From positions 62,001-126,000 of the forward strand of contig JAGBEG010000007.1 in NCBI GenBank assembly GCA_017937095.1: a stretch of 64,000 nt of DNA, read 5' to 3'. Source of the stretch: Roseburia sp. GTDB lineage: Bacteria; Bacillota; Clostridia; Lachnospirales; Lachnospiraceae. Shown piece after piece: positions 1 through 64,000 of the stretch; positions within the stretch are counted from its first letter, which is position 1; every line of letters begins with the position of its first letter. The notes beneath the pieces were generated by a model. It was given only the letters and a program-made list of their open reading frames with translations. It did no database searches and had not been told where the DNA came from. A program made the translations under genes and the position numbers.

Positions 1-722
1 AGAATTATGTGTCGGAGCAGGACGCGGCATATTTTGCATATCTGTATAAGGATGCGGGAATTTCCGGCGGGCATATTATACTGCTGAATGCAAAGGACAG
101 CGAATATTACGGGGCGACGAAGGAGCAGGCGAAGCAGGCGCTTGCGGCATATCCTGGAGGTCTTCAGGTCGGCGGCGGGATTACGGCGGAGAACGCGGCG
201 GAATTTCTGGATGCCGGAGCGAGCCATGTGATCGTGACCTCTTATGTGTTTCGGGAGGGCAGGATTGATTACGAGCGTCTGAACAGACTGCGCGATACAG
301 TCGGAAAAGAGCGGCTCGTACTCGATTTAAGCTGCAGAAGACGTGACGACGCCTATTATATTGTGACAGACCGCTGGCAGAGATTTACAGACGAAGTGGT
401 CACGGAGGAGCTGCTGGAGGAGCTTGCCGGCTTTAGTGATGAGTTTTTAATCCATGCGGTTGACGTGGAGGGAAAGGCTGGCGGAATCGAGCGGGAACTG
501 GCGGCAATGCTTGGCGCGTGGGGAAAGCTTCCCATTACTTATGCGGGAGGCGTCGGCAGTTTTGAAGATTTGCGGCAGCTTAAGGAGCTTGGAAGAGACC
601 GGCTTAACGTGACGGTCGGCAGTGCGCTGGATCTATTCGGAGGCACAATGCCGTTGGCAGAGGTGTTGGAATACTGTAGAACATCGAAACAGCAGGCACG
701 CAGGCGAGCACACGACGAATGA
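1..722 (+). CDS. hisA: HisA-type phosphoribosyl-ProFAR isomerase, 5' end cut by window
   Basis: Catalyses the Amadori isomerisation of ProFAR to PRFAR in histidine biosynthesis, in the cytoplasm. The reading frame is open from the first bases, so the true start lies outside the window; the GTG at 9 is probably internal. The sequence matches the eukaryote-like HisA (HIS6) subgroup: an N-terminal SEQDAAYFAYLYKDAG segment, then LQVGGGI, VIVTSYVF, LVLDLSCRR, DEFLIHAVDVEG and ITYAGGV, the phosphate-binding loops of a beta/alpha barrel. Roughly 20 to 25 N-terminal residues are missing compared with the family. The gene is followed 69 bases later by glnA, so the two may be cotranscribed. The identity is firm; the subgroup assignment is from recalled family sequence. 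Confidence 0.9.
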   Translation, partial: NYVSEQDAAYFAYLYKDAGISGGHIILLNAKDSEYYGATKEQAKQALAAYPGGLQVGGGITAENAAEFLDAGASHVIVTSYVFREGRIDYERLNRLRDTVGKERLVLDLSCRRRDDAYYIVTDRWQRFTDEVVTEELLEELAGFSDEFLIHAVDVEGKAGGIERELAAMLGAWGKLPITYAGGVGSFEDLRQLKELGRDRLNVTVGSALDLFGGTMPLAEVLEYCRTSKQQARRRAHDE

Positions 723-791
723 AGCGGACGCCTGCGTTTGCGGCGCGATAAATATTCCCGGATGACGGGACGGACAGATGGAGGTTATGAC

Positions 792-2123
792 ATGAGCAAA
801 TACACAAAACAGGATATTATCCGGATGGTGGATGAGGAGGATGTAGAGTTCATCCGGCTTCAGTTTACGGATATGTTCGGCACATTAAAAAACGTTGCGA
901 TCACATCGAGCCAGCTTGAGAAGGCATTGAACAATGAATGTATGTTTGACGGCTCTTCCATAGAGGGATTCGTACGGATTGAGGAGTCCGATATGTATCT
1001 GTACCCTGATCTGGATACCTTTGTGATTTTTCCTTGGCGTCCACAGCAGGGAAAGGTCGCAAGAATCATCTGCGATATCTATACTTCTGAGAAGAAGCCG
1101 TTTGAGGGCGATCCGCGCTACATATTAAAGAAAGCCATCGCGGATGCGGAGTCGTTAGGCTATCGCTTTGACGTAGGACCGGAATGTGAGTTCTTCCTTT
1201 TTAATCAGGATGAGGACGGACAGCCGACAACGATCAGCACGGAGCGCGCAGGATATTTTGATCTGGGTCCGGTCGATCTTGGTGAGAACGCAAGGAGAGA
1301 CATGGTGCTGACACTGGAGGACATGGGCTACGAGATCGAGGCGTCGCATCATGAGGTCGCGCCTGCGCAGCACGAGATCGATTTCCGCTATGACGAGGCG
1401 CTTAAGACGGCGGACAATATCATGACCTTTAAGCTTGCGGTCAAGACGATCGCGAAGCGTCACGGACTTTTTGCAAGCTTTATGCCAAAGCCGAAATACG
1501 GGGTCAACGGTTCCGGTATGCATGTGAATATGTCGCTTTCCAAGGACAGCAGAAATATTTTCGATGATCCGGATGGAGAGCACGGGTTAAGCAGGGAGGC
1601 GTACTGGTTTATCGGAGGAATTATCCGTCATATGAAGGCGATGGCTGTTATTACGAACCCGCTCGTGAACTCCTATAAGCGTCTGGTGCCGGGTTATGAG
1701 GCGCCTATCTACATCGCATGGTCGATGACGAACCGCAGTCCGCTCATCCGCATTCCGGTGTCGCGAGGGAGCAGGACGAGAGTGGAGCTGCGCTGCCCGG
1801 ATTCGGCGGCAAATCCATATCTGACGCTTGCGGTGTGCCTTGAGGCGGGACTTGACGGTATCCGCAATCAGATTGAACCTCCGGCTGCCGTGGTGGAAAA
1901 TGTCTTTGAGATGCGCCGTTCACAGAAGCATGAACTGGGAATCGAATCGCTTCCGGCAGATCTGGGCGAAGCGTTAGAGGAGTTCGAAAAGGACGAATAT
2001 ATCAGGGAAGTTTTGGGCAGACACATCAGTGAGAAGTACTGCGAGGCAAAGCACGCAGAATGGGCGGATTATCGTGCACAGGTAACGGAGTGGGAAATCG
2101 ATAATTACCTTTATAAAATCTGA
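792..2123 (+). CDS. glnA: Type I glutamine synthetase
   Basis: Condenses glutamate and ammonia to glutamine with ATP. The 443-residue length is typical of the Gram-positive GSI-alpha form. Visible signatures are [10 protein letters not shown] near residue 55, the [10 protein letters not shown] active-site segment, [14 protein letters not shown], and the arginine-rich [15 protein letters not shown] segment. An upstream in-frame ATG at 738 would add 18 residues, but the ATG at 792 is preceded by GGAGG at 780 to 784 and gives the family N-terminus MSKYTKQDI. The next gene encodes an ANTAR antiterminator, a neighbour often linked to glutamine synthetase in Clostridia, suggesting joint nitrogen control. 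Confidence 0.96.
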
Positions 2124-2149
2124 GTCGCACAGACGAAAGAGGAAACGAT

Positions 2150-2695
2150 TTGACGAATATCATTGTTGCATTTCCCAAACAGGACAATGCCCGGAATATT
2201 AAGAAGATATTGATGCAGAACGGTTATCATGTAGCTTCGGTCTGTGCCACCGGCGCGCAGGTGCTGCAGAGCGCGGGCGAACTGGGGGGAGGCATTGTCG
2301 TGTGTGGTTACCGTTTCGTGGATATGATGTACACGGAACTGCACGAATATCTGCCTGAGCAATTTGAGATGCTGCTTGTGGCGGCTCCCGCAAATTGCGT
2401 GAGCCGCGACGTGGAAAATCTGGTCTGTCTGTCGATGCCGCTCAAGGTAAATGAGCTGTTGCAGACCGTGGAAATGATGGAATACACCATTACCAGACGC
2501 AGGAAAAAGGCAAGGAATGCGCCGAAGGAGCGAACGGAAGAGGAATACACCCTGATTCAGGAGGCAAAAGCACTTTTGATGGAACGGAACAATCTTTCGG
2601 AGGAGGAAGCGCATCGCTATATGCAGAAGCGGAGCATGGATAATGGAACCGGTCTGACAGAGACGGCACAGATGATTTTAAGTTTACTGACATAA
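2150..2695 (+). CDS. ANTAR-domain response regulator (putative antiterminator)
   Basis: A 181-residue protein with a receiver-like N-terminal domain (about 1-115) and a C-terminal ANTAR domain (about 125-180, with EEYTLIQEAKALLMERNNLSEEEAHRYMQ-type helices). ANTAR proteins bind paired RNA hairpins and prevent transcription termination; NasT and AmiR are examples. The N-terminal domain looks degenerate: the usual phosphorylated aspartate region reads GGIVVCGYRF, with no clear Asp, so phosphorylation may not be the input. Start is TTG at 2150 with AGAGGAA just upstream; it follows glnA by 26 bases and is probably in the same operon. A role in nitrogen-responsive antitermination is inferred from position. 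Confidence 0.85.
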   Translation: MTNIIVAFPKQDNARNIKKILMQNGYHVASVCATGAQVLQSAGELGGGIVVCGYRFVDMMYTELHEYLPEQFEMLLVAAPANCVSRDVENLVCLSMPLKVNELLQTVEMMEYTITRRRKKARNAPKERTEEEYTLIQEAKALLMERNNLSEEEAHRYMQKRSMDNGTGLTETAQMILSLLT

Positions 2696-2713
2696 GACTT
2701 TCTGAAAGAGACT

Positions 2714-2742
2714 GGAATCCGGCAGAACCGGATTCCTTTTTT
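2714..2742 (+). terminator. Rho-independent terminator after glnA-ANTAR operon
   Basis: A stem of GGAATCCGG against CCGGATTCC with a short CAGAA-like loop, followed by six T residues. It closes the hisA-glnA-ANTAR unit. The stem resembles the end hairpin of the dispersed repeat copies at 14197 and 48932. Confidence 0.9.
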
Positions 2743-2765
2743 GATTCCAAGTAAACAAAAAGTGC

Positions 2766-2794
2766 TTGCGGTGCAGAAGAAGGAATGCTATACT
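2766..2794 (+). promoter_or_regulatory. Sigma-A promoter for dapL
   Basis: TTGCGG at 2766 and TATACT at 2789, separated by 17 bases. It lies between the upstream terminator and dapL, whose start codon is 35 bases past the -10 element. Confidence 0.7.
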
Positions 2795-2828
2795 GTAGCC
2801 ATCATCAGTGAGAATAAGGAGAATGCAT

Positions 2829-4043
2829 ATGTACAAGATTAATGATAACTATCAGAAGCTGCCGGGAAGCTATCTTTTCAGTACGATTGCAAAGAAAGTA
2901 AACGCGTACTCTGCGGCGAACCCGGATAAGAAGATTATCCGTCTCGGTATCGGCGACGTGACACAGCCGCTTGCTCCGGCAATCATAGAAGCGATGCATA
3001 AGGCGGTCGACGAGATGGGCGCGGCGGAGACTTTCCGCGGCTATGCGCCGGACCTTGGATATGAGTTTCTCAGAAATGCGATTGTGAAGAACGATTATCA
3101 GGCGAGAGGCTGTGATATCGCCGCAGATGAGATTTTCGTGTCAGATGGGGCGAAGAGCGATTCCGGTAATATCCAGGAGATTTTCGCCGAAAATAACCGT
3201 ATTGCCGTGTGCGATCCGGTATATCCGGTCTATGTGGATTCCAACGTGATGGCGGGAAGAACAGGCACCTACGATCCGAAGACGGAAATGTGGAGCGACG
3301 TGATCTATATGCCGTGTACGATGGAGAATAACTTCGTACCGGAGTTCCCGAAGGAGACGCCGGATCTCATCTATCTGTGCCTGCCGAACAACCCGACCGG
3401 AACCACGATTACAAAGGATCAGCTTCAGGGCTGGGTGGACTACGCGAATAAGGCCGGAGCGGTCATCATCTATGACGCGGCATATGAGGCATATATTTCA
3501 GAGGAGAATGTGGCGCATTCCATTTATGAGTGCGAGGGAGCAAAGACCTGCGCAATCGAGCTTAAGAGCTTTTCAAAGAACGCCGGATTTACCGGAGTAC
3601 GTCTTGGCTATACAGTCGTTCCGAAGGAGCTTAAATGCGGTGAGGTTTCCTTAAATGCTATGTGGGCGAGACGTCACGGCACGAAGTTCAACGGTGCGCC
3701 TTATATCGTACAGCGCGCCGGTGAGGCAGTGTACTCCGATGCAGGCAAAGAGCAGCTTAAGGAGCAGGTTGCTTATTATATGAAGAATGCGGCGACGATC
3801 AAGGACGGACTGATGAAGGCGGGCTACATGGTATTCGGCGGTGTGAACGCACCGTACATCTGGTTAAAGACCCCGGATCAGATGACCTCATGGGAGTTCT
3901 TTGATTATTTACTTGAAAATGCAAACGTAGTTGGAACGCCGGGTTCGGGCTTTGGACCGAGCGGCGAGGGCTATTTCAGACTGACTGCATTCGGCAGCTA
4001 TGAAAATACGCTTGCGGCATTGGAGCGCATCCAGAAGTTATAG
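2829..4043 (+). CDS. dapL: LL-diaminopimelate aminotransferase
   Basis: Converts tetrahydrodipicolinate directly to LL-diaminopimelate with glutamate as amino donor, bypassing the acylated DapD/DapC/DapE route. The 404-residue product is a fold-type I PLP enzyme: the N-terminus [19 protein letters not shown], the [10 protein letters not shown] segment, LPNNPTGT near residue 190, YDAAYEAYI, and the PLP lysine in [14 protein letters not shown] near residue 248 are all typical of DapL. Of the two close ATGs (2823, 2829) the second has the better spacing from AAGGAG at 2815. It stands alone between a promoter and a terminator. dapA, dapB and lysA are elsewhere in the window. Confidence 0.95.
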
Positions 4044-4056
4044 CATCGATAAGAGA

Positions 4057-4099
4057 GGAGACAGGATTTTCAATCGAGGGGAAGCCTGTCTCCTTTTTT
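4057..4099 (+). terminator. Terminator after dapL
   Basis: GGAGACAGG at 4057 pairs with CCTGTCTCC at 4085, followed by a run of T to 4099. Confidence 0.9.
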
Positions 4100-4169
4100 G
4101 CGAAAGAGAAAAAATGTTTGAAAATGTCAGAATTGTGTTTGGAAAGTGTAATTATGACCGTTCGGTGTA

Positions 4170-4199
4170 TTTACAATAGTGATTGATATATGGTAAAAT
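4170..4199 (+). promoter_or_regulatory. Probable promoter for the MBOAT/SGNH pair
   Basis: TTTACA at 4170 and TAAAAT at 4194 with an 18-base spacer, 42 bases ahead of the GTG start of the MBOAT gene. The elements are only moderately close to consensus. Confidence 0.5.
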
Positions 4200-4240
4200 A
4201 AATCCGTTTTTGACGAAGAGAAAGTGTGAGGAGATAAGCG

Positions 4241-5743
4241 GTGCTTTTTAATTCATTTAGTTTTCTGGTGTTTTTCCCGATTGTTCTGGGTATTTATTTT
4301 ATCATTCCAAAGAAGGTAAAGCAGTTATGGCTTCTGATCGCAAGCTATTACTTCTATATGAATTGGAATGCCATTTACGCGATTCTGATTCTCGGAATCA
4401 CCGTAATCGGCTATGTGAGCGGCATTCTGCTGGATCGCGCGGACGCCGGGGCGGCGTCTGATCAGGCGGCGGTGCAGAGAAAACGGAAGTTCTATATGGC
4501 GATAGCTGCCATATTAAGTCTTGGCATACTGTTTACGTTTAAGTATCTGAATTTCGCGATTGAAAATATCAACAGGCTGTTTGCGATGACGGGCAGCTCG
4601 TTTGCGGTGACCGCCGTCGATATTGTGCTTCCGGTCGGAATCTCGTTCTATACCTTCCAGGCGTTGGGATATGTGATCGACGTATACCGCAGGGATGTTG
4701 CGGCGGAGAAGAATTTCCTGCGCTATGCGCTGTTCGTATCGTTCTTTCCGCAGCTTGTTGCCGGACCGATCGAGCGAAGCAGAAATCTTTTGAGCCAGCT
4801 TAAGGAACCGACGAAGTTCGACTATGATACGGCGAAGAATGGACTTTTGCTGATGTTATGGGGATATTTCGAGAAAATGTGGGTGGCGGACAGGCTCGCC
4901 ATCCTTGTCGATGCGGTGTACAATGATTACGGAAATTATTCTGCCGGGATGATCGTTTTGGCGACGATGCTGTTCTCCATACAGATTTACTGTGATTTCG
5001 GAGGCTACAGCCATATCGCAATCGGAGCGGCGCAGGTGCTCGGCATCCGCCTGATGGACAACTTCAGGCAGCCTTATCTTGCGACGAATATCAAGGACTT
5101 CTGGAACCGCTGGCATATCAGCCTTTCCACATGGTTCCGCGATTATGTGTATTTTCCGCTCGGCGGAAGCCGCTGTTCAAAACCAAAGGCATACCGTAAC
5201 CTGATGATTACGTTCCTTGTCAGCGGTCTGTGGCACGGCGCGAGCTGGCATTATGTTGTGTGGGGCGGACTCAACGGTTTTTATCAGGTCATCGGCAGAA
5301 TGACGAAGCAGGCGAGGGAGAAGATGCGCGCGGCCCTGCACATCCGCGAGGACGGCATGCCGCTTCGCATCTTCCAGACAATCGTGACATTTCTTCTGGC
5401 AAGTTTTGCGTGGCTGTTTTTCCGGGCGGACGGTCTGGGAAATGCCTGTGGAATGCTGCGGCTGACGCTGACGAACGGAGTCTGGCTGCGCCAGCTTTCT
5501 GACGGGACCATCTTTATGATGGGACTCAGCAGACTTGGCATATATCAGTTGATTTTTTCGCTTATCGTGCTTCTCGTGGTGGATATCTGCCATGAGCGCG
5601 GCGTGAGCTTCCGCAGATGGATTGCGGCGCGTCCGATTGCGGTGCGCTGGGGCATTTATATGATAACGCTTCTGGCGTTTCTGGTGCTCGTCATCCAGAA
5701 TTACGGACGTCCGGCAGCAGAGTTTATCTATTTCCAGTTTTAG
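4241..5743 (+). CDS. MBOAT family membrane O-acyltransferase (AlgI/DltB-like)
   Basis: A 500-residue polytopic membrane protein with many hydrophobic segments from residue 5 onward. The MBOAT signature is clear: NFRQPYLATNIKDFWNRWHISLS followed by the catalytic histidine region SGLWHGASWHYVVWGG near residues 328-343. Such proteins move acyl groups across the membrane to extracellular polysaccharides or teichoic acids. Start is GTG at 4241 with GAGGAG upstream. The gene is followed 12 bases later by an SGNH-like protein, the usual partner in AlgI/AlgJ-type O-acetylation. No dltA or dltC is nearby, so surface-polymer O-acetylation is more likely than D-alanylation; the substrate is unknown. Confidence 0.9.
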   Translation: MLFNSFSFLVFFPIVLGIYFIIPKKVKQLWLLIASYYFYMNWNAIYAILILGITVIGYVSGILLDRADAGAASDQAAVQRKRKFYMAIAAILSLGILFTFKYLNFAIENINRLFAMTGSSFAVTAVDIVLPVGISFYTFQALGYVIDVYRRDVAAEKNFLRYALFVSFFPQLVAGPIERSRNLLSQLKEPTKFDYDTAKNGLLLMLWGYFEKMWVADRLAILVDAVYNDYGNYSAGMIVLATMLFSIQIYCDFGGYSHIAIGAAQVLGIRLMDNFRQPYLATNIKDFWNRWHISLSTWFRDYVYFPLGGSRCSKPKAYRNLMITFLVSGLWHGASWHYVVWGGLNGFYQVIGRMTKQAREKMRAALHIREDGMPLRIFQTIVTFLLASFAWLFFRADGLGNACGMLRLTLTNGVWLRQLSDGTIFMMGLSRLGIYQLIFSLIVLLVVDICHERGVSFRRWIAARPIAVRWGIYMITLLAFLVLVIQNYGRPAAEFIYFQF

Positions 5744-5755
5744 AAGGAGAACAAA

Positions 5756-6712
5756 ATGAAAAGATTTATCGGAAAATTGATTGTGTTTTTAGGTCTTTTC
5801 GGCGCGATTGTCCTTGGACTGGACGTGTTGTCGGCAAAGGAGCCTTTTCGCGAGTGGTTCGCATATGTGACAGAGAGCAGCGATTACTGGGCGGGAGAGA
5901 ATGATGATATCGCAATTTATATCAGCCAGGTGCGCGAGCAGGGGGATTACACGAAGCTTGTCGTGGGCGATTCCGTGTGCCACCAGCTTACGAGCGGGCT
6001 GCGCGAGTATAATTCGGACTATTCGCTGGTCGGAAATAACCGTGCGCTCTCCATTGCGGGGGAATATCTGCTGACGCGGGAATTTCTTGAGACGCATGAG
6101 GGAATCACAGATGTCTATCTGATCGTCGGGCTTGATTCGCTGCAGACGAATATTGATGTGATGTATGGGTATCAGTATGTGGCAATCCCGTTTCTGCGGG
6201 AGGATATGCTGCAGAATCTGGATGAGAAGACGCTGGAGGAAATGAATGATACCTTTGGAACGTTTTTTATGCAGAAGCCGGTATCAAAGCTGGTGGCGTG
6301 CTCGTCGGTCAACCGCAAGCTGTATCTGAATTATATCAAAGAGCACAAGGGCGTGCTTGATCCGAATCCGGGGGGCGGCATCGTGATGTCTGATGTGGCG
6401 GCGGAGTATCTGGTGAAGATTTATGAACTGTGCGGGGAATATGGCGTGACAATGCATCTGCTGCCGGACCCGTTGGCGGACAACCAGTACAGACGCGACC
6501 AGGCAGAGGGACTGCGGGAGGATTTTGCAGCGAGAGGACTTGACGAACTGTTTCCGGATTATTTCGATGAAATCATGTACTACCCGGAAGAGCAGTTCGG
6601 CGACGGCATCCATTTTGGCGAACCGTACAACACGCAGGAAGCGTATAATGAGAAGTTAAAAGAACTGTATCTGGACAAGGGCTATCTGGACGGGCTGGTG
6701 CTCGAACCGTAA
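5756..6712 (+). CDS. SGNH/AlgJ-like partner protein of the MBOAT acyltransferase
   Basis: A 318-residue protein with an N-terminal signal anchor (about residues 5-25) and an extracellular domain. VVGDSVCHQL near residue 70 resembles block I of SGNH/GDSL enzymes, with the serine in GDS, and GDGIHF near residue 282 could supply a C-terminal Asp-x-x-His. These features, with the MBOAT gene just upstream, suggest that it accepts the acyl group outside the cell and passes it to a polymer. The overall family is not recognised with confidence. Its last codons and stop codon are tandemly repeated downstream. Confidence 0.7.
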   Translation: MKRFIGKLIVFLGLFGAIVLGLDVLSAKEPFREWFAYVTESSDYWAGENDDIAIYISQVREQGDYTKLVVGDSVCHQLTSGLREYNSDYSLVGNNRALSIAGEYLLTREFLETHEGITDVYLIVGLDSLQTNIDVMYGYQYVAIPFLREDMLQNLDEKTLEEMNDTFGTFFMQKPVSKLVACSSVNRKLYLNYIKEHKGVLDPNPGGGIVMSDVAAEYLVKIYELCGEYGVTMHLLPDPLADNQYRRDQAEGLREDFAARGLDELFPDYFDEIMYYPEEQFGDGIHFGEPYNTQEAYNEKLKELYLDKGYLDGLVLEP

Positions 6713-6769
6713 ATATATTGGCGTCCGAATTGGCACTCGAACTGTAAAATTGGCGCTCGAACTGTAAAA
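6696..6769 (+). repeat. Tandem copies of the preceding gene's 3' end including its stop codon
   Basis: The segment TGGTGCTCGAACCGTAA that ends the SGNH gene recurs as TTGGCACTCGAACTGTAAAA at 6730 and TTGGCGCTCGAACTGTAAAA at 6750, a 20-base period, with a partial unit near 6719. Each complete unit keeps a TAA at the same place. Confidence 0.85.
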
Positions 6770-6774
6770 GTGTC

Positions 6775-6802
6775 TTGACAAACCTTATAATTTATGTATA
6801 AT
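6775..6802 (+). promoter_or_regulatory. Strong promoter for the permease gene
   Basis: Perfect consensus TTGACA at 6775 and TATAAT at 6797 with a 16-base spacer. The predicted start, near 6809, lies at the first copy of a repeated TGCAAAT operator, so repression by the neighbouring Fur-family protein is plausible. Confidence 0.85.
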
Positions 6803-6808
6803 ACAAAA

Positions 6809-6857
6809 TGCAAATGAGTTGCAAATGCAAAACGAATGCAAATGCGATTCACTTGCA
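6809..6857. promoter_or_regulatory. Repeated TGCAAAT operator, likely Fur-family binding region
   Basis: TGCAAAT occurs at 6809, 6820 and 6837 on the plus strand, and as TGCAAGT on the minus strand at 6851-6857. TGCAAATGAGTTGCA (6809-6823) forms a 7-1-7 inverted repeat, the geometry of Fur/Zur/PerR boxes. The 6835-6859 part is also an inverted repeat, AATGCAAATG against CACTTGCATT, followed by T residues, and might act as a hairpin. The site sits at the predicted transcription start of a permease gene whose downstream neighbour encodes a Fur-family repressor. The metal is not deducible. Confidence 0.7.
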
Positions 6858-6937
6858 TTTTTTTCACTTTCCGGGAAATTGAGTCACCAAGTGACGGTTT
6901 TTCATAGCTACAGATGTTTTGGCAGAATGGAGGAACA

Positions 6938-7792
6938 ATGGCTGATATATTGACAGATACTTTACTGGATGGCGCAAAGCTGCTGCCGTTTTTATTTCTT
7001 ACGTACTTATTGATGGAGACATTGGAGCATCATACCGGAAGCAGGCTGCAAAAGCAGATCCGCACCGCCGGGGCATGGGGACCGGTGTGGGGCGGACTGC
7101 TCGGCGTAATCCCGCAGTGTGGGTTTTCGGCGGCGGCTTCGAGCCTTTTTGCGGGCAGGGTCATCACGGTGGGAACGCTGCTTGCAATTTATCTGTCTAC
7201 ATCGGATGAAATGCTTCCGATTCTGATCTCTGAGGCAGTGCCTGCGGCAACGATTGTAAAAATCCTCGGCGTGAAGGTCGTGATCGCGGTCTTATCCGGT
7301 CTTCTCGTGGAATTTGTCTACACAGGGCTTATGAAGCGCAAGGAAAAGGATATGGACATTCATGTGGTGTGCGAGGAAGAGCACTGTCACTGTGAGGACG
7401 GTATCTTTCTCTCTGCGCTTAAGCATACGGTACGGATTTTCTTTTATATTTTTCTGATATCGCTGGCGCTTAATATCATAATCGGAATCATCGGGGAGGA
7501 TGCGCTTGGGAGCGTCTTTTCCGGTGTGCCGCTTGTCGGAGAACTGATAGCAGCGCTTGTCGGACTGATTCCGAACTGCGCATCGTCGGTCGTTATCACA
7601 CAGCTCTATCTCGACGGAATCATCAGTGCAGGCGCGATGATGGCAGGACTGCTCGTGAACGCGGGCGTCGGCGTGCTGGTGCTGTTTAGGCTAAACCGCG
7701 ATTACAGACAGAATGCGGCAATTGTCGGTACTTTGTACGCGCTTGGCGTTTTCTGGGGAGTTGTCATTGAACTGTGCGGGTTTACATTTTAG
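6938..7792 (+). CDS. Putative arsenic/metal efflux permease (DUF2899-like)
   Basis: A 284-residue integral membrane protein with about eight hydrophobic segments arranged as two similar halves. Each half holds a proline- and cysteine-containing loop: GVIPQCGFSAAASSLFAGR near residue 55 and GLIPNCASSVVITQLYLDG near 215. This duplicated IPxC pattern is typical of the family variously annotated as putative manganese transporter or arsenic efflux protein. The central loop VVCEEEHCHCEDG is rich in His, Cys and Glu and may bind metal. The ATG at 6938 has GGAGG at 6930. The strong promoter, operator repeats and downstream Fur-family gene suggest metal-responsive expression. The substrate is uncertain. 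Confidence 0.8.
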   Translation: MADILTDTLLDGAKLLPFLFLTYLLMETLEHHTGSRLQKQIRTAGAWGPVWGGLLGVIPQCGFSAAASSLFAGRVITVGTLLAIYLSTSDEMLPILISEAVPAATIVKILGVKVVIAVLSGLLVEFVYTGLMKRKEKDMDIHVVCEEEHCHCEDGIFLSALKHTVRIFFYIFLISLALNIIIGIIGEDALGSVFSGVPLVGELIAALVGLIPNCASSVVITQLYLDGIISAGAMMAGLLVNAGVGVLVLFRLNRDYRQNAAIVGTLYALGVFWGVVIELCGFTF

Positions 7793-7815
7793 ACCCGCCG
7801 GATGCGCGGCGAGGG

Positions 7816-7909
7816 CGGCGACGCAGGCGGACATACGCGGCGAAGACAGGTATACGCGGCGAATAACAGCGACGAGGCGAGTGTGCGGCGGCGCAGGCGG
7901 GCATACAGG
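7816..7909 (+). repeat. GC-rich degenerate repeats between permease and regulator
   Basis: The 133-base gap holds two related segments, GGCGACGCAGGCGGACATAC at 7816 and GGCGGCGCAGGCGGGCATAC at 7887, with ACGCGGCGAA units between them. No promoter or gene is evident in the gap. Confidence 0.5.
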
Positions 7910-7925
7910 AAACGGAGGAAATAAA

Positions 7926-8336
7926 ATGGCGGGAAACGGTTATGCAACGACGAGCAGGAAGAAGATACTGGATTTTTTAAAGAGCAACTGTGACAGGACG
8001 GTGACGGCGTCGGACATTGACGCGTACCTGCGGCGAAACGGCGACGCGGTAAATATCACAACAATTTACCGCTATCTGGACAAGCTTGCGAACGACGGAA
8101 CCGTTATGAAATATGTGGCGGAGTGCGGCGGAAAAGCCGTGTATCAGTATGTTGAACTCGGGCAGCACTGCGAAGAGCATCTGCATTTGAAATGTGTGAA
8201 ATGCGGCTGCATCATCCATCTGGACTGTGCATTCATGGATGAGATTGCGGAGCATATCCGAAAGGATCATGCGTTTGTATTGCAGTGTAAAAATTCCATT
8301 CTCTATGGTTTGTGTAAAGATTGCAGACAGGAATAG
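7926..8336 (+). CDS. Fur-family metal-responsive repressor
   Basis: A 136-residue winged-helix regulator. The DNA-binding half includes TASDIDAYLRRNGDAVNITTIYRYLDKL, the Fur-family recognition-helix region. The dimerisation half has EEHLHLKCVKCG near residues 79-90 and LCKDCR near the end, two CxxC pairs that form the structural zinc site. The sequence does not tell Fur, Zur and PerR apart. The ATG at 7926 follows GGAGG at 7914. It probably controls the operator repeats at 6809 and thus its own two-gene operon. It is shorter than the usual 140-150 residues only by its short termini. Confidence 0.9.
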   Translation: MAGNGYATTSRKKILDFLKSNCDRTVTASDIDAYLRRNGDAVNITTIYRYLDKLANDGTVMKYVAECGGKAVYQYVELGQHCEEHLHLKCVKCGCIIHLDCAFMDEIAEHIRKDHAFVLQCKNSILYGLCKDCRQE

Positions 8337-8352
8337 TCTGCAGTCTTTTTTT
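8322..8352 (+). terminator. Terminator overlapping the Fur-family stop codon
   Basis: TGCAGAC at 8322 pairs with GTCTGCA at 8336, followed by seven T residues to 8352. The stop codon TAG lies in the loop and right arm of the hairpin. Confidence 0.8.
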
Positions 8353-8388
8353 ATATAATGAAGAGAATAAGCGGATTGCGGCAGGAAT

Positions 8389-9519
8389 ATGGGAATAGAT
8401 GACAGAAAAAAAGACTGGTGCGGCAGAATAAAGGCGGCGATTGTGCTGGAGGCGGCGCTGCTTCTGGCAATCGGTGTGATTTTCGTTGGGGATGGGAGAT
8501 TTTCCAGTCATGCGACGGTCGAGACGACAAGCGACGGATATATCAAATGGGTGGATTTTAACGTGTCCTACGAGGCGCTCTGCCGTGCGTATGACTATGA
8601 TGTGACGACATACGGACAGAAAGTCCATCTGGACTGGATCGATCTTCTCGCCTACGTGGGCGCGAAGAATGGCGGTGATTTCGGACCGGGCGCCACGGAG
8701 GATATCCATACGATCGCAGAAAAAATTCTGGCGGGAGAGACGACGATGAAGGCGGCGACAAAGGATATGAAGTACTTTTCCTATTACAGGGAAGCCTATG
8801 ACGCCGTGCTCGGCGGTCTGGTCGGGGAGTACGAGATTCAGGAAAAGGAGGGCGGCGCTTATGTGAAAAAATACGGGCTCAAAGGCTTCTCCCCGGTTGC
8901 AAAGGGCTTTGAGTACAGCGATTACGATGATTTCGGCGTGTCGCGGAGCTACGGTTACCGCAGGCAGCATCTGGGACACGATATGATGGGACAGGTGGGC
9001 ACGCCCATTATCGCTGTGGAGTCCGGATATGTGGAGATACTCGGCTGGAACCAGTACGGCGGCTGGCGCATCGGCATCCGCAGCTTTGACGGAAAACGAT
9101 ACTATTATTATGCGCATTTAAGACAGAACTACCCTTATCAGGAAAAGCTGAAGGAGGGCGACGTGGTCACTGCGGGCGAGGTCATCGGCTACATGGGACA
9201 TACCGGCTACAGCACGAAGGAGAATGTCAACAACATCGATCAGGTGCATCTGCATTTTGGACTGCAGTTGATCTTTGATGAATCACAGAAGGAAGGAAAC
9301 AATGAAATCTGGGTGGATTGTTATGATCTGACGCGATTTCTGTACAAGAACCGTTCCGAGGTACATAAGGTGGGGGAGAGCAAGGAATGGAAACGAAGCT
9401 GCGACATGAAGGACCCGGCGGCGATAGAGTATCTTAAAAAGGTAACGAAACAGGAAAAAACAGGCAAAAAGACGGAAACGACGGAAGAAAAGACAGAGGA
9501 AGAAAAAACAACAGAATAA
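8389..9519 (+). CDS. M23-family (LytM-like) cell-wall endopeptidase
   Basis: A 376-residue exported or membrane-anchored peptidoglycan hydrolase. A hydrophobic segment at about 15-35 is a signal peptide or anchor. An all-helical region (about 50-160) precedes the LytM domain, which shows both zinc-binding motifs: HLGHD near residue 194 (H-x3-D) and HLHFG near residue 287 (HxH). This indicates an active metallopeptidase cutting peptide cross-bridges. The C-terminus is a Lys/Glu/Thr-rich tail (TGKKTETTEEKTEEEKTTE) whose coding DNA runs into similar A/G-rich sequence after the stop. It is a single gene after the Fur terminator and before a bidirectional terminator. Confidence 0.88.
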   Translation: MGIDDRKKDWCGRIKAAIVLEAALLLAIGVIFVGDGRFSSHATVETTSDGYIKWVDFNVSYEALCRAYDYDVTTYGQKVHLDWIDLLAYVGAKNGGDFGPGATEDIHTIAEKILAGETTMKAATKDMKYFSYYREAYDAVLGGLVGEYEIQEKEGGAYVKKYGLKGFSPVAKGFEYSDYDDFGVSRSYGYRRQHLGHDMMGQVGTPIIAVESGYVEILGWNQYGGWRIGIRSFDGKRYYYYAHLRQNYPYQEKLKEGDVVTAGEVIGYMGHTGYSTKENVNNIDQVHLHFGLQLIFDESQKEGNNEIWVDCYDLTRFLYKNRSEVHKVGESKEWKRSCDMKDPAAIEYLKKVTKQEKTGKKTETTEEKTEEEKTTE

Positions 9520-9573
9520 GAAAGCGTCAGAAAAAGAGAAACAGGCAGAAAAATAGGAAACGAAATAAAAAAA

Positions 9574-9631
9574 GGCAGCCGTCAGATATTTACCACATTT
9601 ATCAGGATAAAATATCTGATGGCTGCTTTTT
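9574..9631. terminator. Bidirectional terminator between M23 and typA genes
   Basis: GCAGCCGTCAGATATTT and AAATATCTGATGGCTGC form a long, nearly perfect stem (9574-9626). T residues follow on the plus strand (9627-9631) and a run of A precedes it, giving a T-run on the minus strand, so it serves both convergent genes. Confidence 0.92.
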
Positions 9632-9633
9632 GG

Positions 9634-9666
9634 TTATGCAATAGGAAATTGCGTCCTATTGCATAA
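9634..9666. repeat. Palindromic repeat, copy F (TATGCAATAGGA type)
   Basis: TTATGCAATAGGA and TCCTATTGCATAA are perfect inverted arms of 13 bases around AATTGCG. Related palindromes lie at 17979 and 36114; copies with a different arm (TGCTCTATAGGAA) are at 14059, 48932, 59630 and 62147. Confidence 0.85.
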
Positions 9667-9685
9667 AACAAAATATTGCCAGGGC

Positions 9686-11524
<1,839 letters not shown>

Positions 11525-11563
11525 ATCTATAACCAATACCTTTCTGTAAAAATCAACTTAATT

Positions 11564-11591
11564 ATTCTAACATATTTGCAGAAATGTGCAA
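11564..11591 (-). promoter_or_regulatory. typA promoter
   Basis: On the minus strand, TTGCAC (11591-11586) and TAGAAT (11569-11564) with a 16-base spacer. It overlaps a plus-strand promoter for the SSB-like gene. Confidence 0.65.
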
Positions 11592-11605
11592 GTATTTGTT
11601 ATAAT
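11576..11605 (+). promoter_or_regulatory. Promoter toward the SSB-like gene, overlapping the typA promoter
   Basis: TTGCAG at 11576 and TATAAT at 11600 with an 18-base spacer. It shares bases with the divergent typA promoter, so the two may exclude one another. The leader to the next start codon is about 200 bases and has no clear structure. Confidence 0.6.
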
Positions 11606-11807
11606 AGGAAAGCTACGGGCAGAAGGCGCTAAAATGGTTAGTGACAAAATCTGCCATTTCATTCTTTTTCTTATCGACATATTTTATGAAATTTTTGTGC
11701 CGCGTCATGGTAAAAATAATGTGTCAGGCAGATCATACCGGCAGAACGGAAATGAAGAAAAGGAACAAAGCAAATAAGCGTATGGTCTTAAGAAGGGAGA
11801 AAGATTC

Positions 11808-12437
11808 ATGGCAGATAAAATTTTTGAAAACAACCAGGTGTCGATTGTGGGAGAGATTGTATCCGATTTTCGGTTCAGTCACGAAGTGTACGGAGAGGGA
11901 TTCTATATGGTGGATGTGGCAGTGAACCGCCTGAGTAACTATCTTGACTACATACCACTCATGATCTCGGAGCGTCTGATCGACGTGACCGCAAATTACA
12001 TAGGGCAGAACATTTATGTGACAGGGCAGTTCCGCTCCTTTAACCGGCACGAGGAAAAGAAAAACAGACTGGTGTTATCCGTGTTCGTAAGGGAACTGGA
12101 ATTTTTGGAGGAACTGCAGGAGGATATCAAGAGCAACCAGATTTTTCTGGACGGCTACATTTGTAAAGAACCGATTTACCGCAAGACGCCGCTCGGCAGG
12201 GAAATCGCAGATCTTTTGATTGCGGTCAACCGTTCTTACGGGAAATCCGATTACATACCTTGCATCTGCTGGGGCAGGAATGCGCGTTTTGCATCCGGCT
12301 TTGAGGTCGGCGGGCATGTGCAGGTCTGGGGCAGAATCCAGAGCCGGGAATATGTGAAAAAATTATCGGAGACGGAGACAGAAAAGCGCATCGCCTACGA
12401 GGTGTCGGTCAGCAAGATTGATTTTCTGGAAGATTGA
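11808..12437 (+). CDS. SSB-like single-stranded DNA-binding protein with two OB folds
   Basis: A 209-residue protein in which two segments each resemble an OB fold of the SSB/PriB type: about 8-100 (NQVSIVGEIVSDFRFSHEV ... YVTGQFRSFNR) and about 110-205 (NQIFLDGYICKEPIYRKTPLG ... VWGRIQSREY). The phrase TPLGREIADLLIAVNRSYGKSDYIPCICWGR closely follows the SSB pattern. It lacks the acidic C-terminal tail of a replicative SSB. It is likely a paralogue, not the main ssb, which normally sits between rpsF and rpsR. The start ATG follows AAGGGAGAAAG. The role is inferred. Confidence 0.75.
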   Translation: MADKIFENNQVSIVGEIVSDFRFSHEVYGEGFYMVDVAVNRLSNYLDYIPLMISERLIDVTANYIGQNIYVTGQFRSFNRHEEKKNRLVLSVFVRELEFLEELQEDIKSNQIFLDGYICKEPIYRKTPLGREIADLLIAVNRSYGKSDYIPCICWGRNARFASGFEVGGHVQVWGRIQSREYVKKLSETETEKRIAYEVSVSKIDFLED

Positions 12438-12444
12438 CGCGCAC

Positions 12445-13677
12445 TTACTCCGGAACCAGGAAGGGCAGATAGATGCGTTTGCCGGGCAGGATCAGATCCG
12501 GACTCCGCATGTAGATCCGCCCGCAGTTTTCCTGATAGATCAGATCGGCATAGCGGCTGTCTCCGTAATATTCCTCTGAAATCGAAGAGAGGCAGTCGCC
12601 GGGCTGTATTGTATAGAAATGGTTTGGGGAGGCTTCGGTGACGACCCAGGGAGACAGTGTCGAACGGAACGCGGCGTCTGTTCCCTCATCCAGATGGGGC
12701 ATCGTCTCGCGGTACAATGCAAGCTCCACCGTACCGTCGGCGGCAGTTTTCTGAAGCACAGGGTGCTTTCTGTCCAAACTTTCCCATACCCTTGGGTAGA
12801 TGGAAATGGTGCTGCCGTCGTGACAGTGAAAGGTATAATCCTGTCTTACGCGGTAGGTATAAAGCGCCCATTCATGACCGGTGTCGTCGAGCTCTTCAAA
12901 GCTGAGGAACGTCAGATCCTGGTCGTCGCCCAGATCGCCGCCATAGATGATGTTTGTAAGCGTTCCGTTTTCATCGTATTCATAATAGCGGAAATTGTAC
13001 CAGACGACGGAAGTTTCATCCCATACGTTGTAGTCGATCTCGAAGGAAAGACGGTCTTCCTTGTAGTCCGCCCAATATCCGCCAGTTAATATAAAACAGT
13101 CTCCCCAGCCGAGATCGTTGCGGCAATATTCCAACTGGGAGAGGACGCGTCCATCCTCTGTAAAATACAGATCATAGAAATCAAACAGATAGCGGTTTGT
13201 GATATAAAAACGGTCTTCATAAGGGAGCTTTTCTGATTTGTAATAGTAACGTCTTGCAGTGTGCGCAGCATCATTTCGCTCGATGACCCTTTCCTCACAG
13301 TAGGTAACGTGTGGGGATTCGTCGAAATGGAGGCTGTATGCCGCACGCCCCTCGTCGTCAAATTCCATATGGCTGTATTGTGCCATTTCCGCGTCATCGT
13401 ATCTGCAAAAAAAATCCTCGTACCAGCCGGAGTTATAGTTATACAGCGTGTCTGTGAGTTCGGACGGATCGTCTCCGTCTGTGCGGCAGACCGTCACATC
13501 AACAAACGCCAGACCGGGACTGATCCTGTCCGGGGTCAGGTCTTCGATGAGAGCTTCGTCGGGATTGGGCGCTTTTTCAGTCCGGTTGAAAACAGCACAG
13601 AGCGAGAGCAGGACAGAAAAAAGAAACATGCCAGAGACCTGGATGAATTTGTGGCGGTTGTCATGGAAATGCTTCAT
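12445..13677 (-). CDS. Secreted LysM-domain protein of unknown function
   Basis: A 410-residue exported protein. The ATG at 13677 is preceded by AAAGGAG and begins a signal peptide (MKHFHDNRHKFIQVSGMFLF and onward). The middle 300 residues are rich in Tyr, Asp and aromatic residues, with short beta-like repeats such as YNYNSGWYEDFF and VVWYNFRYYEYDENGTL; no known domain is recognised. Residues about 355-405 are a LysM module (YTIQPGDCLSSISEEYYGD ... LILPGKRIYLP) that binds peptidoglycan or chitin-like glycans. Length upstream of this start was rejected because it lacks a ribosome site. It is convergent with the SSB-like gene, only 7 bases apart. Confidence 0.75.
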   Translation of the reverse strand: MKHFHDNRHKFIQVSGMFLFSVLLSLCAVFNRTEKAPNPDEALIEDLTPDRISPGLAFVDVTVCRTDGDDPSELTDTLYNYNSGWYEDFFCRYDDAEMAQYSHMEFDDEGRAAYSLHFDESPHVTYCEERVIERNDAAHTARRYYYKSEKLPYEDRFYITNRYLFDFYDLYFTEDGRVLSQLEYCRNDLGWGDCFILTGGYWADYKEDRLSFEIDYNVWDETSVVWYNFRYYEYDENGTLTNIIYGGDLGDDQDLTFLSFEELDDTGHEWALYTYRVRQDYTFHCHDGSTISIYPRVWESLDRKHPVLQKTAADGTVELALYRETMPHLDEGTDAAFRSTLSPWVVTEASPNHFYTIQPGDCLSSISEEYYGDSRYADLIYQENCGRIYMRSPDLILPGKRIYLPFLVPE

Positions 13678-13737
13678 ATGGAATGCTCCTTTGAGCGTCC
13701 CGCAGCGGGGCGCGGACAAATCGAACGTAATAAATTC

Positions 13738-13743
13738 ATTATA
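13738..13743 (-). promoter_or_regulatory. Extended -10 promoter for the LysM gene
   Basis: On the minus strand TATAAT is preceded by TGC, an extended -10 element, 61 bases before the start codon. No good -35 element is seen. Confidence 0.5.
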
Positions 13744-13776
13744 GCATATTCCGATACGGGAAAGCACCTTTTTCTG

Positions 13777-13805
13777 TTGACAACGGTGTATGGGAGTGTT
13801 ATGGT
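13777..13805 (+). promoter_or_regulatory. Promoter of the lysine riboswitch transcript
   Basis: Consensus TTGACA at 13777 and TATGGT at 13800, 17 bases apart. The predicted start is about 20 bases before the aptamer. Confidence 0.65.
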
Positions 13806-13830
13806 TAATGCAACAATATGATACATATTT

Positions 13831-13995
13831 TGATAGAGGTTGCGTGCTTTAAGAGTAGTTTTCCGGATGCGGCAGGCGCAGGGGAAGGAGAGTGAAAGGG
13901 GAGCACGCCGAAAGGGTGGAAGATCTGCATTTCCGCTGCTTGGGCGTAAGGCGAATAACCTTGCGACTGTCATCTTCACAGATGGGGCGCTATCG
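13831..13995 (+). promoter_or_regulatory. Lysine riboswitch (L-box) aptamer
   Basis: The region shows the ordered conserved blocks of the lysine aptamer: GATAGAGGTTGCG at 13832, AAGAGTAG at 13851, GAAAGGGGAGCACGCCGAA near 13895, an AACCTTGCGACTGTCATC block near 13957, and the closing GGGGCGCTATC at 13984 that pairs with GATAGAGG. The core positions match the recalled Bacillus lysC leader. The aptamer lies upstream of dapA and is followed by a terminator at 14038, so lysine binding should stop transcription. A repeat element separates the riboswitch from dapA. Confidence 0.92.
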
Positions 13996-14037
13996 GTTCT
14001 ATAGAATGACATGCCATATGCAGGGCAGAAGAATCAG

Positions 14038-14063
14038 ACCGGCTCCAGTGAGCCGGTTTTTTT
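14038..14063 (+). terminator. Riboswitch expression-platform terminator
   Basis: ACCGGCTC pairs with GAGCCGGT around a four-base loop, then seven T residues. It is placed as expected for lysine-induced termination. The T-run is shared with the left arm of the adjacent repeat element. Confidence 0.88.
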
Positions 14064-14221
14064 GCTCTATAGGAAATACCGTGTTGTTATAAAGCGTGAA
14101 AGTACTGATTCCTATAGAGCAAAAAGCCCTGCCGGGCGGGATGCGCACCTCGCGGAATGGAAGATAGCCGTAAACGGCACCGCTCGGGCGCGGAGAATCC
14201 GGCAGAGCCAGATTCTTTTTT
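14059..14221 (+). repeat. Dispersed repeat element, full-length copy A
   Basis: A palindromic core, TTTTTGCTCTATAGGAA (14059) and TTCCTATAGAGCAAAAA (14109), is followed by GCCCTGCCGGGC, a GCGCACCTCGCGGA block, a TAGCCGTAAACGGCA block and a terminal hairpin AGAATC ... GATTCT with T residues. The minus-strand region 48932-49092 carries the same order of modules with about 90 percent identity by eye. This copy lies between the riboswitch terminator and dapA, and its end hairpin (about 14194-14221) is itself terminator-like. Confidence 0.9.
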
Positions 14222-14283
14222 ACGAATCGTAACAGCACACAAAGATGTACCATACGCATATATTATTTTCAGGAGGATTTGTG

Positions 14284-15174
14284 ATGGCAATTTTTAAAGG
14301 TGCAGGTGTGGCGATCGTCACGCCGATGAAAGACAATGAAGCTGTAAATTATGACAAATTAGAGGAACTGATCGAGTGGCAGATTGCGCAGGGAACGGAC
14401 TGCATCATCATCGCCGGGACCACCGGAGAGAGCTCGACGCTCACTACGGAGGAGCATTCCAAGGTCATAAAAGAGGCAGTGCGCATGGTAAATCACCGTA
14501 TTCCGGTTGTGGCGGGGACGGGCTCGAACTGTACGAGAGAGGCGGTGCATCTCTCGCAGGAAGCAGAGGCGGCAGGCGTGGATGGACTTCTCGCCGTGAC
14601 GCCATACTACAATAAGGCGACGCAGGGTGGTCTGATCCGCTATTACACGGAGATTGCGGAGGCGGTAAAGCTTCCGATCATTATGTACAACGTGCCGGGA
14701 AGAACCGGCTGCAACATTCTGCCGGAGACGGCGTCGAAGCTGTTTTATGATGTGGAGAACATCGTTGGAATCAAGGAGGCGACCGGAAGTGTCGCACAGG
14801 CGTCAAAGTTAATGTACCTCACCGACGGCAAAATCGATCTGTATTCGGGCGAGGACGGCATCGTGGTGCCGCTGATGGCAATCGGAGCAGTCGGCGTGAT
14901 TTCCGTGTGGTCGAATATTGCGCCGAAGGATGTGCATGATATGTGCGCGGCGTTTGCGGCGGGCGATATCGCGAAGGCAAGAGCACTCCAGCTTGCGGCG
15001 CAGCCGCTTGTAGACGCGCTGTTTTCCGAAGTCAATCCGATTCCGGTAAAGAAAGCGTTGAATCTGATGGGGAAGGAAGTGGGAACGCTCCGCTCCCCGC
15101 TGACAGAGATGACAGAGGAGAACGCGGCAAAGCTGGCTGAGGCGATGAGAAACTACGGAATCAGGCTTGCTTAA
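14284..15174 (+). CDS. dapA: 4-hydroxy-tetrahydrodipicolinate synthase
   Basis: Condenses pyruvate with aspartate semialdehyde, the first committed step of the diaminopimelate/lysine branch. The 296-residue beta/alpha barrel has GTTGESSTL near residue 44, YYNKATQGGLIRYY with the active-site tyrosine, and the Schiff-base lysine in VGIKEATGS near residue 162. The ATG at 14284 follows AGGAGG at 14270. It is transcribed with dapB 104 bases downstream, although a hairpin lies between. It is controlled by the lysine riboswitch at 13831 unless the intervening repeat has decoupled it. Confidence 0.96.
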   Translation: MAIFKGAGVAIVTPMKDNEAVNYDKLEELIEWQIAQGTDCIIIAGTTGESSTLTTEEHSKVIKEAVRMVNHRIPVVAGTGSNCTREAVHLSQEAEAAGVDGLLAVTPYYNKATQGGLIRYYTEIAEAVKLPIIMYNVPGRTGCNILPETASKLFYDVENIVGIKEATGSVAQASKLMYLTDGKIDLYSGEDGIVVPLMAIGAVGVISVWSNIAPKDVHDMCAAFAAGDIAKARALQLAAQPLVDALFSEVNPIPVKKALNLMGKEVGTLRSPLTEMTEENAAKLAEAMRNYGIRLA

Positions 15175-15188
15175 AACGGAGAGAATAA

Positions 15189-15223
15189 ACCGGGAGGGCA
15201 CAGTGCTGCCGCCCGGTTCTTTT
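15189..15223 (+). terminator. Hairpin between dapA and dapB
   Basis: ACCGGG and CCCGGT (15189 and 15212) enclose an inner GGGCA/TGCTGCC pairing, followed by TTCTTTT. It could partially terminate and set a dapA to dapB ratio. Confidence 0.6.
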
Positions 15224-15278
15224 ATATGTCAGGCATCGGTGGATGCAGTACGTTTCAGAGAAGAGAGGATAAAGAAAG

Positions 15279-16052
15279 ATGATCAAGGCAATCATGAATG
15301 GATGTAACGGTAAGATGGGTCAGGTTATCACGGGAATCTGCAGGGAGGATTCCCAGATTGAGATCGTGGCGGGAATCGATGTGTACGACGGAGTGAAGAA
15401 CGATTACCCGGTATTTCCGAATATTTCGGTCTGCGACGTGGGAGCGGACGTCATCATTGATTTCTCCAATGCCAAGGCGGTGGACGATCTTCTGGTGTAC
15501 AGCGTGGACAAAAATATTCCGGTCGTTTTGTGTACGACGGGACTCTCCGAGGAGCAGTTGGCGCGTGTGCAGGAGGCGTCGAAGAAGGTTGCCGTCTTAA
15601 AATCCGCCAACATGTCTCTGGGCATCAATATGCTGATGGAACTGCTCAAGCAGGCGGCAGCTATCTTGGCTCCGGCGGGCTTTGATATGGAGATCGTGGA
15701 GAAGCACCACAACCAGAAGCTCGACGCACCGAGCGGCACGGCGCTTGCGCTGGCGGATTCCATGAACGAGGCGCTTTCGGGGGCGTATGAGTACAAGTTT
15801 GACAGGAGTAAGGAGCGCAAGAAGAGGGACCCGCACGAAATCGGTATCTCGGCAGTGCGCGGCGGCAGCATCGTCGGGGAGCACGAGGTGATTTTTGCAG
15901 GACTGGACGAGGTGATTACCTTTGAACATACCGCATATTCCAGAAGCGTGTTCGGCAAGGGCGCAGTCGAAGCGGCGAAGTTCCTCGCAGGAAAGCCGGC
16001 AGGCTTTTACGGTATGCCGGACGTCATCAAGGCGACAATGCAGCAGGCGTAA
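15279..16052 (+). CDS. dapB: 4-hydroxy-tetrahydrodipicolinate reductase
   Basis: Reduces the DapA product to tetrahydrodipicolinate with NAD(P)H. The 257-residue protein has the dinucleotide-binding start MIKAIMNGCNGKMGQVI, the loop VLCTTGLSEEQ, and the catalytic/substrate segment EKHHNQKLDAPSGTAL near residues 144-160, then the C-terminal hexamer-forming strand region. The ATG at 15279 has AGAGAGG upstream. Its product is the substrate of DapL, encoded at 2829, so the dapE/dapD steps are not needed. Confidence 0.96.
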   Translation: MIKAIMNGCNGKMGQVITGICREDSQIEIVAGIDVYDGVKNDYPVFPNISVCDVGADVIIDFSNAKAVDDLLVYSVDKNIPVVLCTTGLSEEQLARVQEASKKVAVLKSANMSLGINMLMELLKQAAAILAPAGFDMEIVEKHHNQKLDAPSGTALALADSMNEALSGAYEYKFDRSKERKKRDPHEIGISAVRGGSIVGEHEVIFAGLDEVITFEHTAYSRSVFGKGAVEAAKFLAGKPAGFYGMPDVIKATMQQA

Positions 16053-16116
16053 ATAAAAAGATGGACAAGCCTCCTGTGAAACGAAAGAAACAGGACAGAG
16101 AGCAGACGAAGCGACG

Positions 16117-16163
16117 GCGGAAGGGAGAGGCTACGTGAGAAAGTAGCTTTTCCCTTCCGCTTT
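16117..16163 (+). terminator. Terminator after dapB
   Basis: GCGGAAGGGA and TCCCTTCCGC form a strong stem, with an inner GGCTAC/GTAGC pairing, followed only by TTTG. The T-run is short. Confidence 0.65.
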
Positions 16164-16261
16164 GTAATCAGTTGATTGGTGTATGGGGGCAACGACATTT
16201 GAAGTATCTAAAACGAAACCGCAAAATGCATCATACAAACGGACTGTCCATATATCCTAAA

Positions 16262-17158
16262 TTACTGCCATTTGCAAACGGAAGCAGACCAACCGTCTGT
16301 GTATTCTTCGTTTTCTACCGCCGCCGTAAACGGCTTCGCAAGAAATGTATTTATTATTTTAAGCACTATGCTGAAATCATCGGTCTTTGTATCAATCTTG
16401 CGGGTAAAGGCTTTCCATTTCTTTTGCATAGCAGAATCATCTGCAAACCCCATAACTTGTTCAAATTGTTCAACCGTAAAAGCGTGTCCACGGTTTTCAA
16501 AAGTCTTTTTAAGTGCTTCGGTCAGTACCCTGCCATCAAAATCAAACTTATTTGCAAGATAATAAATATCGTAATAATCTTTCATTCGGCTTGAAAATTC
16601 CATTAGGCTGAGAATTGCATCAAGCTTCTCAGAAATGGTCGTTTCGAGAGAATATGTATTTACTGTTGGTGCAGTAAAATCATCAAGCTGTGTAGGAATT
16701 TTTCGCTTTTCCTGCCTCGGTACAATAACATCACCGACACCGAAATCAATGCTGAACGGCGTTTTGGTATTTTTGATATATGCTACAAGTGAAGCGCCGA
16801 TGCCAGCATACTTCTTTTGAACAGCAATCGGTGCAATGTCTTTAATTTCAAATGTTATAAAATCATTTTCTGTTGGAGCAGCAATGATTTCCTCTAACAC
16901 AACTTTTAAATGTTCAGGAGTATTGGAAACTTTCCGAAGAAGAAAATCTACATCAACCGTTACTCGGCTGTCAAAGTCGGTAACCGAATAAATAAACAGC
17001 CCGCCCTTTAATACAAGGTTTTCTGCATACTTTGATTTTTCTAAGCGGCGCAGGAACTCCTCTTGGCAAAAAAGCTGCAAGCAGAGCTGATAACTTCTAC
17101 CGCTTTCTTTTGCTTTATTTTTTAGTCTTGCAAGTACGGATGCAGCTATATCAGCCAT
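16262..17158 (-). CDS. abiEii: AbiEii-type nucleotidyltransferase toxin (type IV toxin-antitoxin)
   Basis: A 298-residue protein of the AbiEii/DUF1814 nucleotidyltransferase group. Motif I is visible as LKGGLFIYSVTDFDSRVTVDVDFLL-type sequence near residues 48-73, with the aspartates of DVD as candidate metal ligands, and the family motif ETTISEKLDAILSL ... SRMKDYYDIYYL lies near residues 178-205. Such toxins modify tRNA or bind GTP and slow growth, blocking phage spread. It overlaps the antitoxin gene by 8 bases. The pair is clearly more AT-rich than neighbouring genes, suggesting recent acquisition. Length matches the family and no frameshift is seen. Confidence 0.9.
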   Translation of the reverse strand: MADIAASVLARLKNKAKESGRSYQLCLQLFCQEEFLRRLEKSKYAENLVLKGGLFIYSVTDFDSRVTVDVDFLLRKVSNTPEHLKVVLEEIIAAPTENDFITFEIKDIAPIAVQKKYAGIGASLVAYIKNTKTPFSIDFGVGDVIVPRQEKRKIPTQLDDFTAPTVNTYSLETTISEKLDAILSLMEFSSRMKDYYDIYYLANKFDFDGRVLTEALKKTFENRGHAFTVEQFEQVMGFADDSAMQKKWKAFTRKIDTKTDDFSIVLKIINTFLAKPFTAAVENEEYTDGWSASVCKWQ

Positions 17159-17756
17159 TAAGAAGCACCTCCATTACATTCATCAGTTTTGTGTAAACAC
17201 GCATTTCCTTTGCGTATTTTGAAAGATTGCTTAAATTCTTTTTATCATCTGCAACATAGGCATTAAGGGCTTTATTAAACAACTCATTATCGAGCTTGGT
17301 ACGATATTTAAAGCAGTCGCAAATGGTACGCTCACGGTCATAAACAGTAAGTTTTACTCCATTAAAATTGCTTTCTGTTTTGCCGATTTCAAATTGAGAA
17401 TTTTGAATGTAATATATTTTTATGGGTAAAGTATCAAATTTCAGCCTTGTTTTTGAAAATGTTCGTGGAACAGCGATAGACCATTGTCTTGGTGCAAAAT
17501 CACTGTATCCGTAATAAAAGAGCGCAGACGCAACACAAACAATACCTTCGGGAAGAAGCGATGCAAGAATTTGTTCCTCTTTTATATCATCTTTTTTTGC
17601 AAGTTGATAATAGCCGTGTCGTATACGTTCGATATATCCGTTATTGCACAAATTGGCTACATCAAAATTCGAAAGACCTGCGGAAACGAATTCAGAGGTT
17701 TTTGCAATACCGCCTGCATTGCGTATTATCTTTTCTACAGTTTTCTTTTTGTCCAT
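17151..17756 (-). CDS. abiEi: AbiEi-type antitoxin and autorepressor
   Basis: A 201-residue protein with an N-terminal winged helix-turn-helix (about 1-55, KTSEFVSAGLSNFDVANLCNNGYIERIRHGYYQ) and a C-terminal domain containing LTVYDRERTICDCFKYR, a hallmark of AbiEi. Known members bind inverted repeats in their own promoter and repress the operon while counteracting the toxin by an indirect type IV mechanism. Here a matching pair of inverted repeats flanks the promoter (17788-17855). The ATG at 17756 follows GGTGG. Confidence 0.9.
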   Translation of the reverse strand: MDKKKTVEKIIRNAGGIAKTSEFVSAGLSNFDVANLCNNGYIERIRHGYYQLAKKDDIKEEQILASLLPEGIVCVASALFYYGYSDFAPRQWSIAVPRTFSKTRLKFDTLPIKIYYIQNSQFEIGKTESNFNGVKLTVYDRERTICDCFKYRTKLDNELFNKALNAYVADDKKNLSNLSKYAKEMRVYTKLMNVMEVLLNG

Positions 17757-17787
17757 TTATCCACCAACTTTCAAACCACAACTATTT

Positions 17788-17855
17788 GAAACTGTGTTCT
17801 GAAAATATTTTAGCGCAATACAAAATAAATATCAACAATTTTAAAACACAGTTTC
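17788..17855. promoter_or_regulatory. Inverted-repeat operator pair flanking the abiE promoter
   Basis: GAAACTGTGTT (17788-17798) and its exact complement AACACAGTTTC (17845-17855) lie on either side of the promoter. Similarity continues inward as AAAAT-rich sequence on both arms. In characterised abiE operons the antitoxin binds two inverted repeats around the promoter, which matches this layout. Confidence 0.8.
17807..17835 (-). promoter_or_regulatory. abiE promoter
   Basis: On the minus strand TTGATA (17835-17830) and TAAAAT (17812-17807) are 17 bases apart, directly between the two operator arms. Confidence 0.75.
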
Positions 17856-17978
17856 TAATATTCTTGACAAGCAGGAGTACTGTGGAGATATTGATAATTT
17901 TCGTATTACAAGTAAGTCTTTCAAACTGAAAAACATTTTGAAAGACCGCAAGAAGAATGGCAGATGTTTGAAAAATCG

Positions 17979-18044
17979 TTTTTTTTCTACAATGAAAAAT
18001 CGCGTCCTATTGCAGAAAAAGCCCTGCCGGGCAGGATGTGCACC
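17979..18044 (+). repeat. Palindromic repeat, copy E
   Basis: A degenerate core (TTTCTACAAT ... CCTATTGCAGAAA) of the 9634 type is followed by AGCCCTGCCGGGCAGG and ATGTGCACC, the same tail modules as copies A and B. This links the two core types into one modular family. It lies in the 490-base gap between abiEi and fbp. Confidence 0.75.
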
Positions 18045-18091
18045 TTTTTAAAGAACAGGGAGAAGCAGGAAAATCTGGTCAGAATGGCGCG

Positions 18092-18131
18092 GATATGATA
18101 AAATGAGCGCAAGCGAAGAGAACATGCTTGC
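18092..18131 (+). repeat. 40-base repeat with hairpin, copy 1
   Basis: This segment matches 41793-41832 at 38 of 40 positions. It includes GATATGATA, AATGAGCGCAAGCGA and GAGAACATGCTTGC; GCAAGC and GCTTGC can pair. TAAAAT at 18099 with TGGTCA 17 bases upstream could be a promoter for fbp. Beyond the repeats, operator and this possible promoter, the 17857-18248 gap shows nothing else. Confidence 0.8.
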
Positions 18132-18248
18132 ATGTTCGAAGAGCGGCGAATGTCGATCATGTGCTGCCTTTGCACATGATACAATTTAAAAATGGGGGAA
18201 TCCTATTACGAGAAGCGGCTTGATGTGAGAAAAAGGGGAAGAAAAACG

Positions 18249-20207
18249 ATGGAGAAAACAGATTTAAGATACTTAAAGAGCCTGTCGAATCAGTATCCGA
18301 CGGTTGCGGCGGCGGCGACAGAAATTATCAATCTGCAGGCGATTTTGAGCCTTCCAAAGGGCACGGAGCATTTTATCACGGATATACACGGCGAGTACGA
18401 CCAGTTTCAGCATGTGATCCGCAACGGCTCCGGCGCAATTAAGCGGAAGATTGAGGAGGAGTTCGGCAACGCGATCGGTGCGGCAGAGAAGAAGGCAATC
18501 GCGACGCTGATTTATTACCCGGAACAAAAGATGGAGCAGGTATTGAAGACGGAAGAGAATATAGAGGACTGGTACAAGGTGTCTTTGTACCGCCTGATTC
18601 GAATCTGCAAGAGCGCTTCGTCCAAATATACCAGATCGAAGGTCAGAAAGGCGCTGCCGAAGGATTTTGCCTATGTCATTGAGGAGCTTCTGACCGGAAG
18701 ACCGGATGTCTCCGATCAGGAGGCATATTATAATGAAATTATCAATTCAGTGATCCGCACGGGAAGGGCAACGGAGTTGATTATTGCGTTCTGCAATCTG
18801 ATCCGTCGCCTTGTCGTGGACCATCTGCATGTGGTCGGTGATATTTTTGACAGGGGACCTTATCCGAATCTTGTCATGGATACGCTCATGCAGCACCACT
18901 CGGTAGACATCCAGTGGGGCAACCACGATATTTACTGGATGGGAGCGGCGGCGGGAAGCCAGGCGTGCATTTGCAACGCGATCCGCATTTCCGCAAAATA
19001 CGGCAATCTCAATCTCTTAGAGGACGGCTACGGCATCAACCTTGTGCCGCTGGCGCGCCTTGCGATGAGCAAATACGACAACGACCCGTGCACCTGCTTT
19101 AAGCTGGATTACCGCGAGGATGAGTACGACGTCAGGGACGCGATGCTCGACGAGAAGATGCATAAGGCAATCACGGTTATCCAGTTCAAGCTCGAAGGGC
19201 AGATGATTAAGCGAAATCCGGATTTCGGGATGGAAGGGCGTCTGCTTTTGGACAAGATCAATATAGAAAAGGGAACGGTGTGTGTGGAGGGAAAGGAATA
19301 TCCGATGAAGGATGTGAATTTCCCGACGATCGACTGGGAGAATCCTTATGAGCTGTCTGCGGAGGAAGCGGACGTCATGGAGCGCATCACGATGGCATTT
19401 TTAAACTGCGAGAAGCTCCAGCGCCACGTGCGGTTTCTCTTTACGCAGGGAAGCCTCTATAAGGTGCACAACGGCAATCTGCTCTATCACGGCTGCGTGC
19501 CGATGAACGAGGACGGCAGTTTTACCCGTGTGAAGGTCTACGGAAAGGAATACTCCGGCAAGGCGCTTTATGATGTGCTTGAGAATTATGCGAGAAAGGG
19601 TTACTATGCGATCGATCCCGAGGAGAAGAAGAAAGGGCTTGATATTTTGTGGTTCATCTGGGAGAACCAGAATTCCCCGGTGTTTGGAAAGGCGAAGATG
19701 ACGACGTTCGAGCGCTATTTTGTCGCGGATAAGAAGACGCATGAGGAACCGAAGAATCCGTATTACAGGTTGCTTGAAAATGAGGAGATCGTCAACCGGA
19801 TTCTGGCGGAATTTGGTCTGGAAGGCGCGGAAGCGCACATTATCAACGGGCATATTCCGGTCGAGGCAAAACGGGGCGAATCCCCGGTGAAATGCGGCGG
19901 CAAGCTGCTCATCATCGACGGCGGCTTCTCCAAGGCGTATCAGTCGAAGACGGGAATTGCGGGTTATACATTGATCTATAATTCCTACGGGCTGGTGCTC
20001 GCGGCGCACGAACCGTTCGAATCGGTGGAAAAGGCGGTGCAGGAGGGAAGCGATATTGCATCCCACACCATTCTTGTACAGCATGTGGTGCGGCGCAAGA
20101 CAGTCGCGGACACGGACATCGGAAAGGAATTAAAGTCGTCTATCGAGGATCTGGAAGCGCTTCTGGATGCATACAGGGACGGCGTGCTGGTGGAAAAAAT
20201 TAATTAA
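18249..20207 (+). CDS. fbp: Class III fructose-1,6-bisphosphatase
   Basis: Dephosphorylates fructose 1,6-bisphosphate in gluconeogenesis. At 652 residues it has the length of the Firmicutes-specific class III enzyme, a metallophosphoesterase. Visible metal motifs are DIHGEYDQF near residue 45, VGDIFDRGPYPN near 197, WGNHDIYWMGAAAGS near 222, and NGHIPVEAKRGESPVKCGG near 535. An upstream GTG/ATG in frame (18192) was rejected because AAAGGGGAAG at 18233 serves the ATG at 18249. Single gene, followed 9 bases later by nfo. Confidence 0.95.
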   Translation: MEKTDLRYLKSLSNQYPTVAAAATEIINLQAILSLPKGTEHFITDIHGEYDQFQHVIRNGSGAIKRKIEEEFGNAIGAAEKKAIATLIYYPEQKMEQVLKTEENIEDWYKVSLYRLIRICKSASSKYTRSKVRKALPKDFAYVIEELLTGRPDVSDQEAYYNEIINSVIRTGRATELIIAFCNLIRRLVVDHLHVVGDIFDRGPYPNLVMDTLMQHHSVDIQWGNHDIYWMGAAAGSQACICNAIRISAKYGNLNLLEDGYGINLVPLARLAMSKYDNDPCTCFKLDYREDEYDVRDAMLDEKMHKAITVIQFKLEGQMIKRNPDFGMEGRLLLDKINIEKGTVCVEGKEYPMKDVNFPTIDWENPYELSAEEADVMERITMAFLNCEKLQRHVRFLFTQGSLYKVHNGNLLYHGCVPMNEDGSFTRVKVYGKEYSGKALYDVLENYARKGYYAIDPEEKKKGLDILWFIWENQNSPVFGKAKMTTFERYFVADKKTHEEPKNPYYRLLENEEIVNRILAEFGLEGAEAHIINGHIPVEAKRGESPVKCGGKLLIIDGGFSKAYQSKTGIAGYTLIYNSYGLVLAAHEPFESVEKAVQEGSDIASHTILVQHVVRRKTVADTDIGKELKSSIEDLEALLDAYRDGVLVEKIN

Positions 20208-20216
20208 CGGAGAGGA

Positions 20217-21053
20217 ATGGATATGCTGATTGGAAATCATCTCTCGGCGTCGAAGGGATATGCGGCAATGGGAAGGGCGGCAGTCGCGCTGGGAGCGAAT
20301 ACATTTGCATTTTTTACGAGAAACCCGCGCGGTGGAAAAGCGAAGGAAATCAACCCCGAGGATGTGAAAAAGCTGCTTTCGCTGATGGAGGAAGAGCAAT
20401 TCGGAAAGCTGGTCGCACATGCGCCCTACACGATGAATCTGTGCGCGGCGAAGGAAGAAATCAGACAGTTCTCGAAGGATATGATCGCGGACGATCTGGC
20501 GCGGATGGAGTATACGCCGGGCAACTACTATAATTTTCACCCGGGTTCCCATGTGGGACAGGGCGCCGAGCGCGGCAAGGAACTGATCGCGGAAGCGTTA
20601 AATGCGGTGCTCACCGAAGAGCAGACGACGACCGTACTCTTAGAGACCATGGCGGGGAAGGGCAGTGAGGTCGGACGAAGCTTTGAGGAACTGCGCGATA
20701 TTCTGGAGCGCGTCACATTAAAGGATAAGATGGGCGTCTGCTTTGACACCTGCCATGTATGGGATGCGGGATATGATATTGTAAATGATCTCGACGGGGT
20801 GTTAAAGGAGTTTGACGAGATCATCGGATTGAACCGTCTTATGGCGGTACACTTTAACGACAGCATGAATCCGTGCGGCGCGCACAAGGACCGCCATGCG
20901 AGGATTGGCGAGGGGTGTATCGGGGCGGAGGCGATGCGGCGCGTGGCGACGCACCCGCTGCTTGCGGGAAAGCCCTTTATTTTAGAGACGCCGAATGACG
21001 ATGAGGGCTACAGACGGGAAATCGCTCTGGTGCGTGAATGGGCCAAAGGGTGA
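20217..21053 (+). CDS. nfo: Endonuclease IV (AP endonuclease)
   Basis: Cleaves DNA at abasic sites in base excision repair, a zinc-dependent TIM-barrel enzyme. In 278 residues it shows [11 protein letters not shown] at the start, [64 protein letters not shown] and FILETPND, containing the metal-ligand His, Glu and Asp residues in their usual order. ATG codons at 20217 and 20223 are both possible; AGAGG spacing slightly favours 20223. Probably cotranscribed with fbp. The last 25 coding bases are duplicated 50 bases downstream. Confidence 0.95.
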
Positions 21054-21091
21054 CGGGGATTCCCGTGGAAATTGCTTTGGTGCGTGAATGG
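21017..21091 (+). repeat. Imperfect tandem duplication of the nfo 3' end
   Basis: GGAAATCGCTCTGGTGCGTG at 21017 recurs as GGAAATTGCTTTGGTGCGTG at 21067, each followed by AATGG, a 50-base period spanning the nfo stop codon. Confidence 0.85.
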
Positions 21092-21108
21092 ACAGAAATG
21101 GAATTATC

Positions 21109-21137
21109 TTGACAATTTAACGGGTATAAGATAACAT
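21109..21137 (+). promoter_or_regulatory. Promoter upstream of the binding-protein gene
   Basis: TTGACA at 21109 and TAACAT at 21132 with 17 bases between. A terminator-like hairpin follows about 30 bases after the predicted start. Confidence 0.6.
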
Positions 21138-21170
21138 GAAACTATAAAAATGTGTACAAAAAACATGACA

Positions 21171-21195
21171 AAAATGCCAGATTCTCTGGCATTTT
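21171..21195 (+). terminator. Terminator or attenuator between nfo and the binding-protein gene
   Basis: AAAATGCCAGA pairs with TCTGGCATTTTT around a TTC-like loop. It may end the fbp-nfo transcript, or attenuate the promoter at 21109. Confidence 0.8.
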
Positions 21196-21222
21196 TGCTA
21201 CATTGACCGCCAGAGATATACT
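21195..21222 (+). promoter_or_regulatory. Second possible promoter, after the hairpin
   Basis: TTGCTA at 21195 and TATACT at 21217 with a 16-base spacer; it would allow expression independent of the hairpin. Confidence 0.4.
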
Positions 21223-21251
21223 GACAACACTGACGTTACGAGGAGAGAAGT

Positions 21252-22694
21252 ATGATGCATGGAAAGTACAGGGCGCTTTGTGCCGTGATGGCAATGAGCA
21301 TGGTGGTGTTTGCAGGCTGCGGGGAGACGTCGCCGCTGGACGCCGGGAATCCGGTTACGATCGAGGTATGGAATTACTATAACGGAGATCAGCTCACTGC
21401 CTTTGACAGTCTGGTGGAGCAGTTCAATGAGACTGTCGGAAAAGAGAAGGGTATTATCGTAGAGAGCAAAAGCCAGGGCTCTGTCAACGATCTTGAGACG
21501 AATGTACTTGCCGCCATCAGAGAAGAGGTAGGCGCTGCGGAGATGCCGGATATTTTTATGGCGTATGCAGATACGGCGTATACGGCGGATCAGCTTGGCG
21601 TTGTCGTCGACTTAAAGGATTATCTGACGGACGAAGAAATCGCGCTTTATATAGACAGCTATATCAAGGAGGGGGATTTTGACGGAAGCGGGGAGATCAA
21701 GATTTTCCCGACGGCAAAGTCCACGGAGCTGCTGGTCTTAAACAAGACGGACTGGGAAGTATTTGCTTCCGAAACGGGAGCAGATTATGACGACCTTGCA
21801 GATATCGAGGGACTTGTCGCGACAGCGGAGCGCTATTATGAATGGACGGATGCAAAGACGCCGGATGTGCCAGATGACGGAAAGGCGTTTTTCGGAAGAG
21901 ACGCTATGGCAAACTATATGCTGGTCGGAAGCATGCAGCTTGGCACGGAGATATTTTCCGTGTCGGACGGTGAGATGACGCTTGATTTTGACAAGGACAC
22001 CGTCCGGAAATTGTGGGATGATTATTATATTCCGTTTATCAAGGGGTATTTTGCAGCGACAGGGCGGTTCCGCAGCGACGATATCAAGACAGGCAATATT
22101 ATTGCATATGTAGGCGCTTCTTCGGGCGCGTCGTTCTTCCCGGATATTGTCAGCACAAGTGACGCCGAAAGCTATCCGATTGAGATGGAAGTACTTCCCT
22201 GCCCGCAGTTTGCAGGCAGTGAAGACTATGCGGTGCAGCAGGGTGCGGGAATGGTCGTGACGAAGGGCAGCGAGGCGGAGATTTATGCATCCGTGGAGTT
22301 TTTAAAATGGTTTACGGCGGATGAGCGCAATATTTCGTTCTCCGTGCAGTCGGGCTACATGCCGGTCACGAAGACGGCAAATGATAAGAATGCCATTTTA
22401 AACAGCGGCGCAGAGATAAGTGCAGGGATGGAAAAGACGCTTTCGGTGGCGGTGGATACGGTCAACGGGAATCAGCTTTATTCCACAAAGGCGTTTGAGG
22501 GCGGAACAGAGGCGCGCAGCGTCTTGGAATACGCCATGAGCGACAGGGCAGAAGCCGACCGTGAGGTGGTAGTTGAAAGACTGCAGGAGGGGCAGAGCCT
22601 TGAAGAGGCGACAGCGGATTTTAGCTCTGATGCATATTTTGATGCGTGGTATCAGGCTGTCTTAGAACAACTGCAGGCATTTGAGAGCAGATAA
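21252..22694 (+). CDS. Lipoprotein extracellular solute-binding protein, no transporter nearby
   Basis: A 480-residue secreted lipoprotein: the signal peptide ends in a lipobox, VVFAGCG, with the Cys near residue 23. The mature part resembles family 1 solute-binding proteins for sugars (VTIEVWNYYNGDQLTAFDSLVEQFNE at the start; MPDIFMAYADTAY; the C-terminal SVQSGYMPVTK segment). No permease or ATPase gene is adjacent. Instead a membrane GGDEF/EAL receptor follows after 16 bases, so the protein may present its ligand to that receptor instead of, or as well as, an importer. The start could be either of two adjacent ATGs (21252, 21255), with GAGGAGAG upstream. Confidence 0.85.
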   Translation: MMHGKYRALCAVMAMSMVVFAGCGETSPLDAGNPVTIEVWNYYNGDQLTAFDSLVEQFNETVGKEKGIIVESKSQGSVNDLETNVLAAIREEVGAAEMPDIFMAYADTAYTADQLGVVVDLKDYLTDEEIALYIDSYIKEGDFDGSGEIKIFPTAKSTELLVLNKTDWEVFASETGADYDDLADIEGLVATAERYYEWTDAKTPDVPDDGKAFFGRDAMANYMLVGSMQLGTEIFSVSDGEMTLDFDKDTVRKLWDDYYIPFIKGYFAATGRFRSDDIKTGNIIAYVGASSGASFFPDIVSTSDAESYPIEMEVLPCPQFAGSEDYAVQQGAGMVVTKGSEAEIYASVEFLKWFTADERNISFSVQSGYMPVTKTANDKNAILNSGAEISAGMEKTLSVAVDTVNGNQLYSTKAFEGGTEARSVLEYAMSDRAEADREVVVERLQEGQSLEEATADFSSDAYFDAWYQAVLEQLQAFESR

Positions 22695-22710
22695 ATGCGA
22701 GGTGGGGTAT

Positions 22711-25692
22711 ATGTCTGAAACGAAGAAGGACAGAACAATTTTCCGTGTGATTTTATTCCCGCTGCTAAGTGTGCTTGCATTTGAGGTGCTGTTCATGATG
22801 GCGGCAATCCAGTTGGGCGGGGTGATCGGGCGGCTGAATCAGAATGCGCAGGATATGCTTGCCAGGCAGACAGAGAACCGGGAGCATTATCTGGTAGATG
22901 AAATGACCGATAACTGGTCCAATCTTGATATGCTCTCGTCGGAGATTGACGCTAAGGTACAGAGCCGGTTGGAGCAGCAGCAGTTGTCGCTTGCGGATCT
23001 GAACAGCGGGAATGCGGACTGCGTGGATCTGCTTAAGGACATTTATCCTGATCTGATCAGTACGATGTACAATAAGCAGGTATCAGGCATTTTTGTCGTG
23101 TTAAATACCAGCGACCTGGACGGCGCGGACGTTCCGGAGACGATGCCCGGCATTTACCTGAGAGACTTAGATCCAACGGCGACGCCGTCAGAGCGGAACG
23201 CGGATCTTCTGCTGGAGCGCGCTCCGGTTGATCTGGTTTCGTCGGGACGCATTGCGACGGATGCGGGATGGCAGCCGGCGTTTTCTAAGAGTGACAGTGT
23301 GGATCAGGCGTTCTTTTATAATCCATTTCAGGCGGCATATCTCGACGACCGGATGCTGGAAGCGGAAAACTACGGCTATTGGACGACAGAGCCCTACAGT
23401 CTGTCCGGGACGGGGCGGTCGTCTATCGCCTATTCGGTCCCGCTCATTCTGGATGACGGAACGGTCTACGGTGTGCTTGGAATCGAACTGCTGACCGATT
23501 ATGTGGAGTCGCTGCTGCCGGCTTTAGAGCTTTCGGACGACAATCAGGGAGCGTATCTGCTGGCAACGGTTTCCGGGGATGAGACGCTCTTAAAACCGGT
23601 AGTTCTTTCGGGCGACATGCTAAAGCTTTCCGATATCAGCGGGGAGGGGGTTGCGCTCTGCGGGGACGGCAGTGAGATCTGTGATGAGAACGGTGAGTAT
23701 TACGGCGAGGCAAGACGGCTGGTCATCTACAATAGTCATGCGCCCTTTGACGGGGACAAGTGGTATCTGGTGGGAATCAGCTCCAGGGAAAGCCTGTTTG
23801 CTTTTTCCAGACAGATACAGGCGCTGCTGCTGTTGTCAATCGTCATGACATTTGTTATTGGTCTGGCGGGCATTCTTCTGGTGAGTTATCGCCTTTCAAA
23901 GCCAATCCGTCAGTTGTCCGATGAGGTGGAGAAGGCGCAGAGGGATAATAATCTGCCGGAACTGTCTGCGACCGGCATCCGTGAGATCGATCAGTTCGCG
24001 ACCTCCATTTCCTATCTGGGCAGGGAGGTAGTGGAGGCATCCACGCGTTTCTTAAGCATTATGGATATGGTAAGCGTGGAGCTTGCCGGGTATGAGCTGC
24101 AGGAGAATACGCAGAGCGTTTACGTGACAGATAACTATTTCCCGCTGCTGGGGATGAACGATGTTGATGTTGACAGCCTGACGCCGGAAACATTTATGAA
24201 ACTGCAGAAGGAGATCAGGGAGAAGTTCTTTTACTCGGTATCTGAGGATGGAAGTACGATATACAGTGTGCCGCAGGCGGGCGGCACGGTGCGGTATCTG
24301 CGCTCTGAGTACAAGGAGCAGGACGGCCGCCGCGTCGGAGTGATCGAGGATATCACGGCGTCCGCACTGGAGAAGATGCGGATTGAGAGGGAGAGAGACT
24401 GTGATAATCTGACGAAGCTCTATGCGAGAAGAGGCTTCCGGAGAGAGGCGGACGCACTTTTCCTAAAGCCGGAAACCTTAAAACATGCAGGGCTTCTGAT
24501 GATCGATCTGGACAATCTGAAATCGACGAACGACAGATTCGGTCATAATTTTGGCGATCTGTATATTCAGACGGCAGGCAGATGCTTTGTGGAAAATACG
24601 CCGGAGGATACGCTGTGCGCCCGCATGTCGGGAGACGAGTTCGTTGTATTGTTCTATGGATATGACAGCAGGGAAAGCATCCGGGAGAAAATCGACGCGC
24701 TTTATGAAGCAATCGGCAAGGTCTCTTTTGTCCTTCCAAACGGAGAGAATATGGGACTCAGCGCATCGGGTGGCGTCGCGTGGTATCCTGAGGACAGCAC
24801 GGATCTGTCCGAACTGATGAAATATGCTGATTTTGCAATGTATCAGGTAAAGCGCTCCAACAAGGGCGTACATAAGGAATTTGACGCCGGAGGCTTCCGG
24901 CAGCAGGTGCTTGCAAATCAGCGCAGGCTGGAATTGCATCAGATGTTAGAGACGGGAAATGTAAACTATCATTTTCAGCCGATTTTTGAATGCCAGGAAG
25001 GAAAGACTTATGCCTATGAAGCGTTGATGCGCGTGCCGTTTCAGACGCTTGGCTCGCCGGAGACGGTCCTTCGTGTCGCGCGTGAGGAAGGACGGATGCA
25101 CGATATCGAATGTCTTACGTTTTTCCGCGCGTCGGAATGTTATAAGGCATTGCTGGAGCAGGGAATCGTGGAACAGGACGCCCTGCTGTTCATCAATTCC
25201 ATTGCAAACGAGTCTATGACCGAGGAGGAGGAACGGCAGTATCACGAGGAATTTGAGATGCTGCAGCAGCGTATCGTGGTCGAGATAACGGAAGCGGAAC
25301 ATATGGATATAGAGCTGGTGCGCCAAAAGAGCAAGGTCGAGGGCTTTTCCGGTATGTTCGCGCTCGACGATTACGGAAGCGGCTATAATACGGAAATCAA
25401 TCTTCTGGAACTCCACCCGTATTTTATCAAGGTGGATATCAGTATTGTGCGGGATATTGATTCCGACTACAACAAACAGCAGATTGTAAATAATATCGTA
25501 ACCTATGCCCACAAGCGGGATATGCTTGTTGTGGCGGAGGGGCTGGAGACGGCGAAGGAGCTTGAGATGGTGCTGGAACTCGGCGTGGATTTATTGCAGG
25601 GCTATTTCCTTGCGCGTCCGGGCGAGACGCCGCCTGCCATTAGTGAGGATGCATTGAGGATTGTCAGGGAGCACCGACCGGACTTAGGATAA
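22711..25692 (+). CDS. Membrane receptor with Cache-like sensor, HAMP, GGDEF and EAL domains
   Basis: A 993-residue cyclic-di-GMP enzyme. Transmembrane segments at about 12-35 and 370-392 bracket a 330-residue extracellular sensor, probably a double Cache domain. HAMP (about 390-440), a PAS-like segment, GGDEF (about 570-730) and EAL (about 745-985) follow. The GGDEF motif reads SGDEF with no RxxD inhibitory site visible before it (TPEDTLCARMSGDEF). The EAL domain keeps YEALMR, FINSI, VEITE, LDDYGSGYN, FIKVD, VAEGLET and LLQGY, so phosphodiesterase activity is likely. The ATG at 22711 has GAGGTGGG upstream. It is paired with the upstream binding protein. Confidence 0.92.
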   Translation: MSETKKDRTIFRVILFPLLSVLAFEVLFMMAAIQLGGVIGRLNQNAQDMLARQTENREHYLVDEMTDNWSNLDMLSSEIDAKVQSRLEQQQLSLADLNSGNADCVDLLKDIYPDLISTMYNKQVSGIFVVLNTSDLDGADVPETMPGIYLRDLDPTATPSERNADLLLERAPVDLVSSGRIATDAGWQPAFSKSDSVDQAFFYNPFQAAYLDDRMLEAENYGYWTTEPYSLSGTGRSSIAYSVPLILDDGTVYGVLGIELLTDYVESLLPALELSDDNQGAYLLATVSGDETLLKPVVLSGDMLKLSDISGEGVALCGDGSEICDENGEYYGEARRLVIYNSHAPFDGDKWYLVGISSRESLFAFSRQIQALLLLSIVMTFVIGLAGILLVSYRLSKPIRQLSDEVEKAQRDNNLPELSATGIREIDQFATSISYLGREVVEASTRFLSIMDMVSVELAGYELQENTQSVYVTDNYFPLLGMNDVDVDSLTPETFMKLQKEIREKFFYSVSEDGSTIYSVPQAGGTVRYLRSEYKEQDGRRVGVIEDITASALEKMRIERERDCDNLTKLYARRGFRREADALFLKPETLKHAGLLMIDLDNLKSTNDRFGHNFGDLYIQTAGRCFVENTPEDTLCARMSGDEFVVLFYGYDSRESIREKIDALYEAIGKVSFVLPNGENMGLSASGGVAWYPEDSTDLSELMKYADFAMYQVKRSNKGVHKEFDAGGFRQQVLANQRRLELHQMLETGNVNYHFQPIFECQEGKTYAYEALMRVPFQTLGSPETVLRVAREEGRMHDIECLTFFRASECYKALLEQGIVEQDALLFINSIANESMTEEEERQYHEEFEMLQQRIVVEITEAEHMDIELVRQKSKVEGFSGMFALDDYGSGYNTEINLLELHPYFIKVDISIVRDIDSDYNKQQIVNNIVTYAHKRDMLVVAEGLETAKELEMVLELGVDLLQGYFLARPGETPPAISEDALRIVREHRPDLG

Positions 25693-25699
25693 AATCTGA

Positions 25700-25728
25700 T
25701 TGCATTTTCACATGGGGTGTGTTATACT
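25700..25728 (+). promoter_or_regulatory. Promoter for the structured leader RNA
   Basis: TTGCAT at 25700 and TATACT at 25723, spaced 17 bases, just after the GGDEF/EAL stop codon. Predicted start near 25735. No comparably good promoter is seen between the terminator at 26062 and the decarboxylase gene. Confidence 0.7.
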
Positions 25729-25734
25729 TCAAAT

Positions 25735-26061
25735 CACATGAATGCGAAACGTTTTTCATGCAAATATTTGCCCACCAAGTGATTGGTTAAGCCCATACGG
25801 ACAGGCGGGGCAGCTGCCGATTGTGGAATAATCCACGTTATTGATTGAGTTAGGAGCTCAAATTTTATAAGTTGATGACAATTGCGGCATGGCGCTGTAG
25901 TTGCCTACGAATCGTATGCGATAGAGATATCACTTGTGAAACGGTCAATAAGAGTAGTAAAAGCAAATATTTGCTGGCGAAGGCGCCAATTTTGACTCTG
26001 AAAATAGTTTTTGCAGCATGTAGGGAAGATGTACATAAAGTATGACTATGGAAATATGACA
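25735..26061 (+). ncRNA. Unassigned structured RNA or leader upstream of the polyamine operon
   Basis: About 330 bases with no credible coding frame, between a promoter and a terminator. Local stems include ACCAA/TTGGT near 25775, GTGGA/TCCAC at 25823, TTGAG/CTCAA at 25845, and the GGCGCC palindrome near 25983. The 12-base palindrome GCAAATATTTGC occurs twice, at 25760 and 25963, so each copy can fold on itself or pair with the other. The GGACAGG at 25799 could pair with the CCTGTC arm of the terminator. No match to tmRNA, RNase P, T-box, cobalamin or GEMM consensus was found by eye. It could be an independent RNA of a known class (raiA or 6S should be tested) or a riboswitch-like leader. Confidence 0.6.
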
Positions 26062-26092
26062 AAGACAGGTGATGTATACACCTGTCTTTTTT
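26062..26092 (+). terminator. Terminator ending the structured RNA (possible attenuator)
   Basis: AGACAGGTG pairs with CACCTGTCT, followed by six T residues. It lies 184 bases before the arginine decarboxylase start and may be conditional. Confidence 0.92.
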
Positions 26093-26264
26093 GCGCGAAT
26101 AAGCAGAGGAAGATGGAAAAAGCAGGCGGGTTTCTGCTTGCAGAAAAGCCGGACTGTATTTTTCCATCTGACGAGCAACGCGAGTTTCAGACAAAGTCTG
26201 AAACCTGCTTATTCGCGCAGGGAACAGGTTGGAATCGCACTTCGGCGAATAAGCAGAGGAAAGG
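26093..26264 (+). promoter_or_regulatory. Alternative-pairing element overlapping the decarboxylase ribosome site
   Basis: GCGCGAATAAGCAG (26093) is perfectly complementary to CTGCTTATTCGCGC (26205). A second copy, GCGAATAAGCAGAGGA (26245), identical over 16 bases to 26095-26110, lies directly on the ribosome binding site AGAGGAAAGG. The central antisense segment can therefore pair with either copy. Inner stems GATGGAAAAA/TTTTTCCATC, TTTCTGC/GCAGAAA and GTTTCAGAC/GTCTGAAAC stabilise the first arrangement. Pairing with the second copy would mask the ribosome site. Confidence 0.7.
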
Positions 26265-26275
26265 ATCATAAGCTC

Positions 26276-27745
26276 ATGGAATCAGGATCCCAGATGCGCG
26301 CTCCGGTATATGAAGCGCTGGAAAAGTTAAAAAAGCGGAGAGTTGTTCCCTTTGACGTGCCGGGGCACAAGAGAGGGCGTGGAAACCCTGAATTGGTGGA
26401 ACTTCTCGGGGAGAAGTGCGTGAGTCTGGACGTCAATTCCATGAAGCCGCTCGACAATCTGTGCCATCCGGTGTCTGTCATCAAGGAGGCAGAGGAACTG
26501 GCGGCGGAAGCATTTCGCGCGGATCATGCCTTTTTTATGGTGGGAGGTACGACATCCTCGGTACAGAGCATGGTGCTCTCGGTCTGTCGTGCGGGAGATA
26601 AGATCATTCTGCCGCGCAATGTGCACAAGAGCGTCATCAATGCGCTTGTGCTCTGCGGAGCAGTTCCGGTCTATGTGAACCCCGAGGTGGATAAGAGGCT
26701 TGGAATTTCACTCGGCATGGAGATTTCCGAGGTGGAACGGGCGATTCTTGACAATCCGGGCGCGGTGGCAGTGCTCGTCAACAATCCGACTTACTACGGA
26801 ATCTGTTCCGACCTTCGTTCCATCGTAAAGCTGGCGCATGAGCATGAGATGCTCGTACTCGTGGATGAAGCGCATGGAACGCATCTTTATTTCGGAGAGA
26901 ATCTCCCGGTCTGCGCGATGGACGCGGGGGCGGATATGGCTTCTGTCTCCATGCACAAGTCGGGCGGGAGCCTGACGCAGAGTTCGCTGCTTCTGACCGG
27001 GAAAAATGTCAATTGGGAATATGTGAGCCAGATCATCAATCTGACGCAGACCACGAGCGCATCGTATCTTCTGATGTCAAGTCTTGATATTTCGAGAAGA
27101 AATCTTGCACTGCGCGGAAAAGAGTCGTTTGCAAAAGTGGCGCGGATGGCGGAGTATGCAAGAGAGGAAATCAATGCGATCGGCGGATATTACGCATACG
27201 GCAAGGATCTGGTGAACGGCGGAAGCGTCTATGATTTCGACGTCACAAAGCTGTCCGTGTATACAAGGGATATCGGGCTGGCGGGGATCGAGGTCTACGA
27301 TCTGCTGCGGGATGAGTACGATATCCAGATCGAGCTTGGCGATATTGCAAATATTCTTGCCTATATCTCAATCGGCGACCGTATACAGGATATCGAGCGG
27401 CTTGTGGGGGCGCTTTCGGATGTGAAGCGTCTGTATTCGAAGGATCCTGCAAAGATGTTAAATACGGAATATATCAATCCGACGGTTCTCGTGTCGCCGC
27501 AGACGGCATTTTATGCGGAAAAAAACTGTATGCCGATCCGTGAGACTGCCGGGAAAATCTGCGGGGAGTTCGTGATGTGCTATCCGCCGGGAATACCGAT
27601 TCTTGCGCCGGGGGAGATGATTACGCCGGAGATTATCGAATATATTATCTACGCAAAGGAAAAAGGCTGCTCCATGCAGGGAACAGAGGATCCGAAGGTA
27701 GAGTATCTGAATGTGCTCGTAGATGAGCGTCAGGTGTGGAAATAA
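26276..27745 (+). CDS. speA: Arginine decarboxylase (Orn/Lys/Arg decarboxylase fold type I)
   Basis: Decarboxylates an amino acid, most likely arginine to agmatine because agmatine deiminase and N-carbamoylputrescine amidase follow in the same operon. The 489-residue protein resembles Bacillus SpeA: VPFDVPGHKRGRG near residue 22, FFMVGGTTSSVQSM, VDEAHGTHLYF near residue 203 and the PLP lysine in SVSMHKSGGSLTQSS near residue 228, then the small C-terminal domain (CYPPGIPILAPGE). An in-frame extension to 26069 was rejected since it is encoded by the leader's inverted repeats. First gene of a six-gene polyamine operon. Confidence 0.9.
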   Translation: MESGSQMRAPVYEALEKLKKRRVVPFDVPGHKRGRGNPELVELLGEKCVSLDVNSMKPLDNLCHPVSVIKEAEELAAEAFRADHAFFMVGGTTSSVQSMVLSVCRAGDKIILPRNVHKSVINALVLCGAVPVYVNPEVDKRLGISLGMEISEVERAILDNPGAVAVLVNNPTYYGICSDLRSIVKLAHEHEMLVLVDEAHGTHLYFGENLPVCAMDAGADMASVSMHKSGGSLTQSSLLLTGKNVNWEYVSQIINLTQTTSASYLLMSSLDISRRNLALRGKESFAKVARMAEYAREEINAIGGYYAYGKDLVNGGSVYDFDVTKLSVYTRDIGLAGIEVYDLLRDEYDIQIELGDIANILAYISIGDRIQDIERLVGALSDVKRLYSKDPAKMLNTEYINPTVLVSPQTAFYAEKNCMPIRETAGKICGEFVMCYPPGIPILAPGEMITPEIIEYIIYAKEKGCSMQGTEDPKVEYLNVLVDERQVWK

Positions 27746-27765
27746 TAAGAAAGAGGTATCAGCCA

Positions 27766-28635
27766 GTGGAACTTTGGTTTTCGGATTATCAGACGGATAA
27801 AGTAAAGCTATCTGTCAAGGTGGAGAAACAGCTTTTTGGGGAGCAGACAGAGTTTCAGAGAATCGATGTGTTTGATTCCAAGGAGTTCGGACGCTTTTTA
27901 AGCTCGGACGGAAGTATTGTTTTCTCGGAAAAGGATGAGTTTATTTATGATGAAATGATCGTGCATGTGCCGATGGCGGTGCACCCGCATGTGAGGAAGG
28001 TGCTTGTCATCGGAGGCGGCGACGGCGGAGTGGCAAGAGAATTGTCTTACTATGCGGAGATTGAGCAGATCGATGTGGTCGAGCCGGACCGGATATTCGT
28101 GGATGTATGCAGGGAATTTTTCCCCGACAATGCATGCGGTCTTGAGGATGAGAGAGTGCGGATTTATTATGAGGACGGGCTTAGATTCTTAAGAACGAAG
28201 CATGGGGAGTATGATCTGATTATCAATGATGCAATCGATCCGCTCGGGCATACCGCGGGACTGTTTACCAAGGAATTTTATGGGAACTGTTATCGCGCGC
28301 TGAACGATGAAGGAATCATGGTCTATCAGCACGGAAGCCCGTTCTATGACGAGGATGAGGAGTCCTGCCGCGTGATGCACCGCAAAGCAAGCCACAGTTT
28401 TCCAATCAGCCGCGTCTATCAGGCGCATATTCCGACCTGTTCCTCCGGCTACTGGCTGTTTGGATTTGCGTCGAAGAAATATCACCCGCTGACCGATCTG
28501 GACGCCGCGCGCTGGAAGGCGAGAGGGATTAAGACATGGTATTATACGACGAATCTGCACAAGGGCGCGTTTATGCTGCCGAAATATGTGGAGGATATGC
28601 TGGAAGAGGAAGAAGACCGGAAAGTAAAAGAGTGA
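27766..28635 (+). CDS. speE: Spermidine synthase (polyamine aminopropyltransferase)
   Basis: Transfers an aminopropyl group from decarboxylated SAM to putrescine. The 289 residues show the N-terminal MELWFSDYQT-type beta domain (GTG start at 27766, preceded by AAAGAGG), then VLVIGGGDGGVARELSYY near residue 85, DVVEPDR, and the active-site loop NDAIDPLGHTAGLFTKEFY near residues 153-172. No adenosylmethionine decarboxylase gene lies in the operon, and the next two genes supply an alternative spermidine route, so this enzyme is unexpected here. It may use dcSAM made elsewhere or act on another acceptor. Confidence 0.9.
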   Translation: MELWFSDYQTDKVKLSVKVEKQLFGEQTEFQRIDVFDSKEFGRFLSSDGSIVFSEKDEFIYDEMIVHVPMAVHPHVRKVLVIGGGDGGVARELSYYAEIEQIDVVEPDRIFVDVCREFFPDNACGLEDERVRIYYEDGLRFLRTKHGEYDLIINDAIDPLGHTAGLFTKEFYGNCYRALNDEGIMVYQHGSPFYDEDEESCRVMHRKASHSFPISRVYQAHIPTCSSGYWLFGFASKKYHPLTDLDAARWKARGIKTWYYTTNLHKGAFMLPKYVEDMLEEEEDRKVKE

Positions 28636-28745
28636 CGGAAGGAACGGAAAAGGAAACCGCGGAAGGTGAAAGAGAAAAGAATGAAAAAATGAAACAGTGA
28701 AAAATGAAAATTAAAAGATGATATAATAAAACGGAGGAAAGAAAA

Positions 28746-30005
28746 ATGGGAAGATTATTGATTATTGGCTGCGGAGGCGTTGCAGGTGTTGCGATTCACA
28801 AGTGCTGTCAGAACAGCGGCACGTTTTCTGAAATCTGTATTGCGAGCCGCACCAAGGAGAAATGCGATGCGTTAAAGGAGAAGCTTTCCGGGACGACCGA
28901 CACGGTGATTACCACGGCGAAGGTGGATGCAGACAATGTGGATGAACTGATCGCGCTGATTCAGGATTACAAGCCGGACGCTGTGCTCAATGTCGCCCTG
29001 CCGTATCAGGATCTTACGATTATGGATGCGTGCCTTGCATGTAAGGTAGACTATATTGACACCGCAAATTATGAGCCGGAGGATACCGACGATCCCAAGT
29101 GGCGCGAGATTTACGAAAAGCGCTGCAGGGAAGCGGGATTTACCGCATACTTTGATTATTCCTGGCAGTGGGCGTATCAGGAGCGCTTTAAGGAGGCGGG
29201 AATCACGGCGCTGCTCGGCAGCGGCTTTGATCCGGGCGTGACGAGTGTGTTTACCGCGTATGCATTGAAGCATTATTTTGATGAGATTGAGTATATTGAT
29301 ATTTTAGACTGCAACGGCGGCGACCACGGGTATCCGTTTGCGACGAACTTCAACCCGGAAATCAATCTGCGTGAGGTTTCCGCAAACGGTTCTTACTGGG
29401 AGAACGGTCACTGGGTAGAAACAGAACCGATGGAAATTAAAAGAGAATATAACTTTCCACAGGTGGGCGAGAAAGATATGTATCTGCTTCATCACGAAGA
29501 GATTGAGTCTCTGGCGAAGAATGTGCCGGGAGTAAAGAGAATCCGTTTCTTTATGACCTTCGGACAGAGTTATCTGACGCATATGAAATGTCTGGAGAAC
29601 GTGGGGATGCTCTCGACGTCCCCGATTCTGTATGAGGGCAGGGAAATCGTTCCGATTCAGTTCTTAAAGGCGCTTCTGCCGGATCCGGCATCTTTGGGAC
29701 CGCGCACTGTCGGCAAGACGAACATCGGATGCATCTTTACCGGAAAGAAGGACGGCAGGGAGAAGACGATTTATATTTACAATGTCTGCGATCATCAGGA
29801 GTGCTACAGGGAGGTCGGTTCTCAGGCGATTTCCTATACGACCGGCGTTCCGGCGATGATCGGCGCGGCGCTTGTGGTAGACAAGGTATGGGATAAGGAC
29901 GGCGTATTCAATATTGAGGAATTCGATCCCGATCCGTTCATGGATATGTTAAATCAGTACGGACTTCCGTGGGTGGTAGATGAAAATCCGCAGACCGTGG
30001 AGTAG
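28746..30005 (+). CDS. Carboxyspermidine/carboxynorspermidine dehydrogenase (saccharopine dehydrogenase-like)
   Basis: Reductively couples putrescine with aspartate semialdehyde to carboxyspermidine using NADPH. The 419-residue protein has the Rossmann start GRLLIIGCGGVAGVAIHKC, then VLNVALPYQDLTIMDACL and LGSGFDPGVTSVFTAYALKHYFDE, typical of the Lys1-like CASDH family. The ATG at 28746 follows GGAGGAAAG. It directly precedes the matching decarboxylase, as in the spermidine route common in gut anaerobes. A TATAAT-like sequence at about 28722 may add an internal promoter. Confidence 0.92.
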   Translation: MGRLLIIGCGGVAGVAIHKCCQNSGTFSEICIASRTKEKCDALKEKLSGTTDTVITTAKVDADNVDELIALIQDYKPDAVLNVALPYQDLTIMDACLACKVDYIDTANYEPEDTDDPKWREIYEKRCREAGFTAYFDYSWQWAYQERFKEAGITALLGSGFDPGVTSVFTAYALKHYFDEIEYIDILDCNGGDHGYPFATNFNPEINLREVSANGSYWENGHWVETEPMEIKREYNFPQVGEKDMYLLHHEEIESLAKNVPGVKRIRFFMTFGQSYLTHMKCLENVGMLSTSPILYEGREIVPIQFLKALLPDPASLGPRTVGKTNIGCIFTGKKDGREKTIYIYNVCDHQECYREVGSQAISYTTGVPAMIGAALVVDKVWDKDGVFNIEEFDPDPFMDMLNQYGLPWVVDENPQTVE

Positions 30006-30056
30006 ACAGAAGGAAACGCGCAGAAAGAGATAATATTAGAAGGAGCATGCGGGCAG

Positions 30057-31313
30057 ATGGATTGGAATGAACTTCCGACTCCATGCTATGTTGTGGATGA
30101 GAAGAAATTAAAAGAAAATTTAACAATTTTGCAGCGACTGGAGCAGGATACCGGATGCCACATTCTTCTGGCACAGAAGGCGTTTTCCATGTATGCACTC
30201 TATCCGCTGATCGGGAGCTATATCAGCGGCACGACGGCGAGCGGACTCTTTGAGGCGAGACTTGGGCGTGAAGAGATGGGGAAGGAGAATCATGTCTTTG
30301 CTCCGGCATACAAGGAAAAAGATATGGTGGAGCTGGTGAAGCTCTGCGACCACATCATCTTTAATTCCTTTGCGCAGTATGAGAAGCACCGTGAGACAAT
30401 CTTTGCATGGAACAGCAGGCTTAGGCGCAGAGACAGTGCCGCCTGCATGGATGAGGAAGCGGCGGCTGTCAGAGACGACGGCGGTACGGGCAGAAGCATC
30501 AGCGTTGGCATCCGCATCAATCCCGAGTGCTCTACGCAGGAAGGACACGCTATTTACGATCCCTGCGCGCCCGGTTCCAGACTGGGCGTGATTTTTGCGG
30601 AATTTGAAAAGGGGCTGGCGGCGCTTGGAATGGAGCGGGAGGCGGACGGCGCGTATGCACTTCCGGCGGATATAGAGGGGCTGCATTTTCACACGCTCTG
30701 CGAACAGGATGCAGATGATCTTGTGACGACATTTTATGCGTTCGAAGAAAAGTTTAAACCATATTTAAGAAAAGTAAAATGGCTGAATATGGGCGGCGGG
30801 CATCATATTACCCGTCCGGGTTATCAGGTGGAAACGTTAAAGGCGCTTCTTCAATATATTCGTGACACGCATCAGCTTGAAGTCTATCTGGAGCCGGGGG
30901 AGGCGATTGCGTTGAATGCCGGGTATCTGGTGACAGAAATCTGCGATATCGTGCACAATGGGATGGACATTCTGATTCTTGATGCGTCGGCGGCATGCCA
31001 TATGCCGGATGTGCTCGAGATGCCGTACCGTCCGCCGCTTCGCGGCGGCTTCCCGGCAGGTGAGAAGCCGTACACCTACCGGCTTTCTTCACTGACCTGC
31101 CTTGCAGGGGACGTCATTGGCGATTATAGCTTTGAACACGAGCTTCATGTGGGAGAGCGTCTGGTATTTGAGGATATGGCGATTTATTCGATGGTGAAGA
31201 ACAACACCTTTAACGGGATACCGCTTCCGGGCATTGCGCTGCTTACAGAGGACAAGACGCTGCACATGGTAAAGGAATTTGGATATGAAGATTTTAAAGG
31301 ACGATTATCTTAA
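30057..31313 (+). CDS. nspC: Carboxyspermidine/carboxynorspermidine decarboxylase
   Basis: Decarboxylates carboxyspermidine to spermidine; a fold-type III PLP enzyme related to LysA. In 418 residues it shows TPCYVVDEKKLKENL at the start, the PLP lysine in LLAQKAFSMYALYP near residue 41, GLHFHTLCEQDADDL, LNMGGGHHITRPGY, and YLEPGEAIALNAGYLV. Residues about 120-145 are an insertion (RRRDSAACMDEEAAAVRDDGG) absent from most relatives I recall. The 3' end overlaps the next gene, indicating translational coupling. Confidence 0.93.
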   Translation: MDWNELPTPCYVVDEKKLKENLTILQRLEQDTGCHILLAQKAFSMYALYPLIGSYISGTTASGLFEARLGREEMGKENHVFAPAYKEKDMVELVKLCDHIIFNSFAQYEKHRETIFAWNSRLRRRDSAACMDEEAAAVRDDGGTGRSISVGIRINPECSTQEGHAIYDPCAPGSRLGVIFAEFEKGLAALGMEREADGAYALPADIEGLHFHTLCEQDADDLVTTFYAFEEKFKPYLRKVKWLNMGGGHHITRPGYQVETLKALLQYIRDTHQLEVYLEPGEAIALNAGYLVTEICDIVHNGMDILILDASAACHMPDVLEMPYRPPLRGGFPAGEKPYTYRLSSLTCLAGDVIGDYSFEHELHVGERLVFEDMAIYSMVKNNTFNGIPLPGIALLTEDKTLHMVKEFGYEDFKGRLS

Positions 31314-32838
31314 ATCAGGAATTAATAATAATGATATGACGGACGATTCATCCGCGCCTGCCGGGACTCCGGCGGCGGATGGTTTTTTTATGCCGGGAGA
31401 GTTCGAGCCACATGCGGGCTGTATCATGGTCTGGCCGGAGCGTCCGGGCTCATGGATTTATGGCGCAAAGGCGGCGCGCAGGGCGTTTGCCGATGTAATC
31501 GCTGCTGTCGCGGAAAGTGAGAAGGTCTATGTGGCTGCCAATGAGAGCTGTCTTGCATCAGCGATAGAGGTCTTGTTTGAAGGACAGAGCAGACCGGGGA
31601 AGCGTGCCGGAACGTTTTGCTGGGATGAGGAGACTGCCGGTTGCGGGACGTCTGCTGGGGATGAGGAGGCTGCCAGTTGTGAGATATTTGTCGGACGGGA
31701 GAAGTCTGCCAGGGATGAGACGATCGCCGGACGCAGGACAAGCAGTGACGACATGAAGGATAGCAAGGCGCAGATAGGCGAAGCTCGCCGGGAGCCTCTC
31801 ACGTGGCGGAGAAATGTGGAAATCTTTATCGCAGAGACAGACGATGCGTGGGCGCGGGATATTGCGCCTACGTTCGTTGTGAAAACGTCGCGTCAGACAG
31901 AGGATGCGCAGGCAGAAAACAGGCTGCCGCGTGAAAAAAATATGGTGCAGTCTGGTAATCCGGCGCGGTTGGTGCGCGCTGTGAACTGGGAATTTAACGC
32001 ATGGGGCGGCGCGGTAGACGGTCTGTATGCTTCGTGGGAGAAGGATAATGCTTTTGCAAAATATTTCTGCGGAAAATACGGCTATAAGTTTTATGATGCC
32101 GCACCATTCGTGCTGGAGGGCGGTTCGATCCACAGCGACGGAGAGGGTACGGTTCTGGTGACGGAGAGCTGTCTTTTAAGCGCGGGAAGAAACCCGTCGC
32201 TTGCGAGGGAGCAGATTGAGGAGCAGCTAAAGCGCTATCTTGGCGCGAAGAAGATTTTGTGGCTTCCGCGTGGAATATATCAGGATGAAACCAACGAGCA
32301 TGTGGACAACGTGTGCGCGTTTTTGCGTCCGGGCGAGGTCGTGCTGGCGTGGACGGATAATCAGGATGATCCGCAGTACCCGCTGTCTGCGGCATGTATG
32401 GAATATCTTGCACAGGCGACGGACGCAAAGGGGAGGAAGCTTACCATCCATAAGCTTCCGGTTCCCGATATTCCGGTCTGCATCACAGAGGAAGAACTTA
32501 AGGGCTATGCGTTCGAGGAGGGCGAGGATGAGCGCGAGGCAGGAGAGCGCCTTGCCGCGTCTTACGTCAATTTCTATTTTTCCAACGGTGCAGTGGTGAT
32601 GCCTGTGTTCGGCGGGGAAAACGAGGAGAGTGACAGGCGGGCAGTCATGTTGATGGAGCAGTGGAACCCGGAGCGGAAGGTCATTCCGGTTGCTGCGCGG
32701 GACATTTTAGTCGGCGGCGGAAATATTCACTGCATTACGCAGCAGATTCCGGCAGGCATATCCGAAAGCTGTAGTGCAGTGACGGAAGATATGACAGTAT
32801 CACAGGACAGATTGGCAGGCACGCCGGAAATGCCGTGA
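31285..32838 (+). CDS. aguA: Agmatine deiminase with low-complexity insertions
   Basis: Hydrolyses agmatine to N-carbamoylputrescine. Family motifs are present: FEPHAGCIMVWPERPGSW near residue 35, DAWARDIAPTFV, NWEFNAWGG, LEGGSIHSDG, HVDNVCAFLRPGEV and the catalytic cysteine in GGGNIHCITQQIP near residue 482. At 517 residues it is about 150 longer than usual. Most of the excess is at about 108-175, where DEETAGCGTSAG-type units recur, with a shorter insert after the RDIAP segment and an acidic tail. The ATG at 31285 follows AAAGGA at 31272 and overlaps nspC by 29 bases; an ATG at 31336 is an alternative. Confidence 0.9.
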   Translation: MKILKDDYLKSGINNNDMTDDSSAPAGTPAADGFFMPGEFEPHAGCIMVWPERPGSWIYGAKAARRAFADVIAAVAESEKVYVAANESCLASAIEVLFEGQSRPGKRAGTFCWDEETAGCGTSAGDEEAASCEIFVGREKSARDETIAGRRTSSDDMKDSKAQIGEARREPLTWRRNVEIFIAETDDAWARDIAPTFVVKTSRQTEDAQAENRLPREKNMVQSGNPARLVRAVNWEFNAWGGAVDGLYASWEKDNAFAKYFCGKYGYKFYDAAPFVLEGGSIHSDGEGTVLVTESCLLSAGRNPSLAREQIEEQLKRYLGAKKILWLPRGIYQDETNEHVDNVCAFLRPGEVVLAWTDNQDDPQYPLSAACMEYLAQATDAKGRKLTIHKLPVPDIPVCITEEELKGYAFEEGEDEREAGERLAASYVNFYFSNGAVVMPVFGGENEESDRRAVMLMEQWNPERKVIPVAARDILVGGGNIHCITQQIPAGISESCSAVTEDMTVSQDRLAGTPEMP

Positions 32839-32883
32839 TATCAGATAAATGGGACTGCAGGAAGAGATGTATGGAGGAAAAGA

Positions 32884-33777
32884 ATGAGAAAAATAAAAGT
32901 GGCGGCGATTCAGATGCGCTGCACAAAATCCTTAGATGAGAATTTGAAACATGCAGAGGCGAAGGTGTGTCAGGCGGCGGCAGAGGGCGCGAACGTGATT
33001 TTGCTCCCGGAGCTTTTTGAACGGGAATATTTCTGTCAGCAGCGCCAGTACGGATTTTATCATTATGCGAAGCCGACGCTTGAAAATGAGGCGGTGCAGA
33101 TGGGGCTGCGCCTTGCAAAGGAGCTTGGCGTCGTACTGCCGGTCAGCTTTTACGAGAGAGAGGTCAATAGTCTGTACAATTCCGTTGCCTGCATCGATGC
33201 GGACGGAAGTCTGCTTGGGGTGTACCGCAAGACGCATATCCCGGACGACCATTATTATCAGGAAAAATTCTATTTTACGCCGGGAGATACCGGATTTCAG
33301 GTGTTTGAGACGCGGTACGGCACAATTGGTGTCGGCATCTGCTGGGATCAGTGGTTTCCTGAGACGGCGCGCTGTATGGCGTTAAAGGGCGCAGAACTTT
33401 TATTTTATCCGACGGCAATCGGTTCTGAGCCGATTCTGGAGTGCGACAGTATGCCGCATTGGAGGCGCTGTATGCAGGGGCATGCAGCGGCGAATCTGAT
33501 GCCCGTGATTGCGGCGAACCGGATCGGAACGGAAACGGTAGAGCCGTGCGAGGAGAATGGCGGTCAGAAATCCTCGCTGTGCTTTTACGGTTCATCCTTC
33601 ATGACCGACGAGACGGGAGAAATCTTAAAGGATGCCGGAAGGGATGCGGAGGAAATTCTGGTGCAGGAATACGATCTCGCAGAGCTTGCAGCAAGGCGTC
33701 TCGAGTGGGGATTGTTCCGCGACAGAAGACCGGAGTGCTATGGAGCAATCGCCGGAGGAAACCAACAGAGAAAATGA
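32884..33777 (+). CDS. aguB: N-carbamoylputrescine amidase
   Basis: Hydrolyses N-carbamoylputrescine to putrescine, CO2 and ammonia; a nitrilase-superfamily enzyme of 297 residues. The Glu-Lys-Cys triad is visible: LLPELFEREYF near residue 42, YRKTHIPDDHYYQEKFYF near 116, and GVGICWDQWFPETAR near 153. The family's GSEPI and HWRRCMQGHAAANLMPV segments follow. It closes the polyamine operon, 45 bases after aguA, and is followed by a terminator. Together with speA and aguA it gives arginine to putrescine. Confidence 0.95.
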   Translation: MRKIKVAAIQMRCTKSLDENLKHAEAKVCQAAAEGANVILLPELFEREYFCQQRQYGFYHYAKPTLENEAVQMGLRLAKELGVVLPVSFYEREVNSLYNSVACIDADGSLLGVYRKTHIPDDHYYQEKFYFTPGDTGFQVFETRYGTIGVGICWDQWFPETARCMALKGAELLFYPTAIGSEPILECDSMPHWRRCMQGHAAANLMPVIAANRIGTETVEPCEENGGQKSSLCFYGSSFMTDETGEILKDAGRDAEEILVQEYDLAELAARRLEWGLFRDRRPECYGAIAGGNQQRK

Positions 33778-33795
33778 CAATAAGGGAAAGTGCTG

Positions 33796-33833
33796 CAAGC
33801 CGGAGGGGATTCGTCTGCCTCTGGCTTGTTTTT
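33796..33833 (+). terminator. Terminator of the polyamine operon
   Basis: CAAGCC with an adjoining GAGG pairs with CCTC and GGCTTG, followed by TTTTT. Confidence 0.85.
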
Positions 33834-33917
33834 ATGGTCGCGTCCGGCTATCAGCCGACAGTACTGTCTGCGGGCATGAAGTGAGAAAACGCCATATAGA
33901 CAATTTTGGAGGTAAAA

Positions 33918-34124
33918 ATGAAGCACATGATTGGATGCGTTGAATTGCTATCAAATAGCAATTTTATGCCATGGTTTTTAATGACTAATTTTCCGGAGGG
34001 AATAGATAATGCTAAAGAATGCTCTTTGATGGAACTGATTCAGGAAACGTGTATCATAGATAAAGAGTGGATTGATAATTTGACGAGCTATTGTGATGGT
34101 GTTTTTGATGAAAATGATGGTTAA
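33918..34124 (+). CDS. Small protein of unknown function (68 residues)
   Basis: Not recognised. The ATG at 33918 has an excellent ribosome site, TTGGAGGT, and the gene is much more AT-rich than the polyamine operon upstream. The product is acidic with two short hydrophobic patches (MIGCVELLSNSNFMPWFLMTNF) and ends in GVFDENDG. It overlaps the next small frame by 17 bases, suggesting a two-gene unit. It could be an immunity-type or regulatory peptide, but nothing in the sequence proves this. Confidence 0.6.
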   Translation: MKHMIGCVELLSNSNFMPWFLMTNFPEGIDNAKECSLMELIQETCIIDKEWIDNLTSYCDGVFDENDG

Positions 34125-34248
34125 GATCGCTTTTGAAGAAAAAGAAGAATTAACAAATGTAATTAAGCTGATATTGTCTACAGCGGATTTGCAAGGATGC
34201 AGCATAGAAGATGTGTGTACGTGCATTTTAGAAAACAGTCTTGAATAA
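34108..34248 (+). CDS. Small protein of unknown function (46 residues), overlaps the preceding gene
   Basis: A short frame beginning MKMMVKIAFEEKEELTNVIK and ending CTCILENSLE. ATG codons at 34096, 34108, 34114 and 34117 are possible; none has a strong ribosome site, so translation may be coupled to the upstream small gene, whose stop codon lies inside this frame. It is AT-rich like its partner. Function unknown. Confidence 0.45.
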   Translation: MKMMVKIAFEEKEELTNVIKLILSTADLQGCSIEDVCTCILENSLE

Positions 34249-34332
34249 CTACTTGATGGTGAAAGAAATGAAAAGAAAAAACAGATATTGTTATAGCATA
34301 ACAAAGGAAATATAACGAATGGAGGACACAAA

Positions 34333-35010
34333 ATGAGTGAAATGAAAGAAAAAATGCATACCGGGGAGCTTTATCTTCCGGGGGATGAAGAAATCATGAA
34401 AGAACAGGTCGTTTATCAGGATATGCTGTGTGACTACAATATGACGAAACCTTCAGAAACCGAAAAAAGAATGAACCTCTTAAAAACGATGCTGGGTGAT
34501 TGTGGCGAGGGTGTATATATTGAAGCGCCGTTCTACTCAAATTTTGGCGGGCATCATTGTCATTTTGGCAATAGGGTCTATGCAAATTATCACCTGACAT
34601 GTGTGGATGATACCCATATTTATGTTGGTGATTACACCATGTTTGGACCAAATGTTACGATTGCTACCGCCGGGCATCCTATCTTACCAGAACTTCGTGA
34701 GCAGGTATATCAGTATAATATGCCAGTTCATATTGGAAGGAACTGTTGGATTGGTGCAGGCGCCCTTATTATGCCGGGAGTTACGATAGGGGATAACACA
34801 GTAATCGGAGCGGGGAGCGTGGTCACAAAAGATATTCCTTCAAATGTTGTTGCCGTTGGAAACCCATGCAGGGTGATGCGTGAAATTAATGAGCATGATA
34901 AGGAATATTATTACAAGGACAGAAAAATTGATGATAAAGAGAAAATGGCTAATATTTTACGTTACAAAGGCATCAACCGCCATTGCGCGCATCAAAAAGG
35001 TGTTTTATAA
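34333..35010 (+). CDS. Sugar O-acetyltransferase (maltose/galactoside acetyltransferase family)
   Basis: Acetylates a sugar hydroxyl with acetyl-CoA. The 225-residue protein has the N-terminal Maa/LacA substrate region (MKEKMHTGELYLPGDEEIMKEQ) and a left-handed beta-helix of hexapeptide repeats. The active-site segment is NFGGHHCHFGNRVYANYHLTCVDD, with TIATAGHPI and GRNCWIGAGALIMPGVTIGDNTVIGAGSVVTKDIPSNVVAVGNPCRV after it. The ATG at 34333 follows AATGGAGG. The C-terminus is about 20 residues longer than LacA. Confidence 0.92.
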   Translation: MSEMKEKMHTGELYLPGDEEIMKEQVVYQDMLCDYNMTKPSETEKRMNLLKTMLGDCGEGVYIEAPFYSNFGGHHCHFGNRVYANYHLTCVDDTHIYVGDYTMFGPNVTIATAGHPILPELREQVYQYNMPVHIGRNCWIGAGALIMPGVTIGDNTVIGAGSVVTKDIPSNVVAVGNPCRVMREINEHDKEYYYKDRKIDDKEKMANILRYKGINRHCAHQKGVL

Positions 35011-35049
35011 TTTAAGGGAAACATAAAAATATTCTCAGGAGGAAACGCC

Positions 35050-35424
35050 ATGAATGACAAGAAAAAGGAAAAACTAAAGAGTAACCTGGTGGAGCTTGGA
35101 CTGATGGAGCAGGAAGATACGATTATCGAGTGTCTTCAGGCAAATTACAGACGCAAGTTGTTGGGAAATACAGGGGAGTGGAAGCAAGGCTGGATTTACT
35201 TTACAGAGAAGAAGATCGTCTATCCCACAGGGCTTCTGGATGAAAATATTGTGATTCCCTATGAAAGTATACGCCGCATTGAAAAATGCTCGCAGGGATT
35301 TATTCCTATGGGGATTGCCGTTACTTATGATGACCCGAAAACAGGCAGTGAGACAGAAGACCGGTTTAGCATATCGAAGAGAGATAAATGGATTGCTTTT
35401 CTGTCTGAAAAGGCGGGGTTATAA
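35050..35424 (+). CDS. Small GRAM/PH-like domain protein
   Basis: A 124-residue cytoplasmic protein. The middle, GWIYFTEKKIVYPTGLLDENIVIPYESIRRIEKCSQGFIPMGIAV, has the alternating-strand pattern of bacterial GRAM or PH domains, with the typical IPYESIRRI phrase. No membrane segment or catalytic residue is seen. The start has AGGAGG 7 bases upstream. It lies 39 bases after the acetyltransferase, possibly in one operon. Function unknown. Confidence 0.6.
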   Translation: MNDKKKEKLKSNLVELGLMEQEDTIIECLQANYRRKLLGNTGEWKQGWIYFTEKKIVYPTGLLDENIVIPYESIRRIEKCSQGFIPMGIAVTYDDPKTGSETEDRFSISKRDKWIAFLSEKAGL

Positions 35425-35473
35425 GAAGAGCGCGCAGGATGTTGGTTCGTTTTAAGATAAAATAGTCATGGAT

Positions 35474-35524
35474 GGGCTGTTGCAAAAGCAGATGTATCGT
35501 CTGCCTTTGCCGCAGCCCTCTTTT
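35474..35524 (+). terminator. Terminator before the MarR gene
   Basis: GGGCTG and CAGCCC close a long stem with inner GCAAA/TTTGC and GCAGA/TCTGC pairs, then TCTTTT. Confidence 0.85.
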
Positions 35525-35526
35525 AA

Positions 35527-35562
35527 ATTATTGTTGACAAGGAAACAATAATAGAGTACAGT
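35527..35562 (+). promoter_or_regulatory. Promoter and palindromic operator of the MarR gene
   Basis: TTGACA at 35534 and TACAGT at 35557, 17 bases apart. A perfect palindrome, ATTATTGTT (35527) with AACAATAAT (35544), covers the -35 element, the expected site of autorepression. Confidence 0.8.
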
Positions 35563-35608
35563 AGGTATGTCGAAAGAGATAAGAGCGACATGAAAAGGAA
35601 GAGTCTGG

Positions 35609-36067
35609 ATGGAACAGCAGGAGCAGTTATTAAAGGAAATTTCCCTGATGTTAGAGCGGCAGGACATGTTGTCGAAGCTGACAGAAAGCCAGTGCCTGGA
35701 TGAATACGGATATTCGGAGACGCACTGTATCGATTATATCGGTCGGCTGGAGCTGCCGAATGTGACAAAGGTAGCGGAGCATATGGGGATGACCCGCGGC
35801 GCGATCAGCAAGATGACGAAGAAATTGCTGGCAAAAGGGTTGATTGAGAAGTACACATTGGAAACGAACAAGAAGGAAGTTTACTTCCGGCTGACAGACT
35901 TAGGACAGCTTCTCTTTGACGAGCACGCTAAGCGTCACAAGCGCTGGGAAAAACGTGACATGGAATTTTTGTCAAGGTATTCCGCAGACGAGGTGGAGAC
36001 GGTTTACCGTTTCATGCGCGAGTTCAATGTATACCTTGAAAAGCAGATCGAGACGCTTGCCGAGTGA
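35609..36067 (+). CDS. MarR-family transcriptional regulator
   Basis: A 152-residue winged-helix regulator. The DNA-binding core is LPNVTKVAEHMGMTRGAISKMTKKLLAKGLIEKYT (about 48-82), followed by the wing (NKKEVYFRLTDLG) and C-terminal dimerisation helices. It stands alone between terminators, with a palindrome over its own promoter, so it probably represses itself and a distant target. The first helix is Glu/Gln-rich (MEQQEQLLKEISLMLERQ). The ligand is unknown. Confidence 0.9.
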   Translation: MEQQEQLLKEISLMLERQDMLSKLTESQCLDEYGYSETHCIDYIGRLELPNVTKVAEHMGMTRGAISKMTKKLLAKGLIEKYTLETNKKEVYFRLTDLGQLLFDEHAKRHKRWEKRDMEFLSRYSADEVETVYRFMREFNVYLEKQIETLAE

Positions 36068-36113
36068 CGGGACAAAGAAAGCAAAGAGCCCTTCGGCAAT
36101 GAACACAGTGCTT

Positions 36114-36147
36114 TTATGCAACAGGACGCAATTTCCTAATGGCATAA
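36114..36147. repeat. Palindromic repeat, copy G
   Basis: TTATGCAACAGGA and TCCTAATGGCATAA form imperfect inverted arms of the type seen at 9634, here with the central CGCAATT in the opposite orientation. It lies just after marR. Confidence 0.7.
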
Positions 36148-36148
36148 A

Positions 36149-36176
36149 AGGAACGCCCGGAAAATCCGGGCGCTCC
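36149..36176. terminator. Hairpin between convergent marR and transglycosylase genes
   Basis: AGGAACGCCCGGA pairs with TCCGGGCGCTCCT. T/A runs are short on both sides; it likely serves both genes. Confidence 0.65.
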
Positions 36177-36186
36177 TAAAAGAAGC

Positions 36187-37356
36187 CTAAGTTGTTTCGG
36201 CGGTATTCGCGGAAGCATCTGCCTCGCCGGAAGCATTCGTACTGCTGTCGGGGGAAGCATCTGCCTCGTCGGAAGCATTCATACTGTTGTCTGAGGTAGT
36301 GTCTGCCTCGCCGGAAGCATTCGTACTGTTGTCAGCGGAAACAGTTGTCTGCGTATCAGCGTCCGTCGAAGGAACGGTCTGCGTATCGGAGCTCGTATCC
36401 GTGGAAGGAACTGACCCGGAAGCATCCGGTGTATCGGTGGAAGGGGTTGCAGCGTCAGTCTGATTATCAGCCGCTATACCCGGGGAAGCTGTTTCCGAGG
36501 AATCTGTGTCAGTATTCGTCGAAGGCGTATACTGGGCGTTGCCGGAAATATTTGCAGAGCCGGAAGCCGAATTGTCTGTGGTCTCGTTGCCGGAAGCAGA
36601 AGTTCCGGCGGTGTTTATAATGCGGGAACCGTCTGCGACAGTAGCGGTAAAGGAGTTTTGAACTCCGGCAGAAGAAGTATCCGGGGACGCCGTCTTTTCC
36701 TTGACAAGCTTTATCAGAGAGACGAGCAGATCTACCGTCTCGCTGCTCACATTGTTGGATGCGAGGAAATTCGAGATTGCATCGGATACGGAGTCTTTTA
36801 CCTCAGCATTCATATAGGAGAGAACCTTCTTCACGTAATTCTGCGTCTCGGTAAAAGGCGGGATGCCGCCGTACTTGTCCACGTTGCCGCTGCCTGCATT
36901 GTAGGCAGCAAGAGCGAGGGAGGTATTACCGTTATATTTGCTTAAGAGCTGGGAAATCAGCTTCGCGCCGCCCATGATATTTTCTCTTGGATCATAGGAG
37001 TTGGAAACGCCCAGAGATGCGGCGGTTGCAGGCATAAGCTGCATGATGCCGACTGCGCCCGCGCTGCTTACCGCGTTTGGATTGAAATTCGATTCTGCGC
37101 GTGCGATAGACTTAAGAAGATTTACGGAGACGCCGAATGTGGAAGCCGCTTCCTCAAAAATTTCGTTTAAATCTGCGGAACAGTCCGTGAGTGTAACGGT
37201 TTCTGCGGCGTAGGCTTTGGATGCCTCATCCAGAGTGGAAGAGAAATCGCCGCCGACGGAGCTGGAAGCATTTTTGGCAGCCGCCCGTTCGGCAGCCTCT
37301 GCATTTATCTGATCGATCAGTGCCTGATCATGATAGTTTAAAATCGTGATACTCAT
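36187..37356 (-). CDS. Lytic transglycosylase (SLT domain) with a repetitive tail and no signal peptide
   Basis: A 389-residue peptidoglycan lyase. Residues about 75-190 are an SLT domain with the catalytic glutamate in SIARAESNFNPNAVSSAGAVGIMQLMP and the later LALAAYNAGSGNV and YVKKVLSYM motifs. The ATG at 37356 has AAGGAGT upstream and gives MSITILNYHDQ, which has no signal peptide. The hydrophobic in-frame extension upstream of it has no ribosome site. The C-terminal 190 residues are Ser/Thr/Asp/Ala-rich, ending in three 14-residue repeats. Export would need a non-Sec route, or the start is wrong. Divergent from azlC. Confidence 0.85.
   Translation of the reverse strand: MSITILNYHDQALIDQINAEAAERAAAKNASSSVGGDFSSTLDEASKAYAAETVTLTDCSADLNEIFEEAASTFGVSVNLLKSIARAESNFNPNAVSSAGAVGIMQLMPATAASLGVSNSYDPRENIMGGAKLISQLLSKYNGNTSLALAAYNAGSGNVDKYGGIPPFTETQNYVKKVLSYMNAEVKDSVSDAISNFLASNNVSSETVDLLVSLIKLVKEKTASPDTSSAGVQNSFTATVADGSRIINTAGTSASGNETTDNSASGSANISGNAQYTPSTNTDTDSSETASPGIAADNQTDAATPSTDTPDASGSVPSTDTSSDTQTVPSTDADTQTTVSADNSTNASGEADTTSDNSMNASDEADASPDSSTNASGEADASANTAETT
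36211..36336 (-). repeat. Three 42-base coding repeats in the transglycosylase tail
   Basis: Units of 42 bases encode DNSTNASGEADTTS, DNSMNASDEADASP and DSSTNASGEADASA. The frame is preserved, so copy number could vary without breaking the protein. Confidence 0.9.
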
Positions 37357-37445
37357 TTGTGACTCCTTCATAGCGAAATAGATAGAAATTTGTACATACA
37401 ACCAGAAAAAGTATAGCATAATTTGTAGAAATAGGAAAGAATAAA

Positions 37446-38180
37446 ATGAAAACAAGGCTGGATGAAAAAAAAGGAAGCTACATACGGGCGTTTCGCGCAG
37501 CGTTTCCATATACGATACCCGTGCTTACCGGATATCTCTTTATCGGGATGGCATTCGGGGTCATGATACAGGAAAAGGGGTACAATTTTCTTTGGGCAAT
37601 GCTTATGAGCCTTTTGATTTACGCGGGAAGCGGACAGTACCTTGCGGTCAACTTCTTTGCCCCCGGAGTAAGCCTCTGGCACGTCATTTTTATGGAATTT
37701 ATGCTGAATATCCGCCATATTTTTTACGGACTGTCACTGCTTGAGCGTTTCAGCAAAATGGGAAAAAAGAGGCTTTACATGATATTTTCCCTGACGGACG
37801 AGACATACTCGCTCTTTTTTGTGACAAAGGTGCCGCCCGATGTGAGGGAGGATCAATTTCTCTTTGCAATCGCACTGCTCGATCAGTCCTACTGGATCAT
37901 CGGGTCAGGGATCGGCGCGCTGCTTGGAAATGTCCTGCCGTTTTCGACGGAGGGAATTGATTTTGCAATGACGGCGCTGTTTGTAGTCATCATGACGGAA
38001 CAGTGGATGGACAGCCAGAACCGCAAGAGCGTTATCATAGGATTGCTTTGCGGGCTGTTTTGCCTTATTATTTTTGGGGCGGATAATTTTATCCTGCCGA
38101 CGATGATCTGCATTATGGTGATTCTGCTCGCGGGAAAGCGCGTCCTGACGGAACAGGAGGTGAATCATAATGCCGGTTAG
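37446..38180 (+). CDS. azlC: AzlC-type branched-chain amino acid exporter subunit
   Basis: The large subunit of the AzlCD exporter, 244 residues with several hydrophobic helices. IPVLTGYLFIGMAFGVMIQEKGY and FMLNIRHIFYGLSLLERF are typical of AzlC, as are the SGQYLAVNFF and LTDETYSLF segments. It overlaps azlD by 11 bases, the usual arrangement. The start follows AGGAAAG. Cotranscription with lysA downstream hints at export of an amino acid related to the lysine pathway, but this is only positional. Confidence 0.93.
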   Translation: MKTRLDEKKGSYIRAFRAAFPYTIPVLTGYLFIGMAFGVMIQEKGYNFLWAMLMSLLIYAGSGQYLAVNFFAPGVSLWHVIFMEFMLNIRHIFYGLSLLERFSKMGKKRLYMIFSLTDETYSLFFVTKVPPDVREDQFLFAIALLDQSYWIIGSGIGALLGNVLPFSTEGIDFAMTALFVVIMTEQWMDSQNRKSVIIGLLCGLFCLIIFGADNFILPTMICIMVILLAGKRVLTEQEVNHNAG

Positions 38181-38502
38181 TGTGGGAAGGTCGTTTGCGA
38201 TTATAGCGGCGGTGGGCGGTACCGTATTTTTTACAAGGCTGATTCCGTTTTTATTTTTCCCAAAGGGAAAAGAGATACCGCCTATGATACAGTATCTCGG
38301 AAAAGTGCTGCCGCCTGCGGTCATCGGAATGCTGGTGATCTATTGCCTGAAGTCGGTGAATGTGCTTGCGGCGCCGTTTGGCCTGCCGGAGCTTATCGCT
38401 GTTGCGGTGGTAATCCTGCTTCATGTGTGGAAACGCAATAATCTGCTCAGTATCGGCACAGGCACAGTCCTTTATATGTTTTTGATACAGGCAGTATTTT
38501 AA
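38170..38502 (+). CDS. azlD: AzlD-type small exporter subunit
   Basis: A 110-residue membrane protein with three to four helices: FTRLIPFLFFPKGKEIPPMIQYLGKVLPPAVIGMLVIYCL is characteristic of AzlD. It pairs with AzlC to form the exporter. The ATG at 38170 lies inside the azlC 3' end (GAGGTGAATCATA upstream). Confidence 0.92.
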   Translation: MPVSVGRSFAIIAAVGGTVFFTRLIPFLFFPKGKEIPPMIQYLGKVLPPAVIGMLVIYCLKSVNVLAAPFGLPELIAVAVVILLHVWKRNNLLSIGTGTVLYMFLIQAVF

Positions 38503-38523
38503 TTATTTCAGGAGGAAATGAAA

Positions 38524-39807
38524 ATGAAAAAGAAACCATTTGTAACCAAAGAACAGCTTGAGGAAATCGTAAAGGAATATCCGACGCCGTTCCACCTTTA
38601 CGATGAGAAGGGCATCCGTGAGAATGCAAAGGCAGTGAAGGAAGCGTTTGCGTGGAATCCGGGCTTCCGTGAGTATTTTGCAGTGAAGGCGACCCCGAAT
38701 CCGTACATCCTTGACATTTTAAAGGAATATGACTGCGGCTGCGACTGCGCATCCTTAACAGAGCTGATGTTAGCCGATTCCCAGGGATTTGACGGAAAGC
38801 ATATCATGTTCTCCTCGAACGATACGCCTGCGGAAGAGTTCGCTTTTGCAAATGAGCTTGGCGCAATCATCAATCTGGATGATTTTACCCATATTGATTT
38901 CCTGGAAAAGACCATCGGAAAGATTCCTGAGACGATCAGTTGCCGCTACAATCCGGGCGGCGTGTTCAAGATGAGCAACGGTATCATGGACAACCCGGGA
39001 GATGCAAAATACGGTTTTACGCATGAGCAGATCATAGAGGGCTTTAAAATCTTAAAGGAAAAGGGCGCAAAGTATTTCGGTGTGCACGCGTTCCTTGCGA
39101 GCAACACGGTCACGAACGAGTATTATCCGAAGCTTGCGAGACAGCTCTTTGAGCTTGTCGTGGAGCTTAAGGAGAAGACGGGCTGTGATATCCGGTTCAT
39201 CAACCTCTCGGGCGGTGTCGGCATTCCTTACACGCCGGATCAGACCCCGAATGATATCCGTGTGATCGGCGAGGGAGTGCGCGAGGCATTCGAGGAGATC
39301 CTCGTTCCTGCCGGAATGGGCGATGTGTCCATCTATACGGAGATGGGACGCTTTATGTTAGGACCTTACGGCTGCCTTGTGACGACGGCAATTCACGAAA
39401 AGCACACGCACAAGGAGTACATCGGCGTGGATGCGTGCGCGGTCAACCTGATGCGTCCGGCAATTTACGGCGCATACCATCACATTACCGTTATGGGAAA
39501 GGAGGACGCGCCGTGCGATCACAAATACGATGTGACGGGTTCTCTCTGTGAGAATTGCGATAAGTTTGCCATCGACCGTATGCTGCCGGAGATTGCAATG
39601 GGCGATCTGCTCGTCATTCATGACACCGGAGCACATGGCTTTTCCATGGGCTACAACTACAACGGAAAGCTGCGTTCTGCCGAGGTATTGTTAAAGGAGG
39701 ACGGTTCGATACAGCTCATACGCCGTGCGGAGACCCCGGAGGATTATTTCCGTACCTTTGACTGCTTTGATATCTTAAAGGATATGAAGCACCCCAAGAG
39801 AAAATAG
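38524..39807 (+). CDS. lysA: Diaminopimelate decarboxylase
   Basis: Decarboxylates meso-diaminopimelate to lysine; fold-type III PLP enzyme. The 427 residues show TPFHLYDEKGIRENAK at the start, the PLP lysine in FAVKATPNPYIL near residue 58, CDCASLTELMLA, SGGVGIPYTPDQ, YTEMGRFMLGPYGCLV and the C-terminal GSLCENCDKFA ... GDLLVIHDTGAHGFSMGYNYNG. The ATG at 38524 is 8 bases from AGGAGG; the ATG at 38518 is too close. It follows azlD by 21 bases, so the operon is azlCD-lysA. meso-DAP needs an epimerase not found in this window. Confidence 0.93.
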   Translation: MKKKPFVTKEQLEEIVKEYPTPFHLYDEKGIRENAKAVKEAFAWNPGFREYFAVKATPNPYILDILKEYDCGCDCASLTELMLADSQGFDGKHIMFSSNDTPAEEFAFANELGAIINLDDFTHIDFLEKTIGKIPETISCRYNPGGVFKMSNGIMDNPGDAKYGFTHEQIIEGFKILKEKGAKYFGVHAFLASNTVTNEYYPKLARQLFELVVELKEKTGCDIRFINLSGGVGIPYTPDQTPNDIRVIGEGVREAFEEILVPAGMGDVSIYTEMGRFMLGPYGCLVTTAIHEKHTHKEYIGVDACAVNLMRPAIYGAYHHITVMGKEDAPCDHKYDVTGSLCENCDKFAIDRMLPEIAMGDLLVIHDTGAHGFSMGYNYNGKLRSAEVLLKEDGSIQLIRRAETPEDYFRTFDCFDILKDMKHPKRK

Positions 39808-39868
39808 AGTATAATCTGCGAAGGCTGCTGTGAACGGAGCAAACAGCAACCTTCATAGATTCTTCAGA

Positions 39869-39910
39869 AAGTCTTAATGTGGCGGTATCTGTCATGTTAA
39901 GACTTTTTTT
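39869..39910 (+). terminator. Terminator after lysA
   Basis: AAGTCTTAA pairs with TTAAGACTT, followed by seven T residues. A second hairpin, TGCTGT/ACAGCA, precedes it at 39824. Confidence 0.88.
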
Positions 39911-39947
39911 GGTATCATTGGGGAAAGTTTGTGAGGAGGAAATGAAG

Positions 39948-40574
39948 ATGTATCAATTGTTAGCGATTTTTATTGATGTGGTCTGTGTGGGTGTGATTTT
40001 TGTTCCGGTATTTTGGTTTGTGTGCGGCAGAGCCTTATGGTGGGAAAGTAAGCGGCGGATGTGCCTTCTGTTGTGCTTCGGACTTTATCTGGCAGCCGTT
40101 TTTTCTGTCACCGGAATGCCGGATATCAGATCGCTTGTGTTTGATCCGGCGTTTCATTTCCTGCCGTTTGTGGATGTTGTAAATAGTCCTTTTTCTTATA
40201 CATGTAATTCAATCCTGAATATGATACTGTTTGTGCCTTTGGGCGTGATGACACCGATACTTTGGGAGAAATTTCGTGACCTGCGGCGAATTGCCCTTTT
40301 GGGATTTGGCGTGTCGTTTTTTATAGAAGCGAGCCAGATTTTTACATTTCGGCTGACGGATATTGACGATCTTCTCATGAATACGGCGGGGGCAGTGCTT
40401 GGATTTCTGCTGCTGCGCGCTTTTTGTAAGAAAGACGGCAAAAGGCTGCTGCCGGAGGAAAATCAAAATGAGAAGAGGAAAAAGGAATTTGGTATTATGT
40501 TTGGAATGGTTTTTGCGCTGATGTTTTTGGTGACACCGTTTCTGTCGGGAATGATATGGGAAATGATTTTGTAA
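39948..40574 (+). CDS. VanZ-family membrane protein
   Basis: A 208-residue membrane protein with about five helices. The VanZ pattern is seen in FLPFVDVV ... SILNMILFVPLGVMTPIL and SFFIEASQIFTFRLTDIDDLLMNTAGAVLGFLL (about 70-165). VanZ proteins give low-level resistance to teicoplanin and related lipoglycopeptides in some hosts; many homologues have no known role. The ATG at 39948 is 8 bases from GAGGAGGA; the ATG at 39942 is too near. Single gene. Confidence 0.85.
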   Translation: MYQLLAIFIDVVCVGVIFVPVFWFVCGRALWWESKRRMCLLLCFGLYLAAVFSVTGMPDIRSLVFDPAFHFLPFVDVVNSPFSYTCNSILNMILFVPLGVMTPILWEKFRDLRRIALLGFGVSFFIEASQIFTFRLTDIDDLLMNTAGAVLGFLLLRAFCKKDGKRLLPEENQNEKRKKEFGIMFGMVFALMFLVTPFLSGMIWEMIL

Positions 40575-40592
40575 ATTTTAAGAAGCCGCGCG

Positions 40593-40633
40593 GCAGCCGA
40601 AGGGGATAGTGCACCCTATCCCTTTCCGGCTAT
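40593..40633. terminator. Stem-loop shared by vanZ and the tiny toxin-like gene
   Basis: AGCCGAAGGGGATAG and CTATCCCTTTCCGGCT form a long imperfect stem between the convergent vanZ and toxin-like genes. T-runs are short. Confidence 0.55.
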
Positions 40634-40676
40634 GTGTAAGAACACATCAAACAGCGTCCTCTGTTGAAGCGGGGAG

Positions 40677-40772
40677 CTATTTCTTATGTACACCATTCTG
40701 GTTGCAAATAAAGGTTGCCACCGTAAAAATCACCATTACAAACGCAAATAAATCGCTGTATGTAACGTACAT
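40677..40772 (-). CDS. Tiny holin-like/type I toxin-like membrane peptide (31 residues)
   Basis: The minus strand encodes MYVTYSDLFAFVMVIFTVAT, then FICNQNGVHKK and a TAG stop. A single hydrophobic helix preceded by a YVTYSDLF phrase and closed by lysines is the pattern of the putative holin-like toxin family common in Lachnospiraceae, related to Fst/TxpA-type membrane toxins. The ribosome site GGAAAGGG favours the ATG at 40772; an ATG at 40781 adds three residues. An antisense RNA antitoxin is expected but none could be pinned down; weak promoter-like sequence (TTGCAA, TAAAAA) exists on the plus strand near 40702. Confidence 0.65.
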   Translation of the reverse strand: MYVTYSDLFAFVMVIFTVATFICNQNGVHKK

Positions 40773-40883
40773 ATGCACCATCCCTTTCCTGTGATTGGAA
40801 ATGAATGGATGCGTCCTCTTCGGCTGCCATCTGTCATAGTAGCACAGGAAGTCCATAAAAAAAGGGGTTTCTTGTATATAAGA

Positions 40884-41571
40884 TCAGTATTCTCCGGTGC
40901 CAATGCCAAATTCTTCTAACAGCCTGTCACAGTAAGCGGGATCTGCCGCAAGCTTTTGGATGTCGTCTATCCGGTCTGCTTCCGTGAGAAGCCGGATGAG
41001 CTGGCATATATCGCTGTGTCCTTCGTTTCGAATATATGCTTCACGTTCCCAGGATTTCATATAATGAATCCCCACCTCCTGATTCTGCTTGACCTTGCGG
41101 ACGAGGCGGTGAACCGCTTCGATGTCCTGATTGGTCACGTTGTCGTCTGTCGTTTCCTGCATATATTTTAGCATATCACTCAGGGCTTTACCAGAGCCTT
41201 TCCCTCTGATATACAGAAAAAATTTCGTAGGTGTTGTTCGGTTCAATGTCGTAAATGTCTGATACGACTCTGGCGTCGGACATGCGGACGCCGGGCAGGA
41301 TATCTTCCTCTGACAAATCCTCGATGTAGGCGTCGATTCGTATGCCGTGAAGATTGGTGTTTGGACCGGGAATGCTTTTCTGCGGAATGACCTTGACGCG
41401 GCGGAATGACCTGCCAAGAATGGTGCTAAGCAGAATGCGGCAGAACTCTTCCCCGATCTCTTCCTGCATGAGCATTTCCTGAAAGAGAAAATCGTCCATC
41501 AGGTTCAAATCTTCCAGTCTGCGCGGCGGAAGCTTGTGTGTAAAATAATTTGGCTGTTTTGTCATAGGCAT
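40884..41571 (-). pseudogene. Broken Rpn-family PD-(D/E)XK nuclease (transposase-like) gene
   Basis: The minus strand from 41571 (AAGGAG upstream) encodes the N-terminus of an Rpn-type nuclease (RRLEDLNLMDDFLFQEMLM ... IDAYIEDL ... SDIYDIEPN). It changes frame near 41225, and the other frame continues with the family C-terminus, KFFLYIRGKGSGKALSDMLKYM ... HYMKSWEREAYIRNEGHSD. The central part, about 60 codons or more between DIEPN and FFLYIRG, is missing, so an internal deletion caused the frameshift. The N-terminal frame runs out at VYQRERLW. An unrelated-looking intact Rpn-type gene is at 59922. Confidence 0.85.
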
Positions 41572-41792
41572 AGTTCTCCTTTTTGAAAAATAATTGTGAT
41601 AATTCGTGGCGAAAAGCCGGATTCTGCAATCTGATCGCAATATGCAGAATAGTGATGCGGCATAGCTGCCGCTAAGATAAATGCAGGGATGAAACCCTAC
41701 AGATGTATATTGACACTATACTCCATCAGGAAGAAGAATGCAAGAGAAAAATGAAGACCGCTGCAAGATGCAGATATGGAAATCATCATACA

Positions 41793-41832
41793 GATATGAT
41801 ACAATGAGCGCAAGCGAGGAGAACATGCTTGC
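41793..41832 (+). repeat. 40-base repeat with hairpin, copy 2
   Basis: Matches 18092-18131 at 38 of 40 positions; both lie upstream of a plus-strand gene. TACAAT at 41800 with TGGAAA 17 bases before may be a promoter. The remaining 41572-41903 gap shows only A-rich sequence. Confidence 0.8.
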
Positions 41833-41903
41833 GTGTCATATATTGTAAATACAAATGTAAGAATGATAACACAGGACAAATGAGAGTCAGAGGAAATTGT
41901 GCA

Positions 41904-42086
41904 ATGAAAGAGTATTTGACCAGAGCTGTATTCTGGATGATTGGGACTATGCTGGGACTATTGATAGTTGCGAATATCATGGATAGAGAATCAATTTCCT
42001 GGTTCCGGATACTTTGCGGAAGTTTGATTATGGGAGTCCTGGACTTGTTTTTCTCTGTCATTGGCAACAAGATCAGGAAGAAATAA
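41904..42086 (+). CDS. Small two-helix membrane protein (60 residues)
   Basis: Not recognised. Two hydrophobic helices, AVFWMIGTMLGLLIVANIM and FRILCGSLIMGVLDLFFSVI, are joined by a short polar turn, with a basic C-terminus (GNKIRKK). The ATG at 41904 follows AGAGGAA by ten bases. It lies in an accessory region between a broken nuclease gene and a GNAT. It could be a small membrane regulator; there is no evidence of toxicity. Confidence 0.55.
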   Translation: MKEYLTRAVFWMIGTMLGLLIVANIMDRESISWFRILCGSLIMGVLDLFFSVIGNKIRKK

Positions 42087-42143
42087 GAAGTATTATAAAC
42101 GCTGGCTTACACAGCGTTGCCTGATTTGGGGAAGGTAAATAAA

Positions 42144-42650
42144 ATGAAGTCCATTGAATTTCAGATAAGAAAGATAGAAGAAAGTGACCTCACAAGTCTG
42201 CTGCGGATAAAAAATGAAGCATCTGTGCATATGGACAGGTTTAAACAGCAGGCGGCAGGACGCGCAGTTTATATAGGCGCATTTATAAAGGATTCCGCTA
42301 TCGGTTATGTATTGCTGTCGTTGGACAATAAAGAGGATGTGACGCCATATACCAATGGGAGCAGATGCGCGGATATGATCGATTTGCTCATTATGGAGCC
42401 GTATAGGGATCGCGGAATCGGCTCAGAACTGATCCTCGCCTGTGAGGAAGCCTGCAGGCAAAAAAAGATATTTTATTTAGGGCTTGACGTCAATCCCGCG
42501 GATAATCCAAGAGCGAAATTGCTGTATGAAAGATTGGGGTATCGTGCTGTCGGAAAACTGCATTTGGACGGAGTGTATGAATATACGGACGAAGCTGGAG
42601 AGCCCCGGACGTATGAAGACTGGTGCGTAGACATGATAAAAGCTGTGTGA
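42144..42650 (+). CDS. GNAT-family N-acetyltransferase
   Basis: A 168-residue acetyl-CoA-dependent transferase. The acetyl-CoA site is in MIDLLIMEPYRDRGIGSELILACEEACRQ (about 79-107), followed by LGLDVNPADNPRAKLLYERLGYRAVGKL, the standard GNAT C-terminal pattern. The substrate is unknown. The next gene starts 9 bases after its stop codon. The start at 42144 follows GGAAGGTAAATAAA. Confidence 0.85.
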   Translation: MKSIEFQIRKIEESDLTSLLRIKNEASVHMDRFKQQAAGRAVYIGAFIKDSAIGYVLLSLDNKEDVTPYTNGSRCADMIDLLIMEPYRDRGIGSELILACEEACRQKKIFYLGLDVNPADNPRAKLLYERLGYRAVGKLHLDGVYEYTDEAGEPRTYEDWCVDMIKAV

Positions 42651-42659
42651 GGAACTACA

Positions 42660-43409
42660 ATGTGCATTGATACAGAGCGCTTTGAACAGGCGAAAAACAG
42701 AGTGATAGGGTTGAACAGGCAGAGGCAGGGCATTGGTACGCTCTCGGAGAAAACGGTTCACGCGGTTCTTAAGAATTATTATGCGCCGGACACCGACATG
42801 CATGAAATCCCGATTGAAAATTTCGTCGCAGACATTTACACCGGAACGGAGATCATCGAGATTCAGACGCGGTCATTTAACAATATGCGCAGAAAGCTGG
42901 CTGCATTTCTGCCGCTTTATCCGGTCACGATCGTCTATCCGATTCCGCACACGAAATGGCTGTCGTGGATCGACGAGGAATCCGGCGAGACCTCGCCCAA
43001 ACGGAAATCCCCCAAAAAAGGCAACCCCTATCAGGCGTTCATTGAACTCTACAAGATCCGTTCGTTTCTGCCGGATGAGAACCTGCATCTCCGCCTGGAC
43101 CTGATCGACATGGAAGAGTACCGTCTGTTGAACGGCTGGAGCCGTGATAAGAAAAAGGGCAGCGACCGCTACGACCGGATTCCGACCACCTTCGTTGAGG
43201 AGGTCGCAATCGATTGCAGAGAGGACTATATGCAGTTCATTCCCTACGACATCCCGGAGCCGTTCACGACAAAGGATTTTGCAAAATGCGCCAAAATTCC
43301 GGTGCGGCTCGCGCAGACAACGCTTTTGATCCTGCATGATCTCGCGATTGTCGAGCGGGTCGGGAAACAGGGAAACAGCTATCTCTATCAGATACGGGAA
43401 GTATCATGA
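42660..43409 (+). CDS. Putative nuclease-like protein with C-terminal winged helix (DUF8091-like)
   Basis: A 249-residue protein. The N-terminal half has HAVLKNYYAPDTDMHEIPIENFVADIYTGTEIIEIQTRSFNNMRRKLAAFLP; the order E ... D-x(6)-EIIEIQ resembles the core of PD-(D/E)XK nucleases with Gln replacing Lys. The phrase VTIVYPIPHTKWLSWIDEESGE is highly patterned and probably a family signature. Residues about 195-249 (FTTKDFAKCAKIPVRLAQTTLLILHDLAIVERVGKQGNSYLYQI) look like a winged helix. I recall similar proteins labelled DUF8091 in Clostridia, but cannot confirm. Function unknown; coupled to the upstream GNAT. Confidence 0.65.
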   Translation: MCIDTERFEQAKNRVIGLNRQRQGIGTLSEKTVHAVLKNYYAPDTDMHEIPIENFVADIYTGTEIIEIQTRSFNNMRRKLAAFLPLYPVTIVYPIPHTKWLSWIDEESGETSPKRKSPKKGNPYQAFIELYKIRSFLPDENLHLRLDLIDMEEYRLLNGWSRDKKKGSDRYDRIPTTFVEEVAIDCREDYMQFIPYDIPEPFTTKDFAKCAKIPVRLAQTTLLILHDLAIVERVGKQGNSYLYQIREVS

Positions 43410-43532
43410 GGCTTTGCAAATTGTTCTGAAACAATAACGGCTTTTGTGAAGCGGTGCTTTTTCGGGAAAATAGAGCTGTTACTGTGATGGCGTGGCTTTA
43501 GTGGTTTTTCTTAACTTAGGAGGTGTTTGTAT

Positions 43533-44006
43533 ATGGCTGACATTGAATTTATTAGATGTTCTGGGACAAATGAAGACTTTATCGAGAACTGTCAGTTATT
43601 AGATATGGATTTAGATAGGCGAGTAGGAAGAGTTATTAAGAGAGATAAATATAAACAGTATAATCAGCTTGATGAGATAAAAGAGGTTGTAGTTGTGTAT
43701 GTTGATGGAAAAGCCGCTGGTGCTGGAGCAATTAGAGAATATCAGTACGGTGATATCGACAATGCAACTGAATTGAAAAGAGTATTTGTCAGAGATGAAT
43801 TCCAAGGAAAAGGAATAGGGACCAAGCTGGTTCTTGAATTAATCGAGTGGGCGAAAGAACTAGGGTATAGGAAATTGATTCTTGAAACTGGAGAATTGCT
43901 ACAAGAATCGTGTCATGTATATCGAAAAGTAGGATTTAATAAAATGGATAATTATGGTCCTTATATTTCAATGCCAGAATCATTGTGTATGATGAAAGAA
44001 TTGTAA
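43533..44006 (+). CDS. GNAT-family N-acetyltransferase, AT-rich
   Basis: A 157-residue acetyltransferase; [41 protein letters not shown] shows the acetyl-CoA-binding Q/RxxGxG/A loop near residue 93. The ATG at 43533 has TAGGAGGTG 7 bases before. Its AT-rich composition contrasts with the previous two genes and matches the following C39-like fragment, suggesting that the two arrived together. Substrate unknown. Confidence 0.85.
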
Positions 44007-44129
44007 CGGTTAACTTTGATTATGAATGCATAATGTTATAAAAATTGATTTTTTATCTATGTAAAGAACTCGACAGCTTCAAATTTGCAGAAGAGATGGC
44101 TAAAACAGAAAATTAATGGGGGTAAATAC

Positions 44130-44372
44130 ATGGAATTGATTATGCAACCTACTTTTTCAACGTGTGGACAAGCGTGTATTGCTATGATTACTGGAAAAAG
44201 TGTTGGAGAAGTAATGGAAGATATGAAAACGGATGGGACTACGAGCATAGGTCAACTGATAGAAATACGGGATTTTTATGATAATAAATATTATGATCCA
44301 GAGTTTGGTTTGATTGAGGGCGAATACACACATGGGAAAATTACATCATTTTTAGAAATATATGCCGAATAG
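44130..44372 (+). CDS. Short papain-like (C39-type) peptidase domain, probably truncated
   Basis: An 80-residue product whose MQPTFSTCGQACIAMITGKSVGEVMEDM segment matches the catalytic-cysteine helix of C39-like cysteine peptidases, with Cys in CGQAC near residue 12. The usual histidine and asparagine motifs (GxHxVV) of the second half are missing, and the frame ends after HGKITSFLEIYAE. It may be a fragment, or a small domain with another role. AT-rich like the upstream GNAT. The start ATG follows GGGGG. Confidence 0.55.
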   Translation: MELIMQPTFSTCGQACIAMITGKSVGEVMEDMKTDGTTSIGQLIEIRDFYDNKYYDPEFGLIEGEYTHGKITSFLEIYAE

Positions 44373-44488
44373 AAAAGTCTGTTTATACACATTTAATTGA
44401 GTATAATTTGCAACTCCGCGCATTTTGTGCTAGTATGTTTCATGATTATGTGCGCCCGCCGGCAGCAAGAAAGGTATGGTTTGGAGAT

Positions 44489-45478
44489 ATGAAATGGAAT
44501 AAGTATACGATAGAGACGACGACAGCGGCGGAGGATTACATGAGTGCAATGCTTGCCGACCTTGGCATTGAAGGCGTGGAAATCGAGGACAACATCCCGC
44601 TCTCCAAGGAGGATCAGGCGGATATGTTCATCGACTTTCTGCCGGAACTGCCGCCGGATGACGGCGTGAGCCATGTCAGCTTTTACCTTGAGGACAACGG
44701 GGAGGACTACACCGATCTGCTCAGACAGGTCAAGCTTGCGCTCGAGGATTTAAGAAAGATAGTGGACGTCGGCAGCGGCATCATTACCTCCGACCAGACG
44801 GAGGACTTGGACTGGATCAATAACTGGAAAAAGTTTTTCAGCTCATTCTATATCGAGGATATCTTAATCAAGCCGACCTGGGAGGAATTAAAGCCGGAAG
44901 ATGCGGACAAGTTCCTCATCGAGATCGATCCGGGCGTATCCTTCGGAACGGGAAAGCACGAGACGACACAGCTCTGCATCCGGCAGCTTTTAAAATACAT
45001 CCGCGGCAATGAGGATTATCAGCCGCAAAATAAAGCGCCGAAGGTGTTGGACGTCGGATGCGGCAGCGGTATTCTCTCGATCGTAGCGTTAAAGCTCGGC
45101 GCGTCCGCAGTCGTCGGGACAGATTTAGACCCGGACTGCATGACGTCCACGCGTGAAAATATGGAAGTGAACCATCTTAGCGAGGAACTTGGAACTTTTT
45201 ATGTCGGAAATCTGATTGACGATACGGCGCTTCAGGAGAAGGTCGGCACAGAGGAATACGATATCGTTGTGGCAAATATCCTTGCGGATGTGATCATTCC
45301 GATGGCTCCGGTGATTCCGGCGCGCCTGAAATCGGGCGGCTATTTCATCACCTCCGGCATCATTGACTTTAAGGAAAACGAGGTCAGAGACGCGATTGAG
45401 GCAGCAGGCTTAGAGATTGTGGAAAACAACCATCAGGGCGAGTGGGTCAATATCACAGCGCGGAAAGCAGCGAATTGA
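44489..45478 (+). CDS. prmA: Ribosomal protein L11 methyltransferase
   Basis: Trimethylates ribosomal protein L11 using SAM. The 329-residue protein has an N-terminal substrate-recognition domain (MKWNKYTIETTTAAEDYMSAMLADLGIEGVEIED) and a Rossmann domain with GTGKHETTQLCI, VLDVGCGSGILSIVALKLGA, and DIVVANILADVII, the PrmA NPPY-like motif region. The ATG at 44489 has GGAG closely upstream. It begins a run of translation-related genes and is 24 bases from rsmE, an arrangement common in Firmicutes. Confidence 0.95.
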   Translation: MKWNKYTIETTTAAEDYMSAMLADLGIEGVEIEDNIPLSKEDQADMFIDFLPELPPDDGVSHVSFYLEDNGEDYTDLLRQVKLALEDLRKIVDVGSGIITSDQTEDLDWINNWKKFFSSFYIEDILIKPTWEELKPEDADKFLIEIDPGVSFGTGKHETTQLCIRQLLKYIRGNEDYQPQNKAPKVLDVGCGSGILSIVALKLGASAVVGTDLDPDCMTSTRENMEVNHLSEELGTFYVGNLIDDTALQEKVGTEEYDIVVANILADVIIPMAPVIPARLKSGGYFITSGIIDFKENEVRDAIEAAGLEIVENNHQGEWVNITARKAAN

Positions 45479-45502
45479 AAAACGCGTCATGGAGGAGAAA
45501 CG

Positions 45503-46270
45503 ATGTATCAGTTTTTTGTGGAAGATACGCAGATTTCAAACGGCGTTGTGACAATCGAGAACGAGGACGTGAACCATATCAAAAACGTGCTCCGCATGAA
45601 GTGCGGTGAAAAGGTGCGTATCAGCAGCACTTCCGGTGAAAATTATTTCGGGGAGATCGACACGCTTGCCGACCGGATGGTGTTGGTGCGCATTCTGGAG
45701 GAATACGCCGCGGACACCGAGCTTCCCAACCGCATTTATCTGTTTCAGGGACTTCCCAAGAGCGATAAGTTAGAGCTTATCATCCAGAAAGCGGTCGAGC
45801 TTGGCGTATATGAAATCGTTCCGGTCGCGATGAAGAACTGTGTCGTAAAGCTGGACGAAAAAAAAGCGGCGGCAAAGCAGACGCGCTGGCAGGAAATTGC
45901 AAAGAGCGCGGCGAAGCAGTCCAAGCGCAGCATTATCCCCACCGTGCAAAAACCGGTGAGTTACCGGGAAGCGATAGAAGCGGCAGGCGCACTTGACGTG
46001 CGGCTTGTTCCCTATGAGAATGAGCGCGGCATGGCGGCGACAAAGGAGGCAATCGAGGCGGTTCGCCCGGGAGAGAGCATCGGCATTTTTATCGGACCGG
46101 AGGGCGGCTTTGCGGAGGAGGAGATTGCCCTTGCAATAGAGCATGGCATGCAGCCGATTTCCCTTGGCGGACGGATACTTCGGACGGAGACGGCGGGGCT
46201 TGCCACGCTCTCGATTCTGATGTATCATATCGAGAGCACCGGTGAGACAGACAGCGAATCAGGCAAATGA
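45503..46270 (+). CDS. rsmE: 16S rRNA (uracil-1498-N3) methyltransferase
   Basis: A SPOUT-class methyltransferase of 255 residues. The N-terminal PUA-like part (MYQFFVEDTQISNGVVTIENEDVNHIKNVLRMKCGEKV) precedes the knotted SAM-binding segment IGIFIGPEGGFAEEEI and SLGGRILRTETAGLATLSIL near the C-terminus. ATG at 45503 with GGAGGAG... upstream (ATGGAGGAGAAACG). Adjacent to prmA as usual. A 39-base minisatellite follows the stop codon. Confidence 0.95.
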   Translation: MYQFFVEDTQISNGVVTIENEDVNHIKNVLRMKCGEKVRISSTSGENYFGEIDTLADRMVLVRILEEYAADTELPNRIYLFQGLPKSDKLELIIQKAVELGVYEIVPVAMKNCVVKLDEKKAAAKQTRWQEIAKSAAKQSKRSIIPTVQKPVSYREAIEAAGALDVRLVPYENERGMAATKEAIEAVRPGESIGIFIGPEGGFAEEEIALAIEHGMQPISLGGRILRTETAGLATLSILMYHIESTGETDSESGK

Positions 46271-46312
46271 ACTGCCGGAAAAGCCGGAAATAAGCGAGAC
46301 ATCGAAACGCTA

Positions 46313-46441
46313 GGAAGACGCCGGGAAAAGAGCGAAGGCATCGAAACGCCGGGAAGACGCCGGAAAAAGAGCGAAGGCATCGAATCAAACGGAAGACGCC
46401 GGGAAAAGAGCGAAGACATCGAATCAAACGGAAGACGCCAG
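46313..46441. repeat. 39-base minisatellite after rsmE
   Basis: GGAAGACGCCGGGAAAAGAG followed by CGAAGGCATCGAAACGCCG recurs at 46313, 46352 and 46391, with a partial unit at 46430 and a degenerate one before 46313. The period is 39 bases, a multiple of three, so a frame stays open on both strands. The rest of the 46271-46509 gap holds nothing recognisable. Confidence 0.92.
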
Positions 46442-46509
46442 GCGATATAAGGGCATGAAACAAGCACGACATGCGTAGAACAACGGAAAGGCATGGAAAT
46501 AAAAAAATC

Positions 46510-47664
46510 ATGGAAGCATATCTGGACAATTCTGCGACCACGCGCTGCAGTGAGCGCGCGAAAAACCTTATGGTGCAGATACTGACGGAGGATTTTGGTA
46601 ATCCGTCCTCCCTGCATAACAAGGGAAAGGAAGCGGAGGACTATATCAAAGAGGCGAAGAGCCGTATTGCAAAGACCTTAAAGGCGGACGAGAAAGAGAT
46701 TGTGTTCACCTCCGGCGGTACGGAGTCGAACAATCTGGCGTTACTCGGCGCGGCGCTTGCCAACAAGCGGCAGGGAATGCACATCATCACGACGGAGATT
46801 GAGCACGCGTCCGTCCATGCGCCGCTTGCTTATCTTAAGGAGCTGGGTTTTGAGATTACCTGCCTTGGCGTGGACGCAGACGGTATTATCTCGCTTGAGG
46901 AGCTTCGGGATGCGGTGCGCGAGGACACGATACTCGTATCTATAATGATGGTAAATAACGAAATCGGTGCGGTTGAACCGATAGAAGAGGCGGCGCGCAT
47001 CATCAAAGAAAAGAATCCGAATACCCTGTTCCATGTAGATGCGATTCAGGCATATGGAAAATTCCATATCTATCCCAAGCGGTGGGGAATCGATTTATTA
47101 TCCGTGAGCGGTCATAAGATACACGCGCCCAAGGGGACAGGCTTTCTCTATATCCGGGATAAGGTAAAGGTAAAGCCGATCATCTACGGCGGCGGACAGC
47201 AGAAGGGGATGCGTTCCGGCACGGAAAATGTACCGGGAGTGGCGGCGCTCGGCGAGGCAGCCGCAGAAATTTATGAGGATTTCGATGTGAAGGTTGCGCA
47301 TATGTATACCTTAAAAGAGCGCTTCATAGCGCGCGTGACACAGATTCCCGGTGTGACGGTAAACGGCAGGACGGGACGCGATTCGGCGCCGCAGATCGTG
47401 AGCATCACCATCGACGATGTGCGGAGTGAAGTCATGCTGCATTCTCTGGAAGAGCAAGGAATCTATGTGTCGGCGGGAAGCGCCTGTTCGTCGAATAAGC
47501 CTGCGCCAAGCCGTACCTTACAGGGCATCGGGCTTCCTGCAAAGAAGCTTGAATCCACGATCCGCATCAGCTTTAGCGTCTATACGACGGAGGAAGAAGT
47601 GGATTATGCGGTGGAGAAGATGAAGGAAATCATACCGTTCCGCCGGAAATTTACCAGAAAATAA
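46510..47664 (+). CDS. Cysteine desulfurase (NifS/IscS-like), ThiI-linked
   Basis: PLP enzyme that removes sulfur from cysteine. The 384 residues include YLDNSATTRCSERA at the start, VFTSGGTESNNLALLG, HVDAIQAYGKF, the PLP lysine in SVSGHKIHAPKGTGFLY near residue 201, and the catalytic cysteine loop SAGSACSSNKPAPSRTL near residue 323. The gene sits directly before thiI, like the dedicated sulfur donor of tRNA 4-thiouridine synthesis in Bacillus (NifZ), so that role is likely. The ATG at 46510 has only a weak site (TGGAAAT); an ATG at 46471 is in frame. Confidence 0.92.
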   Translation: MEAYLDNSATTRCSERAKNLMVQILTEDFGNPSSLHNKGKEAEDYIKEAKSRIAKTLKADEKEIVFTSGGTESNNLALLGAALANKRQGMHIITTEIEHASVHAPLAYLKELGFEITCLGVDADGIISLEELRDAVREDTILVSIMMVNNEIGAVEPIEEAARIIKEKNPNTLFHVDAIQAYGKFHIYPKRWGIDLLSVSGHKIHAPKGTGFLYIRDKVKVKPIIYGGGQQKGMRSGTENVPGVAALGEAAAEIYEDFDVKVAHMYTLKERFIARVTQIPGVTVNGRTGRDSAPQIVSITIDDVRSEVMLHSLEEQGIYVSAGSACSSNKPAPSRTLQGIGLPAKKLESTIRISFSVYTTEEEVDYAVEKMKEIIPFRRKFTRK

Positions 47665-47724
47665 ATCGCACAGACCATATATTAAAGTCTGTGCGATTTG
47701 AAGAATGCAAAAGCAGCATTCTTC
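47663..47724 (+). promoter_or_regulatory. Two consecutive hairpins between the desulfurase gene and thiI
   Basis: AAATCGCACAGAC/GTCTGTGCGATTT is a perfect 13-pair stem overlapping the upstream stop codon, followed at once by GAAGAATGC/GCATTCTTC. There is no T-run, so these are processing or stability structures instead of terminators. Confidence 0.75.
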
Positions 47725-47746
47725 CCACGTTATGAAAGGATGATAT

Positions 47747-48928
47747 ATGTACAAATCATTTTTAATAAAATATGCGGAAATCGCAATCAAAGGAAAGAAC
47801 CGTTATTTATTTGAGGATGCGCTGGTGAGCCAGATCAATCACGCGTTAAAGAAGGTGGACGGCAGTTTCCATGTGCGCAAGGAACAGGGACGAATCTATG
47901 TGGACACGGACGGGGAATATGATTATGACGAGACGATCGAGGCGTTGAAATGCGTCTTTGGCATTGTCGGCATCTGTCCGGTCATCCTTGTGGAAGACGA
48001 GGGCTTTGATAAGCTCTGCGAGGATGTTATTGCGCACATCAAGCAGGAGTACCCGGATAAGCATTTTACGTTCAAGGTGGATGCGAGACGTGCCAGAAAG
48101 AATTATCCGTTAGAGTCCATGGAGATCAACGCCAAGGTGGGGGAGCGCATTCTTGACGCATTCCCCGAGACGCGCGTGGATGTGCATCATCCGGAAGTGA
48201 TGATTCACATTGAGATTCGCAGCCAGATCAATATCTATTCGAGGATTATTCCGGGACCGGGCGGTATGCCGGTGGGGACGAACGGCAAGGCGATGCTGCT
48301 CTTGTCCGGCGGAATCGACAGCCCGGTGGCAGGCTATATGATCGCAAAGCGCGGCGTGACGATCGACGCGACGTATTTTCATGCGCCGCCTTACACATCG
48401 GAGCGCGCAAAGCAGAAGGTCGTTGACCTCGCGAAGATTGTTGCGAAGTATGCGGGACCGATCAATCTCCATGTCGTGAACTTTACGGATATCCAGCTCT
48501 ATATCTACGAGCAGTGTCCGCATGAGGAGCTTACGATTATCATGCGCCGCTATATGATGAAGCTCGCGGAGCATTTTGCGAAGGAAAATAAGTGTCTTGG
48601 ATTGATTACAGGTGAGAGCATCGGACAGGTGGCAAGCCAGACGATGCAGTCCCTTGCGGCGACAAATGAAGTGTGTACGATGCCGGTCTACCGTCCGCTG
48701 ATTGGCTTTGACAAGCAGGAAATCGTAGAGGTGTCCGAGAAGATTGACGCTTACGAGACGTCCATTCTGCCCTATGAGGACTGTTGTACGATCTTTGTGG
48801 CAAAGCATCCGGTGACGAAGCCGAGCCTTAACGTTATCCACAATGATGAGAAGAAACTGTCCGAGAAAATCGACGCGTTGATGCAGGAGGCAATCGACAC
48901 GGTAGAGGTGATCCATATCGAAGCGTAA
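47747..48928 (+). CDS. thiI: tRNA 4-thiouridine synthetase
   Basis: Adenylates U8 of tRNA and transfers sulfur to give s4U. The 393-residue protein has an N-terminal ferredoxin-like/THUMP region (about 1-165) and a PP-loop ATPase domain with LLLSGGIDSPVAGYMIAKRG near residue 184. The C-terminal rhodanese domain of the E. coli enzyme is absent, as is normal in Firmicutes; YEDCCTIFVAKHPVTKPSL provides conserved cysteines. It works with the desulfurase encoded 82 bases upstream. Confidence 0.95.
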   Translation: MYKSFLIKYAEIAIKGKNRYLFEDALVSQINHALKKVDGSFHVRKEQGRIYVDTDGEYDYDETIEALKCVFGIVGICPVILVEDEGFDKLCEDVIAHIKQEYPDKHFTFKVDARRARKNYPLESMEINAKVGERILDAFPETRVDVHHPEVMIHIEIRSQINIYSRIIPGPGGMPVGTNGKAMLLLSGGIDSPVAGYMIAKRGVTIDATYFHAPPYTSERAKQKVVDLAKIVAKYAGPINLHVVNFTDIQLYIYEQCPHEELTIIMRRYMMKLAEHFAKENKCLGLITGESIGQVASQTMQSLAATNEVCTMPVYRPLIGFDKQEIVEVSEKIDAYETSILPYEDCCTIFVAKHPVTKPSLNVIHNDEKKLSEKIDALMQEAIDTVEVIHIEA

Positions 48929-48931
48929 AAT

Positions 48932-49092
48932 AGAATCCGGCTCTGCCGGATTCTCCGCGCCCGAGCGGTGCCGTTTACGGCTATCTACAACTCCGCGAGG
49001 TGCGCATCCTGCCCGGCAGGGCTTTTTGCTCTATAGGAATCAACACTTTCACACTTCACAGCAACGCGGTATTTCCTATAGAGCAAAAAAAA
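48932..49092 (-). repeat. Dispersed repeat element, full-length copy B
   Basis: Read on the minus strand this has the same module order as copy A at 14059: core TTTTTGCTCTATAGGAA/TTCCTATAGAGCAAAAA (49023-49089), GCCCTGCCGGGC, GCGCACCTCGCGGA, TAGCCGTAAACGGCA, and the end hairpin AGAATCCGG/CCGGATTCT. It follows thiI by 3 bases and abuts the terminator of the HPr-like gene. Confidence 0.9.
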
Positions 49093-49116
49093 GCCGCAGG
49101 ATAATTCCTGCGGCTT
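49085..49116 (-). terminator. Terminator of the HPr-like gene
   Basis: On the minus strand AAGCCGCAGG pairs with CCTGCGGCTT and is followed by eight T residues, which are also the edge of repeat copy B. Confidence 0.9.
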
Positions 49117-49138
49117 GTGCCCCTGAGTGCGAATACGA

Positions 49139-49369
49139 CTAGATGAGGTATGGCTTTAATGTCTCCATAACCTCGTCCATGTTATTCTCAGCGTGAATAG
49201 CAAGGTCGATTGGTTTGGATAAATCTAAACTGAAGATACCCATGATAGACTTTGCGTCGATGACGTATCTGCCAGAGATTAAGTCAAAATCATACTCATA
49301 CTGTGTAATCGCATTGACGAAGGATTTAACCTTGTCGATGGAGTTAAGGGAAATCTGTACTGTTTTCAT
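49139..49369 (-). CDS. HPr-like protein lacking the phosphocarrier histidine
   Basis: A 76-residue protein with the HPr fold pattern. The regulatory-serine region is intact (RYVIDAKSIMGIFSLDLS, matching the KSIMG-V/I-MSL motif around Ser46). The N-terminal GIHARPA motif with His15 is absent: the segment reads SLNSIDKVKSFVNAI. It therefore cannot pass phosphate in a PTS but could act like Crh as a Ser-phosphorylated regulator, or have a separate role. Good ribosome site AAGGAGG, own promoter and terminator. Confidence 0.85.
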   Translation of the reverse strand: MKTVQISLNSIDKVKSFVNAITQYEYDFDLISGRYVIDAKSIMGIFSLDLSKPIDLAIHAENNMDEVMETLKPYLI

Positions 49370-49410
49370 GATAAAAAACCTCCTTAAGATTAACTGTTTC
49401 AGATAGCTTT

Positions 49411-49439
49411 ATAGTAATAGTTTTTTTTGGAAAAGTCAA
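49411..49439 (-). promoter_or_regulatory. Promoter of the HPr-like gene
   Basis: On the minus strand TTGACT (49439-49434) and TACTAT (49416-49411) are spaced 17 bases. Confidence 0.75.
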
Positions 49440-49475
49440 CACAAAAAGCAGGGAAACATAAGAAAGCGAGAAAAA

Positions 49476-50783
49476 ATGAAGAAAGCGGCACTGCATAATT
49501 TAGGATGTAAAGTAAATGCATATGAGACGGAAGCGATGCAGCAGATATTAGAAGAGGCGGGGTATCAGATCGTACCGTTTACGGAAGCGGCGGATGTTTA
49601 TGTCATCAATACCTGTTCCGTCACCAATATGGCGGACCGCAAATCCAGACAGATGCTGCACCGTGCAAGAAAGCTGAATCCGGCGGCAATCGTGGTCGGC
49701 GCGGGGTGCTATGTGCAGACGAAGGAGGCGCAGGCGCTTGTCGACGAGGCGATTGATATTGTGATTGGAAATAACAAAAAGCATGAGCTCGTGAAGCTTT
49801 TGGAGGAATACGAAAAAAGCCATACAAAAACGAAGAGCATTGCGGACATCAATCATGAGAAACAGGAATACGAAGAACTGTCGCTTGCGAGAACGGCGGA
49901 GCACACGAGAGCCTTCATCAAGGTGCAGGACGGCTGCAACCAGTTCTGTACCTACTGTATCATACCGTTTGCCAGAGGGCGCGTCAGAAGCCGCGCGGCG
50001 TCGGATGTGGTCGCGGAAGTAGAGCGCCTTGCCGCGTGCGGCTACAGGGAGGTCGTACTAACCGGAATCCATCTAAGCTCTTATGGAATCGATACGGGAG
50101 ACAACCTTCTGCATCTGATAGAGCTGGTGCATGGGGTGGAGGGAATCAGACGCATCCGGCTTGGAAGTCTGGAACCAAGGATTGTCACGGAGGAGTTTGT
50201 AAAACGCCTCTCCTCGCTGGAGAAGATCTGTCCGCATTTTCATTTGTCTTTGCAGAGCGGCTGTGATTCTGTGCTTGCCCGCATGAACCGGCGCTATGAC
50301 ACCGCGGAATACGAGGAGGGCTGTAAGCTTTTGCGCAAATATTTCGCGCATCCGGCGATTACGACCGACGTTATTGTAGGGTTTCCGGGGGAGACAGAGG
50401 AAGAATTTGAGACTACAAGGGCTTACCTTGAAAAGATTCATTTTTATGAGATGCACATTTTTAAATATTCAAAGCGGGAGGGCACAAAGGCGGCGGTGAT
50501 GCCGGCGCAGGTGCAAGAGAGCGTCAAGACAGAGCGCAGTGCGATTCTGCTCTCGGCGGAAAAGAAAATGTCCCGGCAATTCAGGGAGTACTATCTTAAC
50601 AGAGAAGTGACAGCGCTCATGGAGGAAATATTTGTCTTAAACGGCAGGACATATTTCACAGGATATACGAAAGAATATGTAAAAGTGGCGGTGGAGACGG
50701 CGGAGGATCTGACGAACCGCTTTGTGACGGGAATTTTGAAGGAGCAATTAACAGAAGACGTTTATCTTTTGGTTGAATTTTAG
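49476..50783 (+). CDS. mtaB: tRNA t6A37 methylthiotransferase MtaB
   Basis: A radical-SAM enzyme that adds a methylthio group to N6-threonylcarbamoyladenosine at tRNA position 37. The 435 residues contain the UPF0004 domain with cluster cysteines (LGCKVNAYE, NTCSVTNMADRKSRQ, GCYVQ), the radical-SAM motif CNQFCTYCIIPFARGRVRS near residue 148, and a short C-terminal TRAM domain (EVTALMEEIFVLNGRTYFTGYTKEYVKV). The ADRKSRQ and ARGRVRS details favour MtaB over MiaB and RimO. No strong promoter is visible in the gap to the divergent HPr-like gene. Confidence 0.95.
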   Translation: MKKAALHNLGCKVNAYETEAMQQILEEAGYQIVPFTEAADVYVINTCSVTNMADRKSRQMLHRARKLNPAAIVVGAGCYVQTKEAQALVDEAIDIVIGNNKKHELVKLLEEYEKSHTKTKSIADINHEKQEYEELSLARTAEHTRAFIKVQDGCNQFCTYCIIPFARGRVRSRAASDVVAEVERLAACGYREVVLTGIHLSSYGIDTGDNLLHLIELVHGVEGIRRIRLGSLEPRIVTEEFVKRLSSLEKICPHFHLSLQSGCDSVLARMNRRYDTAEYEEGCKLLRKYFAHPAITTDVIVGFPGETEEEFETTRAYLEKIHFYEMHIFKYSKREGTKAAVMPAQVQESVKTERSAILLSAEKKMSRQFREYYLNREVTALMEEIFVLNGRTYFTGYTKEYVKVAVETAEDLTNRFVTGILKEQLTEDVYLLVEF

Positions 50784-50801
50784 GACAAACTATATTAGAA
50801 T
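50773..50801 (+). promoter_or_regulatory. Promoter of the ireB-ruvX-yrzB unit
   Basis: TTGAAT at 50773 and TAGAAT at 50796, 17 bases apart, overlapping the mtaB stop codon. The leader contains the pair GACAGGA/TCCTGTC (about 50821-50854). Confidence 0.6.
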
Positions 50802-50879
50802 AAAAACAGCAATGCTTTTTTGACAGGAGAGCCGTGTGAGAAACTTTTCCTGTCGGGCAGGTATAAGGGCGTGACAAAT

Positions 50880-51143
50880 ATGCAGGATATCAATAACACA
50901 CAATATTTTAGAGTGGAAAAGGAACCGGAGCTTAAGGTGAGCGACGTGCTCACGATTGTTTATCGTGCGCTCACTGAGAAGGGCTACAACCCGGTGAATC
51001 AGATTGTTGGATATATTATGTCGGGAGATCCTACTTATATCACCAGTCATAATAATGCAAGAAGCCTGATTATGAAAGTAGAGCGTGACGAACTGGTAGA
51101 GGAAGTTTTAAAGGCTTACATCAAAAACAATAACTGGGAATAA
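50880..51143 (+). CDS. ireB: IreB-family regulatory phosphoprotein
   Basis: An 87-residue DUF965 protein. In enterococci IreB is phosphorylated by the Ser/Thr kinase IreK and affects cephalosporin resistance. [59 protein letters not shown] is closely conserved, including the N-terminal Thr. Two bases separate it from ruvX, the common Firmicutes order. The ATG at 50880 was preferred to an upstream in-frame codon at 50820. Confidence 0.92.
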
Positions 51144-51145
51144 TT

Positions 51146-51574
51146 ATGCGGGTATTAGGATTGGATTTCGGCTCTAAGACTGTCGGTGTGGCGGTCAGCG
51201 ATGAGCTTATGATGACGGCGCAGGGACTGGAGATTATCAGAAGGCAGTCCCCTAATAAACTGCGTCAGTCTTTGGCGAGAATCGAACAGATCATAGAAGA
51301 ATATCATGTGGAGCGCATTGTGCTGGGTTATCCGAAGAACATGAATAACACAGAGGGAGAGCGTTGCGAGAAGACAAAGGAGTTTAAGGAGATGCTGGAA
51401 CGCCGTACGGGTCTTACAGTCGTTTTGTGGGATGAACGACTTACAACCGTAGCGGCAGACCGCCTTATGATGGAGACCGGGGTGCGCAGGGAGAACCGGA
51501 AACAGTACGTGGATGAGATCGCGGCGGTATTTATACTGCAGGGCTATCTGGATTCCCTGGCATTTCAGAAGTAA
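51146..51574 (+). CDS. ruvX: YqgF/RuvX-type pre-16S rRNA nuclease or Holliday junction resolvase
   Basis: A 142-residue RNase H-fold protein: [16 protein letters not shown] at the start with the first catalytic Asp, [23 protein letters not shown], and [15 protein letters not shown] near residue 100 with D and E. In E. coli and Bacillus the enzyme matures 16S rRNA 5' ends; some homologues are described as Holliday junction resolvases. It lies between ireB and yrzB. Confidence 0.94.
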
Positions 51575-51588
51575 GAAATGGAGAATAT

Positions 51589-51846
51589 ATGGAGAAAGTG
51601 AAATTTATCGATCCTGACACACAAGAGGAAATCGAATTTTTTGTGGTGGAAGAAACGAAGGTAAACGGCACGCGATACCTTTTTGTGACAGAGGAGGAAG
51701 AGGACGACTGTGACGCTTATATCTTAAGAGAGGTGGAAGCAGGAGACGAGGACGTCGTCTACGAGATGGTGGAGGACGACACGGAGCTTGCCGCAGTCGG
51801 GAAAGTATTTGCCGAGCTGATCGAGGATGCGGATATCGAGTTTTGA
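51589..51846 (+). CDS. DUF1292 (YrzB-like) acidic protein
   Basis: An 85-residue very acidic protein: KVKFIDPDTQEEIEFFVVEETKVNGTRYLFVTEEEEDDCDAYILREV is the DUF1292 pattern. It is widespread in Firmicutes after ruvX, with no settled function. The ATG at 51589 is 15 bases after the ruvX stop. A 17-base tandem array follows. Confidence 0.88.
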   Translation: MEKVKFIDPDTQEEIEFFVVEETKVNGTRYLFVTEEEEDDCDAYILREVEAGDEDVVYEMVEDDTELAAVGKVFAELIEDADIEF

Positions 51847-51903
51847 GAAGCACGGGCGCAGGAGGAATACGGCACAAAAGCGAGATCCGGTTAAGAGAGA
51901 AAT

Positions 51904-52055
51904 TTGCGAGAAAACGAAAAATGTAAGAGGGCGAAGAACGCAGGAAAACGAAGAATATAAGAAAACGAAGAATGTAAGAAAACAAAGAACGTAAGAAAAC
52001 GAAGAATATAAGAAAACGAAGAATATAAGAAAACAAAGAATATTAAGAAACGAAA
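51904..52055. repeat. 17-base A-rich tandem array
   Basis: GAAAACGAAGAATATAA and near variants (AATGTAA, AACGTAA, ACAAAGAA) recur about nine times with a 17 to 18 base period. It fills most of the 258-base gap between yrzB and the RNase J gene. It has no spacers like a CRISPR array. One arm-less A/G-rich strand would be unstructured in RNA. Confidence 0.9.
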
Positions 52056-52104
52056 TGTATAAAAGAATGAAACATATAAGAATGAAGTTTATGGAGGTAA
52101 TATT

Positions 52105-53769
52105 TTGAAGAAAGAAAAAACTGCAAAGCTGAAGATCATTCCGTTAGGAGGATTAGAGCAGATCGGAATGAACATTACTGCCTTTGAGTACGAAGACAGT
52201 ATTATTGTTGTGGACTGCGGATTGTCATTTCCGGAGGACGATATGTACGGAATCGATCTCGTCATTCCGGATATCACATATCTGAAGGACAATATTGACA
52301 AGGTGAAGGGATTTTTTATCACGCACGGTCATGAGGACCATATCGGTGCGATTCCTTATGTGTTAAAGGAGATCAACGTACCGATTTATTCTACGAAGCT
52401 GACGAACGGTATTATCGAGCATAAGTTAAGAGAAAACAATATGCTCACCAAGGTAAAGCGCAAGGTCGTAAAATACGGGCAGCATATCAATCTCGGATGC
52501 TTCCGTGTGGAGTTTATCAAGACGAACCACAGCATTCAGGACGCGGCGGCGCTTGCTATTTATTCCCCGGCGGGAATCGTGGTACACACCGGAGACTTTA
52601 AGGTGGATTACACGCCGGTATTCGGAGACGCCATCGATCTGCAGCGGTTCGGCGAGATCGGAAGAAAGGGCGTGCTCGCGCTCATGTGCGACAGTACGAA
52701 TGCAGAGCGTCCGGGCTTTACGATGTCGGAGAAGACAGTCGGCAAGACATTTGATGAGATTTTTGCGGATAATAAGAATCACAGAATCATTATCGCAACG
52801 TTCGCTTCGAATGTGGACCGCGTACAGCAGATTATAAATACTGCATATAAGAATGGGCGCAAGGTCGTCGTAGAGGGGCGAAGCATGGTCAATATCATCG
52901 GCATCGCTTCGGAGCTTGGATATATCAGCATACCGGACAACACCCTGATTGACATCGAGGAGTTAAAGCATTACCCGGATGAGCAGACGGTACTGATCAC
53001 GACCGGAAGCCAGGGCGAGGCGATGGCGGCCCTTTCCCGTATGGCGAGCGGCATGCACAAGAAGGTAACGATCAAGCCGAATGATACGATTGTCCTTAGC
53101 TCGAACCCGATTCCGGGAAATGAAAAGGCGGTATCGCGCATCATCAACGAGCTGTCGATGAAGGGCGCAAATGTGATTTTCCAGGATGTGCATGTGTCCG
53201 GTCACGCCTGCCAGGAGGAAATCAAGCTGATCTACTCTCTGGTGAAGCCGAAATACGCGATTCCGGTGCACGGCGAGTACCGTCATCTGATCGCACAGGC
53301 AAAGGTGGCGGAAGAGCTTGGCATTCACAAGGATAACATTTTCCTGTTATCCTCCGGGGACGTTCTGGAACTGGATGATGAGGGCGCAGCCGTAACCGGC
53401 AAGGTGCACACCGGCGCAATCATGGTAGACGGACTGGGCGTCGGAGACGTCGGCAACATTGTCTTAAGGGATCGCCAGCATCTGGCAGAGGACGGTATCA
53501 TCATTGTGGTGCTGACTCTGGAGGGAGGTTCCGGACAATTGCTTGCAGGACCGGACATCGTTTCCCGCGGATTTGTTTACGTCAGGGGCGCAGAGGGTCT
53601 GATGGACGATGCAAAGCATCTTCTGGATGACACGATGCAGCACTGTATGGATAAAGGTATCACAGACTGGGGCAAGATCAAGACGGAAATCAAGGATTCC
53701 TTAAGCGACTTTGTATGGAAAGAGACAAAGAGACGCCCGATGATCATGCCGATCATTATGGAAGTGTAG
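52105..53769 (+). CDS. rnj: RNase J-family beta-CASP ribonuclease
   Basis: A 554-residue metallo-beta-lactamase ribonuclease with 5' exonuclease and endonuclease activity in mRNA decay and rRNA maturation. It shows ITHGHEDHIGAIP near residue 73 (HxHxDH zinc motif), VHTGDFK, CDSTNAERPGFT, the beta-CASP segments ATFASNVDRVQQI and TTGSQGEAMAALSRMASG, and VSGHACQEEIKLIYSLVKPKYAIPVHGEYRHL. Start is TTG at 52105 with GGAGGT upstream. Whether it corresponds to J1 or J2 cannot be decided. Confidence 0.95.
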   Translation: MKKEKTAKLKIIPLGGLEQIGMNITAFEYEDSIIVVDCGLSFPEDDMYGIDLVIPDITYLKDNIDKVKGFFITHGHEDHIGAIPYVLKEINVPIYSTKLTNGIIEHKLRENNMLTKVKRKVVKYGQHINLGCFRVEFIKTNHSIQDAAALAIYSPAGIVVHTGDFKVDYTPVFGDAIDLQRFGEIGRKGVLALMCDSTNAERPGFTMSEKTVGKTFDEIFADNKNHRIIIATFASNVDRVQQIINTAYKNGRKVVVEGRSMVNIIGIASELGYISIPDNTLIDIEELKHYPDEQTVLITTGSQGEAMAALSRMASGMHKKVTIKPNDTIVLSSNPIPGNEKAVSRIINELSMKGANVIFQDVHVSGHACQEEIKLIYSLVKPKYAIPVHGEYRHLIAQAKVAEELGIHKDNIFLLSSGDVLELDDEGAAVTGKVHTGAIMVDGLGVGDVGNIVLRDRQHLAEDGIIIVVLTLEGGSGQLLAGPDIVSRGFVYVRGAEGLMDDAKHLLDDTMQHCMDKGITDWGKIKTEIKDSLSDFVWKETKRRPMIMPIIMEV

Positions 53770-53775
53770 AAGAAC

Positions 53776-54369
53776 ATGAAGTTGAACAAAGTAGTTTTCA
53801 AATTTGTCAGTATCAGCTTTTCAATATTGGTAGCGCTGCTCGTCGTCGTGGGACTGGTGGAGCTTGGCAGCTACTGTTACGATTTCGGATACCGCGTCTT
53901 TACGGAGGCGCCGGTGGACGCGGCGCCGGGCAGGGATGTCGTGGTCTCCGTGACATCGGATATGTCGGAGCATGACATCGGAGAGATGCTTAAGGACGAG
54001 GGGCTCGTCCGCGATGCGAACCTCTTTTTTGCACAGCTTAAGCTGTCTGCCTATTCCGGGAAATTAAAGCCGGGCGTCTATACGCTCAATACTTCCATGG
54101 CTACCAGGGATATGTTAGTCGTGATGGCGGCGGAAACGGAAGAGGGCACGGAAGAAGAGACAGAACAGAGAGGGGCGGATGCCGGAACGATGCCGGACGA
54201 CAGTGACGGAACGGCTGATGATGCCGGAACAGTGACGGACGGTGACGGTGCAGTGACGGATGACGGAGTGGTGACGGACAGCGACGGTGCAGTGACGGAT
54301 GACGGAGCGGTGACGGATGACGACGGAACAGTGACGGATGACGGGGGCGGAATGGAGGCTGCGCCGTGA
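53776..54369 (+). CDS. MltG-like (YceG) protein without the catalytic domain, with Asp-Gly repeat tail
   Basis: A 197-residue membrane-anchored protein. One transmembrane helix (about 10-33) is followed by a LysM-like subdomain of YceG/MltG (VVVSVTSDMSEHDIGEMLKDEGLVRDANLFFAQLKLSAYSGKLKPGVYTLNTSMATRDML, about 55-115). The lytic transglycosylase domain with its catalytic Glu is absent. Residues about 120-197 are an acidic tail of VTDDGA/VTDSDG repeats. Such short versions recur in Lachnospiraceae next to trmR. A role in cell-wall synthesis regulation is possible; no enzyme activity is expected. Confidence 0.8.
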   Translation: MKLNKVVFKFVSISFSILVALLVVVGLVELGSYCYDFGYRVFTEAPVDAAPGRDVVVSVTSDMSEHDIGEMLKDEGLVRDANLFFAQLKLSAYSGKLKPGVYTLNTSMATRDMLVVMAAETEEGTEEETEQRGADAGTMPDDSDGTADDAGTVTDGDGAVTDDGVVTDSDGAVTDDGAVTDDDGTVTDDGGGMEAAP

Positions 54370-55022
54370 TCGTAGACGAGAGGCTGGTTACTTATATCAA
54401 TTCCCTTGACACGGGAAACACCGCGCTTCTGGATCAGATTGAAAAAGAGGCGACGGAACAATATGTGCCGATCATCCGCAAGGAAATGCAGACCTTTTTA
54501 AAGCTGCTGCTTGCGATGAAGAAACCGGCGCGTATTTTGGAAGTGGGAACGGCGGTGGGATTTTCTGCGCTTCTGATGGCGGAATATAATCCCGTTCCCT
54601 GTCATATCACGACGATTGAAAACTACGAAAAGCGTATTCCCATTGCGCGGGAGAATTTCCGCAGGGCAGGAAGGGAAGCACAGATCACGCTGCACGCCGG
54701 GGATGCGGCGGACGTGTTAAAGACGCTTGATGCGCCGTATGATTTTATTTTTATGGATGCGGCGAAGGGGCAGTACATTCATTTTATGCCGGAAATCTTA
54801 AGGCTTCTGGCGGAGGACGGCGTGCTCGTCTCGGATAACGTGCTGCAGGATGGGGACGTCATCGAGTCCCGTTTTGCGGTGACAAGAAGAAACCGCACGA
54901 TCCACAAGCGGATGCGGGATTATCTGTATGAGCTGACGCACAGCGAGGAACTGGTAACGGCGGTACTTCCTGTGGGAGACGGCGTTACGGTAAGCACGCG
55001 AAAGGGGCAGGCGCTCCGGTGA
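54366..55022 (+). CDS. trmR: tRNA 5-hydroxyuridine methyltransferase-like O-methyltransferase
   Basis: A 218-residue SAM-dependent O-methyltransferase: ILEVGTAVGFSALLMAEYN near residue 57, TTIENYEKRIPIARENF, YDFIFMDAAKGQYIHFM near 124, and VSDNVLQDGDV. It corresponds to Bacillus YrrM (TrmR), which methylates ho5U34 of tRNA to mo5U. trhP, encoded downstream, makes the hydroxyuridine. The GTG start overlaps the preceding stop codon (GTGA). The 3' end is repeated in the following gap. Confidence 0.9.
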   Translation: MIVDERLVTYINSLDTGNTALLDQIEKEATEQYVPIIRKEMQTFLKLLLAMKKPARILEVGTAVGFSALLMAEYNPVPCHITTIENYEKRIPIARENFRRAGREAQITLHAGDAADVLKTLDAPYDFIFMDAAKGQYIHFMPEILRLLAEDGVLVSDNVLQDGDVIESRFAVTRRNRTIHKRMRDYLYELTHSEELVTAVLPVGDGVTVSTRKGQALR

Positions 55023-55089
55023 GTGCACGGGAGGCAGGCGGCATTACGGTGAGCACGCGAAAGAAGCGGGCGGCATTACGGTGAGCAGG
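54981..55089 (+). repeat. Degenerate tandem copies of the trmR 3' end
   Basis: GGCGTTACGGTAAGCACGCG (54981) recurs as GGCATTACGGTGAGCACGCG at 55040 and GGCATTACGGTGAGCAGG at 55072, with a weaker unit (CTCCGGTGAGTGCACGG) around 55014 that contains the trmR stop codon. The period is about 30 bases. Confidence 0.85.
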
Positions 55090-55109
55090 AAGCGGAGAGG
55101 AAGAAAACT

Positions 55110-56333
55110 ATGAGAAGACCGGAGTTATTGATACCGGCGAGCAGTCTGGAAGTATTGAAAATAGCAGTCATATACGGGGCGGACGCCGTTTATATCGGCG
55201 GCGAGGCATTCGGGCTGCGCGCGAAGGCGAAGAATTTCTCCATGGAAGAGATTGCGGAGGGAATCGCATTTGCGCACGCGCATGACGTGAAGGTGTATAT
55301 TACAGCGAATATTCTGGCGCACAACGGCGATCTTGCGGGCGTGCGGGAGTATTTTGCCGAGCTTCGGGGGATAAAGCCGGACGCGCTTATCATTTCCGAT
55401 CCCGGTGTGTACATGATTGCGAAGGAGGTCTGTCCCGAGATTGAGCGCCATATCAGTACGCAGGCGAACAATACGAACTATGGCACCTACCGTTTCTGGT
55501 ATGAGCAGGGAGCGAAGCGTGTTGTGTCTGCAAGGGAGCTTTCGCTTGCGGAGATTAAAGAAATCCGCGCAAATATTCCAAAGGATCTGGAAATTGAGAC
55601 ATTTATCCACGGTGCGATGTGCATTTCCTATTCGGGGCGTTGCCTTTTGTCCAATTATTTTACCGGAAGGGATGCAAACGGAGGCGCGTGTACGCATCCG
55701 TGCAGATGGAAGTACGCCGTTGTTGAGGAGAAACGTCCGGGCGAGTACCTCCCGGTCTATGAAAATGAGCGCGGCACTTATATTTTCAACTCCAAGGATC
55801 TTTGCATGATTGAACATATTCCGGAATTAATGGAGTCGGGTATTGACAGTTTCAAAATAGAGGGTAGAATGAAGACAGCACTGTATGTTGCAACTGTGGC
55901 GAGAACCTACCGGAAGGCAATCGACGACTACAGGCAGTCGCCAGAGCTCTATGCGCAGAATCTGCCGTGGTATCAGGATCAGATATCGAACTGTACCTAC
56001 CGCCAGTTTACGACAGGCTTTTTCTTCGGAAAACCGTCCGAGGAAGCGCAGATTTATGACAATAATACCTATGTCAAGGAATATACGTATCTGGGAATCG
56101 TAGGGGAGCAGAACGAAGAAGGGCTTTACCGTATCGAGCAGCGCAATAAGTTTTCCGTGGGCGAGGAGATTGAGGTCATGAAGCCGGATGGCACGAATAA
56201 GACGGTCGTAGTGCGGCGGATTGTGGACGAAGAGGGGCTGGAAATGGAAGCCGCGCCGCATCCGAAGCAGGTACTTTATATCGATCTCGGAGAGCCGCTT
56301 GCAATGTATGATATTTTACGAAGAAAAGAATAG
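55110..56333 (+). CDS. trhP: U32-family tRNA hydroxylation protein (TrhP-like)
   Basis: A 407-residue U32 protein; TrhP in E. coli and Bacillus installs ho5U34 using prephenate. It begins RRPELLIPASSLEVLKIAVIYGADAVYIGGEAFGLRAKAKNFS and carries the cysteine cluster GAMCISYSGRCLLSNYFTGRDANGGACTHPCRW (about 168-200), which binds an iron-sulfur cluster. A C-terminal beta-barrel (about 325-407) is present. It follows trmR, as in the Bacillus yrrMNO order, but only one U32 gene is present here. Older peptidase annotations for this family are probably wrong. Confidence 0.9.
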   Translation: MRRPELLIPASSLEVLKIAVIYGADAVYIGGEAFGLRAKAKNFSMEEIAEGIAFAHAHDVKVYITANILAHNGDLAGVREYFAELRGIKPDALIISDPGVYMIAKEVCPEIERHISTQANNTNYGTYRFWYEQGAKRVVSARELSLAEIKEIRANIPKDLEIETFIHGAMCISYSGRCLLSNYFTGRDANGGACTHPCRWKYAVVEEKRPGEYLPVYENERGTYIFNSKDLCMIEHIPELMESGIDSFKIEGRMKTALYVATVARTYRKAIDDYRQSPELYAQNLPWYQDQISNCTYRQFTTGFFFGKPSEEAQIYDNNTYVKEYTYLGIVGEQNEEGLYRIEQRNKFSVGEEIEVMKPDGTNKTVVVRRIVDEEGLEMEAAPHPKQVLYIDLGEPLAMYDILRRKE

Positions 56334-56347
56334 GATGGTGGAAGACG

Positions 56348-57409
56348 ATGAAACAGGAGAAGTATGTCGCATATGTAGGTACTTATACCCATGAGAACAG
56401 CGTGGGAATCCATATCTATGACGTTGATGTTGAGGAAGGGTGCATGAAAGAGCGCAAGGTCGTTCCAATCAATAACCCGTCCGATCTGGTCGTATCCAAG
56501 AATCGCGAATATCTGTATTCTATCGCGGATGAGGGCGTTGAGGCTTTTAAGGTCGAGGCGGACGGAGACCTCACACCGATCAATAAGCAGTGGATCGGCG
56601 GTATGCGCGGCTGCTATGTGGAAGTGGACGATAAAAACCGTTACCTTTTCGTCGGAGGACACCATGACGGACGCGTGAGCATGATGCGTCTTATGCCGGA
56701 CGGCAGTATCGGAGGAATTGCAGACGGCGTATTCCACAAGGGAATGGGAAGAAGCATTGCGCAGCGTAATTTTATTCCGCACGTGGACTGTGTAAAGCTG
56801 ACACCCGATCAGAAGTTCCTGTGCGCGGTCGATAACGGGCTGGATCAGGTCAAGATTTACCGTGTGGACTATGAGTATGGCAAGTTAAAGCTCATAGACA
56901 TCGTGCGCGGACCGCTGGAGTCTGCGCCGCGTATGATCCGCTTCTCGAGAGACGGACAGTATGCGTATATTCTCTATGAGCTGATGAATATAGTGGAGGT
57001 ATATCATTATCAGGTGGTAGACGATGAGCCTGTATTTGAAAAGATTCAGACTGTCAGCACAGTGACGCACAAGGAGGAAGACCTCTGCGCGGCTTCCGGC
57101 ATGGAGATTTCCGCAAGCGGCAGGTATCTGTTCTGCAGCAATGCGGGCGTAAATTCGGTTGTCTGCTATGAAATCGATGCCAACACCGGTATGTTAAACC
57201 AGAAGTTCATCACAAAGGTCAACAGCGATTATCCGAAGATGCTTGCAATATATCCGGATGAGAAGCATTACCTGACGCTCAATAACAATTCAAATGATAT
57301 CTTTACCTATGCAATCGACTTTGAGAACGGTTATTCACTGCAGCGGTGCGCAAGCATTAAGGTGGACAAGCCGAACTGTATCTATATGTTAAAATTGCAG
57401 GAAGCGTAA
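56348..57409 (+). CDS. Beta-propeller lactonase (6-phosphogluconolactonase-like)
   Basis: A 353-residue seven-bladed propeller of the YkgB/Pgl type: YVAYVGTYTHENSVGIHIYDVD at the start, PINNPSDLVVSKNREYLYSI, RSIAQRNFIPHVDCVKLTPDQKFLCAVDNGLDQVKIYRVD with the conserved His, and repeated blade motifs (ASGRYLFCSNAGVNSVVCYEID). It may hydrolyse 6-phosphogluconolactone. No other pentose phosphate genes are near, and members of this family have other substrates. It follows trhP by 14 bases. Confidence 0.8.
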   Translation: MKQEKYVAYVGTYTHENSVGIHIYDVDVEEGCMKERKVVPINNPSDLVVSKNREYLYSIADEGVEAFKVEADGDLTPINKQWIGGMRGCYVEVDDKNRYLFVGGHHDGRVSMMRLMPDGSIGGIADGVFHKGMGRSIAQRNFIPHVDCVKLTPDQKFLCAVDNGLDQVKIYRVDYEYGKLKLIDIVRGPLESAPRMIRFSRDGQYAYILYELMNIVEVYHYQVVDDEPVFEKIQTVSTVTHKEEDLCAASGMEISASGRYLFCSNAGVNSVVCYEIDANTGMLNQKFITKVNSDYPKMLAIYPDEKHYLTLNNNSNDIFTYAIDFENGYSLQRCASIKVDKPNCIYMLKLQEA

Positions 57410-57417
57410 GAAGGCAA

Positions 57418-57448
57418 ACGGACCCGACTGCTATGCAGGCGGGTCCGT
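57418..57448. terminator. Stem-loop between convergent lactonase and hydrolase genes
   Basis: ACGGACCCG pairs with CGGGTCCGT; the sequence after is not T-rich, so strength is uncertain. Confidence 0.6.
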
Positions 57449-57464
57449 CATTGTCTGAGCTGTT

Positions 57465-58316
57465 TTATCGGATGCTTTCTAAAAAGGTCTTTATCTTACA
57501 GATATATTCTTCTGACTTCAGGATCGTCGATAAATGACCGCCCTGCACATAATATACCTTCGGCTCATGCATAAGGGCAGTCAGATTGTTCTGCATTTCT
57601 GCGGAAAACCAGTCCTTATCAGGAAGAATCAGCAGAATTTTGTTTTTTAATCCGCAGAAGGTTTTCTCCGTGACGGGCGTCTGGTTCATCAGATCGATCA
57701 AAAGTCCTGTGATGTGCACATCCTTTTCTTTTGTATAGTCCTCAAAAATCGCTGTGAACATATCGCGCGCATATGCCTTATCCGCCTCGCTTTCGTGTTC
57801 TGCATGGCGCAGACCTGCTTTCACGAGCGTGGGTTTCAGCTTTTCGTAATTACAGTGTTTCATATAAAAGAGCATGACGGGCGCGAAGAAATACTTGCGT
57901 TTAAAGCCTTTTATCGTTGCAGCATCCATGCCGCCTGTGGAAATCAGGATTAGTCCGCCGACGTCATCCGGATATTTTTGCGTGTAAATCTGCGCGACCA
58001 TGCCGCCGTCGCTCGCGCCAATCAAAACAGGCTTTCTGATTCCAAGTGCATGGAAAAAAGCTGCCATTCCCGTGACAAGCTCCTGATTTGTGGGGAACTC
58101 CCGCGGATAATCAAAGAGCAGTATCCGATAATCTTTTGACAGTTCTTCCACATAGCGCATCCACATTTCCGAGGTGTTCATACCGCCGTTTAAGAAGACG
58201 AGAACCTGCCTGCCGCTCTCTCCCGCAAGGACAAAACGGAAATCGGCCTTCCCGATGGTTCGGTGCTGATAAGGATATTTTTGCCCGAATATCGCTAATT
58301 CCTCTCTATAGGACAT
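57465..58316 (-). CDS. Alpha/beta hydrolase
   Basis: A 283-residue alpha/beta-hydrolase-fold protein. LVFLNGGMNTSEMW provides the oxyanion-hole region, LIGASDGGMVAQIYTQKYPDDVGGLILIST holds the nucleophile Ser (GASDGG, near residue 119), and VYYVQGGHLSTIL supplies the catalytic His near residue 262; an Asp lies in LLILPDKDWF. The ATG at 58316 follows AAAGGAGA. The substrate is unknown; the second half has a helical cap with FAPVMLFYMKHCNYEK. Confidence 0.85.
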   Translation of the reverse strand: MSYREELAIFGQKYPYQHRTIGKADFRFVLAGESGRQVLVFLNGGMNTSEMWMRYVEELSKDYRILLFDYPREFPTNQELVTGMAAFFHALGIRKPVLIGASDGGMVAQIYTQKYPDDVGGLILISTGGMDAATIKGFKRKYFFAPVMLFYMKHCNYEKLKPTLVKAGLRHAEHESEADKAYARDMFTAIFEDYTKEKDVHITGLLIDLMNQTPVTEKTFCGLKNKILLILPDKDWFSAEMQNNLTALMHEPKVYYVQGGHLSTILKSEEYICKIKTFLESIR

Positions 58317-58516
58317 AAGCCTTGATTCTCCTTTCCCGCTGCGAGGAGCGGAATATACGCTATCAATGCCTGAGGTTAGACCCAACTAACTTACGAACAG
58401 TATACAGGTTCTTACCGCGAAAGTCAATCTCCCGCGAAAAATTAACGGAAATCCGCGTATGATATAAACGGGGCTGGATATAGTTAATAATAGAAAAAAG
58501 CGAAAAGAGGGCGGGC

Positions 58517-59614
58517 ATGGACAAGGAAGAGCGTTTAAGACGGCAGCGGGAATTTCTGATAAAATTTGCATACTGGGCGGTATGGGGATGCATCGCCATT
58601 TTTCTGATAAAGCTTGTGGGACCGGTGCTGCTGCCGTTTGTCGCGGCATTTCTCGTGGCGTGGCTGTTGTCTGTCCCGGTCGCGTTTGTGTCCGGACGTA
58701 TGCATATCAAGCGGAGTCTGGCGGCGATTGTTATCGTTTTTTTATTCTACGGGCTTGTCGGAGCGCTTCTGTATTTTCTGGGAAACAGAGTTGTGCTGCT
58801 GATACAGGGAATTGCGGGAGAACTGACGGAATTTCTGTCGCATACCATTTTTCCGATGCTTCAGAATTTCTGCGGGTGGCTGGAACATGTCACAGGAGGA
58901 ATGACAGAGAGCGCCGCGGTGCGCACTGCCGGTCGCGAATCCGCGCAGGCAATCTCACAGGCGGGGCAGATGGTATCCGGTATTTCAGGGACGTTAATCG
59001 ACGCTGTTTCGGGATTTGCAGCGATGATTCCAAGCGCATGCATGAAGGTGCTTCTTGCAATCATTGCAACGGTTTTCATGGAGCTTGATTTCCCGGGGAT
59101 TCTGCAGTTTTTAAGAAAGCAGGTGCCCAGAAAATGGCAGAACACGGTCTTTGGCATAAAGGACTATGTGATGGGAACGATGGGAAAATGCGTGCTGTCG
59201 TATGTGCTGATCTTTTTTATGACGTTTGCGGAGCTTTCAGTCGGATTTCTGGTGCTGCAAATTGACGGGGCGTTTGCGATTGCATTCATCGTCGCGATAC
59301 TCGATATTCTTCCGGTGCTTGGAACGGGAACGGTGCTCATTCCGTGGTCGGTCATCGCATTTGCAGGCGGCAATTTCAAGATGGGCATCGGTGTGCTGGG
59401 GCTATATCTTATTATAACTGTAGTGAGAAATATTGTTGAGCCAAAGCTGGTCGGCAGCCAGATGGGACTGTCTCCGGTCGTCATGCTGCCCTGTATGATT
59501 TTGGGACTGAATTTTTTCGGCATTGTCGGACTGTTCGGCGTGCCGCTTGCAGTGGCGTTTTTAAAGGATTTAAACGACCGCGGCGTGATTCATATTTTTG
59601 AAAGCGGCGACTGA
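58517..59614 (+). CDS. AI-2E (PerM/YtvI) family membrane permease
   Basis: A 365-residue polytopic membrane protein. LVGPVLLPFVAAFLVAWLLSVPVAF near residue 35 and the C-terminal AILDILPVLGTGTVLIPWSVIAFAGGNFKMGIGVLGLYLIITVVRNIVEPKLVGSQMGLSPVVMLPCMILGLNFFGIVGLFGVPLAV segment are hallmarks of the AI-2E family. It resembles the YtvI branch linked to sporulation in Bacillus. Transported substrate is not known. Single gene; repeat copy C follows. Confidence 0.88.
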   Translation: MDKEERLRRQREFLIKFAYWAVWGCIAIFLIKLVGPVLLPFVAAFLVAWLLSVPVAFVSGRMHIKRSLAAIVIVFLFYGLVGALLYFLGNRVVLLIQGIAGELTEFLSHTIFPMLQNFCGWLEHVTGGMTESAAVRTAGRESAQAISQAGQMVSGISGTLIDAVSGFAAMIPSACMKVLLAIIATVFMELDFPGILQFLRKQVPRKWQNTVFGIKDYVMGTMGKCVLSYVLIFFMTFAELSVGFLVLQIDGAFAIAFIVAILDILPVLGTGTVLIPWSVIAFAGGNFKMGIGVLGLYLIITVVRNIVEPKLVGSQMGLSPVVMLPCMILGLNFFGIVGLFGVPLAVAFLKDLNDRGVIHIFESGD

Positions 59615-59629
59615 AAAATGTGATTTTTC

Positions 59630-59687
59630 TGCTCTATAGGAAAGATCCTGTCACATTAAAGTGAGTGGCTACGATTCCTATAGAGCA
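59630..59687 (+). repeat. Dispersed repeat, core-only copy C
   Basis: TGCTCTATAGGAA and TTCCTATAGAGCA flank a 32-base loop. The arms are identical to copies A and B, but the loop differs (AAGATCCTGTCACATTAAAG) and the downstream modules are absent. It may act as a terminator for the permease gene. The rest of the 59615-59921 gap is AT-rich with no recognisable gene. Confidence 0.85.
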
Positions 59688-59921
59688 AAGGTATTCCTCA
59701 ATTCTGGGGAATAAAGAGGCAAAAGGCAGGCTTCTTTTTTAGCGTTGAAATTTTATGCTTGTAATATAATGGCGATTGTGTTACATTCTACATATCACAT
59801 TTATTTTATTCTATATATTCTACTTGGTCTTTTTATCACAGGCAATTCGCCAGACATTCCAAGTGAACAGGTTTTTTGTGTTGCACAGGCAGAAGAAAAA
59901 AATTATAATGGAGGAAACCAT

Positions 59922-60854
59922 ATGAATCAGGACACACAGTTGAATACCAACCGGGAGTACAAGGACAGACTGTTCAAATTTATTTTCCGGGAGAAACAGG
60001 ACTTGCTGGAGTTGTACAACGCGCTCAATGGTACAGCGTATGACAACGCGGATGACATCGTCGTGAATACGTTGGAGGATGTTGTATACATGGGAATGAA
60101 GAATGACATTTCATTCCTCTTACAGGAAATGTTAAATCTCTATGAGCATCAGAGCACAATGTCTCCAAACCTGCCATTGCGCGGGCTGCTCTATTTCGCA
60201 GCATTGTATCGGAAACTGTTAGTGAATCATGAGGATTTGTATAGCAGCCGGAGGATTGCACTGCCGCTTCCGCGGTTCGTGATTTTTTATAACGGAATGC
60301 AGGAAGAACCAGAGCGTATGACCCTGTATCTGCATGACGCGTTTCCGGAGAAATACAAAGCAGATGAGGCAGATCTGGATTGCAAGGCAACACTGATCAA
60401 TATCAATGCGGGGAGTAATCATGACCTGATGAAAAAGTGCAGGCGGTTGGAAGAGTATTCCCTCTTTGTGGAAAAAGTGAGGGAATACCAGCACAAGGAT
60501 TATTCGATTGAACAGGCGATAGACCTTGCAGTGGAGGCGTGTGTGCGGAACGGAATTTTAGAGGATGTATTGCGGGAGAACCGCGAGGAGGTGCGTTCTA
60601 TGCTGTTGACGGAGTATAATGAGCAGGCACATATTGAAAATGAGCGGAAGATTGCTGCGGATGAGGCGTTTGAGCAGGGAGTGGAGACCGGAATTAAACA
60701 GGGGATTGAAGAAGGAATTGAGACAGGCACAGAGCAATTTGCAGCTTTGACGGAGCGGATGGTGCAGGAGGGACGGACGGAGGAATTGCTTCGGGCAGCG
60801 AAAGAGAAAGATATTCGGGAAAAGCTGTATGAGGAATATGGATTAAACCGGTGA
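59922..60854 (+). CDS. Rpn-family-like PD-(D/E)XK nuclease (intact)
   Basis: A 310-residue protein of the recombination-promoting nuclease/transposase-like group. The start NREYKDRLFKFIFREKQDLLELYNALNGTAYDNADDIVVNTLEDVVYMGMKNDISFLL contains the probable active-site Asp/Glu and Lys of a PD-(D/E)XK fold, followed by RFVIFYNGMQEEPE. The tail (about 240-285) is a Glu-rich helix with repeated G-x3-G (EQGVETGIKQGIEEGIETGTEQ), frequent in this group. The ATG at 59922 follows GGAGGAAA. These families multiply in Lachnospiraceae genomes. Confidence 0.8.
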   Translation: MNQDTQLNTNREYKDRLFKFIFREKQDLLELYNALNGTAYDNADDIVVNTLEDVVYMGMKNDISFLLQEMLNLYEHQSTMSPNLPLRGLLYFAALYRKLLVNHEDLYSSRRIALPLPRFVIFYNGMQEEPERMTLYLHDAFPEKYKADEADLDCKATLININAGSNHDLMKKCRRLEEYSLFVEKVREYQHKDYSIEQAIDLAVEACVRNGILEDVLRENREEVRSMLLTEYNEQAHIENERKIAADEAFEQGVETGIKQGIEEGIETGTEQFAALTERMVQEGRTEELLRAAKEKDIREKLYEEYGLNR

Positions 60855-60902
60855 TATCTCAGCAAAGCAAACTTTTGTTTGCGCTGCTGACATGGAAAAA
60901 TG

Positions 60903-60931
60903 TTGAAACTCTCCCCCAAAACGTGTATAAT
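60903..60931 (+). promoter_or_regulatory. trpS promoter
   Basis: TTGAAA at 60903 and TATAAT at 60926, 17 bases apart, with the ATG about 40 bases after. No T-box leader is present in this short region. A preceding hairpin, GCAAAC/GTTTGC at 60867, may end the upstream gene. Confidence 0.85.
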
Positions 60932-60969
60932 AGTCAAAGAATACGTTTTAACTGTGAATGGAGAGAAAA

Positions 60970-62067
60970 ATGGCAGAGAAGATTATTTTGACAGGAGACC
61001 GTCCTACCGGAAAGCTTCATGTAGGGCATTATGTAGGTTCTTTGAAGAGAAGAGTGGAACTCCAGAATTCGGGGGAGTTTGATAAGATATTCATTATGAT
61101 TGCGGATGCGCAGGCGCTGACCGACAATGCGGACAATCCGGCGAAGGTGCGCGACAATATCATGGAGGTGGCGCTCGATTACCTCTCGGTGGGGATTGAC
61201 CCGGCGAAGTCCAACATTTTTATCCAGTCGTATGTGACGGAACTGACGGAGCTGACCTTTTACTATATGAATCTGGTAACGGTGTCCAGATTGCAGCGCA
61301 ATCCGACCGTTAAGGCGGAAATCCAGATGCGCAACTTCGAGGCGAGCATTCCCGTGGGATTTTTCAATTACCCGATCAGTCAGGCGGCGGATATTACCGC
61401 ATTCCATGCGACGACTGTTCCGGTCGGCGAGGATCAGATGCCGATGATCGAGCAGACGAAGGAGATTGTGCACAAGTTTAATTTTGTTTACGGAGATACG
61501 CTGACGGACCCACAGATTCTTCTGCCGGACAATAAGGCGTGCTTAAGGCTCCCGGGAACCGACGGCAAGGCGAAGATGAGCAAATCCCTCGGGAACTGTA
61601 TCTATCTGTCGGAGTCCGAGGAGGACGTCAGAAAGAAGATCATGTCCATGTTTACAGACCCGGATCATATCCGGATCGAGGACCCGGGCAAGCTGGAGGG
61701 CAATACGGTCTTTACGTATCTTGATGCGTTCTGCAATGACGGACATTTTGCGGAGTACCTCCCGGAGTATGCGAATCTCGATGAACTGAAAGCGCATTAC
61801 CAGAGAGGCGGACTCGGCGACGTGAAGGTGAAGAAGTTCTTGAACAATGTCATGCAGGAGGAGCTTTCTCCAATCCGCGCGCGCAGGAAGGAGTATGAGC
61901 AGAGAATCGGCGATGTGTATGATATCTTAAAGCAGGGAAGCAGGGTCGCGAAGGAAGAGGCGGCAAAGACGCTTGCTGAGGTGAAGCACGCGATGAAGAT
62001 CGATTACTTTGAGACGCCGGAGTTTCTCGATGAACAGCTTGAGAAATATTCGAAAGAAAGCTTATAA
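60970..62067 (+). CDS. trpS: Tryptophanyl-tRNA synthetase
   Basis: Class I aminoacyl-tRNA synthetase that charges tRNA-Trp. The 365 residues contain the HIGH-type motif DRPTGKLHVGHYVGSL near residue 9, DAQALTDNADNP, and the KMSKS motif GKAKMSKSLGNCIYLSE near residue 199, followed by an anticodon-binding helical domain. The ATG at 60970 has GGAGAGAAA upstream (an ATG at 60958 is in frame). Single gene, own promoter and terminator. Confidence 0.95.
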   Translation: MAEKIILTGDRPTGKLHVGHYVGSLKRRVELQNSGEFDKIFIMIADAQALTDNADNPAKVRDNIMEVALDYLSVGIDPAKSNIFIQSYVTELTELTFYYMNLVTVSRLQRNPTVKAEIQMRNFEASIPVGFFNYPISQAADITAFHATTVPVGEDQMPMIEQTKEIVHKFNFVYGDTLTDPQILLPDNKACLRLPGTDGKAKMSKSLGNCIYLSESEEDVRKKIMSMFTDPDHIRIEDPGKLEGNTVFTYLDAFCNDGHFAEYLPEYANLDELKAHYQRGGLGDVKVKKFLNNVMQEELSPIRARRKEYEQRIGDVYDILKQGSRVAKEEAAKTLAEVKHAMKIDYFETPEFLDEQLEKYSKESL

Positions 62068-62091
62068 GAGAATTTCATAAGAAGAGAAAAG

Positions 62092-62152
62092 ACTGCCATG
62101 GGAACAATAGGCTGCGTACAGCCCTGCTGTGTTGTTCCCGTGGCAGTTTTTT
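62092..62152 (+). terminator. Terminator after trpS, fused to repeat copy D
   Basis: ACTGCCATGGGAACAA pairs with TTGTTCCCGTGGCAGT; six T residues follow and are also the first bases of repeat copy D. Confidence 0.9.
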
Positions 62153-62229
62153 ACTCTATAGGAAATACCGTGTTGCTGTAAAGTGTGAAAGCCATGATTC
62201 CTATAGAGTAAAAGTCCTGCCGGGCGGCA
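62147..62229 (+). repeat. Dispersed repeat, copy D, inside the kinase 3' end
   Basis: Arms TACTCTATAGGAA (62152) and TTCCTATAGAGTA (62198) differ from copies A to C by a paired G-to-A and C-to-T change, preserving the stem. The loop matches copy A closely, and TCCTGCCGGGCGG follows. The minus-strand histidine kinase gene ends within it, at 62201. Confidence 0.88.
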
Positions 62230-63511
62230 GTACGACCGAGAAGCAGGCGCCTCCGCCGGGGACGTCGGTCACAAAAATTTTGCCGTGATGCGCCGTCACG
62301 ATCTCCTTTGCAATGCACAGACCAAGTCCGTAGTGTTCCTTGCTTGTGCGTGACTGCTCCGCCCGGTAGAACCGCTCGAAAATGAGTTTTTTGTCGCAGT
62401 CGGGCACACCGCATCCGTTGTCCGATACGGTAAAGCAGACGTTCTTTGCGGCGGACAGGGAGAGGGTGACGGTTCCGCCCTCTGGCGTGTAGGATAGGGC
62501 ATTGTCGACGAGGATGGAGAGCACCTGTCCGATGCGGTCGGCGTCTAAGGAGCAGCTTAAGGAGCTGTTCTCCGGCAGGACAATTTTCAGGGAAATTCCT
62601 TTTCCGGCGGCGAGCAGTTCGTATTTCTCATATGCGGCAAGAAGCAGCTCGTCGGGCTGGCAGTCGGACATATGCAGGGCGAGCGAATGCGCGTCGGAGT
62701 TCGTGAGCACGAGCATATCCGAGATCAGGCGCTGCATCCTGAGCCCCTCCTGCGTCAATATGGACATAAAATGGGAACGACAATCATCGCTGTCAGCTTT
62801 CGCTAACGCCTCAAGCCCCGACTGCATCACGGCAAGCGGTGTGCGCAGCTCATGCGAAGCGGAGGCGACAAATTCAGACTGCCTCTTTATGTTCTCTTCG
62901 AGCGGACGCAGCATAAACCCGGTAAATTTCCAGGAAAAGACACCAAGCAGGGAGAGCGCGGCAAGGTCGGCGGCAAGAAAGGCAAGCCGCTGCATAAGAA
63001 GCTGGCGTCCTCTGTCCGCAAGCGGATAAAAGAGCAGAAAAGAGAGTGTTCCGTGTGCCTTTGGAATGGTTCCGGCAGAGACATAATAGGAGCTGCCCGA
63101 AGCGTCGCGAAGCTCAAATTCGGTATGCGCTGAAAGCTGCCTGTCAGACGAAGCGAAAATGTCAAGACCGTAGGAAGCTGCGGCTGTGTCAATGGCAAGG
63201 CGAACGCAATCCTCACCGGGCGTCGTCTGTGTTCCGGCAAGATGGTACAGATAGAGCGGGGAACCGTTATCATAGCAAAGAAGCTCGAACTGCTTTTTCT
63301 CCGCGAGCTGATTTATCCACTGCAGTGAGACGGCGTCCTGCTGCTGCAGTTGTGTGAGAACGGAAGCTGCTTCATTTGAAAATGCAGCGTAGTTGTTCTC
63401 TTTCAGACTCCGTTCGGAAATAAAAAGGCAGAGAAAGGTCAAAAGTATAAGAATTGATCCGGTGACTGCCGTACAAAAAAGTGTCATTTGCAGATGAAAT
63501 TTATGAAACAT
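62201..63511 (-). CDS. Sensor histidine kinase
   Basis: A 436-residue membrane kinase: transmembrane helices near 12-35 and 170-190 enclose a 135-residue extracellular sensor. The HisKA box SASHELRTPLAVMQSGLEAL (phospho-accepting His near residue 224), N box DNALSYTPEGG, G1 DNGCGVPD, F box FERFYRAEQSR and G2 GLGLCIAKEIV are all intact. The ATG at 63511 follows GGAG and overlaps the response regulator gene by 11 bases. The last eight residues or so (PPGRTFTL) and the TAG stop are encoded by repeat copy D, so the native C-terminus may have been trimmed. Ligand unknown. Confidence 0.92.
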   Translation of the reverse strand: MFHKFHLQMTLFCTAVTGSILILLTFLCLFISERSLKENNYAAFSNEAASVLTQLQQQDAVSLQWINQLAEKKQFELLCYDNGSPLYLYHLAGTQTTPGEDCVRLAIDTAAASYGLDIFASSDRQLSAHTEFELRDASGSSYYVSAGTIPKAHGTLSFLLFYPLADRGRQLLMQRLAFLAADLAALSLLGVFSWKFTGFMLRPLEENIKRQSEFVASASHELRTPLAVMQSGLEALAKADSDDCRSHFMSILTQEGLRMQRLISDMLVLTNSDAHSLALHMSDCQPDELLLAAYEKYELLAAGKGISLKIVLPENSSLSCSLDADRIGQVLSILVDNALSYTPEGGTVTLSLSAAKNVCFTVSDNGCGVPDCDKKLIFERFYRAEQSRTSKEHYGLGLCIAKEIVTAHHGKIFVTDVPGGGACFSVVLPPGRTFTL

Positions 63512-64000
63512 GTGGATTCTCCAATCGGTAGCCCACACCGCGGATCGTGGAGAGGGCTAAGGCGCTGCCTACAGTGTCAAGGCGTTTGCGCAGAAAGTGG
63601 ATATAGGTGTCGAGGTTGCTCTCTTCCACGGCGGCGTCCGCGCCCCAGACGCGGGAGAGTAAGACCATGCGCCGCAGCACGGTATCCGGTTCCCGTAAGA
63701 AGACTTCGAGCAGACGTCCTTCGCGCCCGGAGAGCAGAAGACTTCCGGCAGGGCCGGTCAGCTCGCGCATGCCGGAATCGTAGGAGATATCGCCGAAGGA
63801 AAGCGCCTCGTGCGCTTCCCATTTGCCGCTGCGCCTTCCGAGCGAGCGGATGCGCGCCAGAAGCTCTTCAAAGGCAAAGGGCTTTACCATATAATCATCC
63901 GCGCCCATATCCAGTCCCTCGATGCGGTCGTAGAGTTCTCCGAGTGCGGTGATCAGGATGACCGGAGTTCTGACGCCCGCTTCCCTTGCTTTCTTAAGTA
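63501..64000 (-). CDS. OmpR-family response regulator, 5' end cut by window
   Basis: The frame is open to the last base of the window. The visible part begins inside the receiver domain (RTPVILITALGELYDRIEGLDMGADDYMVKPFAFEELLARIRSL, with the conserved Thr and Lys) and continues with a winged-helix effector domain ending LRKRLDTVGSALALSTIRGVGYRLENPHVS. The phosphorylated Asp lies beyond the window. It is the partner of the overlapping histidine kinase. Confidence 0.93.
   Translation of the reverse strand, partial: LKKAREAGVRTPVILITALGELYDRIEGLDMGADDYMVKPFAFEELLARIRSLGRRSGKWEAHEALSFGDISYDSGMRELTGPAGSLLLSGREGRLLEVFLREPDTVLRRMVLLSRVWGADAAVEESNLDTYIHFLRKRLDTVGSALALSTIRGVGYRLENPHVS

Follow-up and report, generated by a model that had tools for sequence, protein, structure and literature searches.

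In the available passages of PMC10853860, the proven spermidine riboswitch is a variant of the SAM-I riboswitch that is rare and narrowly distributed. It is found with speE, speB and ldcC genes and acts as a terminator-based OFF switch with spermidine. RNA-level control of a polyamine gene, as proposed here, is also exerted by the speF leader of Salmonella, which acts on ornithine decarboxylase under arginine control in the excerpt of PMC6386406 consulted and which we liken to the present RNA by description only. A further point of comparison comes from Streptococcus pneumoniae, where srn235/F59/Spd_sr49 is tabulated as a 327-nt sRNA at 869478-869804 (PMC12323649, excerpt). It occupies the interval between SP0915 and SP0916 and is oriented toward the latter (PMC3395615, excerpt), and SP_0916 is given as arginine decarboxylase (PMC7531197, excerpt). 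A Tn-seq lung fitness of 0.05 is reported for srn235 and SN20, with no cis explanation in the passage concerned (PMC3395615). The main text of a pneumococcal transcriptome study (PMC6296669) contains no mention of SP_0916, lysine decarboxylase, polyamine or spermidine, and the main texts of three candidate-RNA surveys (PMC2864571, PMC11109978, PMC6429828) contain no mention of polyamine, spermidine, speA, potA, speD or arginine decarboxylase. Within the portions of the open-licence literature at hand we found no riboswitch description of this RNA.

Here we describe a long leader ahead of a polyamine operon in a 64,000-nt stretch of Roseburia sp. DNA, referred to below as the window. We consider it probable that the RNA from 25735 to 26092 is a riboswitch-type cis attenuator of the speA-speE-lys9-nspC-aguA-aguB operon, with a polyamine as its presumed ligand. 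The RNA recurs ahead of genes for polyamine synthesis and uptake in many Gram-positive bacteria.

Leader and operon in the window

The features of the locus are collected in Table 1. The first-pass annotation had placed a promoter at 25700, and this placement stands. The predicted boxes, TTGCAT and TATACT (the latter at 25723), are separated by a 17-nt spacer, the -10 box carries an extended TGn, and TATACT occurs at the equivalent position in five of the eight relatives shown (L105, L018, L020, L024 and L028). The -35 box scores 3/6, and the promoter falls below the scan threshold. Transcription is predicted to start at about 25735. A count of -10-like boxes, found in 134 of 143 loci, was made without a null and was set aside. 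From 26092 to speA at 26276 no promoter-like site was found by consensus, in agreement with the earlier statement that no comparable promoter lies between the terminator and speA.

The RNA from 25733 to 26092 folds at -105.5 kcal/mol, compared with -85.8 ± 4.8 kcal/mol for shuffled sequences (z = -4.1; 0/100 shuffles), which bears out its earlier description as structured. The duplicated 12-base palindrome GCAAATATTTGC was also read correctly, with copies starting at exactly 25760 and 25963, and in the computed fold the two copies pair with one another and close a large domain. The strong terminator reported ahead of speA was recovered as an 11-bp stem (26061-26089) with a U-tract reaching 26092; a first scan had returned the minus strand only, and a separate search returned the plus strand. 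The stretch that follows, 26093-26275, has two further partial copies in the genome (74-75% over bases 1-127). It carries GCGAATAAGCAGAGGAA twice, at 26095 and 26245, and an inverted repeat at 26184-26204 lies between the terminator and speA.

Table 1 Features of the leader and operon, with positions in the window.
Feature	Position	Strand	Basis or remark
Upstream GGDEF/EAL-like gene	ends 25692		reading of translation
Promoter (predicted)	25700..25728	+	-35 TTGCAT 25700-25705; extended -10 TGtTATACT 25720-25728
P0, small hairpin 5' of P1 (tentative)	25737..25760	+	CATGAA/TTCATG; read from sequence
P1, 5' strand	25760..25771	+	first GCAAATATTTGC copy; last 3 bases common to P2; fold, covariation
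D1, 5' domain (RF02440)	25769..25820	+	62 bits; contains conserved CCATACGGACAGGC
P2 (in D1)	25769-25773/25808-25812	+	
P3 (in D1)	25774-25778/25783-25787	+	
P5, hairpin GTGGA/TCCAC	25823..25836	+	co-varying helix
D2, 3' domain, absent from Rfam	25838..25959	+	model R1
P6 (in D2)	25838-25844/25945-25951	+	
P7 (in D2)	25845-25849/25857-25861	+	
P8 (in D2)	25863-25872/25932-25941	+	
Switching strand ATCACTTGT	25929..25937	+	in P8 (terminator forms) or paired with 26065-26073 (antiterminator)
P1, 3' strand	25963..25974	+	second GCAAATATTTGC copy; fold, covariation
Conserved GACTCT, aptamer end	25994..25999	+	can pair with GAGT 25952-25955
Intrinsic terminator	26061..26092	+	11 bp (26061-26071/26079-26089) and U-tract to 26092
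Antiterminator partner ACAGGTGAT	26065..26073	+	part of terminator 5' arm
speA-like Arg/Lys/Orn decarboxylase, first gene	26276..27745	+	LdcC/SpeA-type models, below cut-off
speE, spermidine synthase	27736..28635	+	TIGR00417 over cut-off
lys9-like carboxynorspermidine synthase	28746..30005	+	NF043000, E 5e-124, below cut-off
nspC, carboxynorspermidine decarboxylase	30057..31313	+	TIGR01047 over cut-off
aguA, agmatine deiminase	31279..32838	+	TIGR03380 over cut-off
aguB, N-carbamoylputrescine amidase	32884..33777	+	TIGR03381 over cut-off

Architecture of the conserved RNA

The entire window contains two Rfam matches. One is a lysine riboswitch (RF00168) at 13826-14000, with 108.8 bits, which precedes a dihydrodipicolinate-synthase-like gene (14245-15174); a dihydrodipicolinate-reductase-like gene (15279-16052) lies further downstream, both genes being named from their translations. 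The other is RF02440, SpF59_sRNA (ldcC RNA), a 54-position model of Rfam type 'Gene; sRNA', which is matched over its full length (1-54) at 25769-25820 with 62 bits (E = 1e-8), above its gathering score of 37.2. This match is the only copy in the source genome. Samples of 250 genomes from the window's family and 348 from its phylum, both including the window's own genome, contain RF02440 in 42 and 14 genomes, respectively, with a single copy in each; among 14 control genomes the model matched in Lactococcus lactis only. Searches of 25650-26330 for T-box, SAM-I, raiA, 6S and lysine riboswitch RNAs returned no match up to E = 1. A match to HrrF at 25967-26092, which overlies the terminator, scored 30.4 bits, where the gathering score is 77, with E = 0.0027 in the 681-base search, and was taken as chance. 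RF02440 and the sub-threshold HrrF are the only Rfam families that appear over 25650-26330 up to E = 1, and the suggested alternatives raiA and 6S find no support there.

The conserved RNA spans about 230 nt across 70 dereplicated homologues, of which Rfam models 54 nt. These 70 loci were drawn from 95 that passed an end-motif regex, and irregular members are under-represented in the alignment as a result of this selection. The structure used consists of P1, which encloses the remainder, P2-P4 in D1, P5, and P6-P10 in D2, and 88.1% of its cells are paired in the 70 homologues. Double-change cells number 299, compared with 92.6 in shuffles (0/500), and the covariation score is 0.197, compared with 0.104 in shuffles and at most 0.074 for slid structures. 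P1 co-varies in the 70 homologues. When covariation was ranked blind to structure over 26,565 column pairs, 8 of the top 10, 9 of the top 20 and 10 of the top 30 pairs fell in the structure. Under a tree-based null only two of the 26,565 pairs are significant at E < 0.05, both of them in the structure, and much of D2 is too conserved for co-variation. The comparison of homologues suggested in the first-pass annotation thus gives covariation above shuffles, with a weak result in the strict tree-based test.

Several elements deserve individual comment. A separate RNAalifold run recovered P3, P6, P8 and the GAGT/ACTC helix, and its D1 pairs differ from ours. The GAGT/ACTC helix is near-invariant, with 98.9% of cells paired. 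Pairing of AGAGTC with GACTCT was considered as an extension of P1 (P1a) and rejected, with 51% of cells paired as aligned. At 25792/25805 the window has C-G and most loci have G-C (21 vs 122). The P0 hairpin has weak statistics, being present in 27 of 53 homologues compared with 28% in shuffles, and the anchor regex put it wrongly in some rows, including L001. Taken together, the 5' leader contains a conserved structured aptamer that is backed by covariation.

D2 was modelled on its own (R1) from 45 of 54 rows, which remained after the removal of 16 others, among them the window and its close relatives. R1 nonetheless finds D2 at 25838-25959 with 79.1 bits (E = 1.1e-14) and has no other match in the window or the source genome. 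D2 occurs in 57 of the 250 family genomes and 16 of the 348 phylum genomes, and it accompanies RF02440 in 40 of 42 and 14 of 14 of the RF02440 genomes in the respective samples. Seventeen family genomes have D2 and no RF02440 match. Within 130 nt upstream of these 17 D2-only matches, a diverged D1 with the CGGACAG motif is present in five, a doubtful remnant in one (L178), and none in 11. Sixteen of the 17 have speA, speD or lys9 downstream (the speA of L183 was identified by translation), and the remaining one has only 249 nt of sequence there. Leaders without D1 suggest that D2 and P1 form the constant part of the RNA and that D1 is an optional insert. In one genome (G196), two matching D2-only leaders lie 390 nt from each other (L191, G196:C59:11365-15776) before speD-speA-speE; the pair may be a tandem arrangement, the product of a recent duplication or an artefact of assembly. 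Much of D2 is lost in L037 and L048, and the middle of L105 is shorter; all three keep a hairpin, and by eye its 5' arm matches the remaining strand.

Downstream genes and the terminator

The exact core pattern is found in at least 117 stretches. Among the matches listed (80 loci), the taxa include Lachnospiraceae, Oscillospiraceae, Acidaminococcus, Phascolarctobacterium, Paenibacillus, Bacillus and Neobacillus. In 136 of 146 oriented loci among the matches listed, the same strand carries a polyamine gene whose start is no more than 900 nt downstream; the median distance is 338 nt. This gene is speA in 58 of these 146 loci, speD in 42, potA in 20, lys9 in 15 and speE in one. In seven of the ten loci with no polyamine gene, the sequence downstream ends within 236 nt. 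L071 and L102 fit the pattern without the D2 motif and look like chance matches, of which about one is expected by a rough estimate. The tenth, L015, is a full homologue with both domains and a terminator-like site, and it precedes a lone M28 peptidase gene. In L108 the RNA is followed first by the gene of a P-II nitrogen regulatory protein and only then by that of a potA-like ABC transporter, so the gene within 900 nt is not always the first gene.

Since sampling by pattern could bias this association, 27 matches to the Rfam model were counted separately. Downstream of 26 of them lies speA, speD or lys9, the exception being L162, and the TCAATA element lies downstream in all 27. The two sets overlap in that L162 is L015 and L175 is L025; L025 was missed by the orientation regex and entered the counts solely as L175. 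Pfam and NCBIfam models served to check the gene families. SpeD loci match TIGR03331 over its cut-off, and in each of the 20 potA loci a spermidine/putrescine or polyamine ABC ATPase is the top NCBIfam model, exceeding a curated cut-off in 16 and falling short of it in the rest, two of which are partial sequences. An ORF of L074 presumed to be potD gave no match at E 1e-60. The association of the RNA with genes of one metabolite is consistent.

Terminators were sought in the 137 loci with at least 330 nt of downstream sequence, to 480 nt from the core. A terminator-like site was found 3' of the aptamer in 108 of them and was not found over this range in the other 29. In 94 of the 108 the terminator ends ahead of the located gene. 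Among the other 14, one lies inside speA (L047), one belongs to L015, which has no such gene, and 12 run into the assigned start of potA or lys9, which over-long query ORFs have probably placed too early.

The 5' arms of the terminators recur as CGCAAGU, CAAGUGAUG or ACAGGUGAU, and these are complementary to an aptamer strand ...AUCAACUUGUG. In the window, ATCACTTGT and ACAGGTGAT pair over 9 bp, and ATCACTTGT is also the 3' side of P8. The expression platform is mutually exclusive with aptamer helices. For the main antiterminator test, the 94 loci were reduced to 88 with a dG of at most -10 kcal/mol and to 79 after dereplication, none being dropped by hand. The mean duplex energy of the 5' arm was -14.39 kcal/mol with the strand of its own locus and -10.97 kcal/mol with those of other loci, and none of 2000 permutations was as low as the own-strand pairing. 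Controls gave -6.55 kcal/mol for shuffled arms and -6.39 kcal/mol for the 3' arm. The switching strand is the best aptamer site for the 5' arm in 55 of the 79 loci. An earlier run agrees, with the best site there in 62 of 88 loci; it used 88 of the 108 terminators (dG at most -10 kcal/mol, dereplicated), with L129, L030 and L096 dropped by hand. Twelve D2-only leaders were scanned without a control, and nine reached -12.0 kcal/mol or lower, the other three being weaker. Co-variation of the 5' arm with the aptamer strand indicates that aptamer and terminator belong to one cis-acting switch.

This strand also revises the switching element. GGACAGG at 25799, which had been proposed as a competitor for the 3' terminator arm, belongs to the near-invariant core of D1, and the co-varying competitor is instead 25929-25937, which takes the 5' arm. 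The attenuating layout proposed in the same place is supported by the gene association and by the co-varying antiterminator.

Proposed mechanism and relation to known systems

Based on these elements, the aptamer of about 230 nt, with P1 enclosing D1 and D2, would hold 25929-25937 in P8. In that state nothing would keep the terminator at 26061-26092 from forming, and transcription would stop before speA (OFF). With the aptamer unstabilised, 25929-25937 would pair with 26065-26073 and the polymerase would read through (ON). A polyamine, likeliest spermidine, would stabilise the aptamer, turning the operon OFF when polyamines are plentiful. Direct ligand binding, the identity of the ligand and the direction of the switch are inferred; that the ligand favours P8 and termination would follow from usual riboswitch logic and from its fit with feedback control. 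In the isolated window RNA the terminated fold is favoured by a computed 9.4 kcal/mol at full length and by about 3 kcal/mol before the 3' arm is complete, which suggests that kinetic help or a missing factor is required for the ON state.

The candidate ligand is chosen from the gene contexts. SpeA supplies putrescine, spermidine is made by SpeD and SpeE, Lys9 and NspC yield spermidine or norspermidine through the carboxy route, and PotABCD takes up both spermidine and putrescine. As the product common to these contexts, spermidine or a closely related polyamine is favoured. In our judgement spermidine itself is about as probable as all other candidates together, and a polyamine of some kind is clearly probable. 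The ligands first put forward were arginine, agmatine or a polyamine. The last fits every context, whereas arginine and agmatine leave speD, potABCD and lys9-nspC unexplained. A riboswitch that senses a different pathway compound, be it arginine, agmatine, lysine, SAM, decarboxylated SAM or carboxyspermidine, would suit the prominence of speA, the commonest gene (58 of 146 among the matches listed), and the presence of aguA and aguB in the window operon. We regard it as improbable given the 20 potABCD and 15 lys9-nspC contexts, which share only polyamines with the rest; the products of these two gene sets are not known to make or use arginine, agmatine or SAM.

Other readings concern the sensor rather than the ligand. 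Attenuation of the same genes in cis could instead depend on an RNA-binding protein as the sensor, with the conserved fold held in place or let go by it. The co-variation of terminator and antiterminator is silent on the trigger, a protein ligand would leave the same traces, and the preference of the isolated RNA for the OFF state would also suit such a factor. Against this stand the many invariant, structurally embedded bases, spread over about 230 nt in many bacteria, which are typical of metabolite aptamers, and the located downstream genes include no recurrent regulator gene; we consider a protein sensor unlikely. A terminator within a long leader ahead of an amino-acid decarboxylase gene also brings to mind attenuation by a leader peptide or T-box, and TTG or GTG triplets do recur in conserved strands (up to 70/70). 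The best-placed ATG column reaches just 24 of 70, and the T-box search was negative up to E = 1 over 25650-26330; we give this explanation a negligible probability.

The question of a stand-alone sRNA is posed by Rfam itself. The first-pass annotation treated a confident match to a stand-alone ncRNA as evidence against a riboswitch, and the RF02440 match is formally of that kind, being confident and typed as an sRNA; the typing does not agree well with the comparative data. A trans-acting sRNA that merely precedes polyamine genes would accord with this typing, with the tabulation of the pneumococcal RNA as an sRNA (PMC12323649, excerpt) and with the lung fitness of srn235/SN20 insertion mutants noted above (PMC3395615, excerpt). 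It fits poorly with an RNA that is tied to four non-homologous kinds of gene from one pathway and whose antiterminator co-evolves with its terminator, and the pneumococcal RNA is likewise oriented toward the arginine decarboxylase SP0916 in the excerpts cited. We rate such an RNA as very unlikely. A cis-acting anatomy is strongly favoured over a stand-alone trans sRNA gene, and a trans role for the terminated transcript is possible. With the RNA pointing toward SP0916, a cis effect on speA could explain the pneumococcal mutant as well, and an sRNA with a strong fitness phenotype is recast as a possible cis-regulator of arginine decarboxylase.

Returning to the polyamine-responsive attenuator, a broader reading seems to us somewhat better than evenly balanced. 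It would make the RNA one member of a widespread, dedicated and modular class of polyamine riboswitch, distinct from SAM-I, half-hidden in Rfam as an sRNA and including srn235/F59. As part of this reading the class would reach from Lachnospiraceae as far as Paenibacillus, with Streptococcus and Lactococcus added on the strength of the Rfam family, and D2, P1 and the terminator would form the switch with D1 as an optional insert. D1 is possibly a second aptamer, which would make a two-input sensor. If the broader reading is true, the pneumococcal 'virulence sRNA' srn235/F59 is a riboswitch of an agmatine/spermidine operon. The class would also be common in the family to which the window belongs (57 of the 250 genomes sampled), and it comes with a defined switching element that can be tested.

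Comparable RNAs already described differ from the window RNA in several ways. The lysine riboswitch also has a large leader aptamer and is a separate family, with no match at 25650-26330. Like the SAM-I-variant spermidine riboswitch, the window RNA is associated with polyamine genes and is proposed to terminate in the OFF state. Unlike that variant, it has another architecture with no SAM-I match at E = 1, it occurs in 57 of the 250 family genomes, and it adds the speD, lys9-nspC and potABCD contexts. The 54-nt model of RF02440 is equivalent to D1. It covers D1 only and is filed as a Streptococcus sRNA gene, whereas the window RNA adds P1, P5, D2, the terminator and the antiterminator, and loci of the window type span wider taxa. 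What was known is D1, as RF02440, and what appears to be new, within the literature covered, is the riboswitch-like architecture with D2, P1, terminator and antiterminator.
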